Origin: Porticoccaceae bacterium
GTDB lineage: Bacteria > Pseudomonadota > Gammaproteobacteria > Pseudomonadales > Porticoccaceae
DNA: 64,000 nucleotides
NCBI GenBank assembly: GCA_024644595.1
Contig: JAHEHL010000002.1
Span: 413,774-477,773 of the forward strand
Direction of reading: 5' to 3'
The translations under genes were made by a program, and so were the position numbers. A model generated the notes under the pieces. That model was not told the origin of the DNA. It did not search any database and saw only the letters and a list, made by a program, of their open reading frames with translations. Positions 1 through 64,000 of this stretch are shown here, piece after piece (position 1 is the first letter of the stretch; each line of letters starts with the position of its first letter).

Positions 1-469
1 CGAGACCGCCGGCCTGCTGAAAATACGTGAACTGGGTAATTTCCATTCCGTTGAGCCACACCTCCCAGCCGATCCCCCATGCCCCGAGCGTGGGAGACTC
101 CCAGTTATCTTCAACGAAACGCACATCATGCACCTGAGTGTCGATGCCGAGTGAGCGCAGGGATCCGAGATAAAGCTCTTGAAAGTCACTTGGTGAGGGC
201 TTCATCACTACCTGAAATTGATAATAGTGCTGTAGTCGGTTGGGGTTTTCACCATAGCGGCCATCAGTAGGGCGACGACAGCCTTGGACATAGGCGCTGT
301 TCCAGTTCTCGGGACCGATTGCACGAAGAAATGTCGCGGGATGAAAGGTGCCGGCACCGACTTCCATATCCAGTGGCTGGAGTACTACACAACCCTGGTC
401 AGCCCAGTATTGTTGCAGTCTGATAATTAGCGCCTGAAATGTATCAGGGGGTGTGCCGACATTGCTCAA
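1..469 (-). CDS. glyQ: Glycyl-tRNA synthetase alpha subunit, 5' part only (runs off the window)
   Basis: The N-terminal 156 residues of the alpha subunit of the bacterial two-subunit glycyl-tRNA synthetase, which charges tRNA-Gly in the cytoplasm. The translated minus strand carries the highly conserved stretches [48 protein letters not shown] and [18 protein letters not shown], all diagnostic of GlyQ. The only sensible start is TTG at 469-467, giving (M)[14 protein letters not shown], in line with the usual short N-terminus of the family. The gene continues beyond position 1; glyS would be expected next, outside the window. It is divergent from galU, with about 290 bases between them. Confidence 0.95.
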
Positions 470-761
470 GTTAGATACCTGCGGATGATTGGAACAGCTT
501 AAAATGTGTTTATGAGAAGATTGCGCAATTATAAGGCGCAGGTTTAATAATGAAAGAGTGGATGCGTGGTAAAGCGGCAATTAAACTCCACGGATTACGG
601 CCAATTATGGATATAATACGGTTTGTATTCGGTGCAATTTTCAGATTCAGGAACGATCGACAGAACTGGGTACGCTGATTTTTCAAGCGTCGAAGCAGGC
701 GTTGTGAAAATGAGAATTAAAAAGCGAAGTAACAAACGACTCAAGCTAGGGAGCTGAATGG
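470..761. other. Divergent intergenic region glyQ / galU
   Basis: 292 bases without a gene. It must hold the promoters of glyQ (minus) and galU (plus). A perfect -10-like TATAAT lies at 612-617 on the plus strand, without a good -35 at 17 bases, and AT-rich sequence surrounds it. A Shine-Dalgarno-like TAGGGAG (747-753) precedes the galU ATG. Nothing else is recognised. Confidence 0.35.
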
Positions 762-1658
762 ATGGCATATGTTCGGAGTGGCGACAAAGTTCGCAAAGCA
801 GTATTTCCAGTTGCAGGGATGGGTACCCGGTTTTTACCCGCCACCAAGGCGAATCCCAAAGAGATGCTGCCTGTCGTCGATAAACCCCTGATCCAGTATG
901 CCGTTGAAGAGGCTGTAGACGCCGGCATCACCGAAATGATTTTTATCACTGGCCGCAACAAGCGCAGCATTGCTGACCATTTTGATAAAGCCTATGAGCT
1001 TGAGCATCAGCTGGAACAGCGCAACAAGACTGAGCTTCTGAAGATTGCACAAAATATTGTCCCGAAAGGCGTCAGCTGCACCTATATTCGCCAAAACGAA
1101 GCTCTGGGCCTGGGTCATGCGGTATCAACAGCATCCCACCTTATCGGCGATGAGCCTTTTGCAGTGCTGCTTGCCGACGATCTGATCCATGGCGAAAAAG
1201 GTGCGGTTAGGCAAATGGTAGAGCTTTATGAGTTTTATAAAAGCTCGGTGATTGCCGTGCAAAAAGTGCCGGGCCCCGATATTTCAGCTTATGGTGTAAT
1301 CAGTGGTAAAGCGCAGGCTGAGCGAGTCTACTTGATGGACAAAATTGTTGAAAAGCCCGCGCTGAAAGATGCGCCCTCAGACCTTGGGGTAACCGGGCGC
1401 TATATTTTTACACCGCAGATATTCAAGCATCTGGCGATGCTCAAGCCCGGCGCAGGTGGTGAGTTTCAACTCACCGATGCGATCCAGACTCTGCTTAACG
1501 AAGAGCAAGTTCTGGCTTATGAATACATTGGCACGCGCTATGATTGCGGCAGCAAAATGGGCCTGCTGAAAGCCAATATTGAGCTTGGCTTGTTACACCC
1601 TGAAATTGGTGATGATCTGCGGACGTATTTGCGCGATGAACTCGCCGCAAAACTGTAA
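762..1658 (+). CDS. galU: UTP-glucose-1-phosphate uridylyltransferase
   Basis: GalU makes UDP-glucose from UTP and glucose-1-phosphate, feeding cell-envelope polysaccharide synthesis in the cytoplasm. The 298-aa product has the nucleotide-binding signature KAVFPVAGMGTRFLPATKA at residues 12-30 with KEMLPVVDKPLIQYAVEEA directly after, a LADDLI metal-site region near residue 144, and the VVEKP-like IVEKPAL and VTGRYIFTP motifs. Length matches the family (about 280-300). ATG at 762 is chosen because TAGGGAG lies 8 bases upstream; the ATG at 758 is in another frame. It stands as a single gene, 66 bases before the lipid A acyltransferase. Confidence 0.95.
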   Translation: MAYVRSGDKVRKAVFPVAGMGTRFLPATKANPKEMLPVVDKPLIQYAVEEAVDAGITEMIFITGRNKRSIADHFDKAYELEHQLEQRNKTELLKIAQNIVPKGVSCTYIRQNEALGLGHAVSTASHLIGDEPFAVLLADDLIHGEKGAVRQMVELYEFYKSSVIAVQKVPGPDISAYGVISGKAQAERVYLMDKIVEKPALKDAPSDLGVTGRYIFTPQIFKHLAMLKPGAGGEFQLTDAIQTLLNEEQVLAYEYIGTRYDCGSKMGLLKANIELGLLHPEIGDDLRTYLRDELAAKL

Positions 1659-1724
1659 GCAATCCATTGCCGTCCAAGGCAGCACGTATTCCCCGAGCGA
1701 CCCGAAAGAGGTTAGGCAAGAGCA

Positions 1725-2606
1725 TTGAGAAACGTAATTCTGGTATGGGTGCTGCGCAGTTTCGCCTGGTTGCCGCTATCCGTGAGTCGGGCACTGGGTC
1801 GAGCGCTGGGGCGCGCAATCTTTGCGTTAAAGCTGACTCCAGTGCGGGTTGCGAGAGTCAATCTGCAACGATGTTACCCCCACCTCGCGACAACTGAAAT
1901 TGAACAACTTTGCCGGGCGCGAATGTTACAGCTTGGGCAGGCATTTTTCGAAACCCCCCGGGTCTGGAGTAGCTCGACGTCGTGGCTAGAGGGGAAAATA
2001 CTCTCCGTAGAGGGGCATGAGCTGTTGCAGGCAGCTGTGGATGATAATCGTGGCCTGTTGTTGATCGTTCCGCACCAGGGTAACTGGGAAGTGGTTGGCC
2101 TATGGCTTTCGGCCCAGACTCAGATGACGTCGCTATATGAACCGCCAAAAATTGCGCAACTCGAGAGTTGGATAAAATCTTCGCGCGAGCAGTCCGGTGC
2201 CAAGTTAGTTCCTACCGACGTGCGTGGTGTTGCTGCCTTGATTAAAGCATTGAAACGAGGGGAGACAACGGCCATTTTACCCGATCAGCAGCCCGGTCCT
2301 CAGGGCGGGGTAATGGTTCCGTTTATGGGGGTGCCGGCGCGTACCATGACATTGGTGACGAATCTGATAGACCGCTCCGGTTGTACCGCGTTGTTGGCCA
2401 CAGCCCTGCGTGAGCCAGGAGGCTGGAGGTTACACTTTTTACCGGCCAGTGATGCACTCTACAGCGACGATCAGGTCACCGCGGTGACTGCTCTCAACGA
2501 TGATGTCGCGCGCATTGTTGCTCTTGACCCACAGCAGTATCAGTGGGAGTACAAACGTTTTCGCGTCCAACCCGACGGCCGCGACATCTATGCCAAAAAT
2601 GCATAA
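1725..2606 (+). CDS. Lipid A biosynthesis acyltransferase, LpxL/LpxM (HtrB/MsbB) family
   Basis: Predicted inner-membrane acyltransferase that adds a secondary acyl chain to lipid A or its precursor. The 293-aa product has a hydrophobic N-terminus (residues 3-35) and the family's catalytic H(X)4E motif in PHQGNWEVVGLW (about residues 116-127), followed by the LPDQQPG and VPFMGVPA blocks typical of this family. The start is TTG at 1725, the first in-frame start downstream of galU; AAGAGG lies 15 bases upstream, so a start a few codons further in cannot be excluded. Its 3' end overlaps ubiC by 17 bases, suggesting co-transcription. I cannot tell LpxL from LpxM or LpxP specificity by eye. Confidence 0.88.
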   Translation: MRNVILVWVLRSFAWLPLSVSRALGRALGRAIFALKLTPVRVARVNLQRCYPHLATTEIEQLCRARMLQLGQAFFETPRVWSSSTSWLEGKILSVEGHELLQAAVDDNRGLLLIVPHQGNWEVVGLWLSAQTQMTSLYEPPKIAQLESWIKSSREQSGAKLVPTDVRGVAALIKALKRGETTAILPDQQPGPQGGVMVPFMGVPARTMTLVTNLIDRSGCTALLATALREPGGWRLHFLPASDALYSDDQVTAVTALNDDVARIVALDPQQYQWEYKRFRVQPDGRDIYAKNA

Positions 2607-3192
2607 CAGCATCCACTTTACCCCGCGAGCCCACTTTTCCGACCGCACGCAATGGCGTGATCTTGGCATGGTGGCGCCTAATATCGTGCCGTCGTTCTGG
2701 CGAGACTGGTTGTTTGACACCGGATCGCTCACCCGCCGCTTGCTTGATGCCAGTCGCGGTCAGTTGCAGGTCGAAGTGTTAAGTCAAAAACTGCAGCTGC
2801 CCAGTCTTTCTGAGCGTCAAGCCCTCTCTCTGCCGGCTAATCGACTAGCGTTGGTCCGCGAGGTATTATTAATTGGCTGCGGTGAGCCCTGGGTCTTTGC
2901 CCGTAGTATTCTTCCTCTGACCACCGTCACCGGCCGCTTGCGCAGGTTGCGCCATCTCGATAATCGGCCGCTCGGCGCGCTGCTGTTTAATGATCCCACA
3001 ATGACCAGAGAGCCGTTGCAGTGGGCATGCATTGAACCTGGTGACGAGCCGCTCGCGGTACCGCTCGCGCCACTTCAGGTCCAGGCTTGGGGCCGTCGCT
3101 CAGTGTTTAAACTGTCGGCGAAACCGTTACTGGTGTGTGAAATATATTTACCGAGTTTTAAGCCCTATGGCCAACCCCAGCACTCAACTTAG
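2590..3192 (+). CDS. ubiC: Chorismate lyase (chorismate--pyruvate lyase)
   Basis: UbiC removes pyruvate from chorismate to give 4-hydroxybenzoate, the first committed precursor of ubiquinone. The 200-aa product has the family pattern: WLFDTGSLTRRL near residue 39, LVREVLLIGCGEPWVFARSILP in the middle with the conserved Arg and the ARS motif, and LGALLFNDPTMTREPLQ, WGRRSVFKL and LLVCEIYLP at the C-terminus. ATG 2590 (or ATG 2599) lies in a different frame inside the end of the upstream acyltransferase gene; an upstream in-frame ATG at 2500 would overlap that gene far too deeply. The 3' end overlaps ubiA by 26 bases, and the pair forms the usual ubiCA operon. Confidence 0.92.
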   Translation: MPKMHNSIHFTPRAHFSDRTQWRDLGMVAPNIVPSFWRDWLFDTGSLTRRLLDASRGQLQVEVLSQKLQLPSLSERQALSLPANRLALVREVLLIGCGEPWVFARSILPLTTVTGRLRRLRHLDNRPLGALLFNDPTMTREPLQWACIEPGDEPLAVPLAPLQVQAWGRRSVFKLSAKPLLVCEIYLPSFKPYGQPQHST

Positions 3193-4045
3193 CACAGCGC
3201 ATCCTTGGCTTCGGCTGATGCGTCTCGATCGACCCATCGGCACTTATTTGCTGCTCTGGCCTACGCTGTGGGCACTTTGGTTTGCCGGCGCCGGCCACCC
3301 CAGCGCCGCCAACCTAGCGATTTTTACGCTTGGAGTAGTAGCGATGCGGGCGGCAGGTTGTGTGATTAATGATTATGCTGACCGCCATGTCGACGGCGAT
3401 GTTGAGCGCACTCGGCATCGACCAATCCCTTCGGGAGAGGTGACTGCCACCACCGCACTGAAATTGTTTTTTGTACTTTTGTTGGTCGCATTGATTCTGG
3501 TGTTGTTGACTAACCGGCTCACCATTATTCTGGCCTTTGGCGGCGCTGGCGTTGCGGCCCTCTATCCGTTCCTCAAGCGCATCACCCACTGGCCGCAGCT
3601 CGGTCTAGGTGTCGCCTGGGCCTGGTCAACACCGATGGCCTTTGCGGCGCAAAGCAACAATTTACCCAGTGAACTTTGGGTACTCTTTGCAGCGATTGTC
3701 TGCTGGACAATCGCTTTTGATACGTACTATGCGATGGTTGATCGCAATGACGACCTACAGATTGGGATCAAATCAACCGCGATTTTATTTGGCCGTTATG
3801 ACTTGCTGATTATTGCGCTATTGCAGTCGGCCGTGCTGTTGCTGTTGGGCTGGGCTGGGTTGTTATTTGGCCGTGGACTGCTCTATTTTGCCGGCCTGGG
3901 TGTCGCGGCAAGCTATTTCATTAAGCAACACCGTATCAGTCGCGGCCGCAACCGCGACGCCTGTTTCAGCGCTTTTCTCAACAACAACCGCGTCGGCATG
4001 ATGATCTTCGTTGGGCTCGCCGCGGACTATTTGGTCAATCCCTGA
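3167..4045 (+). CDS. ubiA: 4-hydroxybenzoate polyprenyltransferase
   Basis: UbiA is an inner-membrane enzyme that transfers the polyprenyl chain onto 4-hydroxybenzoate, the step after UbiC. The 292-aa product has about nine hydrophobic segments and both aspartate-rich motifs: NDYADRHVDGDVERTRHRP (about residues 67-85) and the second, DTYYAMVDRNDDLQIGIKS (about 186-204), which bind prenyl diphosphate through Mg2+. ATG 3167 matches the family start, with the (W)LRLMRLDRPIGTYLLLWP block at residues 14-32; in-frame ATGs upstream lie deep inside ubiC. It is convergent with the DUF938 methyltransferase gene, the two stop codons abutting. Confidence 0.96.
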   Translation: MANPSTQLSTAHPWLRLMRLDRPIGTYLLLWPTLWALWFAGAGHPSAANLAIFTLGVVAMRAAGCVINDYADRHVDGDVERTRHRPIPSGEVTATTALKLFFVLLLVALILVLLTNRLTIILAFGGAGVAALYPFLKRITHWPQLGLGVAWAWSTPMAFAAQSNNLPSELWVLFAAIVCWTIAFDTYYAMVDRNDDLQIGIKSTAILFGRYDLLIIALLQSAVLLLLGWAGLLFGRGLLYFAGLGVAASYFIKQHRISRGRNRDACFSAFLNNNRVGMMIFVGLAADYLVNP

Positions 4046-4651
4046 TCAGGCCTTTTGCCAAATCAACAGTCGATTGTTGGCGGGCATATCGTGATCGTCG
4101 AGCAGCACAAGCTGTCCCGAAATAGCCAATTGATTAATCTCGTGAAATTCGCGAATGCCGCGATGGGCAACGTGCTCGCGCAGATGTAGATCAAAAAGCC
4201 GATTGCTCTCTGAGGTGAATTCGCCCTGATATTTCATTGGCCCATAGAGCGCAAACAGGCCTCCGGGCAGCAGTTGGGCGCTGATATTGGCGAACATCGA
4301 TTGAACGTCTGACCAAGACATAATGTGTGCGGTGTTGGCCGTGTAAATCGCATCAAAATTTTGCTCCGGCCAGGGCCCTGCACCTACATCGAGTTCGATG
4401 GGCGGCCGCAGGTTGTCCGCGGGGAACTTGCTAATCCACTGCATAATGCCCTGGTGATTGTCCCTTAGGTCGCTGGTCTGCCAAATCAGGTGTGGCAGCT
4501 GCGGGGCAAACCAAACTGCGTGCTGGCCAGTCCCCGAGCCAATTTCCAGCAGATGAGTGCTGTTCTCTAAAAGCGGCGCCAGAAGACTAAAAATAGGCGC
4601 CTTATTGTTTTCACAGGCCTGAGAGAAGGGCGGTTCTTGCAGCGTGGCTAT
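4046..4651 (-). CDS. DUF938 family class I SAM-dependent methyltransferase, apparently with a non-canonical start
   Basis: A 201-residue protein, in the usual size range of this uncharacterised methyltransferase-fold family. Reading the minus strand gives the conserved N-terminus PFSQACENNKAPI, SAM motif I LLEIGSGTGQHAVWFA, the WQTSDLRDNHQGI block, and then LDVGAGPWP, DAIYTANTAHIMSW and LLPGGLFALYGPMK. The first ATG in frame (4444) lies past motif I and cannot be the true start. Between the in-frame stop upstream and that ATG there is no ATG, GTG or TTG. An AGGAG sequence sits 7 bases before ATA at 4651-4649, which is the start used here; CTG at 4642 fits the homologous N-terminus too, but lies far from the ribosome site. 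Substrate unknown. Confidence 0.72.
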   Translation of the reverse strand: MATLQEPPFSQACENNKAPIFSLLAPLLENSTHLLEIGSGTGQHAVWFAPQLPHLIWQTSDLRDNHQGIMQWISKFPADNLRPPIELDVGAGPWPEQNFDAIYTANTAHIMSWSDVQSMFANISAQLLPGGLFALYGPMKYQGEFTSESNRLFDLHLREHVAHRGIREFHEINQLAISGQLVLLDDHDMPANNRLLIWQKA

Positions 4652-4734
4652 TGGGATTCTCCTGATTTTAGTCTGTGGTGAGGTGTACTTTAACCGGGCA
4701 GGCTTTCATTACCCAGGAGCTAATCATGAAAGAG

Positions 4735-5490
4735 CTAATCGCGAACAAAGACAAATTGATCCTGCTCGCTGAGCGCAGCATTAAATCGATAACCATCGCT
4801 GTCGAAGGCTTTGATTGTTTCAACCTCGGTGATGCGATTTTTAATGATATAGCGACTCATTAACCCACGCGCTTTTTTCGCATAAAAACTGATAATTTTG
4901 TACTTGTCGCCTTTCTTGTCCATAAACACGGGCGTCACAATACGTGCAGAGATATCGGCTTTGCGCACGGACTTAAAGTATTCATTTGATGCGAGATTGA
5001 CTAGCACCGGCGAGGCCATTTTATTTAATTCCCGAGTGATAAGTTCACCCCAAAACTGATAGAGATCTTTGCCGCGGGCATTACTAAATCGGGTACCCAT
5101 TTCAAGGCGATAGGCTTGCATCAAATCCAGCGGCCGCAGAACGCCATATAGTCCCGAGAGGATTCGCAGGTGGTCTTGAGCCCAGCTTAAGTCCTCTGCA
5201 TCCAGATTGTCTGCGTCGAGACCCTGATAGACATCACCCTTAAATGCCAGCACCGCCGGTCGCGCATTGTCGCGACTAAAAGGCGTCTGCCATTCCTGAA
5301 AGCGCGCGTAGTTAAGTGCGCCGAGACTGTCACTTAATCCCATCAAGCTAGATACATCCTGTGGTGCCAGGCTTTTTAACCCCCGCGAGAGCTCTTCGGC
5401 GTGCTCCAGCAGAGCAGGTTGTGACAGCGAAGGCGTGTCAAAGGCGCTTGTGTAGTCGAGCTTTTTCGCCGGGGAAATAACAATTAACAT
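4735..5490 (-). CDS. yaaA: Peroxide stress protein YaaA (DUF328 family)
   Basis: YaaA proteins protect cells from oxidative damage by limiting free intracellular iron; the biochemical activity is unsettled. The 251-aa product begins with the hallmark MLIVISPAKKLDY, followed by LMGLSDSLGALNYARFQEW, AVLAFKGDVYQGLDA, LRILSGLYGVLRPLDLMQAYRLEMGT, LVNLASNEYFKSV and the C-terminal KKARGLMSRYIIKNRI. Length and blocks match the family throughout, and ATG 5490 gives the canonical N-terminus. It is a single gene facing away from the unknown gene at 5864. Confidence 0.95.
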   Translation of the reverse strand: MLIVISPAKKLDYTSAFDTPSLSQPALLEHAEELSRGLKSLAPQDVSSLMGLSDSLGALNYARFQEWQTPFSRDNARPAVLAFKGDVYQGLDADNLDAEDLSWAQDHLRILSGLYGVLRPLDLMQAYRLEMGTRFSNARGKDLYQFWGELITRELNKMASPVLVNLASNEYFKSVRKADISARIVTPVFMDKKGDKYKIISFYAKKARGLMSRYIIKNRITEVETIKAFDSDGYRFNAALSEQDQFVFVRD

Positions 5491-5863
5491 GAAAACCTGC
5501 CATCGTCTGGTAGAAGTTATTAGTATTTAGAGTCGTCATTATATCAACTTGCATCCGTTGCGTGCGACCTGACTTGTTAGCTAGAGATGGACTTATCCAA
5601 TGCAGGGTAAATGGAGAAGGCGACATAAAAAGAGCTTTATTACACGACCCGTAGCAGTCACCGAGGCGAATATTGGCTAGTACAAACTGATTGTGCCCTT
5701 CAGTCCGAACAAAAAGTGACGATTAATACTGGATTGATATACATTATGATATCAGTGCGCATTGCGCGTCTCTGATAGACTGGCGCTAACTTACAAGGGG
5801 CTTTTAGCGAAAGGCTTTTAACTAAGGGCTTGTAGCTAGAGACTTTTAGCGGGGACTCAAAGC
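5491..5863. other. 373-base intergenic region
   Basis: No gene is seen. It should carry the yaaA promoter (minus) and that of the small membrane protein gene (plus). Its right end (5796-5853) is an imperfect tandem repeat, listed separately. The middle holds short self-complementary stretches around 5735-5775 (GATAT/ATATC-type and GCGC-type) but no recognisable RNA gene. Confidence 0.3.
5796..5853. repeat. Four imperfect 15-base tandem repeats upstream of a small membrane protein gene
   Basis: Four consecutive copies of roughly AGGGCTTTTAGCGAA can be read: 5796-5810, 5811-5824, 5825-5839 and 5840-5853, sharing the core GGCTT(T/G)TA(A/G)C. They end 10 bases before the ATG at 5864, so they lie in the untranslated leader or promoter. 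No function is known to me. Confidence 0.6.
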
Positions 5864-6109
5864 ATGCAGAAGGACAAAAAAAAGCCGCCGTGCGCGGTGT
5901 GCAGATTGGTGCGGATCTACCTGCTGGTGGCAGTGCCAATTATTTTGATTATGTGGATCAGACCTGAAGTCAGTCGCCTGAAAGGCTTTGCTTTAACGGA
6001 TATGTTCGCCACGATGATTGGCGCGATGCTGGTCGTTACAATTTTGTGGAAGGCCTACCATGAATTCTGGAAACCCAAGCTCGATGCTGCCCGAAAAAAC
6101 AAAGATTGA
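5864..6109 (+). CDS. Small membrane protein of unknown function
   Basis: An 81-aa product I do not recognise. It starts with a lysine-rich, CxxC-containing N-terminus (MQKDKKKPPCAVCRLVRIY), followed by two hydrophobic segments, about residues 19-34 (LLVAVPIILIMWI) and 43-61 (LTDMFATMIGAMLVVTILW), and a charged C-terminus. This suggests a two-pass inner-membrane protein with cytoplasmic ends. The gene overlaps the next one (6060) by 50 bases, so they are probably translated as a pair. Confidence 0.55.
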   Translation: MQKDKKKPPCAVCRLVRIYLLVAVPIILIMWIRPEVSRLKGFALTDMFATMIGAMLVVTILWKAYHEFWKPKLDAARKNKD

Positions 6110-6281
6110 CTGCTGGGGCTGCCGCCACTTTCAGATAACGCATCAGCCAAAGATGCCCTATAGCTGTCAGGCAATGGGGTTTAAATCCAAGGTGCTTCCC
6201 TGTATTGCTGTGGCTCAGGTCGATGGTAATCCATGCCTCAGCTTTACGGCCAAGCCCTCAGCCAACAAACCACATAAATAA
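6060..6281 (+). CDS. Small cysteine-rich protein (family often mis-annotated as uracil-DNA glycosylase)
   Basis: A 73-aa soluble protein. The core IDCWGCRHFQITHQPKMPY, then SCQAMGFKSKVLPCIAV and NPCLSFTAKP, matches my recollection of a small family with a C-x2-C-x-H start and a GFKSK motif; many members carry a doubtful uracil-DNA glycosylase label, which a protein this short cannot justify. Four to five cysteines and a histidine suggest a metal-binding knuckle. Start choice: ATG 6060 has GGAAGG six bases upstream; ATG 6084 (65 aa) is the alternative. It overlaps the membrane protein gene before it. Confidence 0.6.
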   Translation: MNSGNPSSMLPEKTKIDCWGCRHFQITHQPKMPYSCQAMGFKSKVLPCIAVAQVDGNPCLSFTAKPSANKPHK

Positions 6282-6316
6282 TCATTCGCAGCTTAGCGGG
6301 TCGGCGGGTCGCTGAG

Positions 6317-6868
6317 TTAAGAATCGTCTCTTACCAGCAGAAAAGGCTGAGCAATTTTGCGCGCCTGACGACAAGACATACGTCCGCTGTAAGTATTCAC
6401 GGCACAGCGAAAGACATCCTGATGTAGCCCTTTACTCGAAGTCCAGTGGTTGTCGACAGAAACCTCAGGAAACACGTTGAGGTTGATCGCTGGATTGACA
6501 CAGGCTGATTCGGTTACCGAGATCATCTCGTCGTCTGTAGGCAAACGCCAAACCACGCCCGATTTTTGAGAAAACTCTTCAGCGTATTCGATGGCTTGGT
6601 CCCATGTCAGAAAAAGAATGTCGCCTTTACAGCGGAAATTGGAGTAGCGTTGCCCGGCCGAGCATCGGTACCAAATGGTGCCTGTCACAGTGTCGCGTGC
6701 AAGACCCGCGTTGGTTACTTCAAAGCGTCCCTTATCACCTCGCGGAATAGCATCAGCGCAATTTTCTTCGGTTTGATAATCATTGCAACTACTTAATAGA
6801 AGCAACACCGACAATCCCGTTACGGTGGTAAAAAGAGCACGGCCGAAAAGTCTGGTCGATCTGAACAT
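6317..6868 (-). CDS. Predicted DUF1566 (Lcl C-terminal domain) lipoprotein
   Basis: A 183-aa predicted lipoprotein. The N-terminus is a signal peptide (MFRSTRLFGRALFTTVTGLSVLL) with lipobox LSSC, placing the lipidated Cys near residue 28. The rest resembles the DUF1566 domain, with its tryptophans and the motifs GTIWYRC, LTWDQAIEYAEEF, WRLPTDDEM, INLNVFPEV, HWTSSK and LLVRD; such proteins are often surface lectin-like or of unknown role. ATG 6868 is chosen over 6976 because it begins the signal peptide. It is convergent with the small cysteine-rich gene and is not evidently part of the flagellar cluster. Confidence 0.75.
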   Translation of the reverse strand: MFRSTRLFGRALFTTVTGLSVLLLLSSCNDYQTEENCADAIPRGDKGRFEVTNAGLARDTVTGTIWYRCSAGQRYSNFRCKGDILFLTWDQAIEYAEEFSQKSGVVWRLPTDDEMISVTESACVNPAINLNVFPEVSVDNHWTSSKGLHQDVFRCAVNTYSGRMSCRQARKIAQPFLLVRDDS

Positions 6869-7033
6869 CACAATATACCCCCCCGATGGATTTGTTTTTA
6901 CACTGCAATACCAGCATAACGCACCACGTTGCAAATCCGCAATCGGACTCCCGCAGTCAAACAGTGTAATCGGCACAACTTAAAATAGCTGAACCTGGTT
7001 GGCACCCCGGTGCGCCTGGATAATGAACAAGGC

Positions 7034-7060
7034 TCAATAATTTTCGGCAGCTGCCGATAT
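7034..7060 (+). promoter_or_regulatory. Candidate sigma-28 (FliA) promoter for pomA
   Basis: TCAATAAT (7034-7041), 11 bases, GCCGATAT (7053-7060). The -10 box matches the FliA consensus GCCGATAA in 7 of 8 positions at the right spacing; the -35 is weaker. It lies about 185 bases before the pomA ATG, and stator genes are classic class-IV targets. The 6869-7244 interval has no gene; besides this site it holds the dyad repeats at 7130-7164. Confidence 0.6.
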
Positions 7061-7129
7061 TAAGATGTAGTCAGTAATTATTAGTACTGCCTTTGACGCT
7101 TTAAGCGGTATTATTTGATTTGCACTAAA

Positions 7130-7164
7130 TGTTTAGGGTTAAACATCTTTTAGGGCTAAACATC
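7130..7164. repeat. Two tandem dyad-symmetric repeats in the pomA leader
   Basis: TTTAGGGTTAAACATC (7132-7147) is repeated as TTTAGGGCTAAACATC (7149-7164), 15 of 16 bases identical, offset 17 bases. The first unit is itself an inverted repeat: TGTTTA, gggt, TAAACA. They lie between the sigma-28-type promoter and the pomA ATG, so they could be an operator or an RNA structure. Confidence 0.65.
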
Positions 7165-7244
7165 TAGCACCGAAAAAATGATTGCTGTTGCCAGGTTAGC
7201 CCACCGGGCAGCTATAAATTTTGACACTGTTGTAAGGAATATTC

Positions 7245-8000
7245 ATGGATATCGCAACGCTAGTTGGTTTACTTGGCGCCTTCGGTTTGATTTTTATGGC
7301 CATCGACGATATGGCCGCCTTTATTGACACACCGTCACTGCTGATTGTGGTGGGTGGTTCAATCATGGTGGTTATGTTTCGGTCTTCTCTCGGCGAGTTT
7401 CTCGGCGCTGTCAGCGTGATGGGTAAAACGTTCAAAAACAAACTCGATGAGCCGGCCAAGCTGATCGAGCAGATTGTCGAGTTGGCCACCATTGCGCGCA
7501 AAGATGGCATGATTGCTCTTGAGGGGCAGGAAATCGATAACCCTTTTCTGTCAAAGGCTGTCTCGATGCTGGTCGATGGCACCGATCCAACAATCATTAA
7601 AAGTTCACTGGACAGAGAGTTGGCCAGTACTAAGATGCGCCATGCCATGGGCGCCAAAATATTCTCTGCCTGGGGCGAGATTGCCCCTGCGATGGGTATG
7701 ATTGGTACATTGATTGGCTTGGTTCAGATGCTCGGTAATATGGGTGACCCAAAATCAATTGGCCCGGCGATGGCGGTGGCCCTTTTGACCACCATGTACG
7801 GAGCAATTTTGGCTAATGTTATCTGTTTGCCGATTGCGATGAAGCTTGAAAACCAGGCTGACCTTGAAGCGGCGAACAATGAGCTCATCATTGAGGGCAT
7901 TCTATTTATCCAGGATGGTGGCAACCCGCGTGTACTGAGCGACTTCCTGGCTTCATTCCTCGGGCCGAAAGCCCGCTCCAAACTTGCTGCTGCAGCCTAA
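7245..8000 (+). CDS. pomA: Flagellar stator subunit PomA/MotA
   Basis: Inner-membrane ion-channel subunit of the flagellar motor, forming a complex with PomB/MotB and pushing on FliG. The 251-aa product has four hydrophobic segments: residues about 3-22, 29-46, 151-168 and 182-202. The cytoplasmic loop between the second and third has conserved charged residues, and the WGEIAPAMGMIGTLIGLVQMLGNMGDP block forms the channel helix. The N-terminus MDIATLVGLLGAFGLIFMAI and the short length resemble sodium-type PomA rather than the longer enteric MotA. ATG 7245 is preceded by AAGGAA. It is followed 14 bases later by the first of two pomB genes. Confidence 0.93.
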   Translation: MDIATLVGLLGAFGLIFMAIDDMAAFIDTPSLLIVVGGSIMVVMFRSSLGEFLGAVSVMGKTFKNKLDEPAKLIEQIVELATIARKDGMIALEGQEIDNPFLSKAVSMLVDGTDPTIIKSSLDRELASTKMRHAMGAKIFSAWGEIAPAMGMIGTLIGLVQMLGNMGDPKSIGPAMAVALLTTMYGAILANVICLPIAMKLENQADLEAANNELIIEGILFIQDGGNPRVLSDFLASFLGPKARSKLAAAA

Positions 8001-8014
8001 GCTGACGATTTCCG

Positions 8015-9211
8015 ATGGCTGACGATCAGGAACAGGAAAAGGTCGAACAGGGCGCTGGGGCTCAAGAACCCAGCGCGCCACCGGCCGACGAATGTCCGCC
8101 CTGTAAGGGCGGTGCGCCGGCGTGGATGGCAACCTTTGCTGATATGGCGACGCTGCTGATGGCGTTTTTCGTCCTGTTACTTTCCTTTGCGGAAGTCAAT
8201 GTTCCCAAATACAAACAGATTGCCGGCTCCCTGAGATCGGCCTTTGGTGTTGCCCGCATTGTGCCGAAGATTTCTCTTCCCACCGCCACCAGCCTGGTCA
8301 AGCAGGAGTACACCCCGGCGATTGCAGAACCCACGGTGATCGATCAAAAGCGCCAGCGATCGGAAGATATTACTCAGGAGTATATTGTCAAAAAGACCGA
8401 AAGCGGTGTTGCAGATTTTAAAACGCAACAAGAATTCCGGAGCGTCCAGGAAGCGCTCGCCGAACAGATTGAGCAGGGCGAGGTGGAAGTTCGTCTTGAA
8501 GACAATAAGGTTGTTGTTGAGTTGAAGTCGGACAATGCCAGTGGCGGTCAAGGTAAACCTGATCCAGGTAAGGGCGCGGGCGGGCCAATCAGCCAGGCAA
8601 CGATTGAAGTCGCCTCTAAAGTAGTCGATCTGCAGTCGATGGTCTCGACGGAAATTGAAGTTCGCAAACAGCAGTTGGCGTCGGGTGAACAGGCTGGTGG
8701 AATGCAGTCAGACAGCGATAGCAATAATTCTTCCGGCGGCAGTGCCGATCAGCGTCGTCAGGACATAGATGACCAGTACCAGCAAATTCGTCTGTCCCTG
8801 GCGGCGGACATTCAGCAAGGGCTCGCAGAGGTTGAGCGCGATGGCGACCGGATTATTGTTCGACTTGCCAGTCAGGGCTCTTTTGTCTCGGGCAGTGCCG
8901 ATTTGCAGCCGGGCTTTGCCGGCCTCTTAACGCGTGTGGGCAACTCCCTTTCATCCTCTAACGGCAAGGTTAGGGTCGAAGGCCACACCGATAATGTTCC
9001 CGTTGCCTTCAGTGAGCGCTTTAATTCCAACTGGGACCTCTCTGCCGCACGTTCGGCCTCGGTGGCCGATTTCTTCTCCCGTAATTCCGAGCTAGAGCAG
9101 AGTGCCATCACCGTGGCGGGCTTCGCCGACACGAGGCCTATCGACAGTAATAACACTGCTGCGGGTCGCGCTCGCAACCGTCGCATTGAGGTGATTGTCG
9201 ATGGCTCATGA
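8015..9211 (+). CDS. pomB: Flagellar stator subunit PomB/MotB, first paralogue
   Basis: Stator B subunit: one transmembrane helix that carries the ion-binding Asp, then a periplasmic OmpA-like domain that grips peptidoglycan. The 398-aa protein has a proline- and cysteine-rich N-terminus (ECPPCKGGAPAWM), the helix FADMATLLMAFFVLLLSFAEV with the essential Asp at residue 43, the plug/linker, and an OmpA domain (about 285-396) with VEGHTDNVP, NWDLSAARSASV and AGRARNRRIEVIV. It is longer than typical (about 310) because the linker seems internally duplicated: LAEQIEQGEVEVRLEDNKVV (about residue 148) resembles LAADIQQGLAEVERDGDRII (about 262). It is 14 bases after pomA and 53 before the second paralogue. 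Confidence 0.92.
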   Translation: MADDQEQEKVEQGAGAQEPSAPPADECPPCKGGAPAWMATFADMATLLMAFFVLLLSFAEVNVPKYKQIAGSLRSAFGVARIVPKISLPTATSLVKQEYTPAIAEPTVIDQKRQRSEDITQEYIVKKTESGVADFKTQQEFRSVQEALAEQIEQGEVEVRLEDNKVVVELKSDNASGGQGKPDPGKGAGGPISQATIEVASKVVDLQSMVSTEIEVRKQQLASGEQAGGMQSDSDSNNSSGGSADQRRQDIDDQYQQIRLSLAADIQQGLAEVERDGDRIIVRLASQGSFVSGSADLQPGFAGLLTRVGNSLSSSNGKVRVEGHTDNVPVAFSERFNSNWDLSAARSASVADFFSRNSELEQSAITVAGFADTRPIDSNNTAAGRARNRRIEVIVDGS

Positions 9212-9264
9212 ACAGCAAGCAGCGTCTATATTGGCTTTTCCTCTGAATGCAGGGAGGTGCTGAT

Positions 9265-10488
9265 ATGGTTGATGAAACAGACAATACTGAACTCGACAAC
9301 AGTGAAGCGCCGCTGCCCGTAGTGGCTGAGACAGAGGTGACGGAAGAGGTTGTGCCCTCAGCACCGCCGCCCCCGCCTGAAGATCCCCCCGAAGAGGAAG
9401 AGTGCCCGCCGTGTAAAGGTGGCGCGCCGGCGTGGATGGCAACCTTTGCCGATATGGCGACATTGTTGATGGCGTTTTTCGTTCTGATTCTCTCCTTTGC
9501 GCATATGAACGTGCCAAAGTACAAAGAAGTCAGTGGCTCAATGAATGATAAATTCGGTGTGCAGAAAATTGTCCCGACCGTAGAACAGCCGACAGCTGAC
9601 AATATTATTGCCAAACAATATAAAACTGCGAAGGTTGATCCGACGCTGCTCGATGTTATCCAAGAGCAGACCACGTCCGAGCCGCAACCTGAAGATCCGG
9701 AACTAAAAGACTCGTTGAAAAAAAATCAGTCCGAAACTAATTCAGATGCCGAAGTGTTGAAGAAAAGTTTGGCCAAGGAAATTGCCGAGGGCAAGGTCAA
9801 GGTAACGGTTAAAGACAAACAGCTGATTGTTGAGGTGATTGCAGAAGCGCAAACCGGCAATCAAGGCGAAGCGAACAAGTCGCAGTCTGGCTCAAAAGTG
9901 ATGCAGAGCGATCTCGAAGTGTACGCCAAAGTCGCCTCTGCCCAGGCTCAGGTTGCATCGCAAATCGAGGTGCTCGATGCATCCCCGGAAACGTTGGATG
10001 GCGACCTCAGTGGCCGCGGTAATCAGGCGGGAGAGCAGGCAATTGACGACCAGTACCAAAAAATTCGCGCTCGCCTGTCCAATGAGATAGCTGAAGGGCT
10101 TGCCGAAGTTGAGCGTGATGGCGATAAAATTATTGTGCGTCTTGCCGAGCGCGGTTCGTTCCGCAGTGGCTATGCTGATCTACAGCCAGCGTTTAAACCG
10201 CTGCTCGACAAGGTGGGTGAGTCGATTGCCGACAGTAGCGGCCTGATTACTATAGAAGGCCACACCGATAATATCCCCATGGCCTTCAGCGAGCGCTTCC
10301 GCTCAAACTGGGATTTGTCAGCTGCGCGTTCTGCGGCCGTGGCAGATTACCTGCTCGATAGCTCGCCCATCGAAGATGGCCGGGTGACGGTAACAGGACT
10401 TGCCGATACCAAGCCGCTGGTGCCCAATGACTCTCCCGCAGGACGCGCCAAGAATCGTCGCATCGAAGTGATTATTGATGGCAGCTAA
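9265..10488 (+). CDS. pomB: Flagellar stator subunit PomB/MotB, second paralogue
   Basis: A 407-aa paralogue of the preceding protein with the same architecture: an acidic, proline-rich N-terminal tail, the same CPPCKGGAPAWMATFADMAT block (channel Asp at residue 63), the same duplicated linker motif (about residues 169 and 271) and an OmpA domain ending AGRAKNRRIEVIIDGS. The N-terminal tail is about 20 residues longer. ATG 9265 is chosen because a strong AGGGAGGTG (9251-9259) sits just upstream; the in-frame ATG at 9247 would place that site inside the gene. The helix and OmpA regions remain close to the first copy while linkers diverge, so both are likely functional. Its stop overlaps the convergent channel gene by 4 bases. 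Confidence 0.92.
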   Translation: MVDETDNTELDNSEAPLPVVAETEVTEEVVPSAPPPPPEDPPEEEECPPCKGGAPAWMATFADMATLLMAFFVLILSFAHMNVPKYKEVSGSMNDKFGVQKIVPTVEQPTADNIIAKQYKTAKVDPTLLDVIQEQTTSEPQPEDPELKDSLKKNQSETNSDAEVLKKSLAKEIAEGKVKVTVKDKQLIVEVIAEAQTGNQGEANKSQSGSKVMQSDLEVYAKVASAQAQVASQIEVLDASPETLDGDLSGRGNQAGEQAIDDQYQKIRARLSNEIAEGLAEVERDGDKIIVRLAERGSFRSGYADLQPAFKPLLDKVGESIADSSGLITIEGHTDNIPMAFSERFRSNWDLSAARSAAVADYLLDSSPIEDGRVTVTGLADTKPLVPNDSPAGRAKNRRIEVIIDGS

Positions 10489-11399
10489 AGGTGTTTGTCG
10501 CGTTTTTCTTCAATTAGCGCAAAGATTGCCCGAGCGTGCTCCTCGGTAATCGAGAATCGTTCACGCAACTCTTCAATATGGGCTTGTTCGTCATCGGTGA
10601 CTATACCGTCGCTCATCGCTGACGCAATTTCAGCTTCAAAAATTGCTTCCCGTCTGGCCATTTGATTGGAAAAGGCAGAGGCGACAATACCGGTTAACAG
10701 CGCCACAGTGCAGACACCCAGCAGGGCGGTAAATGCGCCAATAGCCTGTCCCAGAGGGGTAATCGGATAGACATCGCCATAGCCGACCGTGGTCAGTGTA
10801 ATCAGCGCCCACCACATGGTTTGTGGAATCGAGGCAAATTTCTCAGGTTGTACATCGTACTCGGCGAGATACATCAAAGAGCTCGAGAGAAAGAGTGCTA
10901 TACCCATCAGATAGAGCGCGGCAAGAAACGAACGACGTTCCTGGTAAATGGCCGAGAAGAGGTCTTCCAGTGCCGATGAATAGTGGGATATTTTCAGCAG
11001 TCGCACCAGACGCAGGACGCGCAGCCAGCGCAAATCAACGCCACCCATCACCAGCGGCAGGATACTGGGCAATATGGCCAGCAGATCGATAATGCCGGTA
11101 AAGCTGAAAATGTACTGAGCCCGGCGTCCGCTGGCAGTCGCTGCAACACTCTCTTCATCCGCGGCAACTGACCAGATGCGAAGGCAGTATTCGAGCAAAA
11201 AGACAGATACCGAAAACGCTTCGAAGATAAACAGTTGCTGTTTGTAGAGGTTATTGAAGCTCCCCACAGATTCGAGACACACGGCAATCAGATTTAAAAT
11301 AATTAGAACGGAAAGAAAGAAATCGCAGCCACGGCTTATTTTGTCGCCATTACTGCCTTTGTTGAGGATTGTCATCATCCTCTTCTGATTCAGCCACAT
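10485..11399 (-). CDS. Voltage-gated-type potassium channel (six-TM, TVGYGD filter)
   Basis: A 304-aa inner-membrane ion channel. It has the Kv layout: S1 (about 17-36), S2 (about 55-75), S3 (about 94-112), an S4-like arginine helix RWLRVLRLVRLLKIS (about 117-131), S5 (about 150-170), a pore helix with the potassium-selectivity filter TLTTVGYGDVYPITP, S6, and a short acidic cytoplasmic tail. ATG 11399 begins a lysine-rich N-terminus; a GTG nine codons upstream (11426) is the alternative. It lies between the stator genes and fliS, but nothing in the sequence ties it to motility. Confidence 0.88.
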   Translation of the reverse strand: MWLNQKRMMTILNKGSNGDKISRGCDFFLSVLIILNLIAVCLESVGSFNNLYKQQLFIFEAFSVSVFLLEYCLRIWSVAADEESVAATASGRRAQYIFSFTGIIDLLAILPSILPLVMGGVDLRWLRVLRLVRLLKISHYSSALEDLFSAIYQERRSFLAALYLMGIALFLSSSLMYLAEYDVQPEKFASIPQTMWWALITLTTVGYGDVYPITPLGQAIGAFTALLGVCTVALLTGIVASAFSNQMARREAIFEAEIASAMSDGIVTDDEQAHIEELRERFSITEEHARAIFALIEEKRDKHL

Positions 11400-11505
11400 T
11401 TTGAACAATCCCCCAGCGCAGACCACACCTATTTTTATAGTGCTGTCAGTTATGCCATGGTGGCAAGAGGGGTGTCAAGGCAAAGAGAAGGGTGTGAGCA
11501 AAGCC

Positions 11506-11522
11506 CCTGCGACGAGCGCAGG
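11506..11522 (-). terminator. Hairpin just downstream of fliS
   Basis: CCTGCG, acgag, CGCAGG forms a perfect 6-base stem 14 bases after the fliS stop codon. The following T-run on the minus strand is short (GCTTTG), so it may be a weak terminator or only a stabilising hairpin. Confidence 0.4.
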
Positions 11523-11535
11523 AGCGATCACTGGA

Positions 11536-11955
11536 TCAGGACGCCAAAGCGACAGGCGGTTGATCCTTGAGCAATGTAGGCAGCAATTCCCAGGCACTGC
11601 GAATCTCATTTACCAGGCTTTTAACTTCACGGATTGCGTCAACATCATTGTGAAGATTCGCATGCATCAGGCGGCGCACCATATATTCATAGAGATCACT
11701 CAGGTTGCGCGCCAGGTCACCGCCCTTTTTAAAGTCCAGCGAATCCTGCAGCCCATAAACAATGCTTGTCGCACGATTGAGAAAGCGGCATTTCTCGGCA
11801 ATATTTTTTCGTTCGATTTCGCCTTCGACCGCAGAAAGGGTCTCGATCAAACCATCAAACAACATCTGAATCAATTGGATACCGTCGGCGTAGGGTACCG
11901 CGGAAGCAATGTGAACATTGCGGTATGCATTCAGGGCCTTGTTGTTCATTGTCAT
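11536..11955 (-). CDS. fliS: Flagellin export chaperone FliS
   Basis: FliS binds the C-terminus of newly made flagellin in the cytoplasm and prevents its premature polymerisation. The 139-aa, largely helical product has the family start MNNKALNAYRN, then the IQLIQMLFDGLIETLSAVEG block, the LNRATSIVYGLQDSLDFKKGGDLARNL region and LYEYMVRRL. ATG 11955 is used because GGAG lies 9 bases upstream; ATG 11949 is possible, and the longer frame from 11988 has no support. The gene stands away from fliD (59346) and from any flagellin gene, with its own sigma-28-type promoter. Confidence 0.93.
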   Translation of the reverse strand: MTMNNKALNAYRNVHIASAVPYADGIQLIQMLFDGLIETLSAVEGEIERKNIAEKCRFLNRATSIVYGLQDSLDFKKGGDLARNLSDLYEYMVRRLMHANLHNDVDAIREVKSLVNEIRSAWELLPTLLKDQPPVALAS

Positions 11956-11997
11956 GTGGCGGATCTCCGATTCAGTGTTTTGTTTCACTTAATAATA

Positions 11998-12024
11998 GAA
12001 TCGGGACAACGGGTAAATTCTTTA
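11998..12024 (-). promoter_or_regulatory. Candidate sigma-28 (FliA) promoter for fliS
   Basis: Reading the minus strand: TAAAGAAT (12024-12017), 11 bases, CCCGATTC (12005-11998). The -35 matches TAAAG of the FliA consensus exactly and the -10 keeps the CCGAT core. It lies 43 bases upstream of the fliS start, consistent with late-class control together with flagellin. Confidence 0.65.
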
Positions 12025-12076
12025 GTTAAAAATCAATAAATTTATGGGTTCAAAAATGGGCTGCCTGAAAGTCCGC

Positions 12077-12781
12077 TTATTCGGGGCAGTCACTATAACT
12101 ACTGGAGATACACTGAGCGGCCAGTTGCTCTGCTTCAGCGACCTGTTCGTCGTCCAGTTTGAGCTTAGCGATATCAGCAATATCAGATGTTGCCGGCTGT
12201 CCGTTGAGACGTGCGACTTCGCTCCAGACCAGCGCTTCAAAGGGTTTGGACTCGCCACCGTCTTCGCCCGCTTGGAGCATAAAAGCATACATAAACTGTG
12301 CATTGCCATAGGCTTTTAGGGCCGCTTTTTTAAACCAGTACTTGGCCATCTGATAGTTGAGCTCCACCCCTTTACCTTCATGATAGGCGAGCCCAAGCAT
12401 ATACTCGGAATCAGCAAGTTCCTGCACCGCCGCGCGTTTGAACCAAGACGTGGCAGCGCGTTGATTTTCCGCCACACCGTAGCCGTGATAGTAGAGCATG
12501 CCGACATTGTGTTGAGCTTCAGCCAATCCCTGATCAGCAGCCTGCTTATACCAAGTCATTGCCTCAGTGTAATTTTGCGACACGCCATAACCCTGCTCGT
12601 AGAGGTGGCCGACATTGTTCTGCGCTTCCGGTACACCGTCGCGAGCCAGATCAATCCAGGCACGCATGGCCGTCGCATAGTGCGCTCGGTCGAGGGCGCT
12701 GATACCTGCTTCGAATGGGCCGGCCCAAACTGAAGTGTTGATCAGCGAGAGAAATAACATTGCGATAAATAGCTGTTTCAT
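12077..12781 (-). CDS. Secreted Sel1-repeat (SEL1-like TPR) protein
   Basis: A 234-aa periplasmic or secreted protein. It has a cleavable signal peptide (MKQLFIAMLFLSLINTSVWAG, cleavage near residue 20) followed by four to five Sel1-like repeats, each with the pattern A..NVG.LY..GYGV..N...A..WYKQAADQG, then a less regular C-terminal part ending in two cysteines (CISSSYSDC). Sel1 repeats mediate protein-protein contacts; no partner is evident. ATG 12781 is chosen as the start of the signal peptide, with an AGGG sequence just upstream. It lies on the minus strand between the ClC gene and fliS, 36 bases or more from its neighbours' elements. Confidence 0.83.
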   Translation of the reverse strand: MKQLFIAMLFLSLINTSVWAGPFEAGISALDRAHYATAMRAWIDLARDGVPEAQNNVGHLYEQGYGVSQNYTEAMTWYKQAADQGLAEAQHNVGMLYYHGYGVAENQRAATSWFKRAAVQELADSEYMLGLAYHEGKGVELNYQMAKYWFKKAALKAYGNAQFMYAFMLQAGEDGGESKPFEALVWSEVARLNGQPATSDIADIAKLKLDDEQVAEAEQLAAQCISSSYSDCPE

Positions 12782-12866
12782 GGTGACCCTAATATCTAAA
12801 AACGATGATGTGGTTTTGTTTGACTGCCGTAACACCTTTTTGGCTTGTGGTGCGCTGTTCGCTCAT

Positions 12867-12927
12867 GGCTGTCTTTAACGCTCAAGGCTGTTTTCTGGCC
12901 CAAGGCTGTCTTTAACGCTCAAGGCTG
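12867..12927. repeat. 24-base perfect direct repeat at the 3' end of the ClC gene
   Basis: GGCTGTCTTTAACGCTCAAG plus GCTG occurs at 12867-12890 and again at 12904-12927, 37 bases apart. The second copy covers the last codons and stop codon of the ClC gene (12912 is its stop), so the repeat looks like a short duplication of the gene's 3' end into the downstream spacer. Confidence 0.85.
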
Positions 12928-14606
12928 CGGGCTTGATTCTGTACGTCGATCACGGCCTGAAACAGGGCGCCTTCCGCGAGGCTGCCACACAGCTGCCCGG
13001 TTGCTGTATCCACAACTGGTACGCTCTCACCCACAAACTGGCTGACCTTGGCCATCGCCTCGGCGAGACTATCGTCGGCATAGAGTGTTAGCGGTTGTCT
13101 GTCGATATGCGCCTCAATATTACTATCGACAGCTGAGATCACTTCATAAATAGAAATTTTCCCTACAAACTGTTTGTCGTCATCGAGAATATAGGCCTCG
13201 GTATGTCCTCGGCTGCGCATTTCATCGAGCAGGTCCGCACCGCTGACAGAGGATTTCACACGCACATAATCCTGGCTAACAAAGGGTGCGACAGTTTGCT
13301 GGTTTAAGGCAATTGACTCGCGCCCTTTAAGCAGGTCAATTCCTCGATCAAGCAGCTGTCGATCAAAAAATGAATTGCCAAATACCCGATTCGTCAGCAA
13401 ATTGCAGACCATCACTGCAATCATTGCCGCCACGGCATACTCATAGGACTGAGTCAGCTCGAGAATAATCAAGACAGCAGAGACGGGCGCCCCGATAACG
13501 GCAGAGCTCACCGCCGCCATGCCGGCGACACTGATAATACTGGCGATATCGGCAAACCCAAACAGGACTAACAGTTGACCGGCAAGCGCACCGGCGGCGA
13601 CACCAATAAACAGCGAGGGTGAAAAAACGCCGCCAAACAGCCCAAAGCCAATGCACAGTGCAGTCATCAACAGCTTTGCAATCAACACCGTCAGCAGTAG
13701 CGAAAGAGCAAAGTCACCGGCGATCATATTGTTGATGCTGGAGATTCCCAGACCGAGAATTTGCGGAATCCAAACTCCCACCAGACCGCAAATAGTTGCC
13801 GCTATAAACGGCAGCAGTAGCGGTGAGGTTTTCATTTTTGCCGCGGTTTGTGCTGAGTAGCGCAGAGCCCACATAAAGCAGATAGCCACCAGAGCAAACG
13901 CGGGCGCCAGAACCACCAGCACCGGCACCACTTCCGCCAGAGGCGGTAGCACGGCACTGATCTCGAATGTTTTGCTGTGGGGAAACCAGAGATTGCCGAG
14001 AGCGCTGGCAGAAACTGACGCCACAGTGATCGGCGCAATCGCTCTAACTGAGAAATGTCGCAGAATCGCTTCATGAGCAAACACCACCCCGGCGATCGGC
14101 GCATTAAAACCGGCAGAAATTGCAGCGGCAACACCACAACCAAGATAGATTTCGTGAGACAGGCGACTTGAGATAAAGCGCTTAAACCAGATGCCCATGG
14201 TTGCACCAAAGTGCACGATAGGCCCGTACTGGCCAACAGAGGCGCCACCACTGGCGGAGGCAAATGCTGCCAGAGTTGAGGCGAGACCGGTTTTAATATC
14301 CAGCGGCTCATTGACCTGATGGGCGGCATACATTGAGTCTGCTGGACCCGCCCAGCGGCCGATACCGAGACCGGTTTTTAAGATCACCACCACAGCGGCG
14401 GCGGCCCACAAAAAAACCACACTGGAAAACGAGAGCGATTCTCCGCCAACAGTCAGTGAAAACATATCGCTGGCCGCGCGCTGTTGCCCGAACCATTGCA
14501 CGCCGGTGACAAAGAGGTTGGAGACAATAGCCAAAACAGCGCCAATCAGTCCCCCGACAATAATGATTACAACCACTTCTAATAATGCATCACGTACCTT
14601 GGTCAT
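12912..14606 (-). CDS. ClC-family chloride channel/antiporter with C-terminal CBS domains, atypical selectivity motif
   Basis: A 564-aa inner-membrane ClC protein: about ten or more hydrophobic helices over residues 10-415, then a CBS-domain pair (about 430-560). The helix N motif GGVFSPSLFIGVAAGAL (about 320) and a GASVGQYGPIVHFGATMG block (about 118-135) identify the family. In that block the usual GREGP, whose Glu is the external gate of antiporters, reads GQYGP, and the GSGIP motif upstream is not recognisable. This suggests uncoupled or altered transport. ATG 14606 is preceded by GGAG; an upstream ATG (14639) adds 11 residues. Nothing links it to the flagellum except position. Confidence 0.88.
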   Translation of the reverse strand: MTKVRDALLEVVVIIIVGGLIGAVLAIVSNLFVTGVQWFGQQRAASDMFSLTVGGESLSFSSVVFLWAAAAVVVILKTGLGIGRWAGPADSMYAAHQVNEPLDIKTGLASTLAAFASASGGASVGQYGPIVHFGATMGIWFKRFISSRLSHEIYLGCGVAAAISAGFNAPIAGVVFAHEAILRHFSVRAIAPITVASVSASALGNLWFPHSKTFEISAVLPPLAEVVPVLVVLAPAFALVAICFMWALRYSAQTAAKMKTSPLLLPFIAATICGLVGVWIPQILGLGISSINNMIAGDFALSLLLTVLIAKLLMTALCIGFGLFGGVFSPSLFIGVAAGALAGQLLVLFGFADIASIISVAGMAAVSSAVIGAPVSAVLIILELTQSYEYAVAAMIAVMVCNLLTNRVFGNSFFDRQLLDRGIDLLKGRESIALNQQTVAPFVSQDYVRVKSSVSGADLLDEMRSRGHTEAYILDDDKQFVGKISIYEVISAVDSNIEAHIDRQPLTLYADDSLAEAMAKVSQFVGESVPVVDTATGQLCGSLAEGALFQAVIDVQNQARSLER

Positions 14607-14753
14607 ATAATTGACGCTCCAATAAAAACAGATAATCACTGCCCGGCGACAGCTTATCGACTCGTGTAGATCCGGTCAAAGATTCCGAGGCTCGCTTGAT
14701 GTTGTTTAAACACTTTATATACAGTGTATTCGGTCACACTGCTGCTTGGATGT

Positions 14754-14864
14754 ATGATCAAGATTGGTTACAGTGCGACACAAGTGATTGATGCGTCCTT
14801 TCAGAGAAGTGTAAAAAGGATTCAATCAGAGCTGCCGCATTTAAGTGAGAATCTAATCTTTTGA
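14754..14864 (+). CDS. Possible 36-aa leader peptide overlapping the fleQ start
   Basis: A short frame from ATG 14754 encodes a 36-aa peptide ([20 protein letters not shown]...) and ends at TGA 14862-14864. That stop overlaps the TTG start of fleQ (14861) in the sequence TTGA, the arrangement of translationally coupled genes. No strong ribosome site precedes it, and I do not recognise the peptide. It could instead be the remnant of a lost fleQ N-terminus or chance. Confidence 0.35.
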
Positions 14865-16015
14865 CGAGTTCGAGACATATTATTGGCCAGAGCACTGCTA
14901 TCGAAGAGCTTCGTATGCTTATTGATATGGTGGGGCCAAGTGATTCTACGGTTCTTGTGCTCGGTGATAGCGGCACCGGTAAAGAGTTGGTGGCCAGAGC
15001 GCTGCACGATTCTTCGGCTCGCGCCAGCGGTCCGTTTATTCCGGTCAACTGTGGCGCGATTCCTCGAGAATTACTGGAAAGCGAACTGTTTGGTCACCGC
15101 AAAGGGGCCTTCACCGGTGCCATCTCTGATCGCAAAGGGCGTTTTGAGTTGGCGGACAAGGGAACCCTTTTTCTCGATGAGATTGGCGACATGCCAATTG
15201 ATCTGCAGGTTAAATTGTTGCGTGTGCTGCAGGAGCGCCTTATTGACCCAGTCGGCTCACTGCTGTCGGTGCCAATTGATGTCAGAGTTATTGCTGCCAC
15301 CCACAAAGATATCGTCGGCCTGATTGAAAAGCAGTTGTTTCGGGAAGACCTCTACTACAGACTCAATGTGATGCCGATCGAGATCAGAACATTGAGTGAG
15401 CGTCTGGATGATGTGCCGGTACTGTTTGAGCATTTTGCCAGACAGCATACTACTAACGGCAACAAGCCGATCAGATTGCACCCCAGCTCCATGCAACTTT
15501 TCCTCGATTACAGTTGGCCGGGTAATGTCAGAGAGCTGGCCAACCTGGTTGACCGCTACTCGTCGCTCTACCCCGGTCAGGAAGTTGATCTGTGCAAGGT
15601 GATTCCGAGCATGGTGCCGCCAGGCATCCGAGCTCTTGCCAATTGGAGCGAAAAGGGAAGTCAGGCGCCGACAGTCAAATCCGATCCGCGCATTACCGAG
15701 CAACTGACGGCTGATGTTCTGAGCGCGATCGTGAGTAGCGCGGAATGCTCGGAGCAGGAAAAGATGGAACGCATTGAGGATGCCCAGCTCAATCATGAGG
15801 TTGAGCAGACTATTTTGCTCGCACAGGGCGGCGGGCTATTCCCCGAGGAAGGTCTGCAACTCAAGCAGCATTTGCTGGATATTGAGCGTAATCTGATTCG
15901 CCATGCGCTCAGCAGTGCTGAGGGCAATGTCTCCAAAACGGCGCGGCTGCTCAACCTCCAGCGCACCACCCTGATAGAAAAAATCAATAAGCACGGCCTT
16001 GCCGATAGCGCCTGA
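14861..16015 (+). CDS. fleQ: Flagellar master regulator FleQ/FlrA type, sigma-54 activator lacking the N-terminal domain
   Basis: Bacterial enhancer-binding protein that activates sigma-54 flagellar promoters. The 384-aa product starts directly at the AAA+ domain: Walker A GDSGTGKE (about residue 35), sigma-54 contact loop GAFTGA (about 82), Walker [11 protein letters not shown], sensor [13 protein letters not shown] and [10 protein letters not shown], then the R-finger block [15 protein letters not shown], and a Fis-type helix-turn-helix ([24 protein letters not shown]). The C-terminus matches FleQ/FlrA better than NtrC. The usual 120-140-residue N-terminal receiver-like domain is missing: the frame is closed by TGA at 14846-14848, leaving TTG 14861 as the only start. 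A short upstream frame overlaps it. The next gene is fleR; fleS is absent. Confidence 0.88.
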
Positions 16016-16232
16016 CCACAGGCAGTTTCAACCGGACCAATAGCCTCTGTTTCAATCGCCTTAGTCGGCTGTTATGCCGACTGCAAAGCCCGTTTATCCG
16101 GCAAAGCCTTGCCACAAATCAATCATCTTCAGCCTAACCGGTGTCAAATTGCCGACTGCTTGCCAGCGGCAAGTACCTGACGGTTTCTTGCCACATTTAG
16201 CCTAACCCTCTGAAATATAAGCAATAAAATAC
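16016..16232. other. Spacer between fleQ and the fleR promoter
   Basis: No gene. It holds a 7-base inverted repeat (AGTCGGC, tgttat, GCCGACT; 16063-16082) without a T-run, and a twice-occurring AGCCTAACC (about 16131 and 16200). In related bacteria the kinase gene fleS/flrB would sit between fleQ and fleR; nothing of it remains here. Confidence 0.4.
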
Positions 16233-16250
16233 TTGGCATGTAAATTGCAA
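16233..16250 (+). promoter_or_regulatory. Sigma-54 (-24/-12) promoter of the fleR-fliE operon
   Basis: TTGGCATGTAAATTGCA (16233-16249) matches the RpoN consensus YTGGCACGRNNNTTGCW with the invariant GG and GC 12 bases apart. It lies 49 bases before the fleR start, so transcription would begin near 16262. It is the obvious target of FleQ. Confidence 0.85.
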
Positions 16251-16298
16251 AAACCAGGGAAAGCAACACAAAGTGATTATGGGGAAAGGTACATAACT

Positions 16299-17780
16299 GT
16301 GACAAATCATAAGATGATTGATGTTCTCTGGCTGGACTCAACAGCGCAACTATCGCCCGTTGAGGTGACAACCTTTGCTGAAAACGGTCTGGCAATTACT
16401 CAGACAGGTGCAGAGCCTGACAATGTCGAGCTGTTTGGCGCCCAATTGGTTGTTGTTAGTTTGACTGAATCCACCCAGTGTCTGAAAGATATTCAATCAC
16501 GGCTTTCAGCGGTCAATAGTTCTGCGCCTATTATCGCGCGGGTCGAGCGCAGCAATTTTGAACTTGGCATTCGCGCAATGCGTGAAGGCGCGTTGAGTGT
16601 CATTTCCAGTCCGCACTTCGACTCAGCGGAGTGGAGCGATGTTCTGGAATTGGCGCAGTGCAGGCCGGAAAAAAACCGTACAGAGCAGGCCTTTGTGTTT
16701 GCTGATCCGGTAAGCCGAAACTTGCTGGCGCTAGCCGAAAGGGTTGCTCAAGTAGACGTTACTGTACTGGTTACCGGGCCTACCGGAGCGGGTAAAGAGG
16801 TGCTTGCTAAGATCCTGCACGATGCCTCGGCTCGCCATCAGGGGCCGTTTGTAGCCTTCAATTGTGCAGCGATGCCGGAAAATCTGATTGAAGATATGCT
16901 TTTCGGGCACGAAAAAGGCTCCTTTACCGGCGCCTCTAAAGTACAGCCGGGACTGTTCGAACAAGCTCAGGGCGGCACCATTTTCCTCGATGAAATTGGC
17001 GAGATGTCGTTTCACTTGCAGGCAAAGCTGTTGCGTATTTTGCAGGAGCGCTCGGTGGTCAGACTTGGAGGGCAGAAATCCATCGCGTTGGATATTCGCG
17101 TTATTGCCGCCACCAATCGAGATCTCAAGGCTGCTATTGCACAGAAAAGCTTCAGAGAGGATCTCTACTTCCGTCTGACGGCATTCAAACTCGCAATCCC
17201 GTCGCTGAGTGAGCGACCAAAAGATATTCTGCCGCTCGCTGAGCAGTTTCTGGCCCAACAAACAGGTGACTCCCAGGCCTTACGCTTAACCCGGGCGGCT
17301 CAGTTGAGCCTGGAAAACTATCGCTGGCCTGGCAACGTGCGCGAGCTGCAAAACGTCCTGGTGCGCGGCATGGTGCTGGCCAACGGCGCGCCGATCGATG
17401 TTCAGCATCTGTTGTTCGACGATATTCAGAGCGCAGACAGTGCCACCGACCATGGTCGGTATGAATCTAACAACCCCTTTGCCAGTCACCATGTTTCAGC
17501 CACCCGCAGTCAGCCAGGCTCGAGAGCAAATTATGCTGACAATTCTGCGGGGCGTTCCACGGCGAGTTCCATGGACAGTTCCATGGGGCAGGTGCATCCA
17601 GAAGATCTGAGTCAGGCCGTTAAGCACAGTGAGTGGCAGACCATTATGTCTGCTTTAAGAGGGACAAGAAGTCGCGAGCAGGCCGCCGAGCAGCTCGGCA
17701 TCAGTCCCAGAACCCTGCGCCACAAATTGCAGAGATTGCGTGAGCAGGGTGTCAATGTTACCCGTGCCTACGCGCGCTAG
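16299..17780 (+). CDS. fleR: Flagellar sigma-54 response regulator FleR/FlrC type with a degenerate receiver
   Basis: Second enhancer-binding protein of the flagellar cascade, normally activated by FleS and switching on hook-basal-body genes. The 493-aa product has a receiver-like domain (about 1-125), an AAA+ domain with Walker A GPTGAGKE (about 160), GSFTGA (GAFTGA with one change, about 207), [22 protein letters not shown], and a C-terminal helix-turn-helix (REQAAEQLGISPRTLRHKLQRL). The receiver lacks key residues: the acidic pair reads WLDS, the phospho-acceptor strand reads LVVVSL with no Asp, and the conserved Lys region reads VISSPHF. GTG 16299 is chosen because GGGGAAAGG precedes it by 9 bases. 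fliE follows after 11 bases. Confidence 0.9.
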   Translation: MTNHKMIDVLWLDSTAQLSPVEVTTFAENGLAITQTGAEPDNVELFGAQLVVVSLTESTQCLKDIQSRLSAVNSSAPIIARVERSNFELGIRAMREGALSVISSPHFDSAEWSDVLELAQCRPEKNRTEQAFVFADPVSRNLLALAERVAQVDVTVLVTGPTGAGKEVLAKILHDASARHQGPFVAFNCAAMPENLIEDMLFGHEKGSFTGASKVQPGLFEQAQGGTIFLDEIGEMSFHLQAKLLRILQERSVVRLGGQKSIALDIRVIAATNRDLKAAIAQKSFREDLYFRLTAFKLAIPSLSERPKDILPLAEQFLAQQTGDSQALRLTRAAQLSLENYRWPGNVRELQNVLVRGMVLANGAPIDVQHLLFDDIQSADSATDHGRYESNNPFASHHVSATRSQPGSRANYADNSAGRSTASSMDSSMGQVHPEDLSQAVKHSEWQTIMSALRGTRSREQAAEQLGISPRTLRHKLQRLREQGVNVTRAYAR

Positions 17781-17791
17781 AGGAATTCGTT

Positions 17792-18139
17792 ATGGTCAGT
17801 CCAGTGAACACAGGTAATGTCGAATCGCTGTTGAGTCAGATTCGTCAATATCAAAATCAGGCGGCACAGGGAGTCAATCTCTCGCCGAGCGAGCGTGTCG
17901 ATACTCAACCAGCTGCGGGCAGTGGTTTTGCTGACGCGGTTAAAGGCGCACTCAATGAAGTGAATGCGACACAGATGACGGCTAAAGCGTCACGTACCGC
18001 CTACGAAAGTGGGCAGGATATTCCGCTCACCGATGTCGTAATGAATATGCAGAAGTCGTCACTGGCCTTTGAGGCAACGTTGCAGATTCGCAACAAAGTA
18101 CTCAAAGCCTATGAAGACATTATGAATATGCCCGTTTAA
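17792..18139 (+). CDS. fliE: Flagellar hook-basal body protein FliE
   Basis: FliE links the MS ring to the proximal rod. The 115-aa product has the family core: GFADAVKGALNEVNATQMTAKASRTAYESGQDIPLTDVVMNMQKSSLAFEATLQIRNKVLKAYEDIMNMPV, where the Q(K)SSLAFEATLQIRNKVL and YEDIMNMPV blocks are diagnostic. An AGAGGA site is close to the ATG. It is first in the fliEFGHIJ run and 11 bases after fleR, so both probably share the sigma-54 promoter at 16233. Confidence 0.95.
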   Translation: MVSPVNTGNVESLLSQIRQYQNQAAQGVNLSPSERVDTQPAAGSGFADAVKGALNEVNATQMTAKASRTAYESGQDIPLTDVVMNMQKSSLAFEATLQIRNKVLKAYEDIMNMPV

Positions 18140-18154
18140 AAAGAGAAATAAGAC

Positions 18155-19945
18155 ATGGCAACCACAACAGCAGAAACCACCACACCAAGTCTGGCGACAA
18201 CCGCCGCGGGCATGCCCACAGCGGCCACTCAGTCAGGCCAGACGCCACAACAGCTGCAAGCCGCCACCACAGTGCTGCCCAGCGTCAAGGAAGTGATGCA
18301 GCAGCCGGCAGTGCGGAAAGCAATGCCAGCGATTATCGCTTTTTTGAGCGTCGCCATTTTTTTGATCGCTTATTCTTGGATGCAGGACCCGATCTACAGA
18401 ACAGTTTATCCCGGGCTCTCCGAAGCTGATCGCCAGCTCGCCTTCGAAGCGCTATCAGGTGGAGATTTCAACGCGCGTATTGATAGTGGTACCGGTGAAT
18501 TGAAAGTTCCCGACGGCCGTTATCACGAAGCGAGAATTTTCCTCGCCTCACGCGGCTTGCCTCAAGAGGGCACCACCGGCGGCATGAGCTCTCTAAATGA
18601 CGAAGCATCTATGACGTCGAGTCAGTTTATGGAGCAGGTGCGCTATGTCTCGGCAATGGAGCAGGAGTTGGCGCGCAGCATCAGCCAAATTACAACCATC
18701 CGCTCAGCGCGCGTTCACCTTGCTTCACCCAAGCAGAGTGTCTTTGTGCGCAACCGCACACCGGCAAAAGCCTCGGTAGTCGTTTCACCCTATCCGGGCA
18801 GGCAGGTATCCGACGCCCAGGTGCAGGCAATCATCCATATGGTCTCGTCGAGCATCCCTTATTTGGCGACAGAAGATGTAGTGGTTGTCGATCAACGAGG
18901 CAAGCTGCTCACCGACGCCACCAATTTTGCCTCGATGCAGCTCAATTCCGCGCAGATGGAACACAAGCAGCGCATAGAGGAAACCTATCGCAATCGCATT
19001 GATGCACTGCTGACACCCGTTGTCGGCATGGGCAACGTGCGTGCTGAAGTTGATGTTCAGATCGACTTCACAGAAGAGGAGTCCACCTTTGAAGAGTACG
19101 ACGGCAATGGCAATGGTCCCAAAGCGCGCTCTGAAGTGCTTTCTCTAGACCAAGATGCAACTCAGGCTGCAGAGGGCGTTCCAGGCGCGACGACCAATAC
19201 GGTACCGGTCACACCGACCACGATTGTCAACGGTCAGCTCGACGGGCAAGAAGCCGGAGACCAACTGCGAACATCAAGCAGCACCACGACGCGAAACTAT
19301 GAAATGGACCGATCAGTTCGCCATGTCAAGCGTCAGGGAGGCAGTGTTGACCGGATCTCTGTTGCAGTGGTGGTTAATGAGCCGACCTCTCAGCCTGGCC
19401 TCGAAGGTGAAGAAGCTGTAGCGGCAGGATTCTCTGAGCTTGAGCTTGAGCGCTTTAGCAATCTGGTAAAAGGTGTAGTTGGGTTCGATGGTGAGCGCGG
19501 CGATGTGGTCACTATTGTCTCCGCCAAGTTCGAGAAACCGATAGCCTTTGAATCTAATATTCCGTGGTTCGAAAACGCGCAGATTATCAGTGCCATTAAA
19601 AGCCTTGGTGCCGCAGCGGTGTTCCTGGTCATTTTGTTTGCAGTAGTGCGACCGGTGGTTAAAGCGTACCTGCCGGCTGTTGACGATAGCCTGGCGGACG
19701 AACTCAAGGGCAGCAACAAAGACGGCGAGCTCAATGCAGAAGAGCTGCGCATGATTGAAATGGGTGATGGCGAGTCTCTCGAAGATATCAAAGCCAAACT
19801 GAAGCCGAAGAAATCGACCATATCAGCAGAAATGCTGGATACGGCAAATACTTATGATGACAAAGTGGCATTGGTGCGACTGCTGGTTGCAGAAGACTCC
19901 GGCCGAGTTGCCAACGTACTGAAGAAAATGATTCGCCCAGTCTAG
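18155..19945 (+). CDS. fliF: Flagellar MS-ring protein FliF
   Basis: FliF forms the membrane-embedded MS ring on which the rotor and export gate assemble. The 596-aa product has an alanine/threonine-rich cytoplasmic N-terminus, a first transmembrane helix (about 55-74), the ring-building motifs GGDFNARIDSGTGELKVPDGRYHEARIFLASRGLP and EQELARSISQITTIRSARVHLASPKQSVFVR, a low-complexity periplasmic segment, a second helix (about 480-505) and the FliG-binding C-terminal tail. Length is normal. Spacing to fliE is 15 bases and to fliG 19. Confidence 0.97.
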   Translation: MATTTAETTTPSLATTAAGMPTAATQSGQTPQQLQAATTVLPSVKEVMQQPAVRKAMPAIIAFLSVAIFLIAYSWMQDPIYRTVYPGLSEADRQLAFEALSGGDFNARIDSGTGELKVPDGRYHEARIFLASRGLPQEGTTGGMSSLNDEASMTSSQFMEQVRYVSAMEQELARSISQITTIRSARVHLASPKQSVFVRNRTPAKASVVVSPYPGRQVSDAQVQAIIHMVSSSIPYLATEDVVVVDQRGKLLTDATNFASMQLNSAQMEHKQRIEETYRNRIDALLTPVVGMGNVRAEVDVQIDFTEEESTFEEYDGNGNGPKARSEVLSLDQDATQAAEGVPGATTNTVPVTPTTIVNGQLDGQEAGDQLRTSSSTTTRNYEMDRSVRHVKRQGGSVDRISVAVVVNEPTSQPGLEGEEAVAAGFSELELERFSNLVKGVVGFDGERGDVVTIVSAKFEKPIAFESNIPWFENAQIISAIKSLGAAAVFLVILFAVVRPVVKAYLPAVDDSLADELKGSNKDGELNAEELRMIEMGDGESLEDIKAKLKPKKSTISAEMLDTANTYDDKVALVRLLVAEDSGRVANVLKKMIRPV

Positions 19946-19964
19946 GCCGGCGAGGAGAGATAAA

Positions 19965-21032
19965 ATGGCAGATGCAAAAGTAAACGAGATCCCAGCTGTA
20001 GAAGCGCCGCCGATGTCAGAGGCGCTGCGTGACGAGTTGAGCCGCCTCACCAGCACAGATCGTTCGGCGGTCATCATGTTACTGCTCGGCGAACAACAGG
20101 CTGCGGACATTATTCGTTACCTGAGTCCGCGCGAAGTTCAGGCCCTGGGTTCGGCGATGGTTGGCGTTGCCGACCTCTCTCAAGAGGCGGTTAATATCGT
20201 CCTCGATGACTTTGTCGTAACGATTAAAAAGCAGACGAGTCTCGGTCTTGGCACCGGTGACTATGTCGAGAAAGTACTCAATCGTGCACTGGGCGAGGAT
20301 AAAGCGGCCACGGTGCTGGGGCGCATTATGCCGGGCTCTTCGAGCAAGGGACTGGAAATTCTGCGGTGGATGGATGCCCGCTCGATAGGCGACATGATTC
20401 GTGATGAACATCCCCAGGTTGTAGCAATTATTCTCTCCGTCCTCGAATACGATGTAGCAGCCGACGTACTGAACTTTTTGCCTCCAGAGAACCGCGCCGA
20501 AATCATGCAGCGAGTGGCCAGCCTTGAAACGGTTCAGCCATCCGCGATGGACGAGCTTGAAGGTATCATGAAGCAGCAGTTCTCCTCTAGCTCATCGGCC
20601 AAGTCGTCAAGCTTTGGTGGTGTTGCCACCGCAGCGAAAATTATGAACTTTACCAAGGTCGATCTGGAAACCGCGATTATGGGCGGTGTTGCAGGTCTCG
20701 ACGAAGAATTGGCACTGAAGATTCAGGACAATATGTTTACCTTCGACAATCTCGCTGGTGTGGATAACCGCGCCATTCAGGTACTGATGCGCAGCGTTGA
20801 ATCCGACCTGTTGATGACCGCACTGAAAGGTGCAGACGAAGAAGTGCGTGACAAGTTCCTCGATAATATGTCGCAGCGCGCGCGGATTATGTTCCTCGAC
20901 GATATGGAAGCCAAAGGACCGATCAGAATCACAGATGTGGAAGATGCACAGAAGAATATTATGCGTCTGGCACGAGTGTTATCGGACAAAGGCGAGCTTG
21001 TGCTTGCTGGACGGGGAGATGACTTTGTCTGA
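19965..21032 (+). CDS. fliG: Flagellar motor switch protein FliG
   Basis: FliG is the rotor component that receives torque from the stator and binds FliF and FliM. The 355-aa product has the N-terminal domain with LTSTDRSAVIMLLLGEQQAADIIRYLSPREVQ, the middle domain with the EHPQVVAIILSVLEYDVAADVLNFLP motif (EHPQ), and the C-terminal torque domain with ALKGADEEVRDKFLDNMSQRARIMFLDDMEAKGPIRITDVEDAQK, keeping the charged residues used for stator contact. About 20 residues at the N-terminus are extra. It overlaps fliH by 14 bases. Confidence 0.97.
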   Translation: MADAKVNEIPAVEAPPMSEALRDELSRLTSTDRSAVIMLLLGEQQAADIIRYLSPREVQALGSAMVGVADLSQEAVNIVLDDFVVTIKKQTSLGLGTGDYVEKVLNRALGEDKAATVLGRIMPGSSSKGLEILRWMDARSIGDMIRDEHPQVVAIILSVLEYDVAADVLNFLPPENRAEIMQRVASLETVQPSAMDELEGIMKQQFSSSSSAKSSSFGGVATAAKIMNFTKVDLETAIMGGVAGLDEELALKIQDNMFTFDNLAGVDNRAIQVLMRSVESDLLMTALKGADEEVRDKFLDNMSQRARIMFLDDMEAKGPIRITDVEDAQKNIMRLARVLSDKGELVLAGRGDDFV

Positions 21033-22065
21033 TACAACCCCCAAGCCAGCCACTGAAGCAGATTCCGGTATTGCCACCGACACCGAATCTTCTGTCAGCT
21101 GGCGTTTAAATGAGCTGCTTACAGCAAGCCGAAAAGCCAAGGCCTTTGCCACAGCTGAATGGTTTCAACCTGACGCCCCGGAAGCTGAAACCAACTTTGT
21201 ACCCTGGACGCCAGAGGCTCTGGGGGGTGAGAGGCAAGTCAGTGAAGTGCTGATCGGCGAAGAACTCGACGACGAGCCAATTGCTGAAGCAGATGCCGCG
21301 CCAGACGCTGAGCTGGAGGCTATTGAAGAGGAGCTTGAAGAGACCGCTCCCACCATCGATCAACAGGCTCTTGAGCAGGCTCGTCAAGACAGTTTTGACC
21401 AGGGCTATCAGCAAGCCATGTTGGAAGCCGAGCAAAAGTGGAGCGGTTCACGCAGTGATTTCGTTACGCTTACCGACGCGCTGCGCAGAGCGCAGTCCAG
21501 CACAAATGATTTTTATCAGCCCCTCAAGAAGCTCGCCTTGCATTTAGCAGAGCAGCTCGTTCGTGGTGAGTTGACACTTGCCACCAGCGCCGTAGAGCGA
21601 CTTGTCGATGCGGCGATTAAAGATATTGAACAGCAGGGTGAGGGCCCTATTGTCGTCAGCCTCAGCGCTGCCGATCATGAACAATTCACACGCCATTTGA
21701 GCAGTGATCTCGAGCACATTAGTCTCCGCATCGACCCCGAATTGAGCCGTGGCAGCGTAAGAATCAGCATGGATGACAGCGCAGTTGAAGACCTAATTGA
21801 AACGCGCTTGAAGGCGCTGAGTGACAAGCTACTCGGTTTGTCCAGTTCGGACTCCGCCGCATTATCAAAGAGTGAAACGTTTACCGCTCAAGCTGGCGTC
21901 GATGGAGTAATCGACGATCAGGAAGACCTTGACACCATCATTGAAGGTATTGCCGAAGAGTTGAGCGAAGAAGAGTTGAGCGAAGTTGACATGCGCGACC
22001 AGCAAATCGATCCCAGCGGCGAGCTGAGTCAGTCCGAAGACAGTGATGAGAATCCAGATGCTTGA
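21019..22065 (+). CDS. fliH: Flagellar assembly protein FliH with long acidic tails
   Basis: FliH regulates the export ATPase FliI and docks it at the export gate. The 348-aa product is longer than usual (about 230-270). An acidic N-terminus (about 1-110) precedes the coiled-coil and the conserved domain (QARQDSFDQGYQQAMLEAEQKW, FYQPLKKLALHLAEQLVRGEL, LIDAAIKDIE-like block, LRIDPELSRGSVRI). An extra tail of about 78 residues rich in Glu, Asp and Ser follows from residue 271. Two starts compete: ATG 21019, and TTG 21025, which has GGGGAG at the better spacing of six bases. It overlaps both fliG and fliI, implying tight coupling. Confidence 0.9.
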   Translation: MTLSDTTPKPATEADSGIATDTESSVSWRLNELLTASRKAKAFATAEWFQPDAPEAETNFVPWTPEALGGERQVSEVLIGEELDDEPIAEADAAPDAELEAIEEELEETAPTIDQQALEQARQDSFDQGYQQAMLEAEQKWSGSRSDFVTLTDALRRAQSSTNDFYQPLKKLALHLAEQLVRGELTLATSAVERLVDAAIKDIEQQGEGPIVVSLSAADHEQFTRHLSSDLEHISLRIDPELSRGSVRISMDDSAVEDLIETRLKALSDKLLGLSSSDSAALSKSETFTAQAGVDGVIDDQEDLDTIIEGIAEELSEEELSEVDMRDQQIDPSGELSQSEDSDENPDA

Positions 22066-23392
22066 TTTTGCCGATGATATTGATTGCCAAATCACCCAAT
22101 TGCAGGTTCAGCCGCCGTTGCTGAGTGGCAAGCTGGTCCGGATGGTTGGCTTAACGCTAGAAGCCAAGGGCATCATTGCTCCCCTCGGCGCCCACTGCCG
22201 GGTCGAGAATATCGATATGGGCACCTATGTCGACGCCGAAGTGGTTGGCTTTAACGATGATGTCCTTTACCTCATGCCCTTCTCCGAACCGACCGGAATA
22301 GGTCCGGGTGCACGAGTTTGGGTAATTTCCCGTCATGCCAAAGCGTCCCTCGGCGAAGCGATGTTAGGTCGTGTGGTCGATGGCCTTGGCGAACCGATTG
22401 ATGGCCGCGGCCCGATTGCCTACAGCGAACAGCTGGGTCTGGAAGGACTGGCAATCAATCCGATGGAAAGGGGCCCGATCAATAAAATACTCGACACCGG
22501 CATCAAGGCAATCAACACCTGCCTGACCCTTGGGCAGGGACAACGTATCGGCCTGGTTGCTGGTTCTGGCGTGGGTAAAAGCGTGCTCCTGGGTATGTTG
22601 ACACGCAACACAGCAGCCGACGTCGTCGTGATTGGTTTGATTGGCGAGCGCGGGCGCGAAGTACAGGAGTTTATTCAACACACCCTCGGTGATAAAGGTT
22701 TAGCTAAATCTGTTGTGGTTGCGGCGCCGGCAAATGTGTCACCCGTGCTGCGGCTTAAAGCCACCTACCTCACGCATCTGGTGGCCGAATACTTTAGAGA
22801 TCGTGGCAAAAATGTTCTGATGCTGTGTGACAGCCTGACCAGGGTTGCCCACGCTCAGCGCGAAATCGGCCTGGCAATTGGTGAGCCGCCCACTGCAAAA
22901 GGTTACCCACCCTCCGTGTTTGCCATGTTGCCGAGACTGATAGAGCGCTCCGGGGTTGGTCGTCATGGCCATGGATCGATTACCGCAATGTATACGGTAC
23001 TTGCCGAGGGTGATGACCGTGCTGATCCGATTGTCGATATCGCCAGAGCATCGCTGGATGGACAGGTTTTACTCTCACGAACGCTGGCTGATGCCGCGCA
23101 CTATCCCGCCATTGATCTGTCGGGCTCAATTTCCAGGGTGATGTCGAATCTGGTAAATAGCGATGTGCTCAAGGCAGCCAATCATTTCCGTCGCCTCTGG
23201 TCGCTGTATCAACAAAATGAAGATCTGATTCAGGTTGGCGCCTACGAAGCCGGCACCAACCCCGACCTCGACCACGCCATTCGATTGCGTCCAGGGATGG
23301 AGGCTATTTTGCGTCAGGCCAGTGATGAGTCGGTGCCGCTCGAACAGAGTCAAAAACTTATTATGCAACTGGTCGCGCAGGTGAAACCGTGA
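22043..23392 (+). CDS. fliI: Flagellum-specific ATPase FliI
   Basis: FliI is the F1-beta-like ATPase that powers substrate unloading at the flagellar export gate. The 449-aa product has an N-terminal beta domain, Walker A AGSGVGKS (about residue 173), the GERGREV block, Walker B VLMLCDSLTR (about 254), LAIGEPPTAKGYPPSVFA and the C-terminal helical domain. Several starts fit: GTG 22043, ATG 22046 and ATG 22058; the conserved part starts soon after, so they differ by only five residues. It overlaps fliH by 23 bases and fliJ by 4 (GTGA). Confidence 0.96.
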   Translation: MMRIQMLDFADDIDCQITQLQVQPPLLSGKLVRMVGLTLEAKGIIAPLGAHCRVENIDMGTYVDAEVVGFNDDVLYLMPFSEPTGIGPGARVWVISRHAKASLGEAMLGRVVDGLGEPIDGRGPIAYSEQLGLEGLAINPMERGPINKILDTGIKAINTCLTLGQGQRIGLVAGSGVGKSVLLGMLTRNTAADVVVIGLIGERGREVQEFIQHTLGDKGLAKSVVVAAPANVSPVLRLKATYLTHLVAEYFRDRGKNVLMLCDSLTRVAHAQREIGLAIGEPPTAKGYPPSVFAMLPRLIERSGVGRHGHGSITAMYTVLAEGDDRADPIVDIARASLDGQVLLSRTLADAAHYPAIDLSGSISRVMSNLVNSDVLKAANHFRRLWSLYQQNEDLIQVGAYEAGTNPDLDHAIRLRPGMEAILRQASDESVPLEQSQKLIMQLVAQVKP

Positions 23393-23835
23393 AGACGGTG
23401 TGGTCAGCACTGCTCGCTAAAGCGGAGCGCGGCACACGCGAAGCCCAGATCAGGCTCGCCGACGTAAGCCGCCGGCGCCAGAGTGCAGCCGAGCAAGAAC
23501 ACAAGGTCGACGCGCTATTGCTTGATTACAACCAACAGTTGGCCAGCGTTCAGCAGCGCAGTCATCATTCCTCTGAGGTGAATAATTATCGACACTTTAT
23601 TGTTCAGCTTCAGGAGCTGAAAAATCGTTCAAAGTATCAACAGCAACGCCTTGAAATCGAGTGGCATGAGACGCGACAGAGACTAGTGGCCGCCGAGCGT
23701 GAGCGCATAAAAGTGGAACATCTCGCGACGCGGGCACGTGAAAAACTTCAGCGCGAAGCCGATGCCTTTGAAGTTCGCAGTAATGACAGTCAGGCCATCG
23801 CCCAGCACAATTTTCGCGCACGTATATCCACCTAG
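23389..23835 (+). CDS. fliJ: Flagellar export protein FliJ
   Basis: FliJ is the coiled-coil stalk that inserts into the FliI hexamer and promotes export. The 148-aa product is almost entirely charged coiled coil (Arg, Glu, Gln rich), as expected, with weak sequence conservation. GTG 23389 overlaps the fliI stop (GTGA). It is the last gene before a 276-base gap with tandem repeats and a new sigma-54 promoter. Confidence 0.85.
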   Translation: MKTVWSALLAKAERGTREAQIRLADVSRRRQSAAEQEHKVDALLLDYNQQLASVQQRSHHSSEVNNYRHFIVQLQELKNRSKYQQQRLEIEWHETRQRLVAAERERIKVEHLATRAREKLQREADAFEVRSNDSQAIAQHNFRARIST

Positions 23836-23889
23836 TTTGGCAGGGGTTTGGCAGGGGTTTGGCAGGGGTTTGGCAGGGGTTTGATAGGA
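23836..23889. repeat. 11-base tandem repeat immediately after the fliJ stop codon
   Basis: TTTGGCAGGGG is repeated four times exactly (23836-23846, 23847-23857, 23858-23868, 23869-23879), followed by a decayed fifth unit (TTTGATAGGAA). It starts at the base after the fliJ stop codon. This is probably a slippage-prone minisatellite; the G-runs spaced every 11 bases could also form a G-quadruplex. Confidence 0.9.
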
Positions 23890-24050
23890 ATTTGTTGATA
23901 GGGGTCTTCTAAGGATCAGACAAGGAAGTGATAAGTCAGACCCGCCGGGTGAAAATCGCTCTTCTCTCACTAATCCGTCCCGTTCTCATTCTTGCCTCCC
24001 CGGCATCAAAACAAGCAATCTGAGCGCGTGGTTTTGGCTCGCTGCTCGTG

Positions 24051-24067
24051 TTGGCACAGCTCTTGCA
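24051..24067 (+). promoter_or_regulatory. Sigma-54 (-24/-12) promoter for the fliK-flhB operon
   Basis: TTGGCACAGCTCTTGCA (24051-24067) has the full TTGGCAC element and TTGCA with GG and GC 12 bases apart, an excellent RpoN match. Transcription would start near 24080, about 30 bases before the fliK ATG. The fliK-flhB genes thus have their own promoter separate from fliE-J. Confidence 0.85.
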
Positions 24068-24111
24068 AATATCTCCTGTAACTCCCCTTTGGTACAGGAT
24101 GAACAAACACA

Positions 24112-25863
24112 ATGCTCGATTCCAAAAATATTATTCTCGATCTTGGCAGACCCGCAACATCAGACGCTGCAGGCCTTTCAGAGGCGCGCCAGGAAGTGGC
24201 CGGACAACGCCCGGGACATTTTGCACATGTTTTTGATAACGCAGCGGCAACGCTTAAAGCGGCGAAAAGCGGCAATGATTTGCCGCCGATTGACGCGGCT
24301 GACGTTGCTGCGAAAACGGGTGTGGAAGCTGGCGCTGAAGCAGAAAGTGAGGCTATGGCCCTCACCTCTGAAGCACTCCTTTTTAGTCGCACCTTAAAGG
24401 GCGGTACCGCGTTGATTATCGGCGGAGATGAGCCAACAGACGAAGGCCTGGTTGCCTTTGCCCGGGCTCAGGGAATGGATCCTGGCGCGCTTGGATTGCT
24501 GGCAGAGAAAAATGGTACAACCTACGACAGCAGTGAACGCTTTAAGCCCGCCCTCAGCGATAATCTGCAAGTGGAGTTTAACCGCCGGGTTAATCGCGAA
24601 GGTGCTAGCGTCCTCAATGGCGTTGACAAGCGCGCTGATGTGCTGGCGTTCCCAGCCGCCTCCGCAGCCTATACCAGCGGGCTCCCAGCCGCTGCCGCCG
24701 CGCCAGTGACCGATAAATTGCCAGCAGCGGTCACGGCCGCATCAAAAGCCACCGTCGAGACTAACGAGCCAGCGTCTGAAGTGCCAGTGTCCGACGTGCC
24801 AGCAATCCCTGGGTTGATTGTTGCGCAGCCTCAAGCGCTTCTTATCAAAACAGTTACCGCGAAGGCAGATGCTGCCAAATTGACGGTTCAGACATTAAGC
24901 CCGAGTAATCCAGCGCCCTTCGACAAAAGCAATCAGCAGCCGACGCTTCAATTAGAAGCTGCTGTTCCAGGTGCGAAAACTGTCACTGACAAGCCAGAGC
25001 TAAAAATTAACCCGGCTAGCATGCTTAGCGATATGCAGAAAAAGCTTCATATAAAGGCTGAAACGCTCACTGCTAATGGTAAACTGAGCAGCGCAGAAGA
25101 ACAGATGAGTAGCCCTCAGACTGGTCGGCCAGAGGTCGCAAAACTGACTATTGGCCGCCGTGAGGCGGAGGCGTTTCTCAAGCAGCATGAAGGTCGTCGA
25201 CACCTGCCGGCGGAGAAAATGGAGTCGATAACGTTAACGTCGGTTAAAGCTCTAGTCGCTACCGGCCCGATGACCCCTTCTGTAGCACCAGGCTTGCCCG
25301 GCAGCGCGGTGCCTTCATCATTTTTTGTTGATACACAAGTGACGGCAGGCCAGGCCGACCCAACAACGGAATTGGCCACCGATTTGCCAGTGGAAGATCC
25401 GCGACAGGAGTTGCTGCGCCGGCAGGATGATTACATGCAGCTTTCGCGCCAGTTGACTGACGCGCTGGGAAAGCGGCTGGTTGCGCAGATTCAACGGGGA
25501 TCCTGGACGGTAGAAATGGATCTTCACCCCAAGACGCTGGGCCGTGTTGAGGTTCAGCTGGAAATGAAAAATGGCGAGCTTGAAGCGCGGTTTATAGCGG
25601 CAAATGCAGCGACCAGAGATCTGATTAATGAAGGAATGCCGCGCTTGCGCGAGGCTTTTCAGCAACATGGCACGGAAACTGCTTACCTAGACTTAGGTAC
25701 AGCAAATCAGGGCTTTTCTGACGGAAAGTCGACAGGCTCTGGTGACGGCGACAACGGAATAGCCGATCGATTGGCCGCAGAAAAAGAGGGCGACATTGGC
25801 AAGCCGGAAAACAAACTAACAGGTGCAGCTTCGGACGAAGATGGCCTGAATATATTGGTGTAA
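24112..25863 (+). CDS. fliK: Flagellar hook-length control protein FliK
   Basis: FliK is exported, measures hook length and flips FlhB to filament-type export. The 583-aa product is a long, low-complexity Ala/Pro/Glu-rich region (1-430) followed by the conserved C-terminal domain (about 430-535): LTDALGKRLVAQIQRGSWTVEMDLHPKTLGRVEVQLEMKNGELEARFIAANAATRDLINEGMPRLREAF. The C-terminal part identifies it; the N-terminal ruler is not conserved. It is longer than enteric FliK (about 400), in keeping with the large hook protein here. It is the first gene of the fliK-fliR-flhB run. Confidence 0.92.
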   Translation: MLDSKNIILDLGRPATSDAAGLSEARQEVAGQRPGHFAHVFDNAAATLKAAKSGNDLPPIDAADVAAKTGVEAGAEAESEAMALTSEALLFSRTLKGGTALIIGGDEPTDEGLVAFARAQGMDPGALGLLAEKNGTTYDSSERFKPALSDNLQVEFNRRVNREGASVLNGVDKRADVLAFPAASAAYTSGLPAAAAAPVTDKLPAAVTAASKATVETNEPASEVPVSDVPAIPGLIVAQPQALLIKTVTAKADAAKLTVQTLSPSNPAPFDKSNQQPTLQLEAAVPGAKTVTDKPELKINPASMLSDMQKKLHIKAETLTANGKLSSAEEQMSSPQTGRPEVAKLTIGRREAEAFLKQHEGRRHLPAEKMESITLTSVKALVATGPMTPSVAPGLPGSAVPSSFFVDTQVTAGQADPTTELATDLPVEDPRQELLRRQDDYMQLSRQLTDALGKRLVAQIQRGSWTVEMDLHPKTLGRVEVQLEMKNGELEARFIAANAATRDLINEGMPRLREAFQQHGTETAYLDLGTANQGFSDGKSTGSGDGDNGIADRLAAEKEGDIGKPENKLTGAASDEDGLNILV

Positions 25864-25901
25864 ACAGCGCGAGACCAAGCCGCGCAATTGAGGATTAAAT
25901 A

Positions 25902-26483
25902 ATGAGCGAAGAGATACTGGAAGAAGAAACCGCGAAAAGCCCGATTTTAAAAATTATTTTAATTGTCGTTGGCGTTTTGCTTCTGATTGGCTTGACGATT
26001 GGCGGCACATTGTTTGCCAGTGGTTTCTTTGATGCCGATAAGAAGGCTGATGCAGAAGAGGCAATTGCCGCGTTGGAAGCGGAAGCGGAAGCTCAGGCAG
26101 CAGCTGCCGAGGCTGCGGCTGCAGGGCCGGAAAAGGTTAAGCAAGATTCTCCAGAGCTAACCCGATTTGAGCAATCCTATTTTCAGTTGCCCAAGCCGCT
26201 GGTAGCGAATATTGCTAATTCAAGGAAGGTAATGCAGGCGACTGTTGCGATTATGACGCACTACGATAGCAGGGTAATTGAGAATGTTGAAAAACATGAT
26301 TTCCCCCTGCGCTTCGCGATGTTGGCGGCTATGCGCAAGGTGACCGAAGCGGAAATAAGCGATAAGGATTTCCAGGATAATCTGGCTGCAACGTTGAAAA
26401 TAGAAATGAATGCCGTGCTTGAAACGCTCGAAGATTTTGGCGGTATTGAAGCGGTTTATTTCACCGAGTTTGTTGTTCAGTAG
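25902..26483 (+). CDS. fliL: Flagellar basal body-associated protein FliL
   Basis: FliL is a single-pass inner-membrane protein that rings the stator and supports torque under load. The 193-aa product has a short cytoplasmic N-terminus, a helix at about residues 17-42 (ILKIILIVVGVLLLIGLTIGGTLFASGFF), an Ala/Glu-rich linker (48-75) and a periplasmic stomatin-like domain with YFQLPKPLVANIANSRKVMQATVAIMT and the C-terminal FGGIEAVYFTEFVVQ. This matches the family. Confidence 0.93.
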   Translation: MSEEILEEETAKSPILKIILIVVGVLLLIGLTIGGTLFASGFFDADKKADAEEAIAALEAEAEAQAAAAEAAAAGPEKVKQDSPELTRFEQSYFQLPKPLVANIANSRKVMQATVAIMTHYDSRVIENVEKHDFPLRFAMLAAMRKVTEAEISDKDFQDNLAATLKIEMNAVLETLEDFGGIEAVYFTEFVVQ

Positions 26484-26536
26484 CCGCGTAACGCGGTTGC
26501 CGAAAGACTAATCATAAAGCTTTTGTGAGGGCCAAA

Positions 26537-27529
26537 ATGGCTGAAAGCGAAAATTTATTATCCCCGGAAGAACTTGAAGCGCTCACTGCTGGGCTCGAAG
26601 ACGGCTCAATAGAGGCCGACACCGGGCTCAACAATGATATTCGAGTGATGCGCCACGATCTGACCAACGAAGATTCGTCTTTGGGTGTCAATGTCGGTGC
26701 CGTAGATATGATAAACGAGCGCTTTATCCGTCAGTTCCGTCTTGGGCTGCTTGAAGTGCTGCGCACCACGCCAAAAGTGAACATGGCGAATGTGCAGATT
26801 ATGAAGTTTGGTGAATATCTAAAGGGGCTATCCGCGCCGCTTTCGGTCAACACCATCAGATTAAACCCGCTGCGTGGATATTCAATGGCTGTGATTGAGC
26901 CATCGATTGTTTTTGCTGCCCTGGATAATTTCTTTGGCGGCTTTGGCCGTGGCTTTGACAAGCTACCTCCGGGACGCCTGTTTACACCCACCGAATCCAG
27001 CATTATTAAAATTATGCTCGACGTACTTTTCGGCTCACTGCAGGAAGCCTGGGCGCCGATTTTGCCGATCAAATGCGAGCATGTCAGCTCTGAAATAAAT
27101 CCACAGTTTGCCCAGATTGCTGATGAGAACGATTTGGTTGTTGTCAGCCGTTTTGTCGCTGACCTCGGTCGGGACGTCACCGGGAACGTTGACCTGGTGT
27201 ATCCCTACAATTCCCTTAAGCCAATTCGTGACCTCTTGCGCAGCCGCGTTCAGACGGGTGACGGAGATGATGTTTCTGATAAAGAGTGGAGTGCCGAACT
27301 GCAATCGGCGGCGGTGGATGCCGAGCTTGAGGTAACGGTTGAGTTAGCCAAATTGGAGATGGCGCTGAAAAAATTCGAATCTCTGCGCGAGGGCGACGTT
27401 ATACCCCTCAGCAAGGGTGATCATGCACGTATGTACATCAATGGCGTGCCGGTCTTCGACGCAGATATCGGCGCCAATGGTCCGCAGATGGCTGCGCGGA
27501 TAGTCAAGCCTCTGTCACCCTTAAAATAA
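26537..27529 (+). CDS. fliM: Flagellar motor switch protein FliM
   Basis: FliM forms the C-ring wall, binds CheY-P and sets rotation direction. The 330-aa product has the middle domain (SVNTIRLNPLRGYSMAVIEPSIVFAALDNFFGG, then LFTPTESSIIKIML) and a C-terminal FliN-like domain (KLEMALKKFESLREGDVIPL). The N-terminal CheY-binding segment reads LSPEELEALT, a diverged form of LSQxEIDALL. ATG 26537 is chosen because GAGGG sits six bases upstream; a GTG at 26525 is in frame. Genes on both sides are close (53 and 28 bases). Confidence 0.96.
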   Translation: MAESENLLSPEELEALTAGLEDGSIEADTGLNNDIRVMRHDLTNEDSSLGVNVGAVDMINERFIRQFRLGLLEVLRTTPKVNMANVQIMKFGEYLKGLSAPLSVNTIRLNPLRGYSMAVIEPSIVFAALDNFFGGFGRGFDKLPPGRLFTPTESSIIKIMLDVLFGSLQEAWAPILPIKCEHVSSEINPQFAQIADENDLVVVSRFVADLGRDVTGNVDLVYPYNSLKPIRDLLRSRVQTGDGDDVSDKEWSAELQSAAVDAELEVTVELAKLEMALKKFESLREGDVIPLSKGDHARMYINGVPVFDADIGANGPQMAARIVKPLSPLK

Positions 27530-27557
27530 ATATTGTTATATCACTGAGAGAATAAAA

Positions 27558-27884
27558 ATGGCTGAAGCAAAAACAGATGTTTTAACTGACGAGCTGGCAC
27601 CGACCCCTCAGGAGGGGCTGTCAGAAAAAATCAACGCCGATGTGCTGCAGAATATTCCGGTTACCATTTCTGTTGAAGTCGGTCGCACATCGCTGAAAAT
27701 TCGCGATTTGATGCGACTCACTCAGGGCAGTGTTGTTGAGCTGGATCGCCTTGCAGGTGAACCCCTCGATTTGCTGGTCAATAATACTCTGGTAGCCCAG
27801 GGCGAAGTGGTGTTGGTCAATGATCGTTATGGCGTCCGCCTGACCAGCGTGATTCCCACCGCTGACCGCGTCAAGAATCTTTAA
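27558..27884 (+). CDS. fliN: Flagellar motor switch protein FliN
   Basis: FliN forms the base of the C ring. The 108-aa product has a short acidic N-terminus and a full SpoA domain: VLQNIPVTISVEVGRTSLKIRDLMRLTQGSVVELDRLAGEPLDLLVNNTLVAQGEVVLVNDRYGVRLTSV. Length and sequence are typical. It sits between fliM and fliO with a 13-base spacer to the latter. Confidence 0.97.
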   Translation: MAEAKTDVLTDELAPTPQEGLSEKINADVLQNIPVTISVEVGRTSLKIRDLMRLTQGSVVELDRLAGEPLDLLVNNTLVAQGEVVLVNDRYGVRLTSVIPTADRVKNL

Positions 27885-27897
27885 GGAACGCTGAGCA

Positions 27898-28320
27898 ATG
27901 CCTGATATTGGCTGGAGTGAATGGTTGTCGATGATGACATCACTTGCGGTGGTTCTGGCGCTGCTCGGTGTCACGTTATTTGCGCTGAAAAAAATGGGGC
28001 TTAGCAATGGCAAAGCCGCTGCCAACGTCCTGCAAATTGATGCCGTCCATAACCTCGGGCCACGACAGAAATTAATTCTTGTCAGCGTCAATGGTGATCA
28101 GGTTCTGCTTGGCGTCACCCCCCATTCAATCAATCGCCTGGCCAACTGGACAGGCAGTTCGAGCGCTGATGACGCTGCGCAGTTTTCTCAGCCCCAGAGT
28201 GATTTAGAGGGGCCGGTGTCAGACCGCAGTGAAGAAACCGATTCTTCGGTAAGCGGCGGCATGTTTAAACAATTACTCAGCCAGGTCCATGATCGCAGTG
28301 CTGACGGTAACAAGAGCTGA
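27898..28320 (+). CDS. fliO: Flagellar biosynthetic protein FliO
   Basis: FliO is a small bitopic membrane protein that helps assemble FliP into the export gate. The 140-aa product has a transmembrane helix at about residues 11-31 (SMMTSLAVVLALLGVTLFAL), the conserved stretch VLQIDAVHNLGPRQKLILVSVNGDQVLLGVTPHSI, and a poorly conserved polar C-terminus. It is directly followed by fliP, 2 bases later. Confidence 0.9.
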   Translation: MPDIGWSEWLSMMTSLAVVLALLGVTLFALKKMGLSNGKAAANVLQIDAVHNLGPRQKLILVSVNGDQVLLGVTPHSINRLANWTGSSSADDAAQFSQPQSDLEGPVSDRSEETDSSVSGGMFKQLLSQVHDRSADGNKS

Positions 28321-28322
28321 TT

Positions 28323-29090
28323 ATGATGGCCAACCCGTCTCGTCTCGTCAAACGTGGTATCTCGATCTTTGCGCTGTTAGCGCTAACCATCGCCATGCCG
28401 GCAGCAGCTCAAGTTGGGCTGCCCATCGTCAATATGGTTGAAGAGGGGGGCGCCACCAAATACAGCCTGACACTGCAGTTGCTGGCATTGATGTCGGTCC
28501 TGACACTGCTGCCATCGCTACTGCTCATGATGACCTCTTTTGTGCGCATTATTATTGTCTTCTCGCTTTTGCGTCAGGCCCTCGGTACTGCCCAGACCCC
28601 ACCCAATCAGGTGCTGGTCGGGCTCGCGCTATTCCTGACACTGTTTATTATGTCGCCGGTGTTAACCTCGATTTACGATGATGCCATCACGCCTTATTTT
28701 GAGGAGCAGATCAGCTTTGAAGCGGCCCTGGTTGCCGCCGAGGCGCCGGTGAGAACCTTTATGCTCAATCAGACACGAGAGTCTGATATCAGCATGTTTT
28801 TGGAAATTGCCGGTAACACTGATGTTGCCGAGCCGGCGGATGTGCCCTTTTTGACGCTGGTCCCCGCTTTTATTACCTCTGAGTTGAAAAGCGCCTTCTC
28901 CATCGGCTTTCTTATTTATATCCCGTTTGTTGTGATCGATCTGGTTGTCGCCAGTGTGCTGATGTCGATGGGTATGATGATGCTTTCGCCGATGATGATT
29001 TCAATGCCATTCAAGCTGATGCTGTTTGTTCTGGTTGATGGCTGGACCTTGATAATGGGGTCTTTGACCGCAAGCTTTGCGCTAGGCTAG
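28323..29090 (+). CDS. fliP: Flagellar export gate protein FliP
   Basis: FliP is a core subunit of the FliPQR export gate inside the MS ring. The 255-aa product has a cleavable signal peptide (about 1-30, ending AAA), the block LTLLPSLLLMMTSFVRIIIVFSLLRQALGTAQTPPNQVLVGLALFLT, and the C-terminal LVASVLMSMGMMMLSPMMISMPFKLMLFVLVDGW. All of these are hallmarks. ATG 28323 and ATG 28326 are equivalent starts. fliQ follows after 9 bases. Confidence 0.97.
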   Translation: MMANPSRLVKRGISIFALLALTIAMPAAAQVGLPIVNMVEEGGATKYSLTLQLLALMSVLTLLPSLLLMMTSFVRIIIVFSLLRQALGTAQTPPNQVLVGLALFLTLFIMSPVLTSIYDDAITPYFEEQISFEAALVAAEAPVRTFMLNQTRESDISMFLEIAGNTDVAEPADVPFLTLVPAFITSELKSAFSIGFLIYIPFVVIDLVVASVLMSMGMMMLSPMMISMPFKLMLFVLVDGWTLIMGSLTASFALG

Positions 29091-29099
29091 GAGACTGAA

Positions 29100-29369
29100 A
29101 TGGATGCTGCACAGGTTATTGACTTAGGTCGTGAAGCGCTCTGGATTGCCGTGCTTGTGGCATCGCCGCTGCTTGGTGTCGCTCTGGCAGTGGGTCTGAT
29201 TGTGGGTATTTTTCAGGCGGCAACGTCGATACAGGAAATGACCCTGAGTTTTATTCCCAAGCTCGGTATTATGGTTGTGGCGCTGCTGGTTTTTGGCAGT
29301 TGGCAGATCGCGGTAATGGTCGATTTCTTCCAACGCATCTATGAGCGTATCCCCGCGCTGTTCACCTGA
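29100..29369 (+). CDS. fliQ: Flagellar export gate protein FliQ
   Basis: FliQ is the small two-helix subunit of the FliPQR export gate. The 89-aa product has two transmembrane helices (about 15-38 and 56-76) with ALWIAVLVASPLLGVALAVGLIVGIFQAATSIQEMTLSFIPK, the family signature. Its stop codon shares a base with the fliR start (TGATG). Confidence 0.97.
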   Translation: MDAAQVIDLGREALWIAVLVASPLLGVALAVGLIVGIFQAATSIQEMTLSFIPKLGIMVVALLVFGSWQIAVMVDFFQRIYERIPALFT

Positions 29370-30139
29370 TGGACTTACTAGTCAGCGAGGTCGTGCAACG
29401 CTTTTATACCCTGCTCTGGCCAATGATCAGAATCTCCGCCTTTCTGTTGGCCGCACCATTCTTTTCTCTGCGCGCTGTGAGCGTGCGTATTCGCGTACTG
29501 TTGGCAGTGCTGTTAACCCTGATGGTATATCCGCTGGTTGAGTGGCCGCTGATCGATCCTTACTCGGCAGCCGGTCTGCGTGAAATATTTAACCAGGTGC
29601 TGATTGGTACCGTTATGGGCATGCTGTTGCAGATCGTCAATGCTGCTCTGGTAGTTGGTGGTCAGGCGGTTTCCGGCTCGATGGGATTAGGCATGGCCAA
29701 TATGGTCGACCCGAATATGGGTAACGTCCCGGTTATCTCGCAGTTTTTTATTATTTGTTCGACACTGATTTTTATGGGTTTGGGTGGCCATGTTGTGGTT
29801 ATTACTCTGATATTGGAGAGCTTTAAATCGCTGCCTATAGGCCAGATGTTGGCGCCTGATATGTTGATGGCCGTGCTGCTGCAGTGGAGTGCCATGATGT
29901 TTCTCGGGGCCCTGCTGCTGGCGTTGCCAATCATGGTTAGTCTGTTGTTCGTCAATATTGGTGTCGGAGTGATTACCCGCGCGGCCCCGGCACTGAATAT
30001 TTTTGCGGTTGGTTTCCCGGCTATGATTATGGCCGGCATGTTATTGCTGGCCATGTCGATGTCGAGTATTGGCTATCGCATTCAGTGGTTGTGGCGACAG
30101 TCATTTGAAGTTGTTGGCCAGGCCTTGGGGGTGACTTGA
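29369..30139 (+). CDS. fliR: Flagellar export gate protein FliR
   Basis: FliR completes the FliPQR gate spiral. The 256-aa product has about six hydrophobic helices, with RISAFLLAAPFFSLRAVSVRIRVLLAVLLTL near the N-terminus, VVGGQAVSGSMGLGMANMVDPN in the middle and NIFAVGFPAMIMAGMLLLAMS near the end. Family length. It overlaps fliQ and flhB by one base each, indicating coupled translation of the whole gate. Confidence 0.97.
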   Translation: MDLLVSEVVQRFYTLLWPMIRISAFLLAAPFFSLRAVSVRIRVLLAVLLTLMVYPLVEWPLIDPYSAAGLREIFNQVLIGTVMGMLLQIVNAALVVGGQAVSGSMGLGMANMVDPNMGNVPVISQFFIICSTLIFMGLGGHVVVITLILESFKSLPIGQMLAPDMLMAVLLQWSAMMFLGALLLALPIMVSLLFVNIGVGVITRAAPALNIFAVGFPAMIMAGMLLLAMSMSSIGYRIQWLWRQSFEVVGQALGVT

Positions 30140-31305
30140 TGGCAGAGAAAGATACCAGCGAAGAACGCAGCGAAGAGCCCACCGCCAAGCGCCTTGAGAA
30201 GGCGCGGGAAGACGGCCAGGTGGCGCGCTCTCAAGAGCTGTCAGTTGCAGCCATGATGATTGGCGTAGCCTTCTTTTTATATCTTTTTGGTGGCTATTTT
30301 ATCAGCCGGCTAACCACGGTATTTGCCTCCGGTTTCAGCTTCGATCGCAAAGCGGTTTTCGCGGAAAACCTTCTCGCTCCGGCCTTTGGTCGACAGGCGC
30401 TGGACAGCATGCTGGTGGTTGTGCCGATATTTGTTCTCGCCGTAATTATTGCTATTGCTGCCGCCGGCTCAATGGGCGGCTATATCTTTTCGTTAAAATC
30501 CATTGCTCCCAAGGGCAGCAAGCTCAATCCGCTCTCCGGGTTGAAACGCATGTTCGGCACCAAGGCAGTCGTTGATCTGAGTAAAGCGTTAAGCAAGTTT
30601 GGTCTGGTCGCCTGCGTTTTATATTTGGTGGTGAGTGAAAATTTTTCCAGTTTGCTGCAGCTAGGCTTTATGGAATTGGAACCCGCCATGCAAGAGGCGG
30701 GGCGGATAATTGGTTTCGGCACGGTGTTGGTCACGTTAACACTGCTTATCGCTGCGGCTATTGATGTTCCCTATCAGCTGCATGTGTTTAACAAGCAGAT
30801 GAAAATGACTAAAAAAGAGATCAAGGACGAAATGAAGGATACCGAGGGACGACCCGAGGTGAAGGCACAGATACGTCGCAAGCAGCGCGAGATCGCCAGT
30901 GGCATGATGATGGCCGCAGTCGCTGATGCCGATGTCGTGATCGTCAATCCGGAACACTTTGCTGTCGCCTTGAGTTACGATCCATCGAAAGATGGCGCGC
31001 CCATTATGGTCGCCAAAGGTGCTGATTTTCTCGCTCAGGGTATTCGTGAGCGCGCCAAAGAAGAGGGCGTGCCAATATTTTCTGCACCGGCGCTCGCGCG
31101 CTCCATATTTTATACCACCGAAATTAATCAGGCGGTCCCCGAATCGCTGTACTACGCCGTGGCTCAGGTGATAGCCTATATCTTCAATCTCAACAGTTTC
31201 CAGCGCGGAGCCAGAGCGGCGAAGAGACCCAACCCCAAAGTGCCGGAAAATATGCGCTACAACGCTGACGGCACGTTGGTCAGCGGGCCCACTGTAGAGC
31301 CGTAA
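30139..31305 (+). CDS. flhB: Flagellar export switch protein FlhB
   Basis: FlhB switches export from hook to filament substrates after self-cleavage. The 388-aa product has an N-terminal charged segment (SEERSEEPTAKRLEKAREDGQVARSQEL), four membrane helices (about 30-215), the linker IKDEMKDTEGRPEVKAQIRRKQRE, and a cytoplasmic autocleavage domain. The cleavage site reads NPEH rather than the common NPTH (about residue 272). ATG 30139 overlaps the fliR stop. It is followed after 40 bases by the unknown SPOR gene. Confidence 0.96.
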   Translation: MAEKDTSEERSEEPTAKRLEKAREDGQVARSQELSVAAMMIGVAFFLYLFGGYFISRLTTVFASGFSFDRKAVFAENLLAPAFGRQALDSMLVVVPIFVLAVIIAIAAAGSMGGYIFSLKSIAPKGSKLNPLSGLKRMFGTKAVVDLSKALSKFGLVACVLYLVVSENFSSLLQLGFMELEPAMQEAGRIIGFGTVLVTLTLLIAAAIDVPYQLHVFNKQMKMTKKEIKDEMKDTEGRPEVKAQIRRKQREIASGMMMAAVADADVVIVNPEHFAVALSYDPSKDGAPIMVAKGADFLAQGIRERAKEEGVPIFSAPALARSIFYTTEINQAVPESLYYAVAQVIAYIFNLNSFQRGARAAKRPNPKVPENMRYNADGTLVSGPTVEP

Positions 31306-31345
31306 AAAAGAATAATTATAGAAAAATAAATAAGCAGAATAATCT

Positions 31346-32875
31346 ATGAGAGAAGATCAGACAGAGCCGACCTTTGAATTCCAGGAATGGTTTGACGGGG
31401 GTGATATTTTTTGCCGTCCGAAAGACAAAAAACGGCTGCTTTCAGCCGTAGAGGCAATTGTTGAAAACGATCTCGGTGTTGCCGTAATCGGTTCCAATGA
31501 AGCGATTCTGGACCATTATTACCGTATGTTGGTGTCACGCATTCGTGATCACGAACACTTCAAGCTGGAAATGTTTCTGCCAGTCACGACCGACAGCTTG
31601 CTGACGCGTTTCAATGAAATGCTTGCCGAAATCAGTATGGAGCAAGCTGCCGCTCCTCCCGCGGACGATCAATTGGTACGCCTGTTGGTGATCAACGATG
31701 CGCGCACGATCAATGAGGAACAGTGGAGTCTTTTGGCAAGGTTGTTATCAGATTTCCCCGGGGTCAATGTGCGTCTGATACTGGTGATCAACAAGTCAGG
31801 CTGGCCGGCCCATGAAAATCTTTTAAACACGCTGGGACGTCGAATGCATCGCTGGGTTGTTGAAGCCCCGGCGATTACGGAAGCGCGTGAACTGCTGGAT
31901 GCTGCCGCAGAGAATGGCTATCAAACTGAAACCGAAGCTCTGCTGATCGATGCCGGTTTAGGCGCAGTCGTCAGTAGTCGACAGGATAGCCGTGAGGAAG
32001 AAGATGACCCGGACCTGCCGCAGTTGCCAGAGCTGGATGTGGATGTCTTGATTGGCGCCACTGCCGACGACGAGTTTTTAGACGACGCTAATACCCCGGC
32101 GGGAAGAGGTTGGTTGTGGCCCACGTTGATGTTTGTCAGCATAAGCGCCGCGCTGTCGTTGCTGATGGTCAGCTGGCTCTACCCGGGTTATCTGACCACA
32201 GATTCCTCGCTGCAGGCGGACCCGCAAGGACTATCTTCCGAGACAAAAGTTGAATCCACCGGTTACCGTATCGAAGCTATTACACTACCCACCGCTGAAG
32301 ACCTTGAAGCTAAGCGCCGGCAAGTCCAGCGCCAGGAGGCTGAAGCGCTTGCGGCACCAATAGACGTTGCTGAAGAGTCCGACCTAACCTCAGAGCAGGC
32401 AGCGCCAATCACAGCGGAGGTGGCAGCCGAACAGACTGCTGTCATCGAGGATAACCAAGGTAGTGAAGCCGCTGCAGAAGTGCTCCCGCTAACCGCGACA
32501 TCTGATGTCGCTGATGTCGATCAAGTAGCAGAGCCAGAGGCGCCGGCAGAATCTCTAGCCCCCCCAAGCCAACCACCAGCGATAGCGCCTGACAGCGCTG
32601 TTGAGCTTGTTTCGGCAGCGCCGTCGAGCAACTATTTTGTGCAGCATATTGTGCTGAGCAGTGAAGCGGCCGCCAGCGCATACATAAGGCGTTACACGGC
32701 GTTGAATAAGGCCAGAGTGGTACCCGTGCGGGTGGCACAAAAGAGTGCCTGGGCGGTTATTTCAGGTCCCTTTAGTTCGCGGCCTGCGGCAGCATCATTT
32801 ACTCAAAACCCAGGCGTACCGGATGACTACTGGATACGCAACGCAGCACAGCTACAGGCTATTTTGAGGCGTTAA
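31346..32875 (+). CDS. DamX-like membrane protein: degenerate AAA-type domain, one TM helix, C-terminal SPOR domain
   Basis: A 509-aa protein not normally found in flagellar operons. Domains: a cytoplasmic MshM/ExeA/DamX-like ATPase fold (about 1-205) with a Walker-B-like LVRLLVINDARTI, but the P-loop position reads VAVIGSNEAILDH and lacks GKS/T, so ATP binding is unlikely; an acidic linker; a single transmembrane helix (about 254-278); a periplasmic Ala/Glu/Pro-rich linker (about 290-420); and a SPOR-like domain (about 427-509; NYFVQHIVLSSEAAASAYIRRY and SAWAVISGPFSS). SPOR domains bind glycan strands stripped of stem peptides at division sites, and DamX acts in division, so a role in tying the flagellum to the pole or division site is my inference. 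It is 40 bases after flhB and 2 before the next gene. Confidence 0.7.
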   Translation: MREDQTEPTFEFQEWFDGGDIFCRPKDKKRLLSAVEAIVENDLGVAVIGSNEAILDHYYRMLVSRIRDHEHFKLEMFLPVTTDSLLTRFNEMLAEISMEQAAAPPADDQLVRLLVINDARTINEEQWSLLARLLSDFPGVNVRLILVINKSGWPAHENLLNTLGRRMHRWVVEAPAITEARELLDAAAENGYQTETEALLIDAGLGAVVSSRQDSREEEDDPDLPQLPELDVDVLIGATADDEFLDDANTPAGRGWLWPTLMFVSISAALSLLMVSWLYPGYLTTDSSLQADPQGLSSETKVESTGYRIEAITLPTAEDLEAKRRQVQRQEAEALAAPIDVAEESDLTSEQAAPITAEVAAEQTAVIEDNQGSEAAAEVLPLTATSDVADVDQVAEPEAPAESLAPPSQPPAIAPDSAVELVSAAPSSNYFVQHIVLSSEAAASAYIRRYTALNKARVVPVRVAQKSAWAVISGPFSSRPAAASFTQNPGVPDDYWIRNAAQLQAILRR

Positions 32876-32877
32876 TC

Positions 32878-33210
32878 ATGACGGATAATGCAGCTTCCGA
32901 ATTATTCACACAGGATGGCTCCGCCGGGTCGGTCAAGGTCAATCAAGGCGACCTTGTCGATCCACCAGCGCCTGCAAAAATAGTGTTTGTTCCGCTAAGT
33001 GAAGCGCGGCAGGCTAATCGCCTCACTCCGCCAGGGGTTTTAGCGTCAGGCCAGCGGCAGGCCTCTGAATCTGACAAAGTGATCAGACCTCTCTATCAAG
33101 GTGTCTTCAGCGGCCGTATTGCTAAAGTAAAACAGGAAACTGCCGATATTTTCCGTCAGTTGAGAGAATTAAAATTTACTGATGAGCAAGAGGCTTCGGA
33201 ACCGTTATGA
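32878..33210 (+). CDS. Uncharacterised 110-aa protein in the flhB operon
   Basis: I recognise no family. The product is soluble, without signal peptide or membrane segment: an acidic, disordered first half (Pro, Asp and Ser rich) and a basic, probably helical C-terminal half (IRPLYQGVFSGRIAKVKQETADIFRQLRELKFTDE in two pieces). Two bases separate it from the SPOR gene and it overlaps the next gene by 4 bases (ATGA), so the three are surely co-translated. Confidence 0.6.
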   Translation: MTDNAASELFTQDGSAGSVKVNQGDLVDPPAPAKIVFVPLSEARQANRLTPPGVLASGQRQASESDKVIRPLYQGVFSGRIAKVKQETADIFRQLRELKFTDEQEASEPL

Positions 33211-34175
33211 GTGATGAAACACCACAAGATGATCTACCTACCGAAACCAGCAGTGTTGAAACAGGCGTGACCGAAGCAGAGGACCAAGCGGCGGATGCAG
33301 GTAAAAATGCAGAGTTAAACAGAGAAGCCGTCGAAGACAGTGTCGACAGTCTCAGCGCCCGGATAGAGGAAATTTCTGCGCGCATCGATTCCCTGCTGCC
33401 CGGTGTCCTCGAAACGGCTGAAGCAGCCAATGGCGCTGCAGATGTTAATCGTGAAGCATCAGTCAATCTGAAGAAAGGCCTTGGCCAAATTCAGGCGCGA
33501 GTTGATTCGCTAAACAGTGCCAGTGAAAAAAGTGCGCTGCTCGCCAGTCGGGTAATGATTGGCGCAGTGTCCTCATTGGTTATCGCCGTGTTCGTCTATG
33601 GTTTTATTGCTTTCCAGCTGGCTGGTCGTGTGACGCAGGTCGATTCAATGCTGGTGGCCGTGAGCAAACGAATAGTCCAGATGAATAGCGCGCTCACTAC
33701 CTTTGAGCAACTGCGCTTTTCCATCGAGCAGCTTGCCGGACGGCAAGCACAATTTGCCGAGCGACAGATGCTTCTGGTCGAAGCAGTGTCACGCAGCGAA
33801 GTGTCGGCGCGTTCAATGGCGACTGAACTGCCGGGCCTGGCTGCTCAGCAGGTGGGTGAGAAAACCGATCAGGTTGTCGCACAGGTTGCCAATCTGGGTA
33901 AAGATCTCGAAGGTCAGGCTGCCGTTGTCGACAAACTGTCAAAAGCTGTGGGCGCATTGGGAACGCAGATGAAATCGCTTGAAGGGCGGGTGAGTAATGT
34001 GCAGAAGCTGAATGCCGATGTTGAGGCGTTAATCACTCTTGAGCGGGAAAACTATCTAGAGGTGCTGAGTCGCCAGGTCGCTCTGGAAGAGGCACGTCAG
34101 GCAGAGGATGCGCCGCCAGCGCAGGAACCGCCACCATCAATCGTTGTTTACCCGATCATTTCGGGTAGCAGATAA
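33207..34175 (+). CDS. Uncharacterised coiled-coil membrane protein in the flhB operon
   Basis: A 322-aa protein of unknown family. An acidic N-terminus (1-45) leads into a heptad-rich segment (about 45-110, SLSARIEEISARIDSLLP...), then a single transmembrane helix (about 117-138, IGAVSSLVIAVFVYGFIAFQL), a second long coiled coil (about 140-290) rich in Gln, Ala and Val, and a Pro-rich tail. There is no signal peptide, so the N-terminus is likely cytoplasmic and the large coiled coil periplasmic (or the reverse). It overlaps the 110-aa gene by 4 bases and ends convergently 18 bases from the next minus-strand gene. Confidence 0.62.
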   Translation: MSDETPQDDLPTETSSVETGVTEAEDQAADAGKNAELNREAVEDSVDSLSARIEEISARIDSLLPGVLETAEAANGAADVNREASVNLKKGLGQIQARVDSLNSASEKSALLASRVMIGAVSSLVIAVFVYGFIAFQLAGRVTQVDSMLVAVSKRIVQMNSALTTFEQLRFSIEQLAGRQAQFAERQMLLVEAVSRSEVSARSMATELPGLAAQQVGEKTDQVVAQVANLGKDLEGQAAVVDKLSKAVGALGTQMKSLEGRVSNVQKLNADVEALITLERENYLEVLSRQVALEEARQAEDAPPAQEPPPSIVVYPIISGSR

Positions 34176-34188
34176 TCGCCATTGGCGA
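34151..34188. terminator. Two small hairpins at a convergent gene junction
   Basis: ACCCGA/TCGGGT with a short loop (34150-34166) lies at the end of the coiled-coil gene, and TCGCC, att, GGCGA (34176-34188) follows in the 18-base spacer before the stop of the opposite gene. Neither has a clear T-run. They may act as a bidirectional stop; the evidence is weak. Confidence 0.3.
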
Positions 34189-34193
34189 GAGGG

Positions 34194-34829
34194 TTATTCC
34201 TCATTGGGTTCGTCAATGGTGTCGTCGAGAGCCGCGCTTGACGGCATTTTGACTGCCGGGACGGATGACAACAGCTTGTCGGAGAACGACGGACTGTTGG
34301 TTAAGCCGGCTTTTACATAGAGCTCGCCAGCGATTTCATCGATATCGGTTCTCAAACGATTTACCGCGATCTCATCCGCTTCAAACGAAGCGTACCCAGC
34401 ATTGTAGAGTGTGGACGCACTCTGAGTGGGGAGCCATGATGAAATGGTTCCTCGCAGCGTAGAGATGTCCAGAGGGTTTTTTGCCGAGCCAGCCACTTTT
34501 CCTTCAGCAGCATCTTTCTTGCCCAGCTTAAACAGCATCTCGATATGGTTTTGCAGAACAAAAGCAAAGCGAGGCTTGAGTGCGACCAAGTCAGATTCGT
34601 TAAAGCCCTCGGGCACTTTGCCAGACATGGCATCCCACAGTGTTTTCCCGGACAGACCGAGAAAACCGTTGTCTGCAGTCGGCGCAGTTTGACTTTCTTC
34701 GCGGTCGTTTATCTGCAGTGAAATTATCTCCAGGCGTTTAACCCGATCGATCAGGTAGACCATTAAAATGATCGCGACGAGACTGCCGAAAAGTACAGCC
34801 AAAAGCAGTATGGTTGCCATATTTGTCAC
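34194..34829 (-). CDS. Uncharacterised membrane-anchored protein downstream of fliA
   Basis: A 211-aa protein I cannot assign. One N-terminal transmembrane helix (about residues 4-27, MATILLLAVLFGSLVAIILMVYLI) is followed by a mostly polar domain with LGLSGKTLWDAMSGKVPEGFNESDLVALKPRFAFVLQNHIEMLFKLGKKDA (given in pieces), which looks helical, and an acidic C-terminus. It lies 10 bases after the next gene and is the last of the flhA-flhF-fleN-fliA transcript. Confidence 0.62.
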   Translation of the reverse strand: MTNMATILLLAVLFGSLVAIILMVYLIDRVKRLEIISLQINDREESQTAPTADNGFLGLSGKTLWDAMSGKVPEGFNESDLVALKPRFAFVLQNHIEMLFKLGKKDAAEGKVAGSAKNPLDISTLRGTISSWLPTQSASTLYNAGYASFEADEIAVNRLRTDIDEIAGELYVKAGLTNSPSFSDKLLSSVPAVKMPSSAALDDTIDEPNEE

Positions 34830-34839
34830 CTATTGATTA

Positions 34840-35388
34840 CTAGTCGGAGCTTGTCTCCGCAGTTTCACTGTCGCCGCTGTCATCGTCACCGTCCTCATCA
34901 CTTTGGTCAGATTCTTCGAGCTCATCGCGGAGGAATTGAAGTGCGGTAAAGGACTCATCGAGACCCAGATCGAAACTGACCTTGTCGGCTAATTCCTGTG
35001 CCAGCTTCAGGGTCTCACTCGGACCGATGGATGCAGTTTGGTACATATTCCCCAGCACATACATCTCTTGCGCAAACTCCGATGGCACATAGGTATAGAC
35101 GGTTTCACTTTGCGTTTTAACGGTTTGAAACGGGCGCGGCTCAGGCATAGGGGGTGTTTCATTTCCCTCTGATGCGGCTGCCAGGCAGGCTGCCTGATAG
35201 GCCTCAGCCTGTTCTGCACCCTCGACAAAGACCTTGTCCAGGTGCACTCGGCAACGGCCGCCAATACGTGACTTAAAGATGCGCGATTCACGCGATACAC
35301 CGCTGAGTTCTGCTGCCTTCACATAAGATGCTTTGGCGCTTTCCATGGCTTTCTTTATCGCTCGATTTTTCAGTATTGGTAATACCAT
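34840..35388 (-). CDS. Uncharacterised soluble protein downstream of fliA
   Basis: A 182-aa protein without a recognised family. It has a basic, helical N-terminus (MVLPILKNRAIKKAMESAKASY), a middle region with KSRIGGRCRVHLDKVFVEGAEQAEAYQAACLAAAS, a segment rich in Tyr and Met (SETVYTYVPSEFAQEMYVLGNMYQTA) and a Ser/Asp/Glu-rich tail. No signal peptide or membrane segment. It starts 13 bases after the fliA stop, in the slot where cheY is usually found. Confidence 0.6.
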   Translation of the reverse strand: MVLPILKNRAIKKAMESAKASYVKAAELSGVSRESRIFKSRIGGRCRVHLDKVFVEGAEQAEAYQAACLAAASEGNETPPMPEPRPFQTVKTQSETVYTYVPSEFAQEMYVLGNMYQTASIGPSETLKLAQELADKVSFDLGLDESFTALQFLRDELEESDQSDEDGDDDSGDSETAETSSD

Positions 35389-35401
35389 TTTGGCTTCCTG
35401 G

Positions 35402-36127
35402 TTATTCGTCGGTTACGTGGTCGTGCATCTGGACACGGAGTTTGTTGACGCAGGCAGACAGGATCTGACTCACTCGGGATTCACTTATCTCCAGAACGGC
35501 ACCAATCTCTTTTAAATTCATCTCTTCGACATAGTAGAGCGAGACGACTGTCCGGTCCCGCTCGGGCAACTTGCCGATCGATGCCGCCAGGGCGTCCATA
35601 AATTGTTCTTCCACCAACTCGGCTTCCGGCTCATTGCCGTGGCTGTTGGGCAGGTCCACCGATTCAGGTAGCTGCGATTCAATCGAAACAGTCTGAAAGC
35701 GATGGGCATGGGTGCGCTCTTTCTGAAACGTGTCGGCGTCCTTTCCCATAAAATCGGCCAGCTCGGATTGAGAGGGCGCACGACCCAGTTGGCCGGTCAA
35801 TGCTTCAGTCGCCTCATTGTGGTCGCGAATACTGACGATTGCTGAACGTGGCAAATAAGACATCTTGCGCACCTGATCGAGAATCGCGCCGCGAATGCGA
35901 TTTTTGGCAAATATTTCAAATTCGACGCCCTTGCTGGCATCAAATGACTTGTCGGCCTCAATCAAGCCAATCATTCCGACCTGAATAAGCTCCTCGAGCT
36001 CCATAAAATTTGGCAGGCGAGCCTTGAGATGCAGAGCAACACGTTTGACTAAGCCCATATGGTCAATCAGTGACGCACCGGGTTGACTGGTGTTCTGAAT
36101 CTCTTCGTATACTCTTGCATCAGACAT
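35402..36127 (-). CDS. fliA: Flagellar sigma factor FliA (sigma-28)
   Basis: FliA directs RNA polymerase to late flagellar promoters and is held back by FlgM. The 241-aa product has regions 2.1-2.4 (FMELEELIQVGMIGLIEADKSFDASKGVEFEIFAKNRIRGAILDQVR), region 3, and region 4 with LPERDRTVVSLYYVEEMNLKEIGAVLEISESRVSQILSACVNKLR. All match the family. It starts two bases after the fleN stop and lies in the flhA-flhF-fleN transcript. It would recognise the sites at 7034, 11998, 40748 and 45398. Confidence 0.97.
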   Translation of the reverse strand: MSDARVYEEIQNTSQPGASLIDHMGLVKRVALHLKARLPNFMELEELIQVGMIGLIEADKSFDASKGVEFEIFAKNRIRGAILDQVRKMSYLPRSAIVSIRDHNEATEALTGQLGRAPSQSELADFMGKDADTFQKERTHAHRFQTVSIESQLPESVDLPNSHGNEPEAELVEEQFMDALAASIGKLPERDRTVVSLYYVEEMNLKEIGAVLEISESRVSQILSACVNKLRVQMHDHVTDE

Positions 36128-36129
36128 GA

Positions 36130-36957
36130 TCAGGAGGCCTTGTCTGTCAGCTGTGCCGCGACCCGCTCAACAAAAAACTGAATGTTGCCATTCAGTGGCA
36201 CATCGTTATCGAGCTGAAGTATTTTTTTCGCCAGATCACCAAAATCCCGTGCGGCAAGTGAAGCGGGCGAATAGGTGACTACCGGTTGCGAAGCTTTCAT
36301 CGCCTGCACGACCATACTGTCGGCACTGATTGAGTGCAGGTATTTAACCTGGCCATTAAGAAAATTTTGCACCACTGTATTGATGCTGGTGTAGAGTCGC
36401 TGTCCCTCTCTTTGCGATTCGACGCCATTGGGCACCAGAAAAATTCGATCAAGCTCGTATTCCTGCATCATCACTTTGATCGTGCTGTAGGCGTCGGCAA
36501 TAGAGTAGGGCTCATTTTTAAGCACAACCACTCTGTACTGACAGGCACTCATAAAGGCCATTACGGCATCCGATAGTCCTGCAGCAACATCGACAATCAG
36601 ATAATCAAGTTCATCTTCGAGCTCTGAAAACACCTGGATAATGCCCGCGGTTTCCTGCGGACCCAGTGCCGCCATTCTCTGAATGCCGCTGGCTCCGGGG
36701 ACAAGCTTGACGCCAGCTGGCCCTTGAATAATCACCTCACTAAGGGTTTTTTCGCCGGACAGTACATGGCTAAAATTGAAGGGCGCACGAATACCGAGCG
36801 CGAGCTGTGCATTAGCCAGCCCCAGATCGGCATCAAAAATCATCACTTTCTTACCGAGTGATGCCAGCTTTACGGCAAGATTGATGGAAACAGTGGTTTT
36901 ACCCACTCCCCCTTTGCCGCTGGCAACGCCGATAATTTGCGTGGTCGCTTTCGCCAT
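36130..36957 (-). CDS. fleN: Flagellar number regulator FleN/FlhG (MinD/ParA-type ATPase)
   Basis: FleN limits flagellar number by binding FleQ and FlhF. The 275-aa product has the deviant Walker A ASGKGGVGKTT (about residues 12-22), the FDADLGLANAQLALG switch region, LIVDVAAGLSDAVMAF and a C-terminal amphipathic membrane-targeting segment. ATG 36957 is used (MAKATTQIIGV); the longer in-frame TTG start at 36972 adds five residues. It is separated from flhF by 200 bases, unusual for this operon. Confidence 0.94.
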   Translation of the reverse strand: MAKATTQIIGVASGKGGVGKTTVSINLAVKLASLGKKVMIFDADLGLANAQLALGIRAPFNFSHVLSGEKTLSEVIIQGPAGVKLVPGASGIQRMAALGPQETAGIIQVFSELEDELDYLIVDVAAGLSDAVMAFMSACQYRVVVLKNEPYSIADAYSTIKVMMQEYELDRIFLVPNGVESQREGQRLYTSINTVVQNFLNGQVKYLHSISADSMVVQAMKASQPVVTYSPASLAARDFGDLAKKILQLDNDVPLNGNIQFFVERVAAQLTDKAS

Positions 36958-37157
36958 AATTTTATACTTCAACTCTTTCGGAATTTATTGATTCGCTCGC
37001 ACCCACATCTAATCGACCTGGGACTGTCGCACCGAATCCGTTCCCTGTGGTGGTGATCTTGCTAAAACTTGCTGGATAGGTTGCCGATACCGCCTTGCAC
37101 CTACATTTATTGTTTTGTTGGTTTCTCGACCCATTTTCGTTGATCGGCTATACCTAG
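36958..37157. other. 200-base gap inside the flhF-fleN operon
   Basis: No gene is found on either strand. In most relatives flhF and fleN are adjacent or overlap. The gap contains a GCCGAT-type element on each strand (37083-37090 plus; 37148-37141 minus), neither with an acceptable -35 box. It might hold a promoter for fleN-fliA; I cannot identify one. Confidence 0.3.
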
Positions 37158-38453
37158 TCAAACGAAATGAATCGGCAGTTGCGATAGAGCCTGCCCTGCA
37201 AGCGTCAATCCATTTAACGGGATTGCATCGTCAGCTATGGTTGGACGGACTGCAGCGACCGACAGCGGTACTGGATGATTCAGTAGCAGGTAGATAATTG
37301 CCCAGGGATGGGTGCCATCTTCAAAGCGCGAAAGCATCACTGAGTCCCATTGTCTGGTGTTCTGATTGAGCTGACGCCGAGCTGACGCTTCTGATGCATC
37401 GGCAGCGATCAGCAAATGTTTTTGGGCCTCTGGCAGCGCCTCATCAAGTTGACTGAGCTGGTGTTCAATATCCACGCCTGAGGTATCGATTATCACCAGC
37501 TTGCGCTCTCCAATTTCGGCCATCAGTTGGCTCAACATATCGATCGAGCTGGCCCGAAACGTGTCGACACCTGCCTGAGATCCGATCATTTGCATCTGTG
37601 ACCAGGCACCAATGCGGACATCATTGAAACTGATTAACGCAACGTTGTTTTCGCCATACTGCTGGGCCATCTGATTCGCGAGTCGTCCTGCCATGAGGGT
37701 TTTTCCTGCCCCTGAACTACCGGCAATAACATGCACACCCTGCATGTTGCTGAGTAAATCGACACTTTCCAACTCGTCGCCGATCGCAGAACTGATTTCA
37801 GCAATGGCCTGACCCATTGAGTCACTTTGGTTAATCACTTCGATTACTGACTCGCGCAGGCCAAGGGGCATGCCGGTTTCATTGAATGCCTCAATCAGAG
37901 GTCGCATCTCTTCGCTGACCGCCAGGGTGCCAGTCCAGGAATCTTTTTGCTGCGCCAGTTTGAATTCGTCGCGCATTACGCTTAATTCCTGTTTAACCAG
38001 ATCGACTATTTCACGGGCTTTTAAATACTCACGGTCCGCTGCCGCTTTGTAGTTTTCGCCATTTATGGCGTTAGTTACATTATCCATTGATAACCCTACC
38101 AGGGGATCCAGCGCTGGCATTTTTGCCGTCGTTCTGGTTTCCACCGGTTGCGATGCCGAGCCAAACACAATGCCGTTATCAGCTTCGTAAGCGCTGGCTT
38201 CTGACCCTTGGTGTCCGAGCACCTGTGTTTCCATAACGGCACTGAAGTTGGCGCTCGCATCAGCGTCTCTTGTCACGTCCGGTGTCTTGTTCAGGGCTGC
38301 TTTAACCTCTGATATCAGATCGATCGCGACAATAATTTCTGTTTGGCCCTTGACCTTGTTATTGGCGACAATCATTGCATCGTTGCCATAGAGGTTGAAT
38401 ACTTTTTCCATGGCGCTGCGGGTGTCACGGGCGAGAATGCGTTGTAGTTCCAT
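37158..38453 (-). CDS. flhF: Divergent flagellar GTPase FlhF
   Basis: FlhF is the SRP-like GTPase that places polar flagella. The 431-aa product keeps the family N-terminus (RILARDTRSAMEKVFNLYGNDAMIVANNKV), a natively loose B domain, the N-domain helices and an NG domain. But the GTPase motifs have drifted: G1 reads AGSSGAGKTLMAGRL (normally GPTGVGKTTTIAKL), the TYRIGA block reads DVRIGAWSQMQM, G3 reads DTSGV, and the G4 TKLD is replaced by SRFED (about residue 373). The C-terminus ends LSQLPIHFV. Function may be kept with weakened nucleotide handling. It lies between flhA (17 bases) and fleN. Confidence 0.88.
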   Translation of the reverse strand: MELQRILARDTRSAMEKVFNLYGNDAMIVANNKVKGQTEIIVAIDLISEVKAALNKTPDVTRDADASANFSAVMETQVLGHQGSEASAYEADNGIVFGSASQPVETRTTAKMPALDPLVGLSMDNVTNAINGENYKAAADREYLKAREIVDLVKQELSVMRDEFKLAQQKDSWTGTLAVSEEMRPLIEAFNETGMPLGLRESVIEVINQSDSMGQAIAEISSAIGDELESVDLLSNMQGVHVIAGSSGAGKTLMAGRLANQMAQQYGENNVALISFNDVRIGAWSQMQMIGSQAGVDTFRASSIDMLSQLMAEIGERKLVIIDTSGVDIEHQLSQLDEALPEAQKHLLIAADASEASARRQLNQNTRQWDSVMLSRFEDGTHPWAIIYLLLNHPVPLSVAAVRPTIADDAIPLNGLTLAGQALSQLPIHFV

Positions 38454-38470
38454 CGTTCACGTACCTTAAA

Positions 38471-40576
38471 TTAATTCGTTTCTTCAATACTGACGGTTGC
38501 CACCACTTTTACTGACTGGTCCTCTGGAATCTCACTGTAGGAGAGAACCGTCAGATCACTTAAGCGGTGACGAATTATTTTTGACAGCCAGGGACGAATG
38601 CCCGGCGACACAACCAGCACGGCGGGGAGTCCCTGGTTTTCAACTTGTCGGGTATTTTCGGCCAGCGCTTTCAACAAACCTTCAGCCAGCTTGGGTTCAA
38701 TCACCAAACTTTGGTTGTTGCTGCTCTGCTGCAAGACATTGTGCAGCATCTGTTCCAGCGAGGGTTCGAGCGTGATTACCGGTAAATTGTCGTTAATCTC
38801 GACCAGTCCCTGCACAATCATGCGCCCCAGTCGTGGTCGTACCGCGGCAGTCAGGTCATCCGCATCTTGAGTGCGGGCGCTTTCCGTCGACAGTACTTCG
38901 ATAATCGTGCGCATATCTCGCACCGAGACCGACTCATCGAGAATGTTTTGCAGCACCTTGGTAATCGTTGCCAGTGGTAATTTGTCCGGCACCAGATCTT
39001 CGACCAGTTTTGGCGCGCGCGCGGCGACTTTGTCGAGCAGCTGTTGTGTTTCATCGTGGCTGAGCAATTCTGAGGAATTGTTGCGCAGCAGCGTATTAAG
39101 ATGGGTTGCGATAGCCGTAGCCGAGTCGACAACGGTGTAACCGAGGGTGCGTGCATAATCGCGTTGACTGGGGTCGATCCATACAGCGTCGAGGCCAAAG
39201 GCGGGCTCTTTTGTGCGAGTGCCTTCCAGTTCGCCATGCACGTGGCCGGGGTTGATGGCCATCTCGCGGCCTATTTTGATTTCTCCTTTCCCGCGCACCA
39301 CGCCATTCATCACGATATGGTAGACGTCTGGAGCGAGATCGAGATTGTCGCGAATACGAATTGGCTGAATCAGAAAACCAAGCTCTGCCGAGAGCTTTTT
39401 ACGCACGCCTTTCACCCGTGTTAACAGTTGACCTCCGGCTTCGGCATTGACCAGCGGGATCAAGCCATAGCCAATATCGAGCCCGACCAAGTCGACTTGA
39501 TCGACATCATCCCAGCCGAGTTCTTCTTTATTGGCGCTTGCGGTTTCAGTTGCGGCGGCTTCCATTGCCACCGTGCGTTCGCTTTGCTGCGCATCTTGGC
39601 CAAGCACATAGCCGAGTACAGCGGAGCCGACCCCGAGGCTTAAAAACATAACATGCGGCATTCCCGGAACCAGGCCGAGCAGTATCAGAATACCGGCCGC
39701 AACAAAGAACGCCATGGGGTTGTTGAGTTGCGTCTTGGCCTGGTCTGACATTGATTCCGAGGTGGTTACGCGGGTCACAATAATCGCGGTAGCCAGTGAT
39801 AGCAGCAGTGAGGGGATCTGCGCGACCAAGCCATCACCAATGGTTAACAAGACATAGATTCGACCAGCTTCGGAAAAGCTCAGGTCGTGCTGACCGATAC
39901 CGATAATCAGTCCGCCGACAATATTGATCATCAGAATCAATAAGCCGGCGATGGCGTCACCACGAACAAATTTCGACGCACCATCCATCGAGCCGAAGAA
40001 GTCTGATTCCTGGGAGATTTCTTCACGGCGGAATTTTGCGGTTTCCTGATCGATCACACCCGCATTGAGATCGGCATCAATAGCCATCTGCTTGCCGGGC
40101 ATTGCGTCCAGAGTGAAGCGTGCGATCACCTCGGAAACGCGTCCTGCGCCTTTGGTGACAACAATAAAGTTAATGATCATGAGAATGGAAAAGATAATAA
40201 AGCCGACCAGATAATTGCCGGCGATAACAAACTCACCAAATGCCTCGATGACCTTGCCGGCTGAGTCTGAGCCCTCATGACCCTTGACCAGCACAAGGCG
40301 GGTGGAGGCAACATTAAGGCCGAGCCGAAGCATCGTGGCGAGCAGCAAAATAGAAGGAAACGACGAAAAGTCGAGCGGCTTGGAGCTATTGATGGCGACC
40401 ATAATGATCACCAGCCCGATAACAATATTAAAGGTAAACAGAAAATCCAGTAAAAACGCCGGTAATGGCAGGATCAGCATGGAAATAATCAACAACACCA
40501 GTGCCGGAACCGCCAGCGTTGACAGTTCGATTTTCGACATATCCTGTCGTATGTTTGACAGTATCGCACTTGCCAT
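38471..40576 (-). CDS. flhA: Flagellar export gate protein FlhA
   Basis: FlhA forms the nonameric export gate ring and couples the proton-motive force to export. The 701-aa product has eight membrane helices (about 20-320) with the cytosolic FHIPEP-type loop (SDFFGSMDGASKFVRGDAIAGLLI), and a large cytoplasmic domain (about 350-701) including GYGLIPLVNAEAGGQLLTRVKGVRKKL and EDLVPDKLPLATITKVLQNILDE. Family length and motifs throughout. It is the first gene of the flhA-flhF-fleN-fliA transcript, 62 bases downstream of a predicted start from a sigma-54 site. Confidence 0.97.
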   Translation of the reverse strand: MASAILSNIRQDMSKIELSTLAVPALVLLIISMLILPLPAFLLDFLFTFNIVIGLVIIMVAINSSKPLDFSSFPSILLLATMLRLGLNVASTRLVLVKGHEGSDSAGKVIEAFGEFVIAGNYLVGFIIFSILMIINFIVVTKGAGRVSEVIARFTLDAMPGKQMAIDADLNAGVIDQETAKFRREEISQESDFFGSMDGASKFVRGDAIAGLLILMINIVGGLIIGIGQHDLSFSEAGRIYVLLTIGDGLVAQIPSLLLSLATAIIVTRVTTSESMSDQAKTQLNNPMAFFVAAGILILLGLVPGMPHVMFLSLGVGSAVLGYVLGQDAQQSERTVAMEAAATETASANKEELGWDDVDQVDLVGLDIGYGLIPLVNAEAGGQLLTRVKGVRKKLSAELGFLIQPIRIRDNLDLAPDVYHIVMNGVVRGKGEIKIGREMAINPGHVHGELEGTRTKEPAFGLDAVWIDPSQRDYARTLGYTVVDSATAIATHLNTLLRNNSSELLSHDETQQLLDKVAARAPKLVEDLVPDKLPLATITKVLQNILDESVSVRDMRTIIEVLSTESARTQDADDLTAAVRPRLGRMIVQGLVEINDNLPVITLEPSLEQMLHNVLQQSSNNQSLVIEPKLAEGLLKALAENTRQVENQGLPAVLVVSPGIRPWLSKIIRHRLSDLTVLSYSEIPEDQSVKVVATVSIEETN

Positions 40577-40648
40577 TAAATAAAGTCCCGTGAAAACAAT
40601 AAGTTAAGTATTGGTGTTTGGTTGCATTTCCGTTCCATACCAATGCAT

Positions 40649-40664
40649 AGCAATATCTGTGCCA
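40649..40664 (-). promoter_or_regulatory. Sigma-54 (-24/-12) promoter for flhA-flhF-fleN-fliA
   Basis: On the minus strand, TGGCACAGATATTGCT (40664-40649) keeps TGGCAC and TTGC with GG and GC 12 bases apart, an excellent RpoN site. Transcription would begin near 40638, about 60 bases upstream of flhA. It lies in the 299-base divergent region flhA/flgP; nothing else there is recognised except the sigma-28-type site at 40748. Confidence 0.82.
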
Positions 40665-40747
40665 TAGAATACAAAGGAGCTAAATACAGCCTCGCCGATT
40701 GTGAAGGCATAACCAGACGGCTTGACCACTTATTGGCTCAACGGCGC

Positions 40748-40774
40748 TAAAGACAGGCGCAGAACTGCCGATAG
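40748..40774 (+). promoter_or_regulatory. Candidate sigma-28 (FliA) promoter for flgP-flgT operon
   Basis: TAAAGACA (40748-40755), 11 bases, GCCGATAG (40767-40774): an almost ideal FliA promoter with exact TAAAG and GCCGATA. It lies about 100 bases before flgP. H-ring genes are therefore predicted to be late (class IV) here. Confidence 0.78.
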
Positions 40775-40875
40775 TAGAGATACAGAGAAATTAGCTGTGC
40801 AGTGCGGACAGAGCTGATTTGCCATGACACCATTATTGATGGCGTTTAACTGATTCGACCGTAGCAGGAACTATC

Positions 40876-41352
40876 ATGATCAAACCTGTATTGAAAACTA
40901 TAAAAACCCCCGTTCTCAGCGTCCTGGTACTGCTGTTGGCAAGCTGCTCGCTGACGATGGATGAATACAATGCCGCTGTGGTTGAGACCCTGGTCAGCGA
41001 AAAGGGCAATATTCTCGCGACCGGTTACGCGGTTATCAGCGTTCAGCCCCATGACAATCCGGCTCAACAACGGCTGCTGTCAATCAGGGCCTCAAAACTG
41101 GATGCCTACAGATCATTGATGGAACAGGTCTACGGTCAGTACCTGGATGCCAACACGACTGTCGGTCAGCTGGTTGTTGAAAACGATACCTTTCGCGCGC
41201 GGGTTCAGGGTGTGATCTATGGCGCTCATCTGGTCAGCATAACGCCAGTGGGAGAGGACACCTATGAAGTCACCATGTCTCTGGACCGCGATATTGTCCG
41301 AGATCTGCGGACGCTCTATTTGGATCAAATGACCAGTCGTCCAGGGGCTTGA
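40876..41352 (+). CDS. flgP: Flagellar outer-membrane lipoprotein FlgP (LPP20 family)
   Basis: FlgP forms the outer part of the H ring or basal disk of polar sheathed or sodium-driven flagella. The 158-aa product is a lipoprotein: N-terminal hydrophobic segment with lipobox LLASC (Cys about 24), then the LPP20-type domain with VISVQPHDNPAQQRLLSIRASKLDAYRSLMEQVYG, the typical LDAYR(S/E)L.E.VYG motif. It opens the plus-strand operon with flgT. The companion FlgO is not present. Confidence 0.87.
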   Translation: MIKPVLKTIKTPVLSVLVLLLASCSLTMDEYNAAVVETLVSEKGNILATGYAVISVQPHDNPAQQRLLSIRASKLDAYRSLMEQVYGQYLDANTTVGQLVVENDTFRARVQGVIYGAHLVSITPVGEDTYEVTMSLDRDIVRDLRTLYLDQMTSRPGA

Positions 41353-41373
41353 TAGCAGACGGTTGCGGACTTG

Positions 41374-42549
41374 ATGATGACTTTATTGAATCTTCAGCGC
41401 GCGTGCCGACGCAGCCTCGTTTTGGCCTTGCTGCTTTGTGTTGCGGGACCTGGTGCGGCATCAGAGGCTGATCGACGCCTCGATGCGATCAAGCAGGCGC
41501 TGGTCGACCTCAGTCTCGGCTCCGAACTCAGATTGGCCACCAGCGCCTATGTCGATGAACGTGGTGTCTTGCACGAGTCGTCGCTGGTGACCAGCCAGGC
41601 GCAGATCCGTGGTGTGCGTGTGTTGGCCTATCTGCAAGAAGCGGGCATGACGACCGCTAGCCTTGAGGCGGCGATGGCAACCAGTGAATGTGCGGTCAAA
41701 AGGCCGGGGTTGAAACGACAGGTTTTGGTCAGCGTTGACCATGGCTTGGTCGATCCGCGTCTCGGCGGGCATTATTTAAGTGAAATTGCTGCGCTGGCTC
41801 GCCACAATATCAGTTCAGAACTCTCAGGTTCCAGCAGCTGGTCAGTGGTTCAGGCGCAGACATTCGCCAGCCGTTATCATCAGAAAATGGCGGCCAGTGC
41901 TGGTAGTCAGCCACCTCTTGAATTGCAGATCAGCTTGCGTGAAGAGCAGCGAAAGCCGGCGCTCAATATCGTTGAAATGGAGCGATATATCAGTCAGCAA
42001 GGCGCCAAGGCGTTGTTTTGGAGTGGCTCGAAAATTCCCGCCATAGCCAATAAACAGCCCTGGCCCTCGCAGCTGTTATCGTGGAACTTGCGCCTGATCG
42101 ACCCCGTATTGGGTGAGGTTATACTGGTCGAAGAAGGTAAGATTGATTACCCAAGTCTGCAGCGTGCTTACCATAAAGCAGAACTGCCAGTGCAGTTCGT
42201 TCAGCAGCTGTCGGCTGTTTCAACACGCTTTGTAGCCCGGGCGGACGAAGTGCTGAAGTGCCAGGCACCTTATTACCATGTCAGCGCAGGGGCCAGGCCA
42301 GCTGATGACGACAGCAATGCCGGCAAGCGGATGAAAATAAATGCAGGTAGCGTTGCCGGTGTTCAGGTTGGCGACCAGTTTTTGCTCAGTCGGACACCGC
42401 AGATTACCGGCAGCGGGGCCCGTCTCAACGATATCGAAGATTTGGTTCTGGCTGAAGTGTCGACCGTTAGTCCGCAGTCGGCCACGCTGGTAGCGGTTGC
42501 CGGTCAAGCAGCCAAGACACTGACAAATTATGTGGCAATCCACTTTTAG
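41374..42549 (+). CDS. flgT: Flagellar H-ring protein FlgT
   Basis: FlgT is the periplasmic middle-ring protein that helps build the H ring and recruit stator parts. The 391-aa product has a signal peptide (about 1-30, ending GAAS), the N-terminal domain with RGVRVLAYLQEAGMTTASLEAAM, a middle domain with LLSWNLRLIDPVLGEVILVEE, and a C-terminal part with INAGSVAGVQVGDQFLLSR and AGQAAKTLTNYVAIHF that fits the FlgT C-terminal domain. Starts ATG 41374 or 41377 are equivalent. It lies 21 bases after flgP. Confidence 0.82.
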   Translation: MMTLLNLQRACRRSLVLALLLCVAGPGAASEADRRLDAIKQALVDLSLGSELRLATSAYVDERGVLHESSLVTSQAQIRGVRVLAYLQEAGMTTASLEAAMATSECAVKRPGLKRQVLVSVDHGLVDPRLGGHYLSEIAALARHNISSELSGSSSWSVVQAQTFASRYHQKMAASAGSQPPLELQISLREEQRKPALNIVEMERYISQQGAKALFWSGSKIPAIANKQPWPSQLLSWNLRLIDPVLGEVILVEEGKIDYPSLQRAYHKAELPVQFVQQLSAVSTRFVARADEVLKCQAPYYHVSAGARPADDDSNAGKRMKINAGSVAGVQVGDQFLLSRTPQITGSGARLNDIEDLVLAEVSTVSPQSATLVAVAGQAAKTLTNYVAIHF

Positions 42550-42571
42550 GATAGTTTGAGGAGAACAGACG

Positions 42572-43018
42572 ATGCAACGTTTATGGAAGCGTGTAACAAC
42601 CAATATTGCAGCTGCATCGGTGCTTTTGCTGTGCTTGCTCAGTAGTAGCACCATGGAGGCTTCGGAAAATGCCGAGCGCGCACTGGCACAACTGGTAAAA
42701 GATGTGCGACGCTTGCAACCGACGTTGGCCGCAAACAAAAGCGAAGACGGTTACTACACCACGCGGCCAGGTGATACGGTGGATATGATTCTGCAAACCA
42801 TGTTGCCAAATATGCCGGTCAAAAAGGCCATCTTGCGGCAGGCATTGGTCAAGGCCAATCCCCATGCCTTTAAGCGCAGTAATCCGAACTGGATGTACGC
42901 CAACAAAAAGTTGCGCCTTCCTGGCGCTGACGATATCCACAATGTTATTTTTGTCGAGCAAGCGGAAAACAAAAAATCCAAACGTGATGAGCGCCTGAGT
43001 TGGGTTAAATACCCTTAG
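42572..43018 (+). CDS. Periplasmic protein with a FimV-like/LysM-like domain
   Basis: A 148-aa exported protein of unknown role. It has a signal peptide or N-terminal anchor (about residues 12-31, AAASVLLLCLLSSSTMEAS) and a single domain GYYTTRPGDTVDMILQTMLPNMPVKKAILRQALVKANPHAFKRSNPNWMYANKKLRLPG (read in parts). The spacing of GD, N..AF..SN.NW and G..L..P resembles the LysM-like N-terminal region of FimV/HubP, which anchors polar factors to peptidoglycan. It lies 22 bases after flgT, so a cell-wall contact role for the basal body is plausible but inferred. Confidence 0.65.
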   Translation: MQRLWKRVTTNIAAASVLLLCLLSSSTMEASENAERALAQLVKDVRRLQPTLAANKSEDGYYTTRPGDTVDMILQTMLPNMPVKKAILRQALVKANPHAFKRSNPNWMYANKKLRLPGADDIHNVIFVEQAENKKSKRDERLSWVKYP

Positions 43019-43088
43019 CGCCTATGCGCTCCCGGTTACGGGATGCAGCACGCGGCTTGATAACCACACCAGACAGCAGGCGATTAAA

Positions 43089-44138
43089 GTGCTTGGACCG
43101 GAGCTGATCAATTTCACTGTGCGCCCGACCCCGATTTTCCTCGAGGGCTCGGCGTCTATTCAGCTCACCCAGCAGGCGGCCAGAGATCTTGGTCTTAAGG
43201 ACGGACAGGTGGTGCAAGGTGTGATTGCCGCGCGCGGTGATCTGCTGAAATTGCTGGTTAATAATCAAGAACTGGATTGGCCGGTTAGTGGCCGATTCAA
43301 TGCTGGGGATAAGCTAGACTTCAGAGTCGAGCAAAGCATTTTTGGCCGCGCACTGGTTCCCCTCGGCCGCCCTGTCGCGCGCGCAGCCGCGCAGCCACTC
43401 TCCCCCAGATTGCTCAGTCTAATGCATCGTCCAGCGCAGCCTTCAATGCTGACCGGCCTGTTTAAACCCGGCGGTCTCGACGCAGTGGTGGCACAGCTCG
43501 GCGCCCATGAGCAACCGCTGCTGGCTAGTCTTATGTTGTCGACGACTAAACTGTCGCCCCAGGAGATCAGGCGCGGTCTGCTCAACTCAGGGCTCTTTGG
43601 TGAGGCGCGCATTGCCGCCGGCATTCCAGTGCAGGGACCTGATATCAAACAGCTACTGCGTCTATTAATACGCAGCATTCCGCCGCAAGGTGCGGCCGCC
43701 GCAGAGCTGGATAGTGCGATCGACGAAGTCGAAAGCAAGCAGCTGGACAGTTTACAGGCGCAGCAATCGAGAGAGCTTAACTACAGCTTTGTGCTGCCCT
43801 TTGCCGATGCCAATCCAGTCGAAATGGAGCTCTACCGTGAACCTGCCAAGGGCGTGGATGGTGCAGAGGAATGGGTGATCAATCTACACACCGAATCCCC
43901 CAGCCTCGGCAAGCTGTGGTTAAAGACCACGCTCAAATCGGCTAGCGCAATCGAAATGATTATGTGGGCGCCTTATGGCAACGTTGCGCAGCGTGCTCAG
44001 GCTTCGGTAAGTGAGCTGGAGTCCGAACTGCAGCGCTTTGGTCTGACACTGCAAAAACTCGAAGTGCTCAGTGCTCCGCGCCCTGCACTGAGTGATGGGT
44101 TGAGCGGCAGTGGCCAAGTTGTGGATGTCAGCACATGA
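43089..44138 (+). CDS. Second FliK-like hook-length control protein
   Basis: A 349-aa protein with a FliK-type C-terminal domain (about 235-330: EEWVINLHTESPSLGKLWLKTTLKSASAIEMIMWAPYGNVAQRAQASVSELESELQRFGLTLQKLEVL, read in parts), preceded by a helical Leu/Ala-rich region and an N-terminal beta segment. There is no signal peptide. The GTG start at 43089 has an AGG nine bases upstream. It overlaps the following FlhB-C-like gene by 4 bases (ATGA). It is not the same as the FliK at 24112, which has the full low-complexity ruler. Confidence 0.75.
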   Translation: MLGPELINFTVRPTPIFLEGSASIQLTQQAARDLGLKDGQVVQGVIAARGDLLKLLVNNQELDWPVSGRFNAGDKLDFRVEQSIFGRALVPLGRPVARAAAQPLSPRLLSLMHRPAQPSMLTGLFKPGGLDAVVAQLGAHEQPLLASLMLSTTKLSPQEIRRGLLNSGLFGEARIAAGIPVQGPDIKQLLRLLIRSIPPQGAAAAELDSAIDEVESKQLDSLQAQQSRELNYSFVLPFADANPVEMELYREPAKGVDGAEEWVINLHTESPSLGKLWLKTTLKSASAIEMIMWAPYGNVAQRAQASVSELESELQRFGLTLQKLEVLSAPRPALSDGLSGSGQVVDVST

Positions 44139-44419
44139 GCACCTATAAACCGCCTCGTCGGGCAGTCGCACTTGAGTATGGTCAGCGCTCGGCGCCCGTG
44201 ATGACGGCCAAAGGCCAGGGCGAGCTTGCCGAGCTGATTATCGAAGAGGCAAAAAAGCAGGGCATTCACATTGCCGAAGATCCGCAGTTGGTGGGATTGC
44301 TTGGGCAGCTTAAAGTTAATGACGAAATCCCCGAGAGTCTCTATGTTGCGGTGTCTGTAATTCTGTCCTGGGTTTACTGGCTAAAAGGAATGGAGCCGGG
44401 TGACGAAAAAGTCAGGTAG
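44135..44419 (+). CDS. FlhB C-terminal-domain-like protein (FlhX type)
   Basis: A 94-aa cytoplasmic protein matching only the part of FlhB after the NPTH cleavage site: RAVALEYGQRSAPVMTAKGQGELAELIIEEAKKQGIHIAEDPQLVGLLGQLKVNDEIPESLYVAVSVILSWVYW aligns with FAVALSYD...GAPIMVAKGADFLAQGIRERAKEEGVPIFSAPALARSIFY...IPESLYYAVAQVIAYIF of the FlhB encoded here (read in parts). Such free-standing paralogues can substitute for the cleaved FlhB fragment. It is coupled to the FliK-like gene before it. Confidence 0.85.
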   Translation: MSTYKPPRRAVALEYGQRSAPVMTAKGQGELAELIIEEAKKQGIHIAEDPQLVGLLGQLKVNDEIPESLYVAVSVILSWVYWLKGMEPGDEKVR

Positions 44420-44440
44420 GATCTAGCATAGAAGGTTGAA

Positions 44441-44872
44441 TCAGGCATCGCCCATGGGGTTGCGATTGCGGTTGGGACGCAGTTTTCCAAGCCGATCATA
44501 GATCTCGACGCTATTCAGCGGGTCGGGTGATTGAATGGTCTGAAGTGCACCGCGTATGGTTTCGAGCTTGTGATTAATCAAGATTTCGTTGCGCCGATGA
44601 AGATCGCGGCACTCACTCATTAAGGTCACCACTTGGTCCCAGATCACGACTGTTGCAGCCGCTTTGTCCTGGTCATCTGTGTGTGCGCGTATTTTTTCCA
44701 GCAGCTCGTCACTGGAGAGAAAGTGCAGTATTTCGAGCTTTTGCGCCTGAAGGGTCTCAAATGTTGTCAAATCCTGCTGCTTGAGCGCATCAAATTCGCT
44801 CTCGAGCAGGCGTTTTAACGCCTGCGCCTTGTGCACAGTTTGAGTGAGGTGGTCGAGATCAAATTGAGTCAT
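44441..44872 (-). CDS. flgN: Flagellar export chaperone FlgN
   Basis: FlgN is the chaperone for the hook-filament junction proteins FlgK and FlgL. The 143-aa helical product has the family features: a charged heptad-rich helix (residues 10-60, ALKRLLESEFDALKQQDLTTFETLQAQKLEIL), a middle CRDLHRRNEILINHKL block and a C-terminal SVEIYDRLGKL. It lies downstream of flgM on the minus strand, with a strong hairpin between. Confidence 0.9.
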   Translation of the reverse strand: MTQFDLDHLTQTVHKAQALKRLLESEFDALKQQDLTTFETLQAQKLEILHFLSSDELLEKIRAHTDDQDKAAATVVIWDQVVTLMSECRDLHRRNEILINHKLETIRGALQTIQSPDPLNSVEIYDRLGKLRPNRNRNPMGDA

Positions 44873-44952
44873 GACGTCAGCATACTGGTAAGCAGGTTAA
44901 TACGGAAGAGAATTGGCAGACAGGCTGAGGGTTTTAATGTTGGCCAAATTAC

Positions 44953-44985
44953 AAAAGCCTTCAGAAGCAGGCTTCTAAAGGCTTT
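44953..44985 (-). terminator. Strong hairpin between flgM and flgN
   Basis: AAAGCCTT, then AGAAGC, ag, GCTTCT, then AAGGCTTT form a 14-pair stem with a single mismatch (44954-44985). On the minus strand it ends in TTTTG, so it reads as a terminator or attenuator after flgM. A second, smaller hairpin (AGCCTA, agatc, TAGGCT; 44998-45014) lies upstream. Confidence 0.6.
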
Positions 44986-45040
44986 ATAGTCACTGGCAGC
45001 CTAAGATCTAGGCTTTCAGGCAGGCTGATTTTGATCGCGG

Positions 45041-45346
45041 TTACTTGCCACCTAGCATGCGTTCGATTGCGACAAAACTTTCAGCGATGCGTCGCTCATC
45101 CAGAGGATAGCTTCCCTCAGCAATCGCCTGTTTGATTTCAGCAACTTTGGCTTCGTCAAAATCGCCAGCCGCTAAGGCAGTCTCCACAGTTTTGCTGAGA
45201 ATGACTTCATCATTGGCCGGTGCATGGCTCGCAGCATCAGACTTGTCAGCCGCGGCTTCGGCTGCCGCTTTATTGTTTCTGAGTTTGTCAGCAGTGCTGT
45301 TCATCTCAACAGCGCTGCGCCCAATTTTTGAAATACCGTCTGTCAT
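45041..45346 (-). CDS. flgM: Anti-sigma-28 factor FlgM
   Basis: FlgM binds FliA and is exported when the hook is complete. The 101-aa product has a disordered N-terminal half (MTDGISKIGRSAVEMNSTADKLRNNKAAAEAA) and the conserved FliA-binding C-terminus (VILSKTVETALAAGDFDEAKVAEIKQAIAEGSYPLDERRIAESFVAIERML). Length is normal. Its promoter at 45398-45424 fits sigma-28, the expected feedback arrangement. Confidence 0.95.
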   Translation of the reverse strand: MTDGISKIGRSAVEMNSTADKLRNNKAAAEAAADKSDAASHAPANDEVILSKTVETALAAGDFDEAKVAEIKQAIAEGSYPLDERRIAESFVAIERMLGGK

Positions 45347-45397
45347 ATCGTCTTCCTTCCGGGCTTATTCGCCTAGGATTGTGTCTCGTCTCTTAGT

Positions 45398-45424
45398 ATA
45401 TCGGCAGCAGTTATATTTTCTATA
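45398..45424 (-). promoter_or_regulatory. Candidate sigma-28 (FliA) promoter for flgM
   Basis: On the minus strand, TATAGAAA (45424-45417), 11 bases, GCCGATAT (45405-45398). The -10 matches in 7 of 8 positions and the -35 keeps TAxAG. It lies 52 bases upstream of flgM. Confidence 0.65.
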
Positions 45425-45521
45425 GGGAAATATCTAAATAATTTCCACACTGACATACAAGGCTATTCTGCTCGACAAAATTCAGTCTCGAGCCACGCCG
45501 GCTGGGCTTGCCAGCGAAACG

Positions 45522-46634
45522 TTATAGTCCCCGGGCGTGACCCGTGCCGGTGGCGATGGCCTGAATTTCTTCGCCGGATTCCGGATTCAATAGCAGCACG
45601 CGTTCGTCCAGGCGAGCATTTTCCAGCGCTAGCATGGTGACGGTGATCTCCAGTGCTCCTGCACGCACGCTGAGCTGAACGTTGTCGCCCTTGTGAATAA
45701 CATTGACCGGTGTCAGGTCTGACAGTCTCAGCGGGCTGCCCGCGGACAGATTGCGGATTGCCTGCATCTGCTTGGCGCTGGCGTAATCCTTCAATGTGTC
45801 GGCAGGTAATTTGCCGTAATAATCCTCTATAGCAACATTATCTTGATGTATTGCCTGGCCTCTGGCGATCCCCATCTGGGTTGTTAAAACCTGGTGCCGC
45901 TCCTTGATGTCGTAGTGAGTCAGCAGTCTTCCGCGTTTCAAATCCCGTGCCGCCTTAGCGCCTTTAAGCCTTGCAGCGGAGAGCTTCTGACTGTCGGACA
46001 GTGTGTTGGAGGCTAGCATAACCGATTCCACAGCGTCATCAGTGAGCGTCTCTCCTGCAGCAATATCTCGGCTTAGCTGAAAGGCTTCAACACTGGTGGC
46101 AAGCTGGCGCTGCATGACCAGGTCACCTGCTCTGACCGTGGTATTGAGGCTGTAGCCGGTAATCGCCTTGGCATCCGTCGCCAGTCCGGCAATGGCGCTA
46201 GTCAGGTTGACGGATTCGATATCGTTAGTGGTGAGTTGATGGCCTGCCTCAAAACTGCCGGTGTAACGGAGTGCATTGTCAGTCTCATGAATACTGACAC
46301 CCAGGAAAATCTGCCAGCCAGTGTCCGGGCAGCTAGCGCGCAGGGTTTTGCGGCTGCTGCTAAAGGGATAGTTAAATTCGAATGGGCTGTCACACAGGGG
46401 AATAATAAGTCGTCGATCTGATGGTGCTACCTCGACTGCGGACTGATCTATTTGACGATCACCCGCTACCCAGCGCTGGGTCTGTGATACCAGTATATGT
46501 TTGCTATCCACGCTGCTATCAACGCCCTCTGCAGCAAACCCGGCAGGGTTTTCGACATTGGTTGCAAGCACGGGGGTACCGAGAGCGATGGTTATCAGGC
46601 AGCTGACAAGCAGCAGAATTTTTGGCCTCAACAT
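45522..46634 (-). CDS. flgA: P-ring assembly chaperone FlgA, enlarged, with three SAF-like repeats
   Basis: FlgA is the periplasmic chaperone that helps FlgI form the P ring. The 370-aa product is much longer than usual (about 220-240). After a signal peptide (about 1-25) and an N-terminal domain come three units sharing the pattern xxIxxGxxLTxDDVExxxL...GxxAxRDLxxGxxLxxxDI: about residues 125-185 (EAGHQLTTNDIESVNL), 190-250 (IAAGETLTDDAVESVML) and 255-320 (IARGQAIHQDNVAIEDY, then NLSAGSPLRLSDLTPVNVI). The end KGDNVQLSVRAGALEITVTMLALENARLDERVLLLN is typical of FlgA. It is divergent from flgB with 304 bases between; cheV and cheR, often found here, are absent. Confidence 0.85.
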   Translation of the reverse strand: MLRPKILLLVSCLITIALGTPVLATNVENPAGFAAEGVDSSVDSKHILVSQTQRWVAGDRQIDQSAVEVAPSDRRLIIPLCDSPFEFNYPFSSSRKTLRASCPDTGWQIFLGVSIHETDNALRYTGSFEAGHQLTTNDIESVNLTSAIAGLATDAKAITGYSLNTTVRAGDLVMQRQLATSVEAFQLSRDIAAGETLTDDAVESVMLASNTLSDSQKLSAARLKGAKAARDLKRGRLLTHYDIKERHQVLTTQMGIARGQAIHQDNVAIEDYYGKLPADTLKDYASAKQMQAIRNLSAGSPLRLSDLTPVNVIHKGDNVQLSVRAGALEITVTMLALENARLDERVLLLNPESGEEIQAIATGTGHARGL

Positions 46635-46759
46635 GCGCCGAGTATGCGTGCTAGTGGCTGGTGACGCAATACCGACATAGCGGCAATCTCAGGCGGCAAA
46701 CATCTGCCGAAAAAGCGGCAACCGGTATTCGTGAGCGCACCTAAGGTTTTTATAACACA

Positions 46760-46773
46760 TTGTTTATAAACAA
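46760..46773. promoter_or_regulatory. 14-base perfect palindrome upstream of the flgB sigma-54 promoter
   Basis: TTGTTTATAAACAA is a perfect dyad ending 33 bases before the -24 box of the flgB promoter, and it also faces flgA. Its place and symmetry fit an activator or repressor site. It differs from the published FleQ box as I recall it. Confidence 0.5.
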
Positions 46774-46806
46774 CATTCAATAGCAAATGCGGCAACTCGG
46801 GAATGG

Positions 46807-46823
46807 TTGGCATCGCTTTTGCA
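46807..46823 (+). promoter_or_regulatory. Sigma-54 (-24/-12) promoter of the flgB operon
   Basis: TTGGCATCGCTTTTGCA (46807-46823) keeps TTGGCA and TTGCA with GG and GC 12 bases apart. Transcription would begin near 46836, about 100 bases before flgB. It is the likely FleR target that drives rod and hook genes. Confidence 0.82.
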
Positions 46824-46938
46824 TTATCTGATTCGACGGGTCTTTAACTGACGCTTTTTAAACAGACCCTACAGAGACTAATCGACACACAGAACAAAAA
46901 CTTTAGTAACCGGATGATAGAGAGACAGTTGGGCGATT

Positions 46939-47322
46939 ATGAAAATATTTGATACAGCATTTGGCATCCACGAGAAGGCGCTCAATCTTCGCGCCCAGCG
47001 CATGGAAGTCATTTCACAAAATATTGCCAACGCAGACACGCCCGGCTTTAAGGCGCGGGACATAGATTTTAAAAACGTGCTTAACGATGTTAAACGCGCC
47101 GGGACCATGCATACAACGCATGCCAAGCATATAGGTCAGGCCGCTAATGCCGGTACAAACATGTTGTATACCGTGCCGTTCAGCACCGCGTTGGACGGCA
47201 ACACCGTTGATATCAGTGTTGAGCATGCAAAGTACGGTAAGGCTGCGGCTGAGTACCAGGCCACGTTGAGATTTATTGAAGGCAACATTGCAGGGGTGCG
47301 CAAAGCCCTGCGAGGAGAATAA
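46939..47322 (+). CDS. flgB: Flagellar proximal rod protein FlgB
   Basis: FlgB forms the proximal rod. The 127-aa product has the N-terminal rod/hook motif LNLRAQRMEVISQNIANADTPGFKARDIDFKNVL and a C-terminal helix typical of the family (YGKAAAEYQATLRFIEGNIAGVRKALRGE). First gene of the long flgB-fliD run; flgC follows after 5 bases. Confidence 0.96.
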   Translation: MKIFDTAFGIHEKALNLRAQRMEVISQNIANADTPGFKARDIDFKNVLNDVKRAGTMHTTHAKHIGQAANAGTNMLYTVPFSTALDGNTVDISVEHAKYGKAAAEYQATLRFIEGNIAGVRKALRGE

Positions 47323-47327
47323 GTACG

Positions 47328-47753
47328 ATGTCTATTGGAAATATTTTTGGTATTGCCGCATCGGCAATGAATGCACAGATGGTGCGCATGAACTCGACGG
47401 CGTCGAATATGGCTAACGCCGGCACCGTGGGTGGATCGCCAGACGATGCCTATAAGGCGAAGCGTCCGGTGTTTCAGGCGCTATTGCATGAACATCAGTT
47501 GAGCCAGGGTGCGCAGTTTCTTGGCGGCGTAAAAATTGTCGGCATGGTCGACGATCAGGCGGCGACTAAAAAAATGCATGATCCGGGCAACCCGATGGCC
47601 GATAAAGACGGTTTTGTCTACGGCTCTAATGTAAATGAGGTTACGGAAATGGTTGAAATGATGGGTGCTGCGCGCAGCTATCAAAACAACGTTGAAGTGG
47701 TCAACACGGCGCGCGAGCTGATGATGCGTACGCTTGATATCACCAAAGCCTAG
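47328..47753 (+). CDS. flgC: Flagellar proximal rod protein FlgC
   Basis: FlgC is the second proximal-rod protein. The 141-aa product has IFGIAASAMNAQMVRMNSTASNMANAGTVGGSPDDAYKAKRPVFQ at the N-terminus and the C-terminal NVNEVTEMVEMMGAARSYQNNVEVVNTARELMMRTLDITKA. Length is standard. flgD follows after 11 bases. Confidence 0.96.
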   Translation: MSIGNIFGIAASAMNAQMVRMNSTASNMANAGTVGGSPDDAYKAKRPVFQALLHEHQLSQGAQFLGGVKIVGMVDDQAATKKMHDPGNPMADKDGFVYGSNVNEVTEMVEMMGAARSYQNNVEVVNTARELMMRTLDITKA

Positions 47754-47764
47754 GAAAGATAACC

Positions 47765-48451
47765 ATGGTCAGCACAGTCACCGACACAGCATTTTTAACC
47801 AGCGCTCAATATAACGAGCAGCAGAAAGCGGTTACCTATGGCGAAGATGAACTCGGCCAGGAGGCATTCCTGACCCTGTTTACCGCGCAGTTGCAAAACC
47901 AGAACCCGCTCGATCCGATGGACAACGAAGCCTTTGTCTCTCAGCTCGCTGAGTTCTCCTCTCTGGAGGGGATTAAAGGTATGCAGGGCTCCCTCGACAA
48001 TATGGTCAATGGCATGCGCCAGGATCAGATGGTGGCGGGCGCCAACCTGGTGGGCAAAAAAGTACAGGTGGCCGGCGGCCACTTTAACGGCGGCAACGGC
48101 GACATCACGCAGGGGTCGATTGACCTCGAGTACGGCGCTCAGTCAGTTATTTTCAGCGTCTATGATCCTGCCAGTGGTGAGCTGATCTATCGCGACACGC
48201 AGGGCGCTCGTCTGCCAGGCCGTGCCGAACTGAATTGGAACGGCCGCGACCGCAGCGGTGAAATTGTGCCAGAGGGCAGTTACATGATGACTGCCAGCGC
48301 AGTCATCAACGGCAAGCTGGAAACAGTTCCGGTCACTACCATGGCAAATGTAAGAAGTGTCAGCTGGGACCCCAGCGCACAGCAGATAACTCTGGAAGTG
48401 GGTGACAACGTGTTTGTCGCTCTCACCGATATTGAACGCATTGGAATTTAA
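47765..48451 (+). CDS. flgD: Flagellar hook capping protein FlgD
   Basis: FlgD caps the growing hook. The 228-aa product has the N-terminal motif FLTLFTAQLQNQNPLDPMDNEAFVSQLAEFSSLEGIKGMQ and C-terminal FlgD Ig-like and tudor-like parts (LNWNGRDRSGEIVPEGSYMMTASAVINGK). Length is standard. It lies between flgC and the very long flgE. Confidence 0.96.
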   Translation: MVSTVTDTAFLTSAQYNEQQKAVTYGEDELGQEAFLTLFTAQLQNQNPLDPMDNEAFVSQLAEFSSLEGIKGMQGSLDNMVNGMRQDQMVAGANLVGKKVQVAGGHFNGGNGDITQGSIDLEYGAQSVIFSVYDPASGELIYRDTQGARLPGRAELNWNGRDRSGEIVPEGSYMMTASAVINGKLETVPVTTMANVRSVSWDPSAQQITLEVGDNVFVALTDIERIGI

Positions 48452-48485
48452 TCGAATAAATAGAAAGGTAATTGGAGAATAACTT

Positions 48486-51320
48486 ATGTCATTTTATACC
48501 TCGTTAACAGGATTGAACGCTGCCACAACACAGCTGGCGGTAACCTCGAACAATATCGCTAACTCCGGTACCGGTGGCTTCAAGCGCTCCGACACCGACT
48601 TTGGCGATATTTTTGCGACCTCTCCTCTGGAGAAGGCATCCAGTGTTGTAGGTCGTGGTGTATCGCTCAAGGAAGTAAGTCAGGAATTCAGTCAGGGTAA
48701 TATCGAATTTTCGGCAAACTCCCTCGATCTGGCGATCACAGGTGATGGTTTCTTCCCGCTCGAGTCATCCGATGGCACCAAAATTTATACCCGAAACGGC
48801 GCCTTTATGCTCAATGAGCAGAACCAAATGGTAAACAGCGCCGGTCAGGCTCTGCAATCACTGCCGGTGGATTCGACCAACAAAGCCGACTTTGGTGTTG
48901 ACCCCAGCGCATTGACTATTCCTCGCTCGACAGTATCAGAGTTCCTGCCGACAACTGAGGTAGAGCTGGGACTCAATCTGCCATCTGAGGTTGAGCCTAT
49001 TACAGCGACTTTCAATCCGGACAAGCCAGATACCTATCACAAGACAACATCTTTGACTGTTTACGGCACATCGGGATCAGCCAACCTGGCCACCATCTAT
49101 TATGTCAAAACAGCCAATGCGACAGCAGAGTCTCCTTACAACAAATGGCAGACCTATGTTTATGTTGATGACCAAGAGGTCGATACCGCTCTGATTCAGG
49201 CATCTGATACGACTGGTGACCAGTTCTTTATTAACAAATACGGCGAACTCAAAACCCGTTCAGAGTTGCTTGAACTGCAGAGCACCAGCGCAGAGAGTGA
49301 GAAGTATCTGATCACTCAGGGCACCCTGTACAAGAAGTATTCTTATGACGTACTTTCCGAGCCTACTCAATCTGTTCCGGCAACTGCCAAGCTGACGATT
49401 GCCGATGATTCAGCTTACTCAGACGCCCTTAATCTGACCAACAATAGTGATGGTGTGGATTTCAGCACAATGAGCCGTGCTCAGCTGGAAAACATGTTCA
49501 CGCTGTCGATAGATGACTCAAGCCAAGTAAGTATTGGCCTCGAGCATCTCGCTGGCTCATCGGCGCCCATGTCAGGTGCTGAAATCGCTTTTGAGTTGAC
49601 CAATGTAATCAATGAACGCTTTGGTGACGGCAAGAAGTTTGATTTTTCAAGTGCCGCCAATCAGACCCTGCGGATTTATCGCGGCTCAGACAATACAACC
49701 TCTATAGAGCTCAATATTCCTCAGATTCTGGCAACCTATACCACGTTGACCAGCGCCACGGATGCGGATTGGGACGGTCAAGTGGCAGCCGAGCCACTGG
49801 CTTTCGCGATCAACGCGGCACTTGCAGACAACGCCAGTTTTTCTGATGTCGAAGTGACATACAGTGCCAGTAACCAGGGCTTTCGGTTTGTTCAGACGGG
49901 CAGTTCCACAGGCGCGCTGTATCTAAATGGCGGCGACACAGCCAATGCAGTGTTTGGTGTGCCTGCTGAGAGCAACTATAACGCCGAAGACCTAACGACT
50001 CTGGGTAAGTTGCTGGTGCCACTGGATAACGACGAGGCTGATGTTTTGCTCGGTGGCGTGTTACCTAATGGCGAAAACATTATCGCCTCTCGTGACCAGC
50101 GCTTTGGTATGAAGGTGAGCTATGCCGAAGGCGCCTTTACGGTCTCCTCTGGCACCACGGGTGATACTTCAAGTCTGGCCCTGGCCAACGCCACTGAGAT
50201 GGCTCAAAGCCTGTTCGGCATCTCTGACGTTGGCAATATAGTTGAGCCGGAGACGTCGCAGATCTACAACGTACCCGCGGTTCGCGGTCAGGCCTCTCAG
50301 CCAGCCGTGGTAACCGGTAACCCAATGGGTATCGATCCGCGCAAATCATTTTCAGTGAACGCTGACAACAGCTCGATGACCGTGATTATCGACTCGATAT
50401 CGGCGCAGATTGAGCTCGATGAAGGTCTCTACTCAATTGGTACCTTCACCGAGCATTTGCAAGAAAAAATTAATCTGATGGCTGATTCATTGGGGCGTAC
50501 CGTTTCTGGTATCACCGTTGATTATCAGGATGCTACAGAGACACTGCGTATTACCGGTTCTACCACAACCGATAACTCGTTTATTCAGATTGCCGGCCAT
50601 GCTGACTGGGGTCTGGAAAATATTGCTCCCGGATTTGGCGAAGCCTCAACCTTTATTGAACTGTTCCCGGACACCTCTGGCACCAGTACTGTTTATGTCA
50701 CCCAGACCAAAGATGGCGACTGGATTGAAACGACCGATGGCGGTGAGTTTGACTCCAATGATGTGCCGTACTGGACCCCGATCTTCCTCGATAAAGGCGA
50801 GTTGACCTTTGATACCAGCGGTTCCTTGGTGTCACCGGTTGCCGGCGTCAAGTTGGAGAGTGCGGGTATTACCGGTGGCGATATCACGCTTAACTACGAC
50901 AACAGTACTCAGTTCAACAGCCCATTCTCGGTCTTGAGCCAGTCTCAAAATGGTGCGCCGGAAGGCGATCTGGTGGGCGTTAACATCGGTGATGATGGTC
51001 TGGTTGTAGCCAGTTATTCAAATGGCTCACAGAAGTCTCTGGGTAAAATTATTCTCGCCAACTTCGCCACGCCGAAAGGTCTGCGTCAGGTGGGTGACAC
51101 CAGTTACTACGCCACGTCGGTCTCCGGTGACGCTACCTTGGGTGAGCCGGGTGCGGCAGGGTTTGGAACCATTCGTGCAGGTGCACGTGAACGCTCCAAT
51201 GTGGACTTGACCGCTGAGCTGGTTGATCTGATTACCGCCCAGCGAAACTTCCAGGCTAACGCCAAGGCGATCGAGACCAGTTCGTCGTTGACCCAGACCA
51301 TTATTCAGATCCGTGGTTAA
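48486..51320 (+). CDS. flgE: Flagellar hook protein FlgE, unusually long
   Basis: FlgE polymerises into the hook. The 944-aa product is over twice the enteric length (about 400). The N-terminus SFYTSLTGLNAATTQLAVTSNNIANSGTGGFKRSDTDFGDIF, the DLAITGDGFFPLESSDGTKIYTRNGAF block and the C-terminal ERSNVDLTAELVDLITAQRNFQANAKAIETSSSLTQTIIQIRG are typical. The extra 500 residues (about 150-720) form extra outer domains rich in Ser, Thr, Asp and Ala, with no Cys seen. An AGGTAATTGGAGAA region precedes the ATG. Large hook proteins of this kind occur in marine gammaproteobacteria; here the longer FliK may be matched. Confidence 0.95.
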   Translation: MSFYTSLTGLNAATTQLAVTSNNIANSGTGGFKRSDTDFGDIFATSPLEKASSVVGRGVSLKEVSQEFSQGNIEFSANSLDLAITGDGFFPLESSDGTKIYTRNGAFMLNEQNQMVNSAGQALQSLPVDSTNKADFGVDPSALTIPRSTVSEFLPTTEVELGLNLPSEVEPITATFNPDKPDTYHKTTSLTVYGTSGSANLATIYYVKTANATAESPYNKWQTYVYVDDQEVDTALIQASDTTGDQFFINKYGELKTRSELLELQSTSAESEKYLITQGTLYKKYSYDVLSEPTQSVPATAKLTIADDSAYSDALNLTNNSDGVDFSTMSRAQLENMFTLSIDDSSQVSIGLEHLAGSSAPMSGAEIAFELTNVINERFGDGKKFDFSSAANQTLRIYRGSDNTTSIELNIPQILATYTTLTSATDADWDGQVAAEPLAFAINAALADNASFSDVEVTYSASNQGFRFVQTGSSTGALYLNGGDTANAVFGVPAESNYNAEDLTTLGKLLVPLDNDEADVLLGGVLPNGENIIASRDQRFGMKVSYAEGAFTVSSGTTGDTSSLALANATEMAQSLFGISDVGNIVEPETSQIYNVPAVRGQASQPAVVTGNPMGIDPRKSFSVNADNSSMTVIIDSISAQIELDEGLYSIGTFTEHLQEKINLMADSLGRTVSGITVDYQDATETLRITGSTTTDNSFIQIAGHADWGLENIAPGFGEASTFIELFPDTSGTSTVYVTQTKDGDWIETTDGGEFDSNDVPYWTPIFLDKGELTFDTSGSLVSPVAGVKLESAGITGGDITLNYDNSTQFNSPFSVLSQSQNGAPEGDLVGVNIGDDGLVVASYSNGSQKSLGKIILANFATPKGLRQVGDTSYYATSVSGDATLGEPGAAGFGTIRAGARERSNVDLTAELVDLITAQRNFQANAKAIETSSSLTQTIIQIRG

Positions 51321-51367
51321 GAAGCGCTTTAACACGCGGACGCGATAAGCAATAAGAGGAATCTGAA

Positions 51368-52129
51368 ATGGATAAATTAGCCTACACAGCACTGTCAGCC
51401 ATGCAGGGTCAGTCTGTGGTCAGAGCGGCGATTACCAACTCCCTGGCCAACGTCTCGACGGTTGGCTTTAAGGAGAGTTTTCAGATTGCCTCTGCCGCGG
51501 TCAAGTTTGACGGACCCGGTCATGAGTCACGCTTTCAGCCCGGTTTGACAATCAAGGATATTATCAATCTTAGTCCGGGCACGCCGATGAGTACCGGGCG
51601 GCCGCTGGATATTTCGATGAATGACCAGACTGTGCTGGGGGTGCAAACCCCGGAAGGTGATATAGCCTTTACCCGCCGCGGTGACCTTCGCGTCAGTGCT
51701 ACCGGCGTGCTGGAAAATGCGGCCGGTGAATTGGTGATGGGAGAGGGCGGTGCCATTACTGTGCCGGTCGGCAATCTGATCACCATCAGCCCGAATGGCA
51801 CCGTGTTCGCACAGCTGCCAACCGAGCCCGAAACTGCTGCGGTTGCCGTGGGCCAGTTGATGCTACGCGATGCCAGTGAGACACAGCTGGTGCGCCGTAA
51901 AGACGGCCTGTTTGAACCGCGTGCCCAAGCCTTGAAAGGGCAGGATTTTCCCGGCGGCCCAAAGCCGGTCTCGGTTTCCCCGGGCATGCTTGAGGGCAGT
52001 AACGTCAACCCGATAGAGGCCATGGTCAAAATGCTCGATTTTAGTCGCCAGTTTGAAATGCAGTTAAAGCTGGTTAAAGAAACCCAGTCCATCGATGAGG
52101 CTGGCTCAACAATGATGAGACTTCCTTAG
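51368..52129 (+). CDS. flgF: Flagellar rod protein FlgF
   Basis: FlgF is a proximal rod protein of the FlgE/F/G family. The 253-aa product has the N-terminal KLAYTALSAMQGQSVVRAAITNSLANVSTVGFKESFQIA block, the middle PLDISMNDQTVLGVQTPEGDIAFTRRGDLRVSATGVLENAAGELVMGE, and the C-terminal LEGSNVNPIEAMVKMLDFSRQFEMQLKLVKET. Standard length. It follows flgE after 47 bases and precedes flgG by 34. Confidence 0.95.
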   Translation: MDKLAYTALSAMQGQSVVRAAITNSLANVSTVGFKESFQIASAAVKFDGPGHESRFQPGLTIKDIINLSPGTPMSTGRPLDISMNDQTVLGVQTPEGDIAFTRRGDLRVSATGVLENAAGELVMGEGGAITVPVGNLITISPNGTVFAQLPTEPETAAVAVGQLMLRDASETQLVRRKDGLFEPRAQALKGQDFPGGPKPVSVSPGMLEGSNVNPIEAMVKMLDFSRQFEMQLKLVKETQSIDEAGSTMMRLP

Positions 52130-52163
52130 GCCCTGTAAGGCGTAAATGAAGAGGAGATAAACA

Positions 52164-52949
52164 ATGGATGCTTCACTGTGGATTGCTAAAACCGGCCTGA
52201 CTGCTCAGCAGACTCGCATGTCGGTTATTTCCAACAACCTGGCAAACGTCAACACTACCGGTTTCAAGAAAGATCGCGCGGTGTTTGAAGACCTGCTCTA
52301 CCAAAACATTGTTCCCGCCGGTGGCCAGGTCGATGCCGAGTCGGAAACCCCGACCGGACTGATGCTGGGTACAGGTACCCGGGTTGTCGCCACGGAAAAA
52401 CTTCACGCCCAGGGCAATATCATCACCACCGAAAACGCGCTCGACCTGGCGATTTCCGGTGACGGTTATTTCTCTGTGCAGCAGGCCGACGGCACCATCG
52501 CCTACACCCGCGACGGCTCCTTCAAGCTCTCTGCCGAAGGCAATGTGGTCACCGCCGGAGGCCAGGCTGTGTTGCCCGCCATCACGGTGCCGCAAAATGC
52601 CGCCAGCCTGACCTTTGGTCGCGATGGCACGGTTACGGTGGAACTCGCCAATGGCGGCGGCTCGAGCCAGATTGGCCAGTTGCAGCTGTCGCGTTTTGTC
52701 AATAATTCCGGTCTGCAGCCGATTGGCCGCAACCTGTTGCAGCAAACCAACGCCAGTGGCGACCCGATTGTGGTCCTGCCCGGCGTGGATGGTGCCGGCA
52801 TGTTAATGCAGGGAGCTATCGAAGCATCCAACGTCAATGTGGTTGAAGAGATGGTTAATATGATTGAGACCCAGCGCGCCTACGAGGTTAACTCCAAGGC
52901 GATCGCAGCGGCAGATGGCATGTTGCGTTTCCTCAACAATAACCTTTAA
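52164..52949 (+). CDS. flgG: Flagellar distal rod protein FlgG
   Basis: FlgG builds the distal rod. The 261-aa product has LWIAKTGLTAQQTRMSVISNNLANVNTTGFKKDRAVFEDLLYQN, the conserved DLAISGDGYFSVQQADGTIAYTRDGSFKLSAEG and the C-terminal MLMQGAIEASNVNVVEEMVNMIETQRAYEVNSKAIAAADGMLRFLNNNL. All are family signatures and length is exact. An AAGAGGAG site lies upstream. Confidence 0.97.
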   Translation: MDASLWIAKTGLTAQQTRMSVISNNLANVNTTGFKKDRAVFEDLLYQNIVPAGGQVDAESETPTGLMLGTGTRVVATEKLHAQGNIITTENALDLAISGDGYFSVQQADGTIAYTRDGSFKLSAEGNVVTAGGQAVLPAITVPQNAASLTFGRDGTVTVELANGGGSSQIGQLQLSRFVNNSGLQPIGRNLLQQTNASGDPIVVLPGVDGAGMLMQGAIEASNVNVVEEMVNMIETQRAYEVNSKAIAAADGMLRFLNNNL

Positions 52950-52958
52950 GGCTTGGAT

Positions 52959-53657
52959 ATGACTATTTTGCGCGCCCTGATCATTAGTGCAACAGCCGTC
53001 TTTTTAGGCGCCTGTGCATCACAACCCAGCCTCAGTCCAACGGCGGAATTTGCTCCGGTACAACCTGTGCCGGCCGCACCCAAAGCCGTGGCCACCGGCG
53101 CCATTTTTGACAATGGTATGGGTCTGTTTGGCGATCTGCGCAGCTATCAGGGCGGAGACCTCAAGGTCGGCGATCTGATTACTGTTCTGCTCAGCGAAAC
53201 GACTCAGGCTTCGCGCACCAGCGATATTTCCACCAGCAGAGCGGCCGCTAATGACGTAGTGACGGTAGCTCAAAAAGACTCTGTACTGGATAAGATCGGT
53301 CGCGGCACCGGATTCTTTAGTGATTTTAAATTAGACGGCGGCAATGTCAGCAGTAATGGCACCGGCACCGCGGATCAGGCAGCTTCATTGACCGGCTCGA
53401 TCTCGGCCATGGTGGTTGAAGTGCTGGGCAACGGCAATCTGGTCATTCTGGGTGAAAAGCAGCTGGCGCTGACCGAGGGCAGCGAATTTATTCAGGTTAA
53501 AGGCATTATCCGCCCGGCGGATATTCAGCCAGACAACACCGTGTTATCGCGGCGCATTGCCAACGCACAAATTTCCTACCGGGGCACCGGTGCACTGGCC
53601 AAGGCGTCAAAGCCGGGCTGGGGCACAGGGCTTCTGTTTAAATTCTGGCCGTTCTAA
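52959..53657 (+). CDS. flgH: Flagellar L-ring lipoprotein FlgH
   Basis: FlgH forms the L ring in the outer membrane. The 232-aa product is a lipoprotein: signal segment MTILRALIISATAVFLGAC with the lipidated Cys at about 19, then the family block GLFGDLRSYQGGDLKVGDLITVLLSETTQASRTSDIS and the C-terminal VLSRRIANAQISYRGTGALAKASKPGWGTGLLFKFWPF. ATG 52959 starts the signal peptide; the upstream in-frame TTG (52953) adds two residues. Confidence 0.96.
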   Translation: MTILRALIISATAVFLGACASQPSLSPTAEFAPVQPVPAAPKAVATGAIFDNGMGLFGDLRSYQGGDLKVGDLITVLLSETTQASRTSDISTSRAAANDVVTVAQKDSVLDKIGRGTGFFSDFKLDGGNVSSNGTGTADQAASLTGSISAMVVEVLGNGNLVILGEKQLALTEGSEFIQVKGIIRPADIQPDNTVLSRRIANAQISYRGTGALAKASKPGWGTGLLFKFWPF

Positions 53658-53678
53658 GCGGCTGTCGGAGAGAGCAGA

Positions 53679-54830
53679 ATGTTAAAACTAAAATTATTGA
53701 TCCTGTTAAGCGCCCTGCTGGCCACCAGTGTCAGCGCCGACCGCATCAAGGATCTCACCGATGTCGCCGGTGTGCGCTCCAACAAACTGATCGGTTTTGG
53801 CCTGGTTGCGGGCCTGCAGGGCACGGGTGATGGCAAAGATCTGCCGCTCTCGGCCCAGAGTCTGAAAACCATGCTCTCTGGTCTGGGTGTCAGTGTCGAT
53901 GGCCCGGTCAGTGATTTTGATCTCGGCGATGCCATGGCCTCGCTGGCGACCCAGAATGCACAGAAAGAGATGAAACTGGAAAATGTCGCCGCAGTAATGG
54001 TTACCGCCGATATGCCAGCCTTTGCCAAGCCCGGCCAGCGCATTGATATCAATGTCTCGGCAATCGGTGTCGCCGAAAGTCTGCGTGGCGGCAGCCTGTT
54101 GCTGACCCAGTTGCGCGGTGTTGATGGCAAGACCTATGCACTGGCCCAGGGTGCGATGACTGTCACCGGTATTTCCGAAGATGCGGCGGGCAGCAGTGTC
54201 ACTATCGGTGTGCCAACCTCGGGCCGTATACCCAATGGCGCCACGGTTGAGCGCCTGGTGGAAACCCCTTTTGATAGCTCTGAATATATTGTTCTCAACG
54301 TTAAAGATAACGACTTCTCTACCTCGACGGCGATCACCCAGGCGATTAACGGCACCTTTGGCGCCGGTGTTGCCAGCGCTCTGGACGGAGTCTCGATTGC
54401 GGTGATGGCGCCGGCGGATTCGTCCCAGCGCGTTGCCTTTATGAGCATGATCGAAAATCTCGATGTCACCCCGGGCGAGCCGCCTGCGCGCGTGGTAGTC
54501 AACTCGCGCACCGGCACGGCGGTAATCAATCGCAATGTCAAAGTCACCGCGGTTGCGGTGACCCACGGCACGATCTCGGTGAAGATTTCCGCGACCAATG
54601 AAATCAGCCAGCCCAATGCCTTTGGCGAAGGTGTCACCGCGGGCGTGACCAACGCCGATATCGAGGTTGAAGAGCCTAACAACAAGATGTTCCTGTTCCA
54701 GCCCGGCGTTGATCTGCGCGACATAGTCGATGCGGTCAATCAGGTTGGCGCCACACCTTCTTCACTTATTGCAATTCTTGAAGCGCTGAAAAGCTCCGGC
54801 AGTTTGCGTGCCGAGCTGGTGGTGATCTAG
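53679..54830 (+). CDS. flgI: Flagellar P-ring protein FlgI
   Basis: FlgI forms the P ring in the periplasm. The 383-aa product has a signal peptide (about 1-21, ending SVSA), the DRIKDLTDVAGVRSNKLIGFGLVAGLQGTGDGKD start of the mature protein, ARVVVNSRTGTAVINRNVKVTAVAVTHG in the middle, and the C-terminal QVGATPSSLIAILEALKSSGSLRAELVVI. Standard length. The flgJ start follows directly. Confidence 0.97.
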   Translation: MLKLKLLILLSALLATSVSADRIKDLTDVAGVRSNKLIGFGLVAGLQGTGDGKDLPLSAQSLKTMLSGLGVSVDGPVSDFDLGDAMASLATQNAQKEMKLENVAAVMVTADMPAFAKPGQRIDINVSAIGVAESLRGGSLLLTQLRGVDGKTYALAQGAMTVTGISEDAAGSSVTIGVPTSGRIPNGATVERLVETPFDSSEYIVLNVKDNDFSTSTAITQAINGTFGAGVASALDGVSIAVMAPADSSQRVAFMSMIENLDVTPGEPPARVVVNSRTGTAVINRNVKVTAVAVTHGTISVKISATNEISQPNAFGEGVTAGVTNADIEVEEPNNKMFLFQPGVDLRDIVDAVNQVGATPSSLIAILEALKSSGSLRAELVVI

Positions 54831-55271
54831 ATGCAAGACATTAATCTCTCGACCAAAAGCTATCTCGATTTCTCTGGTCTCGGCAACCTCAAGGCACGCG
54901 CTAAACGTGACGAGGCAGAAGCGGCACAGGAAGTCGGCCAGCAGTTTGAAGCGATGTTTTTGCAGATGATTTTCAAGACCATGCGCGAAGCCAATGCACC
55001 GCTCAAGAGCGAGCTGATGGATTCATCCAATCTCGATACCTTTGAGCAGATGTATCACGAAGAGCTGTCGCAGGTAATGGCGCAGAAGGGCACCTTTGGC
55101 ATGGGCAAGTGGCTCAGCGATCAGGTTAAGGCATCCTCCGCGGCCAAGGCGATTGACGCCTATGAACAGACGCCGGCGGCAATGCCGCTGCATAAGAGTG
55201 ATCCGGCCCGACCTATATCGCTCAAGCGTGGCGAGCCGGTCTCTGCTCTGCCACTGGATACCCGCGGCTAA
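54831..55271 (+). CDS. flgJ: Flagellar rod assembly protein FlgJ, rod-cap domain only
   Basis: FlgJ caps the growing rod. The 146-aa product contains the N-terminal rod-binding domain: AAQEVGQQFEAMFLQMIFKTMREANAPLKSELMDSSNLDTFEQMYHEELSQVMAQKGTFGMGKWL. The muramidase domain (about 150 more residues) found in most gammaproteobacterial FlgJ is absent; the frame ends in a short Pro- and Arg-containing tail with a normal stop. The ATG directly follows the flgI stop codon. Confidence 0.92.
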   Translation: MQDINLSTKSYLDFSGLGNLKARAKRDEAEAAQEVGQQFEAMFLQMIFKTMREANAPLKSELMDSSNLDTFEQMYHEELSQVMAQKGTFGMGKWLSDQVKASSAAKAIDAYEQTPAAMPLHKSDPARPISLKRGEPVSALPLDTRG

Positions 55272-55333
55272 CATCGCGCTGACAGTAAAAGACAGAAATT
55301 CATTAATTAACGACGTACAAAAAGGAGGGAGCT

Positions 55334-58300
55334 ATGGCAGATATTCTATCGATCGGAGCAGGCGCGACACAGTTGTATCGCCAGGCCCTTTCAACTGTCG
55401 GTAACAATATTGCCAACCTCAACACTGAGGGTTATTCGCGACAGATATCCGAGACATCGGAGAACACGCCGAGCCAGCAGGGAACCGTGTATGTCGGTTC
55501 CGGTGCGCGTCTCGATAATATTGAGCGCGCCTACGATGAGTTCGCCGAGGCCAGTCTGCGTGACAGTGGCAGTAAGCTTTCTACTCAGCAGCCGCTGATC
55601 GATTACGCCAATCGCGTGGTCGATATTATGGGTTCCGAGGCCTCTGGTCTCTCCACTGCCATGGACAAATTTTTTGCCGCGGCCAGTGCGCTCAGTTCCG
55701 ATCCGGCATCGATTAACCTGCGCAGTAACTTTCTCCGCGAAGCTGAGGGTATGGCGTCGCGCTTTCGCGAATTGTCCGGCCAACTCAGTGCCGTTGAAAA
55801 CGAAACCCGCGAGAACATTGAGACACAGATTGGTAGGCTTAACAGCCTGTCCGACAAACTCGTCTTTGTGAACAAGCAGTTGAATAAAAATCTAACCCTC
55901 GACAGTCAGCCACCTATGTTGCTTGACCAGCGCGATCAACTGCTGCGCGATATGTCTGCGGTGACCAAAGTGCATGTTACAGAGTCGGCCTCGGGCCAGG
56001 TGCAGGTGCGTCTTGGCAGCAGTGCCGGCAGCCTGATCGCCGACAGTAAAACCGCCTACGATCTCGGCGTGGCTTTTGACAGCAGCGATCCGGGTCGTGT
56101 GGACTTGATTATCGAACCCTACGGCGACCGCCGTGCGGCCAGCGCAGTGAGCAGTGGCACACTGGGCGGGCTGTTAAATTTCCGCACCCAGACACTGTCG
56201 CCGGCCATGGACAGTTTTGATCTGCTCGCCCAGAGTCTGGTCGCCGAGCTAAATCAGATTCACAGCTCCGGCCTCGATGGTCGTGGCGAGCGAGGCGCAG
56301 ACCTGTTTGCCATAGATCCGATATTTGAAATTTCAGTGCAAGGCGGTAATCGTGAGTCCGATATCCAAATACAGGTGGTCGATCCTCAGACATTTGATTA
56401 TTCACCGTTTCGTATTACTTGGGTTAGCGAGCAAAACAGCTGGCGTATACAGGATGTGAGCAGCGGAGTTACTACTCAAGGTGCGCCGGGTCCGGCCAAC
56501 TTTGATTATGCCGGATTGAACATCACTGTCGACCAGATGCCGCGGGATGGTGAAACCTATCTGATTAATCCGGTCTCACGACCGGCCAGCGGCTTCCGTT
56601 TAATTCAGACTGATCCGCTGGCGGTGGCCACGGCTGACACCATGCGCGTGATCAGTGATAGCGGCAATATCGGGCAAGCGACCGTGAGTCTGGAGCAAGC
56701 CCCAAGCAGAGCCGGCTTTAATGCAGGCACAGCGATCTATGATCTCGGCAATAACCCGAGTGCCGCCGCGGGCGAAACGGTAAGCGCCAGTTATCTGTCG
56801 CCGGCCTTTGTGATTCCCAAGGGCACCGGCCAGACATCGCTGATGATGGAGGTAGCCTACGACAGCAATCTCAGCTTTCAGGTTATGACCGCTGACGGCG
56901 TTCATGTGCTTGGCCACAGCATCGATGAAAGTACGCAGAAGACAATGTTGTCTGGTGATTCCGGCTTCCGCAGTGATAGCTTGTACAGTGATAGCTATCT
57001 TAACCAAACCGGTTCTGATGCCTATCTGGATCTCGATATGACATACGGGTTTTTGGCTCGCGATGTGGAGCGCAAAGCGTGGCAGGTGGACGCTAATGGC
57101 ATTAGTGATGAGTTTGAAACCAGCACTATTACCGCATCGGTCACAACCGAGATGGTGCGCTTGCTTAATAATGATGCCTCTGTTCCCATCGATATGATCA
57201 GCGACAATGCATTGGTTCTAAACGGTATTTCTCTTGATAATTTGTCACTGGCGGCGGGTGACACCAGCTCCGCGGCAATGATGGCAACCTGGCTGAATAG
57301 TGCCAGCGACTCAACCGGAGTGACCGCGACCGCGAGTAATCTGATCCAGGTTGAGGCCGAGAGCATTGACTACACCCAGCGGGTAACAATCAATGGAATC
57401 ACCATCGGGGATGGCTCGTTGCTCACATCCGCCACTCAGCTTGCCGATGCGATTAACGATTCCAGCGCCAGCACCAACGTGGTCGCCAGGGTAACTTATA
57501 GTGGCGACCTGCAGCTCATTAATGCCGATGGTTTTGAGGGCGATAATATTACCCTTGGCAACCCAGATAGCTCGTCGAGTAGTAATGCGCTGGGTCAGGC
57601 CAATAAGATTTATAGTGGGCAATTGGCGCTGCAGGGTGATGAAGAAATTCGCTTTACCTTCGGTTCGGGCGGATTGCCTGCCGATTTGGCGGTCTTAGGT
57701 CTGCGCACAGGTATCTATGTCGAGAGCCCGGTAGCTGAGGATATCGCTGTGTTTGTCACGGGCACCGGTTCAGCGTCAGTAGCCGCCGGCTTTAGCCGCC
57801 CAGACAACGCTGAGGCGACGGTTGCCGAGAGTCTTGAACAACCGTTTACTATTAATTTCGTGTCAGCAACCCAATACAACATCACTGACGATGCTACTGG
57901 CACCGTAGTCGCCACACGCAGCTATAGCGCGGGCGACGATATTATCCATAAAGGTATGCTGGTAGCTATTAATGGCAACCCGGTTGCGGGTGATCGTTTT
58001 GCCGTCGATGGCAATAACGAGGGTATTGGCGACAACGGCAATATATTGCGCATTGTTGCTCTGCGAGATAAAGAATTACTTGATGGTGGGCGTACCTTCA
58101 GTGAGGCCTATCTCTCTCTGGTGGGCACCGTCGGCGGCAAAGCGGCGTTGGCGACCATGTCCAAAGAGGCCATGCAGGTGGTCTATGATCAGGCGGTTGC
58201 CTCTAAAGACCAGATCTCCGGTGTTAGCCTCGATCAAGAAGCAGCAGAATTGATCCGCTTCCAGCAGGCTTATCAGGCGTCGGCACAAATTATTCAGGTA

Positions 58301-58339
58301 GCCTCCAAGCTATTTGATTCCATTTTGAACGTTCGTTGA
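55334..58339 (+). CDS. flgK: Flagellar hook-filament junction protein FlgK (HAP1), unusually long
   Basis: FlgK joins hook and filament. The 1001-aa product is nearly twice the enteric length (547). The N-terminal SIGAGATQLYRQALSTVGNNIANLNTEGYSRQISE, the RLDNIERAYDEFAEASLRDSGSKL block and the C-terminal LDQEAAELIRFQQAYQASAQIIQVASKLFDSILNVR identify it; the centre (about 330-860) is extra variable domains rich in Ser, Asp and Ala. A strong AAGGAGGGAG lies just upstream of the ATG. flgL follows after 11 bases. Confidence 0.95.
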   Translation: MADILSIGAGATQLYRQALSTVGNNIANLNTEGYSRQISETSENTPSQQGTVYVGSGARLDNIERAYDEFAEASLRDSGSKLSTQQPLIDYANRVVDIMGSEASGLSTAMDKFFAAASALSSDPASINLRSNFLREAEGMASRFRELSGQLSAVENETRENIETQIGRLNSLSDKLVFVNKQLNKNLTLDSQPPMLLDQRDQLLRDMSAVTKVHVTESASGQVQVRLGSSAGSLIADSKTAYDLGVAFDSSDPGRVDLIIEPYGDRRAASAVSSGTLGGLLNFRTQTLSPAMDSFDLLAQSLVAELNQIHSSGLDGRGERGADLFAIDPIFEISVQGGNRESDIQIQVVDPQTFDYSPFRITWVSEQNSWRIQDVSSGVTTQGAPGPANFDYAGLNITVDQMPRDGETYLINPVSRPASGFRLIQTDPLAVATADTMRVISDSGNIGQATVSLEQAPSRAGFNAGTAIYDLGNNPSAAAGETVSASYLSPAFVIPKGTGQTSLMMEVAYDSNLSFQVMTADGVHVLGHSIDESTQKTMLSGDSGFRSDSLYSDSYLNQTGSDAYLDLDMTYGFLARDVERKAWQVDANGISDEFETSTITASVTTEMVRLLNNDASVPIDMISDNALVLNGISLDNLSLAAGDTSSAAMMATWLNSASDSTGVTATASNLIQVEAESIDYTQRVTINGITIGDGSLLTSATQLADAINDSSASTNVVARVTYSGDLQLINADGFEGDNITLGNPDSSSSSNALGQANKIYSGQLALQGDEEIRFTFGSGGLPADLAVLGLRTGIYVESPVAEDIAVFVTGTGSASVAAGFSRPDNAEATVAESLEQPFTINFVSATQYNITDDATGTVVATRSYSAGDDIIHKGMLVAINGNPVAGDRFAVDGNNEGIGDNGNILRIVALRDKELLDGGRTFSEAYLSLVGTVGGKAALATMSKEAMQVVYDQAVASKDQISGVSLDQEAAELIRFQQAYQASAQIIQVASKLFDSILNVR

Positions 58340-58350
58340 GGAATTGACTG

Positions 58351-59274
58351 ATGAAGGTCTCTACCAGCCAGATTTTTGAGCGCGCCATGACCCGGATGTC
58401 TGCGCAGCAGTCCAATGTCTCGGATATGCAGACAAAGCTATCGACCGGCAAGCAGGTCGTGCGCCCGAGCGACAATCCCGATCAGGCGGCATTGATACAA
58501 CGTCTGACTTCGGCCTACCAGCGTCAGGAAAGTTATGAAAAAAATCTAACTGCAATCAATAGCCGTTTCGGTGCCGAAGAGGGCGCCTTGAAAAGTACTG
58601 AAAACATGTTACAGCGTGTGCGTGAGCTAGCGGTGCAAGCCAAAAGTGATACGCTGTCGCCGACGGACAGACAGATTATTGCTGCCGAGGTTGGCGCTCT
58701 GCGGGATGGACTATTGTCACTGGCCAATAGTACAGATGCATCGGGCAACTATATTTTTGCCGGAGCTATGACTCGTACAATTCCCTTTGCTGAAGGCGCC
58801 GATGGCGTGATGGCCTATCAGGGTGACAACAGCCAACAGATGGTCGACGTTTCTGATCAGCGCCAGCTCCCGCTTAATATTTCCGGCAATGAAGTGTATT
58901 CCAGCGTGCTGCGCGAGGGTGAAGATGGCTCTCTAGAGCGGATTGGTTTTTTTGCCGTTATCGATGATTTTACTGTTGCACTAAATAACAACGACACAAT
59001 TGCTATTGAGCAGAGCCTGGGTGAAATCGACGGGCTGACAGAAAATCTGGCGGTCTCTCTCGCTGATGTAGGAAGCCGGATTAATATCGCGCAGGCTCAG
59101 GCCGATGCTCTAGCTGACACCAAAATTCGCTATCAGGGCCTGCTCTCCGAGGCACAGGATCTCGACTATACAACGGCTATTGCCGAGCTGACCGCAGAGA
59201 TTATGTCTCTCGAAGCGGGGCAGAGCAGTTTTATTAAAATTTCACAATTAAGTTTATTCGACTATATCCGATAA
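58351..59274 (+). CDS. flgL: Flagellar hook-filament junction protein FlgL (HAP3)
   Basis: FlgL links FlgK to the filament. The 307-aa product has the flagellin-like N-terminus (MKVSTSQIFERAMTRMSAQQSNVSDMQTKLSTGKQVVRPSDNP, DQAALIQRLTSAYQRQESYEKNL) and the C-terminal DVGSRINIAQAQADALADTKIRYQGLLSEAQDLDYTTAIAELTAEIMSLEAGQSSF. Length is standard. It is followed by a 71-base spacer with two hairpins and then fliD. Confidence 0.95.
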   Translation: MKVSTSQIFERAMTRMSAQQSNVSDMQTKLSTGKQVVRPSDNPDQAALIQRLTSAYQRQESYEKNLTAINSRFGAEEGALKSTENMLQRVRELAVQAKSDTLSPTDRQIIAAEVGALRDGLLSLANSTDASGNYIFAGAMTRTIPFAEGADGVMAYQGDNSQQMVDVSDQRQLPLNISGNEVYSSVLREGEDGSLERIGFFAVIDDFTVALNNNDTIAIEQSLGEIDGLTENLAVSLADVGSRINIAQAQADALADTKIRYQGLLSEAQDLDYTTAIAELTAEIMSLEAGQSSFIKISQLSLFDYIR

Positions 59275-59283
59275 TTTAATTGT

Positions 59284-59304
59284 GTCCGAATAAAAGATTC
59301 GGAC
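59284..59304. terminator. Perfect hairpin between flgL and fliD
   Basis: GTCCGAAT, aaaag, ATTCGGAC is an 8-base stem (59284-59291 and 59297-59304) 10 bases after the flgL stop. A second dyad (GTGCGCGTTTGCACAC) follows at about 59312. No T-run follows, so they could protect or attenuate the transcript rather than end it. Confidence 0.45.
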
Positions 59305-59345
59305 GATAACCGTGCGCGTTTGCACACGCAATCAAGAGACTAAAA

Positions 59346-60773
59346 ATGGCCGATACCTCAACATCTATCTCGACACAGATAATGTCATCACTGAACGCGG
59401 GCTCTGGTGTCGATATTGTCAGTCTGGCGCGCAATCTGACCGATGCCGAACAGGTTCCCAAGCAGGCGGCGATTCAGAGTGCTATTGATGCCGCAGATGC
59501 GCAGGTTTCCGCCTATGGCTTGATCTCTTATCAACTGGGTCTGTTGCAGACCGCCTTCGAAGACCTCAATGATGCCAATGAGGTTGCGGACAGTTTTGCC
59601 AGTTCCACGGATTCAGCGATTGCCTTTACAGCATTTGACGGCACCGAGGTGGATGGCAGCTATGACATAACCGTCAGTCAGCTCGCTCAGGAACAGATTG
59701 TGATCTCGGACGAATACAGTTCGACCGATTATGTGCTGGATACCGAGTCATTTGATATTTCGATTACCATTGGCGGCTCTACGACCACAACCACAGCTAT
59801 TACAGTCGACACATTGACGCCGCAGGGCGTTGTCGATGCTGTTAATGACGAAGATATTGGCATCACCGCGACATTGGTTGACACTGGAATTGACGGTGCT
59901 AATTATCGAATAATTTTGACTGGGGACACGGGCAGTGAAGCTGTATTTAGTGTCAGCTCCGATCCTGACCTGGGATTTGGCGATAGTGGCAATACACTAC
60001 AGTCAGCCCAAGATGCGCAAATTAATTTTGATGGCCTCACTATTACCCGTGGCAGCAACGAGTTTTCCGATGTGGTTAGTGGTGCGACCATTACTCTCTA
60101 CGATACGACTACATCGGCCGCGACGGTTGCTATCTACAGTGACACCTCGGCGCTGAAAACTAAGCTAGAGAATGTTGTCACACTTTACAATGACTACCGT
60201 GATCTGATGGATGAGCTGACTGCATCGACCATTGACGAAGATGTGGAACTAAGCGGGGCCCTCCAGCGCGATTTGACCACTGCACGCTATGTGACTCAGC
60301 AGGTTAGAAGCGCGTTACTGAATGATTCATCTAGTGCTTCCGGCGATATCTCGGCATTCAGGGATATCGGTATCAGCATCGATAGAAACGGCGACCTGAC
60401 TTTTGATGAAGCCACATTTGATACAGCCATTGCAGACAGCTACGACGATGTTGTCATGATGCTAACCGCTAATACCAACGATCAGAGCTTATACAGCACC
60501 GATAATATGGGGTTGGCACAGGATATTGCGACCATTATTGATGACTTACTTGAATCTGATGGCGTGCTGGCCTCGCGCGAAAGCAATGCTGAAGAGCTGA
60601 TGGCAGATTATGAAGATGAGTTAGCGGCGCTTGAGATTCGCATGGATGGGTTATACGCGCGCTATCTGTCCCAATTCACTGCCATGGAAATGATCACTGA
60701 CAAGATCAACAACGTGAAAGAGTATCTCACCGGTCAGTTGGAAGTTCTTTCCAGCGCCTACAAGTCGGACTGA
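59346..60773 (+). CDS. fliD: Flagellar filament capping protein FliD (HAP2)
   Basis: FliD caps the filament and folds incoming flagellin. The 475-aa product has the N-terminal GSGVDIVSLARNLTDAEQVPKQAAIQSAIDAADAQVSAYGLISYQLGLLQTAFEDL block, the FliD core (SYDITVSQLAQEQIVIS, NEDIGITATLV-like), and the C-terminal MADYEDELAALEIRMDGLYARYLSQFTAMEMITDKINNVKEYLTGQLE. Length is normal. It closes the flgB run. Its usual partner fliS is about 48 kb away at 11536. Confidence 0.93.
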   Translation: MADTSTSISTQIMSSLNAGSGVDIVSLARNLTDAEQVPKQAAIQSAIDAADAQVSAYGLISYQLGLLQTAFEDLNDANEVADSFASSTDSAIAFTAFDGTEVDGSYDITVSQLAQEQIVISDEYSSTDYVLDTESFDISITIGGSTTTTTAITVDTLTPQGVVDAVNDEDIGITATLVDTGIDGANYRIILTGDTGSEAVFSVSSDPDLGFGDSGNTLQSAQDAQINFDGLTITRGSNEFSDVVSGATITLYDTTTSAATVAIYSDTSALKTKLENVVTLYNDYRDLMDELTASTIDEDVELSGALQRDLTTARYVTQQVRSALLNDSSSASGDISAFRDIGISIDRNGDLTFDEATFDTAIADSYDDVVMMLTANTNDQSLYSTDNMGLAQDIATIIDDLLESDGVLASRESNAEELMADYEDELAALEIRMDGLYARYLSQFTAMEMITDKINNVKEYLTGQLEVLSSAYKSD

Positions 60774-60785
60774 TCTTGGCTCTGT

Positions 60786-60814
60786 ATCTGTCGACTAGAA
60801 AAAAATCGACAGAT
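60786..60814. terminator. Nine-base inverted repeat at the convergent fliD / sulfotransferase junction
   Basis: ATCTGTCGA, 11 bases, TCGACAGAT: a perfect 9-base stem (60786-60794 and 60806-60814) whose loop contains the stop codon of the minus-strand gene. It lies between two convergent genes and is followed by GCTTTT on the plus strand, so a bidirectional terminator is likely. Confidence 0.55.
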
Positions 60815-63800
60815 GCTTTTCGTACTTGCGCCAGGCCTCAGAGCTGTTTTTATAAAGCTTTTGCGTGACCTGGTTATTCGACGCAGTCATCACCGCGCGC
60901 TTGTTTTTGTGGAAATTCATACATGCCTCTTCCCACTCCAGCCCCACGTAATCAAGCAAATTGCGAGTTTCCTGTTCCTGATTCTCAGTTAACGACTCAT
61001 AATTTAGCTCAAGAATTCGACCCGGGTATTTGGCTTTAAAAAAGCCCATCAGATCAGTCTGCATCCTTTGATAATGAACCAAATCCGCCAGGTCATGAGC
61101 AAAACCATTGCCGTTGGAAGAGAAATAGGTTTTAAAAATTGACCAACATATAGCTTTCGGGTCGCGCACAGTGTGAATTATTTTTGCCTCTGGAATAGCG
61201 GCCAAAATCAGGCCAGACCAGCGAAAATTAAGCGGCATCTTGTCGGTCAGATAAGGCTGATCCGAGATACCTGCGGTGTTGGCAATGTAAAATGATCTGA
61301 CCTGCTGTAACTGTTGTTTTGAAAGAGTTGTTCCTTTCCAGTTAATAGTTGGAATAGATTCATTCAAGGTGTTCAGTTCTCCTGCGCCAAACACCTTTGA
61401 GTGACTCGAAAGAATCTGTTCAACAAGAGTCGACCCGGATCGCGGCATGCCAAGAATAAAAACAGGTGTCTGATCAAGCACTTGTTGAAAATCCTCTCCG
61501 GGCACCAGACTTGGTACATCGCCCATAAAGGTTTTCAGAATACCAGCAAAGAGTTTCTTGTCAGATTGAAGGTCATAGTTCAGCTCAATTTTTCGCAGCC
61601 GGTTTCCCTCCACAAAATAATCGAATGCCTTGTCATACTCTTTGAGATCTTCACAGGCTTTGCCCAAGGCGAAATTAAGATCGATCTTGTGGCTATCCCC
61701 AAGTCCGGGTTTCTCGAGTATTTTGAGCATTTGCTCACATTGAGCATCGAACGCACTGTACTTTTTTACCGAGGAAAGGTGTCGATGAGCCACAGCAAAT
61801 TCGGGTCGTATCTCAATTGCCCGCGCATAGCTTTGCGCCGCGCCGCTGGAGTCACCTTTGGATTTTAAAATAATGCCCAGTGCATTGTGGGCTTCAGGAT
61901 AGGCTTCTTTAATCGACAGGGCTTTGCGGACGAACTGTTCGGCGAGATCTATCTCCCCCATGCCTTTGTACGTGGCTGCCAAACTGTTATAAATGTCGGC
62001 CAAGGCCGGATTTATTTCCACTGCCTTATTCAGACAATCCAGCGCTTCTTCATATCTGGAGAATTTATTTGCAAGAATCAACCCTTTGTTGTTCAGCAAA
62101 ACGGATGATCGAGGAAAGCGGTCAAGCAATGTATCAAGTGCCTTGAGGGCTCCCTGATTATCTTCGCGTTCAAACATGGCGATAATCGGCAACATCAATT
62201 CATCTGGTGGTTCCGCATTGTGCTCAGTCGGTGGTTGCTGTCGTTGATTTTGATCGCGATCCTCGTCAATAACAGACAAAATTTGCTGTTCAAAGCGACG
62301 CCATTGCTGTGAGCTGTTTTTATACATCTTATTGCGCACCTGACGTGCGGAACTGGTGGCAACAGCGCGTTTATTTTGATGGAAGTCGAGGCAGGCATCT
62401 TCCCAGTCGATACCGATATATTCGAGCAGTTTTTCGGTTTCATGTGCCTGATTTTCGGTTAATTTTTCGTAGTTTAAATCATAGATAGCGTTAGGGTATT
62501 TTGCGCGCCAGAAATCCATCAGATCAGTGTACAAATCATAATAGATACTGACATCTTTAAGATCATTGGCATAGGCATTGCCGGTTGAAGAGAAGTTGTG
62601 CTTGTAAATAGACCAACAGGTAGCCATTTTTTCCCGTTGTATGTGGACTATTTTCGCCTCTGGGATTGCTGACAGAATAAGACCAATCCAGCGAAAATTC
62701 AGAGGCATTTTATCGGTTATAAAGTCATTGTCAGAAAGTGGGCCGACAGCTTCCAGATAGTGATTTCGACAGACTTCCAGCTGAGTTGTGGAAAGTCCTT
62801 TTGTATCCCAGTTCATTGCGCTGATAGCTTTTGCTAGAAATCCCAGTTCGCCAGCACCATGGACGCGAGAGTGGCTCGATATAATTTGCTCGACAAGCGT
62901 TGAGCCCGAGCGAGGCATACCGAGAATAAAAACAGGGGTACTTTTAACTTTCTTTAGTGAGCGTTTGTCATAGTCAATTGGTGCAATTTTATTTTTAAAG
63001 CCGGCTTTAATATCCGCAAACAATTTTTTATCTACAACAACATTATATTGCGATAATTCTTTCTTAAGCTTGTTTCCTACAGCGAAAAACTCAAAAGCCA
63101 GAGCGTAATTTTTTAGCCCTTCATGGACGTTGGCAAGAGCGAAATTGAGGTTGGCTCTGTCATTCTTAGGAAGAAGAGGGTCATCCATTAGTCCCATCAT
63201 GGTTTCAATCTGCGGGTCATCAACTTCAATTTTTTTCGACTGACAAATTCCAAGATGAGCTGCTGAGAGGCGCGGATTCAAGCGTGCGGCATTGGTATAA
63301 AACTTCAGCGCGTTTTCATTATCACCAAGATGGATATATGAGTTCGCTTTGTGCAGGTGGGCCTCAGCATAATTTGGCTGTATTTTAATGGCTTTAGAGA
63401 ATGCCTCAATTGCCGGCCTGTCATCACCCATTGCCGACAATACAATTCCTTTGTTATTCCATGCCTCTGCATAATCTGGTTTTAATTTGACAGCTTTAGC
63501 ACAAATTTTGAGTGCCGCCTGGTTCTCGCCGAGCAGGCCTAGAGAGGCGCCCATGTTACTGTAAGCTTCGGCATAGTTAGGTTTTAAGCTCACTGCTATT
63601 TCGAAGTTTTCGACAGCAGCCCTCAGATCACCACTTTCTTTAAGGCAAGCGCCTTTATTGTTGTAGACGACAGCAAATTTGGGATCCAGCTGAATAACCC
63701 GGTTGTAATACATAATGGCTTGTTCAAACAGGCCTATTTTGGTACTGGCAACGCCAGCAAGATTAATGATTAATTTTGAATTAGGGTAGCTTTCCAGCAG

Positions 63801-64000
63801 TGTGTTGCACTGCTCAACTGCCTGGTGAAAAAGCCCTTTTTCAAATGTGGCGCGAACAGGTGCAAAAATATTGTCTGGAAGTGGTTTGTCGGGCTGTTGC
63901 CCCTTGATTTTTTTGACGTAAAGGGCCTTTAAATTATCGATAACCGCTTTGTTTAGCGGATCTGATTGCAGAATATCATTTAGCAGAGTCTCTGCTTCGT
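60795..64000 (-). CDS. Large TPR protein with two sulfotransferase domains (N-terminus outside window)
   Basis: The minus strand stays open from 60795 to the window end, giving at least 1067 residues. Two modules of the same design follow each other: an array of tetratricopeptide repeats (pattern A...NNKG..L...G....A...F..A....P), then a PAPS-dependent sulfotransferase domain. Both carry the 5'-phosphosulfate loop TPVFILGMPRSGSTLVEQI (at about 62940 and 61460 in the DNA) and both end in a similar NSS..WR.(F/Y)E motif. The second has the canonical RDPKAICWSIF 3'-binding block; the first reads REKMATCWSIY. Such TPR sulfotransferases modify proteins or glycans; being next to fliD suggests, but does not prove, a flagellar or cell-surface target. 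Confidence 0.88.
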   Translation of the reverse strand, partial: EAETLLNDILQSDPLNKAVIDNLKALYVKKIKGQQPDKPLPDNIFAPVRATFEKGLFHQAVEQCNTLLESYPNSKLIINLAGVASTKIGLFEQAIMYYNRVIQLDPKFAVVYNNKGACLKESGDLRAAVENFEIAVSLKPNYAEAYSNMGASLGLLGENQAALKICAKAVKLKPDYAEAWNNKGIVLSAMGDDRPAIEAFSKAIKIQPNYAEAHLHKANSYIHLGDNENALKFYTNAARLNPRLSAAHLGICQSKKIEVDDPQIETMMGLMDDPLLPKNDRANLNFALANVHEGLKNYALAFEFFAVGNKLKKELSQYNVVVDKKLFADIKAGFKNKIAPIDYDKRSLKKVKSTPVFILGMPRSGSTLVEQIISSHSRVHGAGELGFLAKAISAMNWDTKGLSTTQLEVCRNHYLEAVGPLSDNDFITDKMPLNFRWIGLILSAIPEAKIVHIQREKMATCWSIYKHNFSSTGNAYANDLKDVSIYYDLYTDLMDFWRAKYPNAIYDLNYEKLTENQAHETEKLLEYIGIDWEDACLDFHQNKRAVATSSARQVRNKMYKNSSQQWRRFEQQILSVIDEDRDQNQRQQPPTEHNAEPPDELMLPIIAMFEREDNQGALKALDTLLDRFPRSSVLLNNKGLILANKFSRYEEALDCLNKAVEINPALADIYNSLAATYKGMGEIDLAEQFVRKALSIKEAYPEAHNALGIILKSKGDSSGAAQSYARAIEIRPEFAVAHRHLSSVKKYSAFDAQCEQMLKILEKPGLGDSHKIDLNFALGKACEDLKEYDKAFDYFVEGNRLRKIELNYDLQSDKKLFAGILKTFMGDVPSLVPGEDFQQVLDQTPVFILGMPRSGSTLVEQILSSHSKVFGAGELNTLNESIPTINWKGTTLSKQQLQQVRSFYIANTAGISDQPYLTDKMPLNFRWSGLILAAIPEAKIIHTVRDPKAICWSIFKTYFSSNGNGFAHDLADLVHYQRMQTDLMGFFKAKYPGRILELNYESLTENQEQETRNLLDYVGLEWEEACMNFHKNKRAVMTASNNQVTQKLYKNSSEAWRKYEKHLSIFF

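Follow-up and report, generated by a model that had tools for sequence, protein, structure and literature searches.

What would a protein built like DamX do inside a flagellar operon? The question is raised by a gene of the window, that is, the whole stretch of 64,000 nucleotides from a Porticoccaceae bacterium analysed here. The gene (31346..32875, + strand) encodes 509 amino acids from an ATG start and lies directly downstream of flhB (30136..31305, + strand; TIGR00328, 367 bits). A previous sequence-only reading of the window had given this open reading frame and a gap of 40 bases between the two genes, both of which are borne out, since flhB ends at 31305 and the DamX-like frame starts at 31346.

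Architecture and kinship with DamX

The layout described in that reading, an AAA+-fold domain without a P-loop followed by one transmembrane helix and a SPOR domain, was confirmed. In an AlphaFold2 model built from 24 family members, the N-terminal domain adopts an alpha/beta structure (block pLDDT 75-95 for aa 21-210) and is followed by a helix at aa 257-278 and, beyond a linker of low confidence, by a SPOR fold at aa 430-508 (block pLDDT 91-97). The putatively cytoplasmic AAA+-fold domain, devoid of ATP-site residues (aa ~17-220; 31394..32005, + strand), is recognized from this model, from fold matches in the PDB and from its match to a profile of DamX AAA domains. The best Foldseek matches of the modelled domain are Cdc6/ORC and RFC (E 6e-7 to 1e-4), and VIA-align yields Z scores of 10.6-12.5, including RFC chain 8zwo_C (Z 11.3, rmsd 5.2, 177 aligned), with DamX, GspA and MshM absent among the VIA-align matches. 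Sequence searches of the PDB retrieved chance-level matches only for the N-domain profile (E 0.5-0.9) and no match for the SPOR stretch alone. The transmembrane helix (32114..32179, + strand) comes from the model, and its predicted N-in orientation from basic residues: in 25 of 28 flagellar copies (one of them without a clear transmembrane segment), lysine and arginine are more frequent on the N-terminal side of the most hydrophobic stretch than on its C-terminal side. We therefore predict a single membrane pass with the N-terminal part inside, as in DamX; topology and glycan binding are taken here from what is known of the family.

The predicted periplasmic SPOR domain (32624..32872, + strand) is assigned to the DamX type from Pfam, the model, a tree and an alignment. 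It belongs to PF05036 (aa 427-483, 26.5 bits for a cut-off of 21), and the Pfam scan of the protein gave nothing else above cut-off: no AAA_22, no DUF2802 and no hydrolase domain. In the alignment, it keeps the glycan-contact glutamine (Q433) and the DamX-type tryptophan (W496), the former known to contact glycan in RlpA and the latter to be needed by DamX (PMC6895207, in excerpt). Two NCBIfam matches, to RlpA around the SPOR domain (E 2.4e-5) and to the DNA polymerase III delta' subunit at aa 111-199 (E 0.0014), lie far under their cut-offs and were rejected, and PADLOC found nothing.

The ATP site has decayed. The alignment places Leu55 at the lysine position of the degenerate Walker A (aa 49-60, GSNEAILDHYYR; 31490..31525, + strand), within the stretch GSNEAILDHYY, and Asn117 (31694..31696, + strand) replaces the first Walker B aspartate. 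The Walker A lysine is found in none of the 28 flagellar copies examined versus all eight DamX proteins, and the first Walker B aspartate has become asparagine in 23 of those 28 copies whereas seven of the eight DamX retain it. A His-Tyr motif now occupies the former P-loop site, with Tyr58 invariant and His57 nearly so across 24 aligned copies. An aroB-linked DamX (G115) also combines a poor P-loop with a Walker B asparagine, so that motif decay also occurs outside the flagellar copies. We regard the protein as a clear case of an ATPase fold retained after loss of its ATP site.

The label “DamX-like” of the sequence-only reading proved apt, as the SPOR domain is of the DamX type in the tree and the N-domain profile matches DamX. 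The protein had also been likened to MshM/ExeA (GspA), which consist of an AAA+ domain, one transmembrane helix and a periplasmic wall-binding domain. However, GspA carries another wall-binding domain where the flagellar protein has SPOR, and the P-loop domain of the ExeA/MshM ATPases was not found in the window protein, which differs by the absence of both the Walker A lysine and an AAA_22 match. By contrast, the aroB-linked DamX of Pseudomonadales is composed of an AAA+ domain, a transmembrane helix and a SPOR domain, and shares with the flagellar protein this domain order, the SPOR type and the N-domain profile match, the two differing in the Walker A lysine and in their location after aroB or flhB. 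E. coli DamX, unlike the Pseudomonadales form, shows no AAA+ domain in its sequence. In the window's genome, aroB lies on another contig, without DamX downstream.

In a SPOR tree of 48 rows (without three duplicates, a cut domain and the SPOR matches that had no stored locus), the flagellar copies (97/87), DamX (82/86) and a lipoprotein-like group (82/85) share one side of a 99/99 branch, across which lie the FtsN, DedD and RlpA types; the names DedD, FtsN, RlpA, gltB and hemE in relatives' genomes were assigned from sequence and neighbours. Comparisons with hhalign gave for the flagellar SPOR E values of 5.7e-9 to DamX, 3.7e-9 to the lipoprotein-like group and 1.3e-6 to a mixed set, versus 0.0017 to 0.3 for the FtsN, DedD and RlpA sets. 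A lipoprotein-like protein with a DamX-type SPOR is encoded in the window's own genome (C7; L005, 1441-2154) and also in G018 and G189 of the family. Because the flagellar SPOR is equally near this group, descent from DamX rests jointly on SPOR type, domain order and the N-terminal domain. For the latter, a profile of six DamX AAA domains matches over 178 columns (E 8e-5, probability 61%), versus E 0.26 or worse for six window proteins used as controls; these were run as single sequences, a weaker query than the DamX profile, and DamX sequences taken singly gave E 0.0016 to 0.19. Across 390 genomes of the order, the flagellar N-domain profile matched 26 proteins at E up to 0.001 and nothing else: 24 flagellar copies, distributed in the families f1, f15, f40 and f44, and two aroB-linked DamX, both weakly (E 3.4e-4 and 9.5e-4). 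E. coli DamX scores far over the cut-off of the NCBIfam DamX model NF008153. Three aroB-linked DamX stay under that cut-off with E values of 8e-8 or better, and the window protein gives no match to the model at E up to 1. Judging from its sequence, the product of the window gene is a paralogue of DamX.

Distribution and flagellar lineage

A survey of flhB neighbourhoods, suggested in the sequence-only reading as a check on its flagellar association, places the DamX-like gene beside flhB in four families; an adjacency so widely conserved excludes chance, and the flagellar link of the protein is strong. Of the 24 copies in the order, 23 visibly adjoin flhB and the remaining one begins at a contig end. 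The gene occurs in 18 of 56 relatives searched (window's genome counted) and in 17 of the 35 members of the genus, where all 16 genomes with a complete flhB and the gene carry it directly downstream, the 17th (G002) being at a contig edge. Among the 18 genus genomes without the gene, 15 have no flhB match; the other three comprise G032, with a short FlhB C-terminal match only, G013, cut inside flhB, and G007, a true exception. In the latter (L087, 9325-10236), a gene of the orf322 type directly follows flhB, with no DamX-like gene between them. In a class-wide search of 370 genomes, the N-domain profile matched no other copy than that of the window. The family therefore seems restricted to this order, although the search covered few genomes per order and the profile is weak for distant copies.

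The closest named relatives of the protein come from a Porticoccaceae MAG (64% identity over aa 1-330) and from the marine gammaproteobacterium HTCC2207 (53%), both with the same flagellar gene order. An identical copy of the HTCC2207 protein is encoded by G211, of the window's genus, which assigns the window to the genus of HTCC2207, treated under the SAR92 clade (PMC10746254, in excerpt). A search of the open literature, with subscription papers mostly outside its scope, brought up no description of a flagellar SPOR protein in the portions of text available.

In an FlhB tree of 32 chosen rows, two of them partial, the 20 gene-bearing systems form one clade (100/100) versus 11 systems without the gene, and the FlhB of G007 falls inside the clade though its genome lacks the gene. 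This lineage also has an unusual FlhF. The diverged FlhF pointed out in the sequence-only reading (37158..38453, - strand) is indeed an SRP-type GTPase that scores 107.7 bits with TIGR03499 for a cut-off of 174.15 and has altered motifs: the P-loop is kept, SRFED stands where TKxDE is expected and the IPEDL-like box is missing. FlhF lies under the family cut-off in all 12 gene-bearing systems (52-134 bits, cut-off 174) and over it in seven of eight systems without the DamX-like gene, G046 being the exception; the FlhF of G007 scores 36 bits. The C-terminal IPEDL-like box is present in 8/8 of the others and in 0/13 of the lineage (G007 counted). Nevertheless, lineage FlhF may still work, since the P-loop remains in 12 of the 13 aligned, together with some other motifs (most f1 and f15 sequences show a remnant resembling RxGA, and those of f15 a TKxDE-like motif). 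As FlhF divergence and the DamX-like gene have a single common ancestry, their co-occurrence amounts to about one event.

Of 12 gene-bearing genomes, only one yielded FipA, which there sits with a second, canonical system; FipA was found in eight of 12 genomes without the DamX-like gene (one below cut-off), the other four also being without it. The DUF2802 model (PF10975), which matches nine of 24 genomes tested, was not found in the window's genome, and a FipA partner for the DamX-like protein was discarded as none was found in this genome. Two matches to FimV_core (TIGR03505) exist there, both outside the DamX-like protein, and a separate FimV is present. A natural comparison is offered by G739 (L170, L212, L213), with two flagellar systems, one of each type: that on C52 combines a diverged FlhF (95.4 bits) with the pseudo-AAA+ gene, orf322, orf182 and orf211, and that on C32 has a canonical FlhF (204.6 bits) and FipA, no DamX-like gene being found there. 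G033 contains a further flhB copy (C150, 48% identical).

Possible role and alternatives

SPOR domains bind peptide-free glycan, which is made by amidases, is enriched at the septum and marks the poles (PMC6895207 and PMC5285504, in excerpt). Because SPOR domains bind this glycan and that of the DamX-like protein keeps the glutamine and tryptophan, we propose a membrane scaffold that would contact the septal wall outside and flagellar proteins inside. The AAA+ domain of a DamX paralogue would have turned into a cytoplasmic binding module once its ATP site was lost; the protein would sit in the inner membrane with its N terminus inside, its periplasmic SPOR domain would bind the peptide-free glycan of the septum and young pole, and the scaffold would recruit or retain the early flagellar apparatus there, perhaps together with the products of orf322, orf211 and orf182, in a lineage with a diverged FlhF and a missing FipA. 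We hold with moderate confidence that the protein is such a flagellum-dedicated DamX paralogue, an ATP-independent membrane scaffold that connects the assembly of the flagellum with septal or polar peptidoglycan; its polar targeting and its partners are what we infer. The sequence-only reading is thus upheld for architecture, DamX kinship, flagellar association and diverged FlhF, and its suggestion of a link between the flagellum and the new pole or division stays plausible, although weakened by copies without SPOR in f44.

These copies bear directly on one alternative. SPOR is kept in 22 aligned copies from f1 and f15 (the f15 copy of G149 is missing from the PF05036 matches) and has diverged in two f40 copies (17.1 and 17.3 bits for a Pfam cut-off of 21), which profile comparison still calls SPOR (E 6.6e-9). 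In f44, the copies of G114 and G324, available as full sequences, end after the transmembrane helix and have no SPOR, G706 has a frame of 311 aa, the same length as these SPOR-less copies, and the copy of G739 (208 aa) has neither SPOR nor a clear transmembrane segment. As f44 copies are reduced to the pseudo-AAA+ domain with a transmembrane tail or less, the cytoplasmic domain is the common core and has a job of its own. This keeps alive an export- or assembly-side scaffold, in which the pseudo-AAA+ domain would be an adaptor at FlhB or the export gate and SPOR a secondary anchor that some lineages drop. Although adjacency to flhB wherever visible fits this explanation, neighbourhood is no proof of contact, and SPOR was probably ancestral and lost in f44, since the f40 branch, with its diverged SPOR, splits from all the other gene-bearing families in the FlhB tree (a modest support of 85/81 for these others); we thus consider it unlikely.

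A role as motor anchor seems to us similarly doubtful. SPOR would then tie the basal body to peptidoglycan or help to open the wall for the rod, without any choice of pole, which would suit its binding to peptidoglycan, the proposal of AMIN domains of the pilus secretin as anchors (PMC5285504, in excerpt) and the FlgP-like (LPP20) and weakly FlgT-like genes in its vicinity, which point to an elaborate motor. However, the septum-enriched, peptide-free glycan bound by SPOR is a spatial mark and not a general wall anchor (PMC6895207, in excerpt), and Pfam detects no domain in the protein that could cut the wall.

The flagellar copy might also be the cell's own DamX relocated into the flagellar operon. 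The aroB loci of ten genomes contain a DamX with SPOR in four cases (G040, G039, G054 and G114), a DamX without SPOR in two (G048 and G149, both from f15) and no DamX in four (G000, G023, G018 and G189). In the two f15 loci (L140, 1426-2253, and L141, 1704-2486), the aroB-linked protein keeps a P-loop AAA+ domain and a transmembrane helix and has lost SPOR. SPOR loss is thus reciprocal, the f15 flagellar copy having the domain and, in G114 of f44, the aroB-linked copy having it and the flagellar one not. A relocated DamX still acting in division would fit G000, G023, G048 and G149, where the flagellar copy is the sole AAA-TM-SPOR protein found as the aroB-linked DamX is absent or SPOR-less, but it appears highly improbable given that G018, the one flhB-less sister examined at aroB, has neither DamX nor a flagellar copy, that G114 has a full DamX plus a flagellar copy and that the Walker A lysine is gone in every flagellar copy examined.

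The preferred reading, a scaffold directed to septal or polar wall, has counterparts in known systems. HubP/FimV likewise is a membrane protein and polar-machine landmark with a peptidoglycan-binding domain and a cytoplasmic scaffold (PMC12918733 and PMC11620751, in excerpt), but FimV uses LysM-like and TPR domains where the DamX-like protein has SPOR and a pseudo-AAA+ domain. FipA, the DUF2802 partner of FlhF, is also a membrane protein of polar flagellates with a gene in the flagellar region, a single transmembrane helix and a cytoplasmic domain (PMC11620751, in excerpt), although DUF2802 is absent from the DamX-like protein. PilQ takes the type IV pilus machine to future poles by means of its wall-binding AMIN domain (PMC5285504, in excerpt), carried by a secretin instead of an inner-membrane pseudo-ATPase. 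How FlhF recognizes the pole is a long-standing question, its mechanism being described as enigmatic (PMC11620751, in excerpt). If our proposal is true, a reader of septal wall derived from division would physically and directly link division and flagellum placement. More speculatively, and rather improbably in our opinion, the peptide-free glycan of division might have replaced FlhF/FipA as the address of the new flagellum in one gammaproteobacterial flagellar lineage: DamX would have been duplicated, its ATPase killed and its SPOR kept as address reader, while FlhF would have drifted from its GTPase role and FipA would have been lost. As SAR92 is an abundant marine group with isolates (PMC10746254, in excerpt), the placement idea is open to experiment.

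Neighbouring genes

The DamX-like gene is followed in the same gene run by orf110 (32878..33210, + strand), small and fast evolving, which starts two bases after its stop, and by orf322 (33207..34175, + strand), which overlaps orf110 by 4 bases and encodes a transmembrane coiled-coil protein. A scan for promoters and terminators gave four promoter-like sites (4.8 in shuffles) and 13 terminator-like ones (7.2 in shuffles), none of them in the gap after flhB. On the opposite strand lie orf211 (34194..34829), with a long N-terminal helix, probably transmembrane, and a compact domain according to its model, and orf182 (34840..35388), placed after fliA. None of orf322, orf211 and orf182 has a Pfam or NCBIfam match above cut-off. 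All three reappear in other families, in flagellar clusters belonging to this lineage, though not all in every genome: genes similar to orf322 lie close to the DamX-like one in f1, f15 and G739 of f44, and in f40 are recognized by position and appearance only; orf211 was found in f15, f40 and f44, and orf182 in f15, f44 and G781 of f40, neither being found in two members of the window's genus, G029 and G020. A FipA-like identity for orf211 was rejected, as the similarity is one of outline only, with a non-significant best PDB match (E 0.12) and no Pfam family.

Elsewhere in the window, the frame at 42572-43018 (+ strand), beside the flgT- and flgP-like genes, encodes a protein of 148 aa that seems to have a signal peptide and matches FimV_core weakly (27.6 bits, under the cut-off); it is possibly a small wall binder of the LysM type. 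A short paralogue of the C-terminal part of FlhB only lies at 44135-44419 (+ strand), beside a weakly FliK-like gene.
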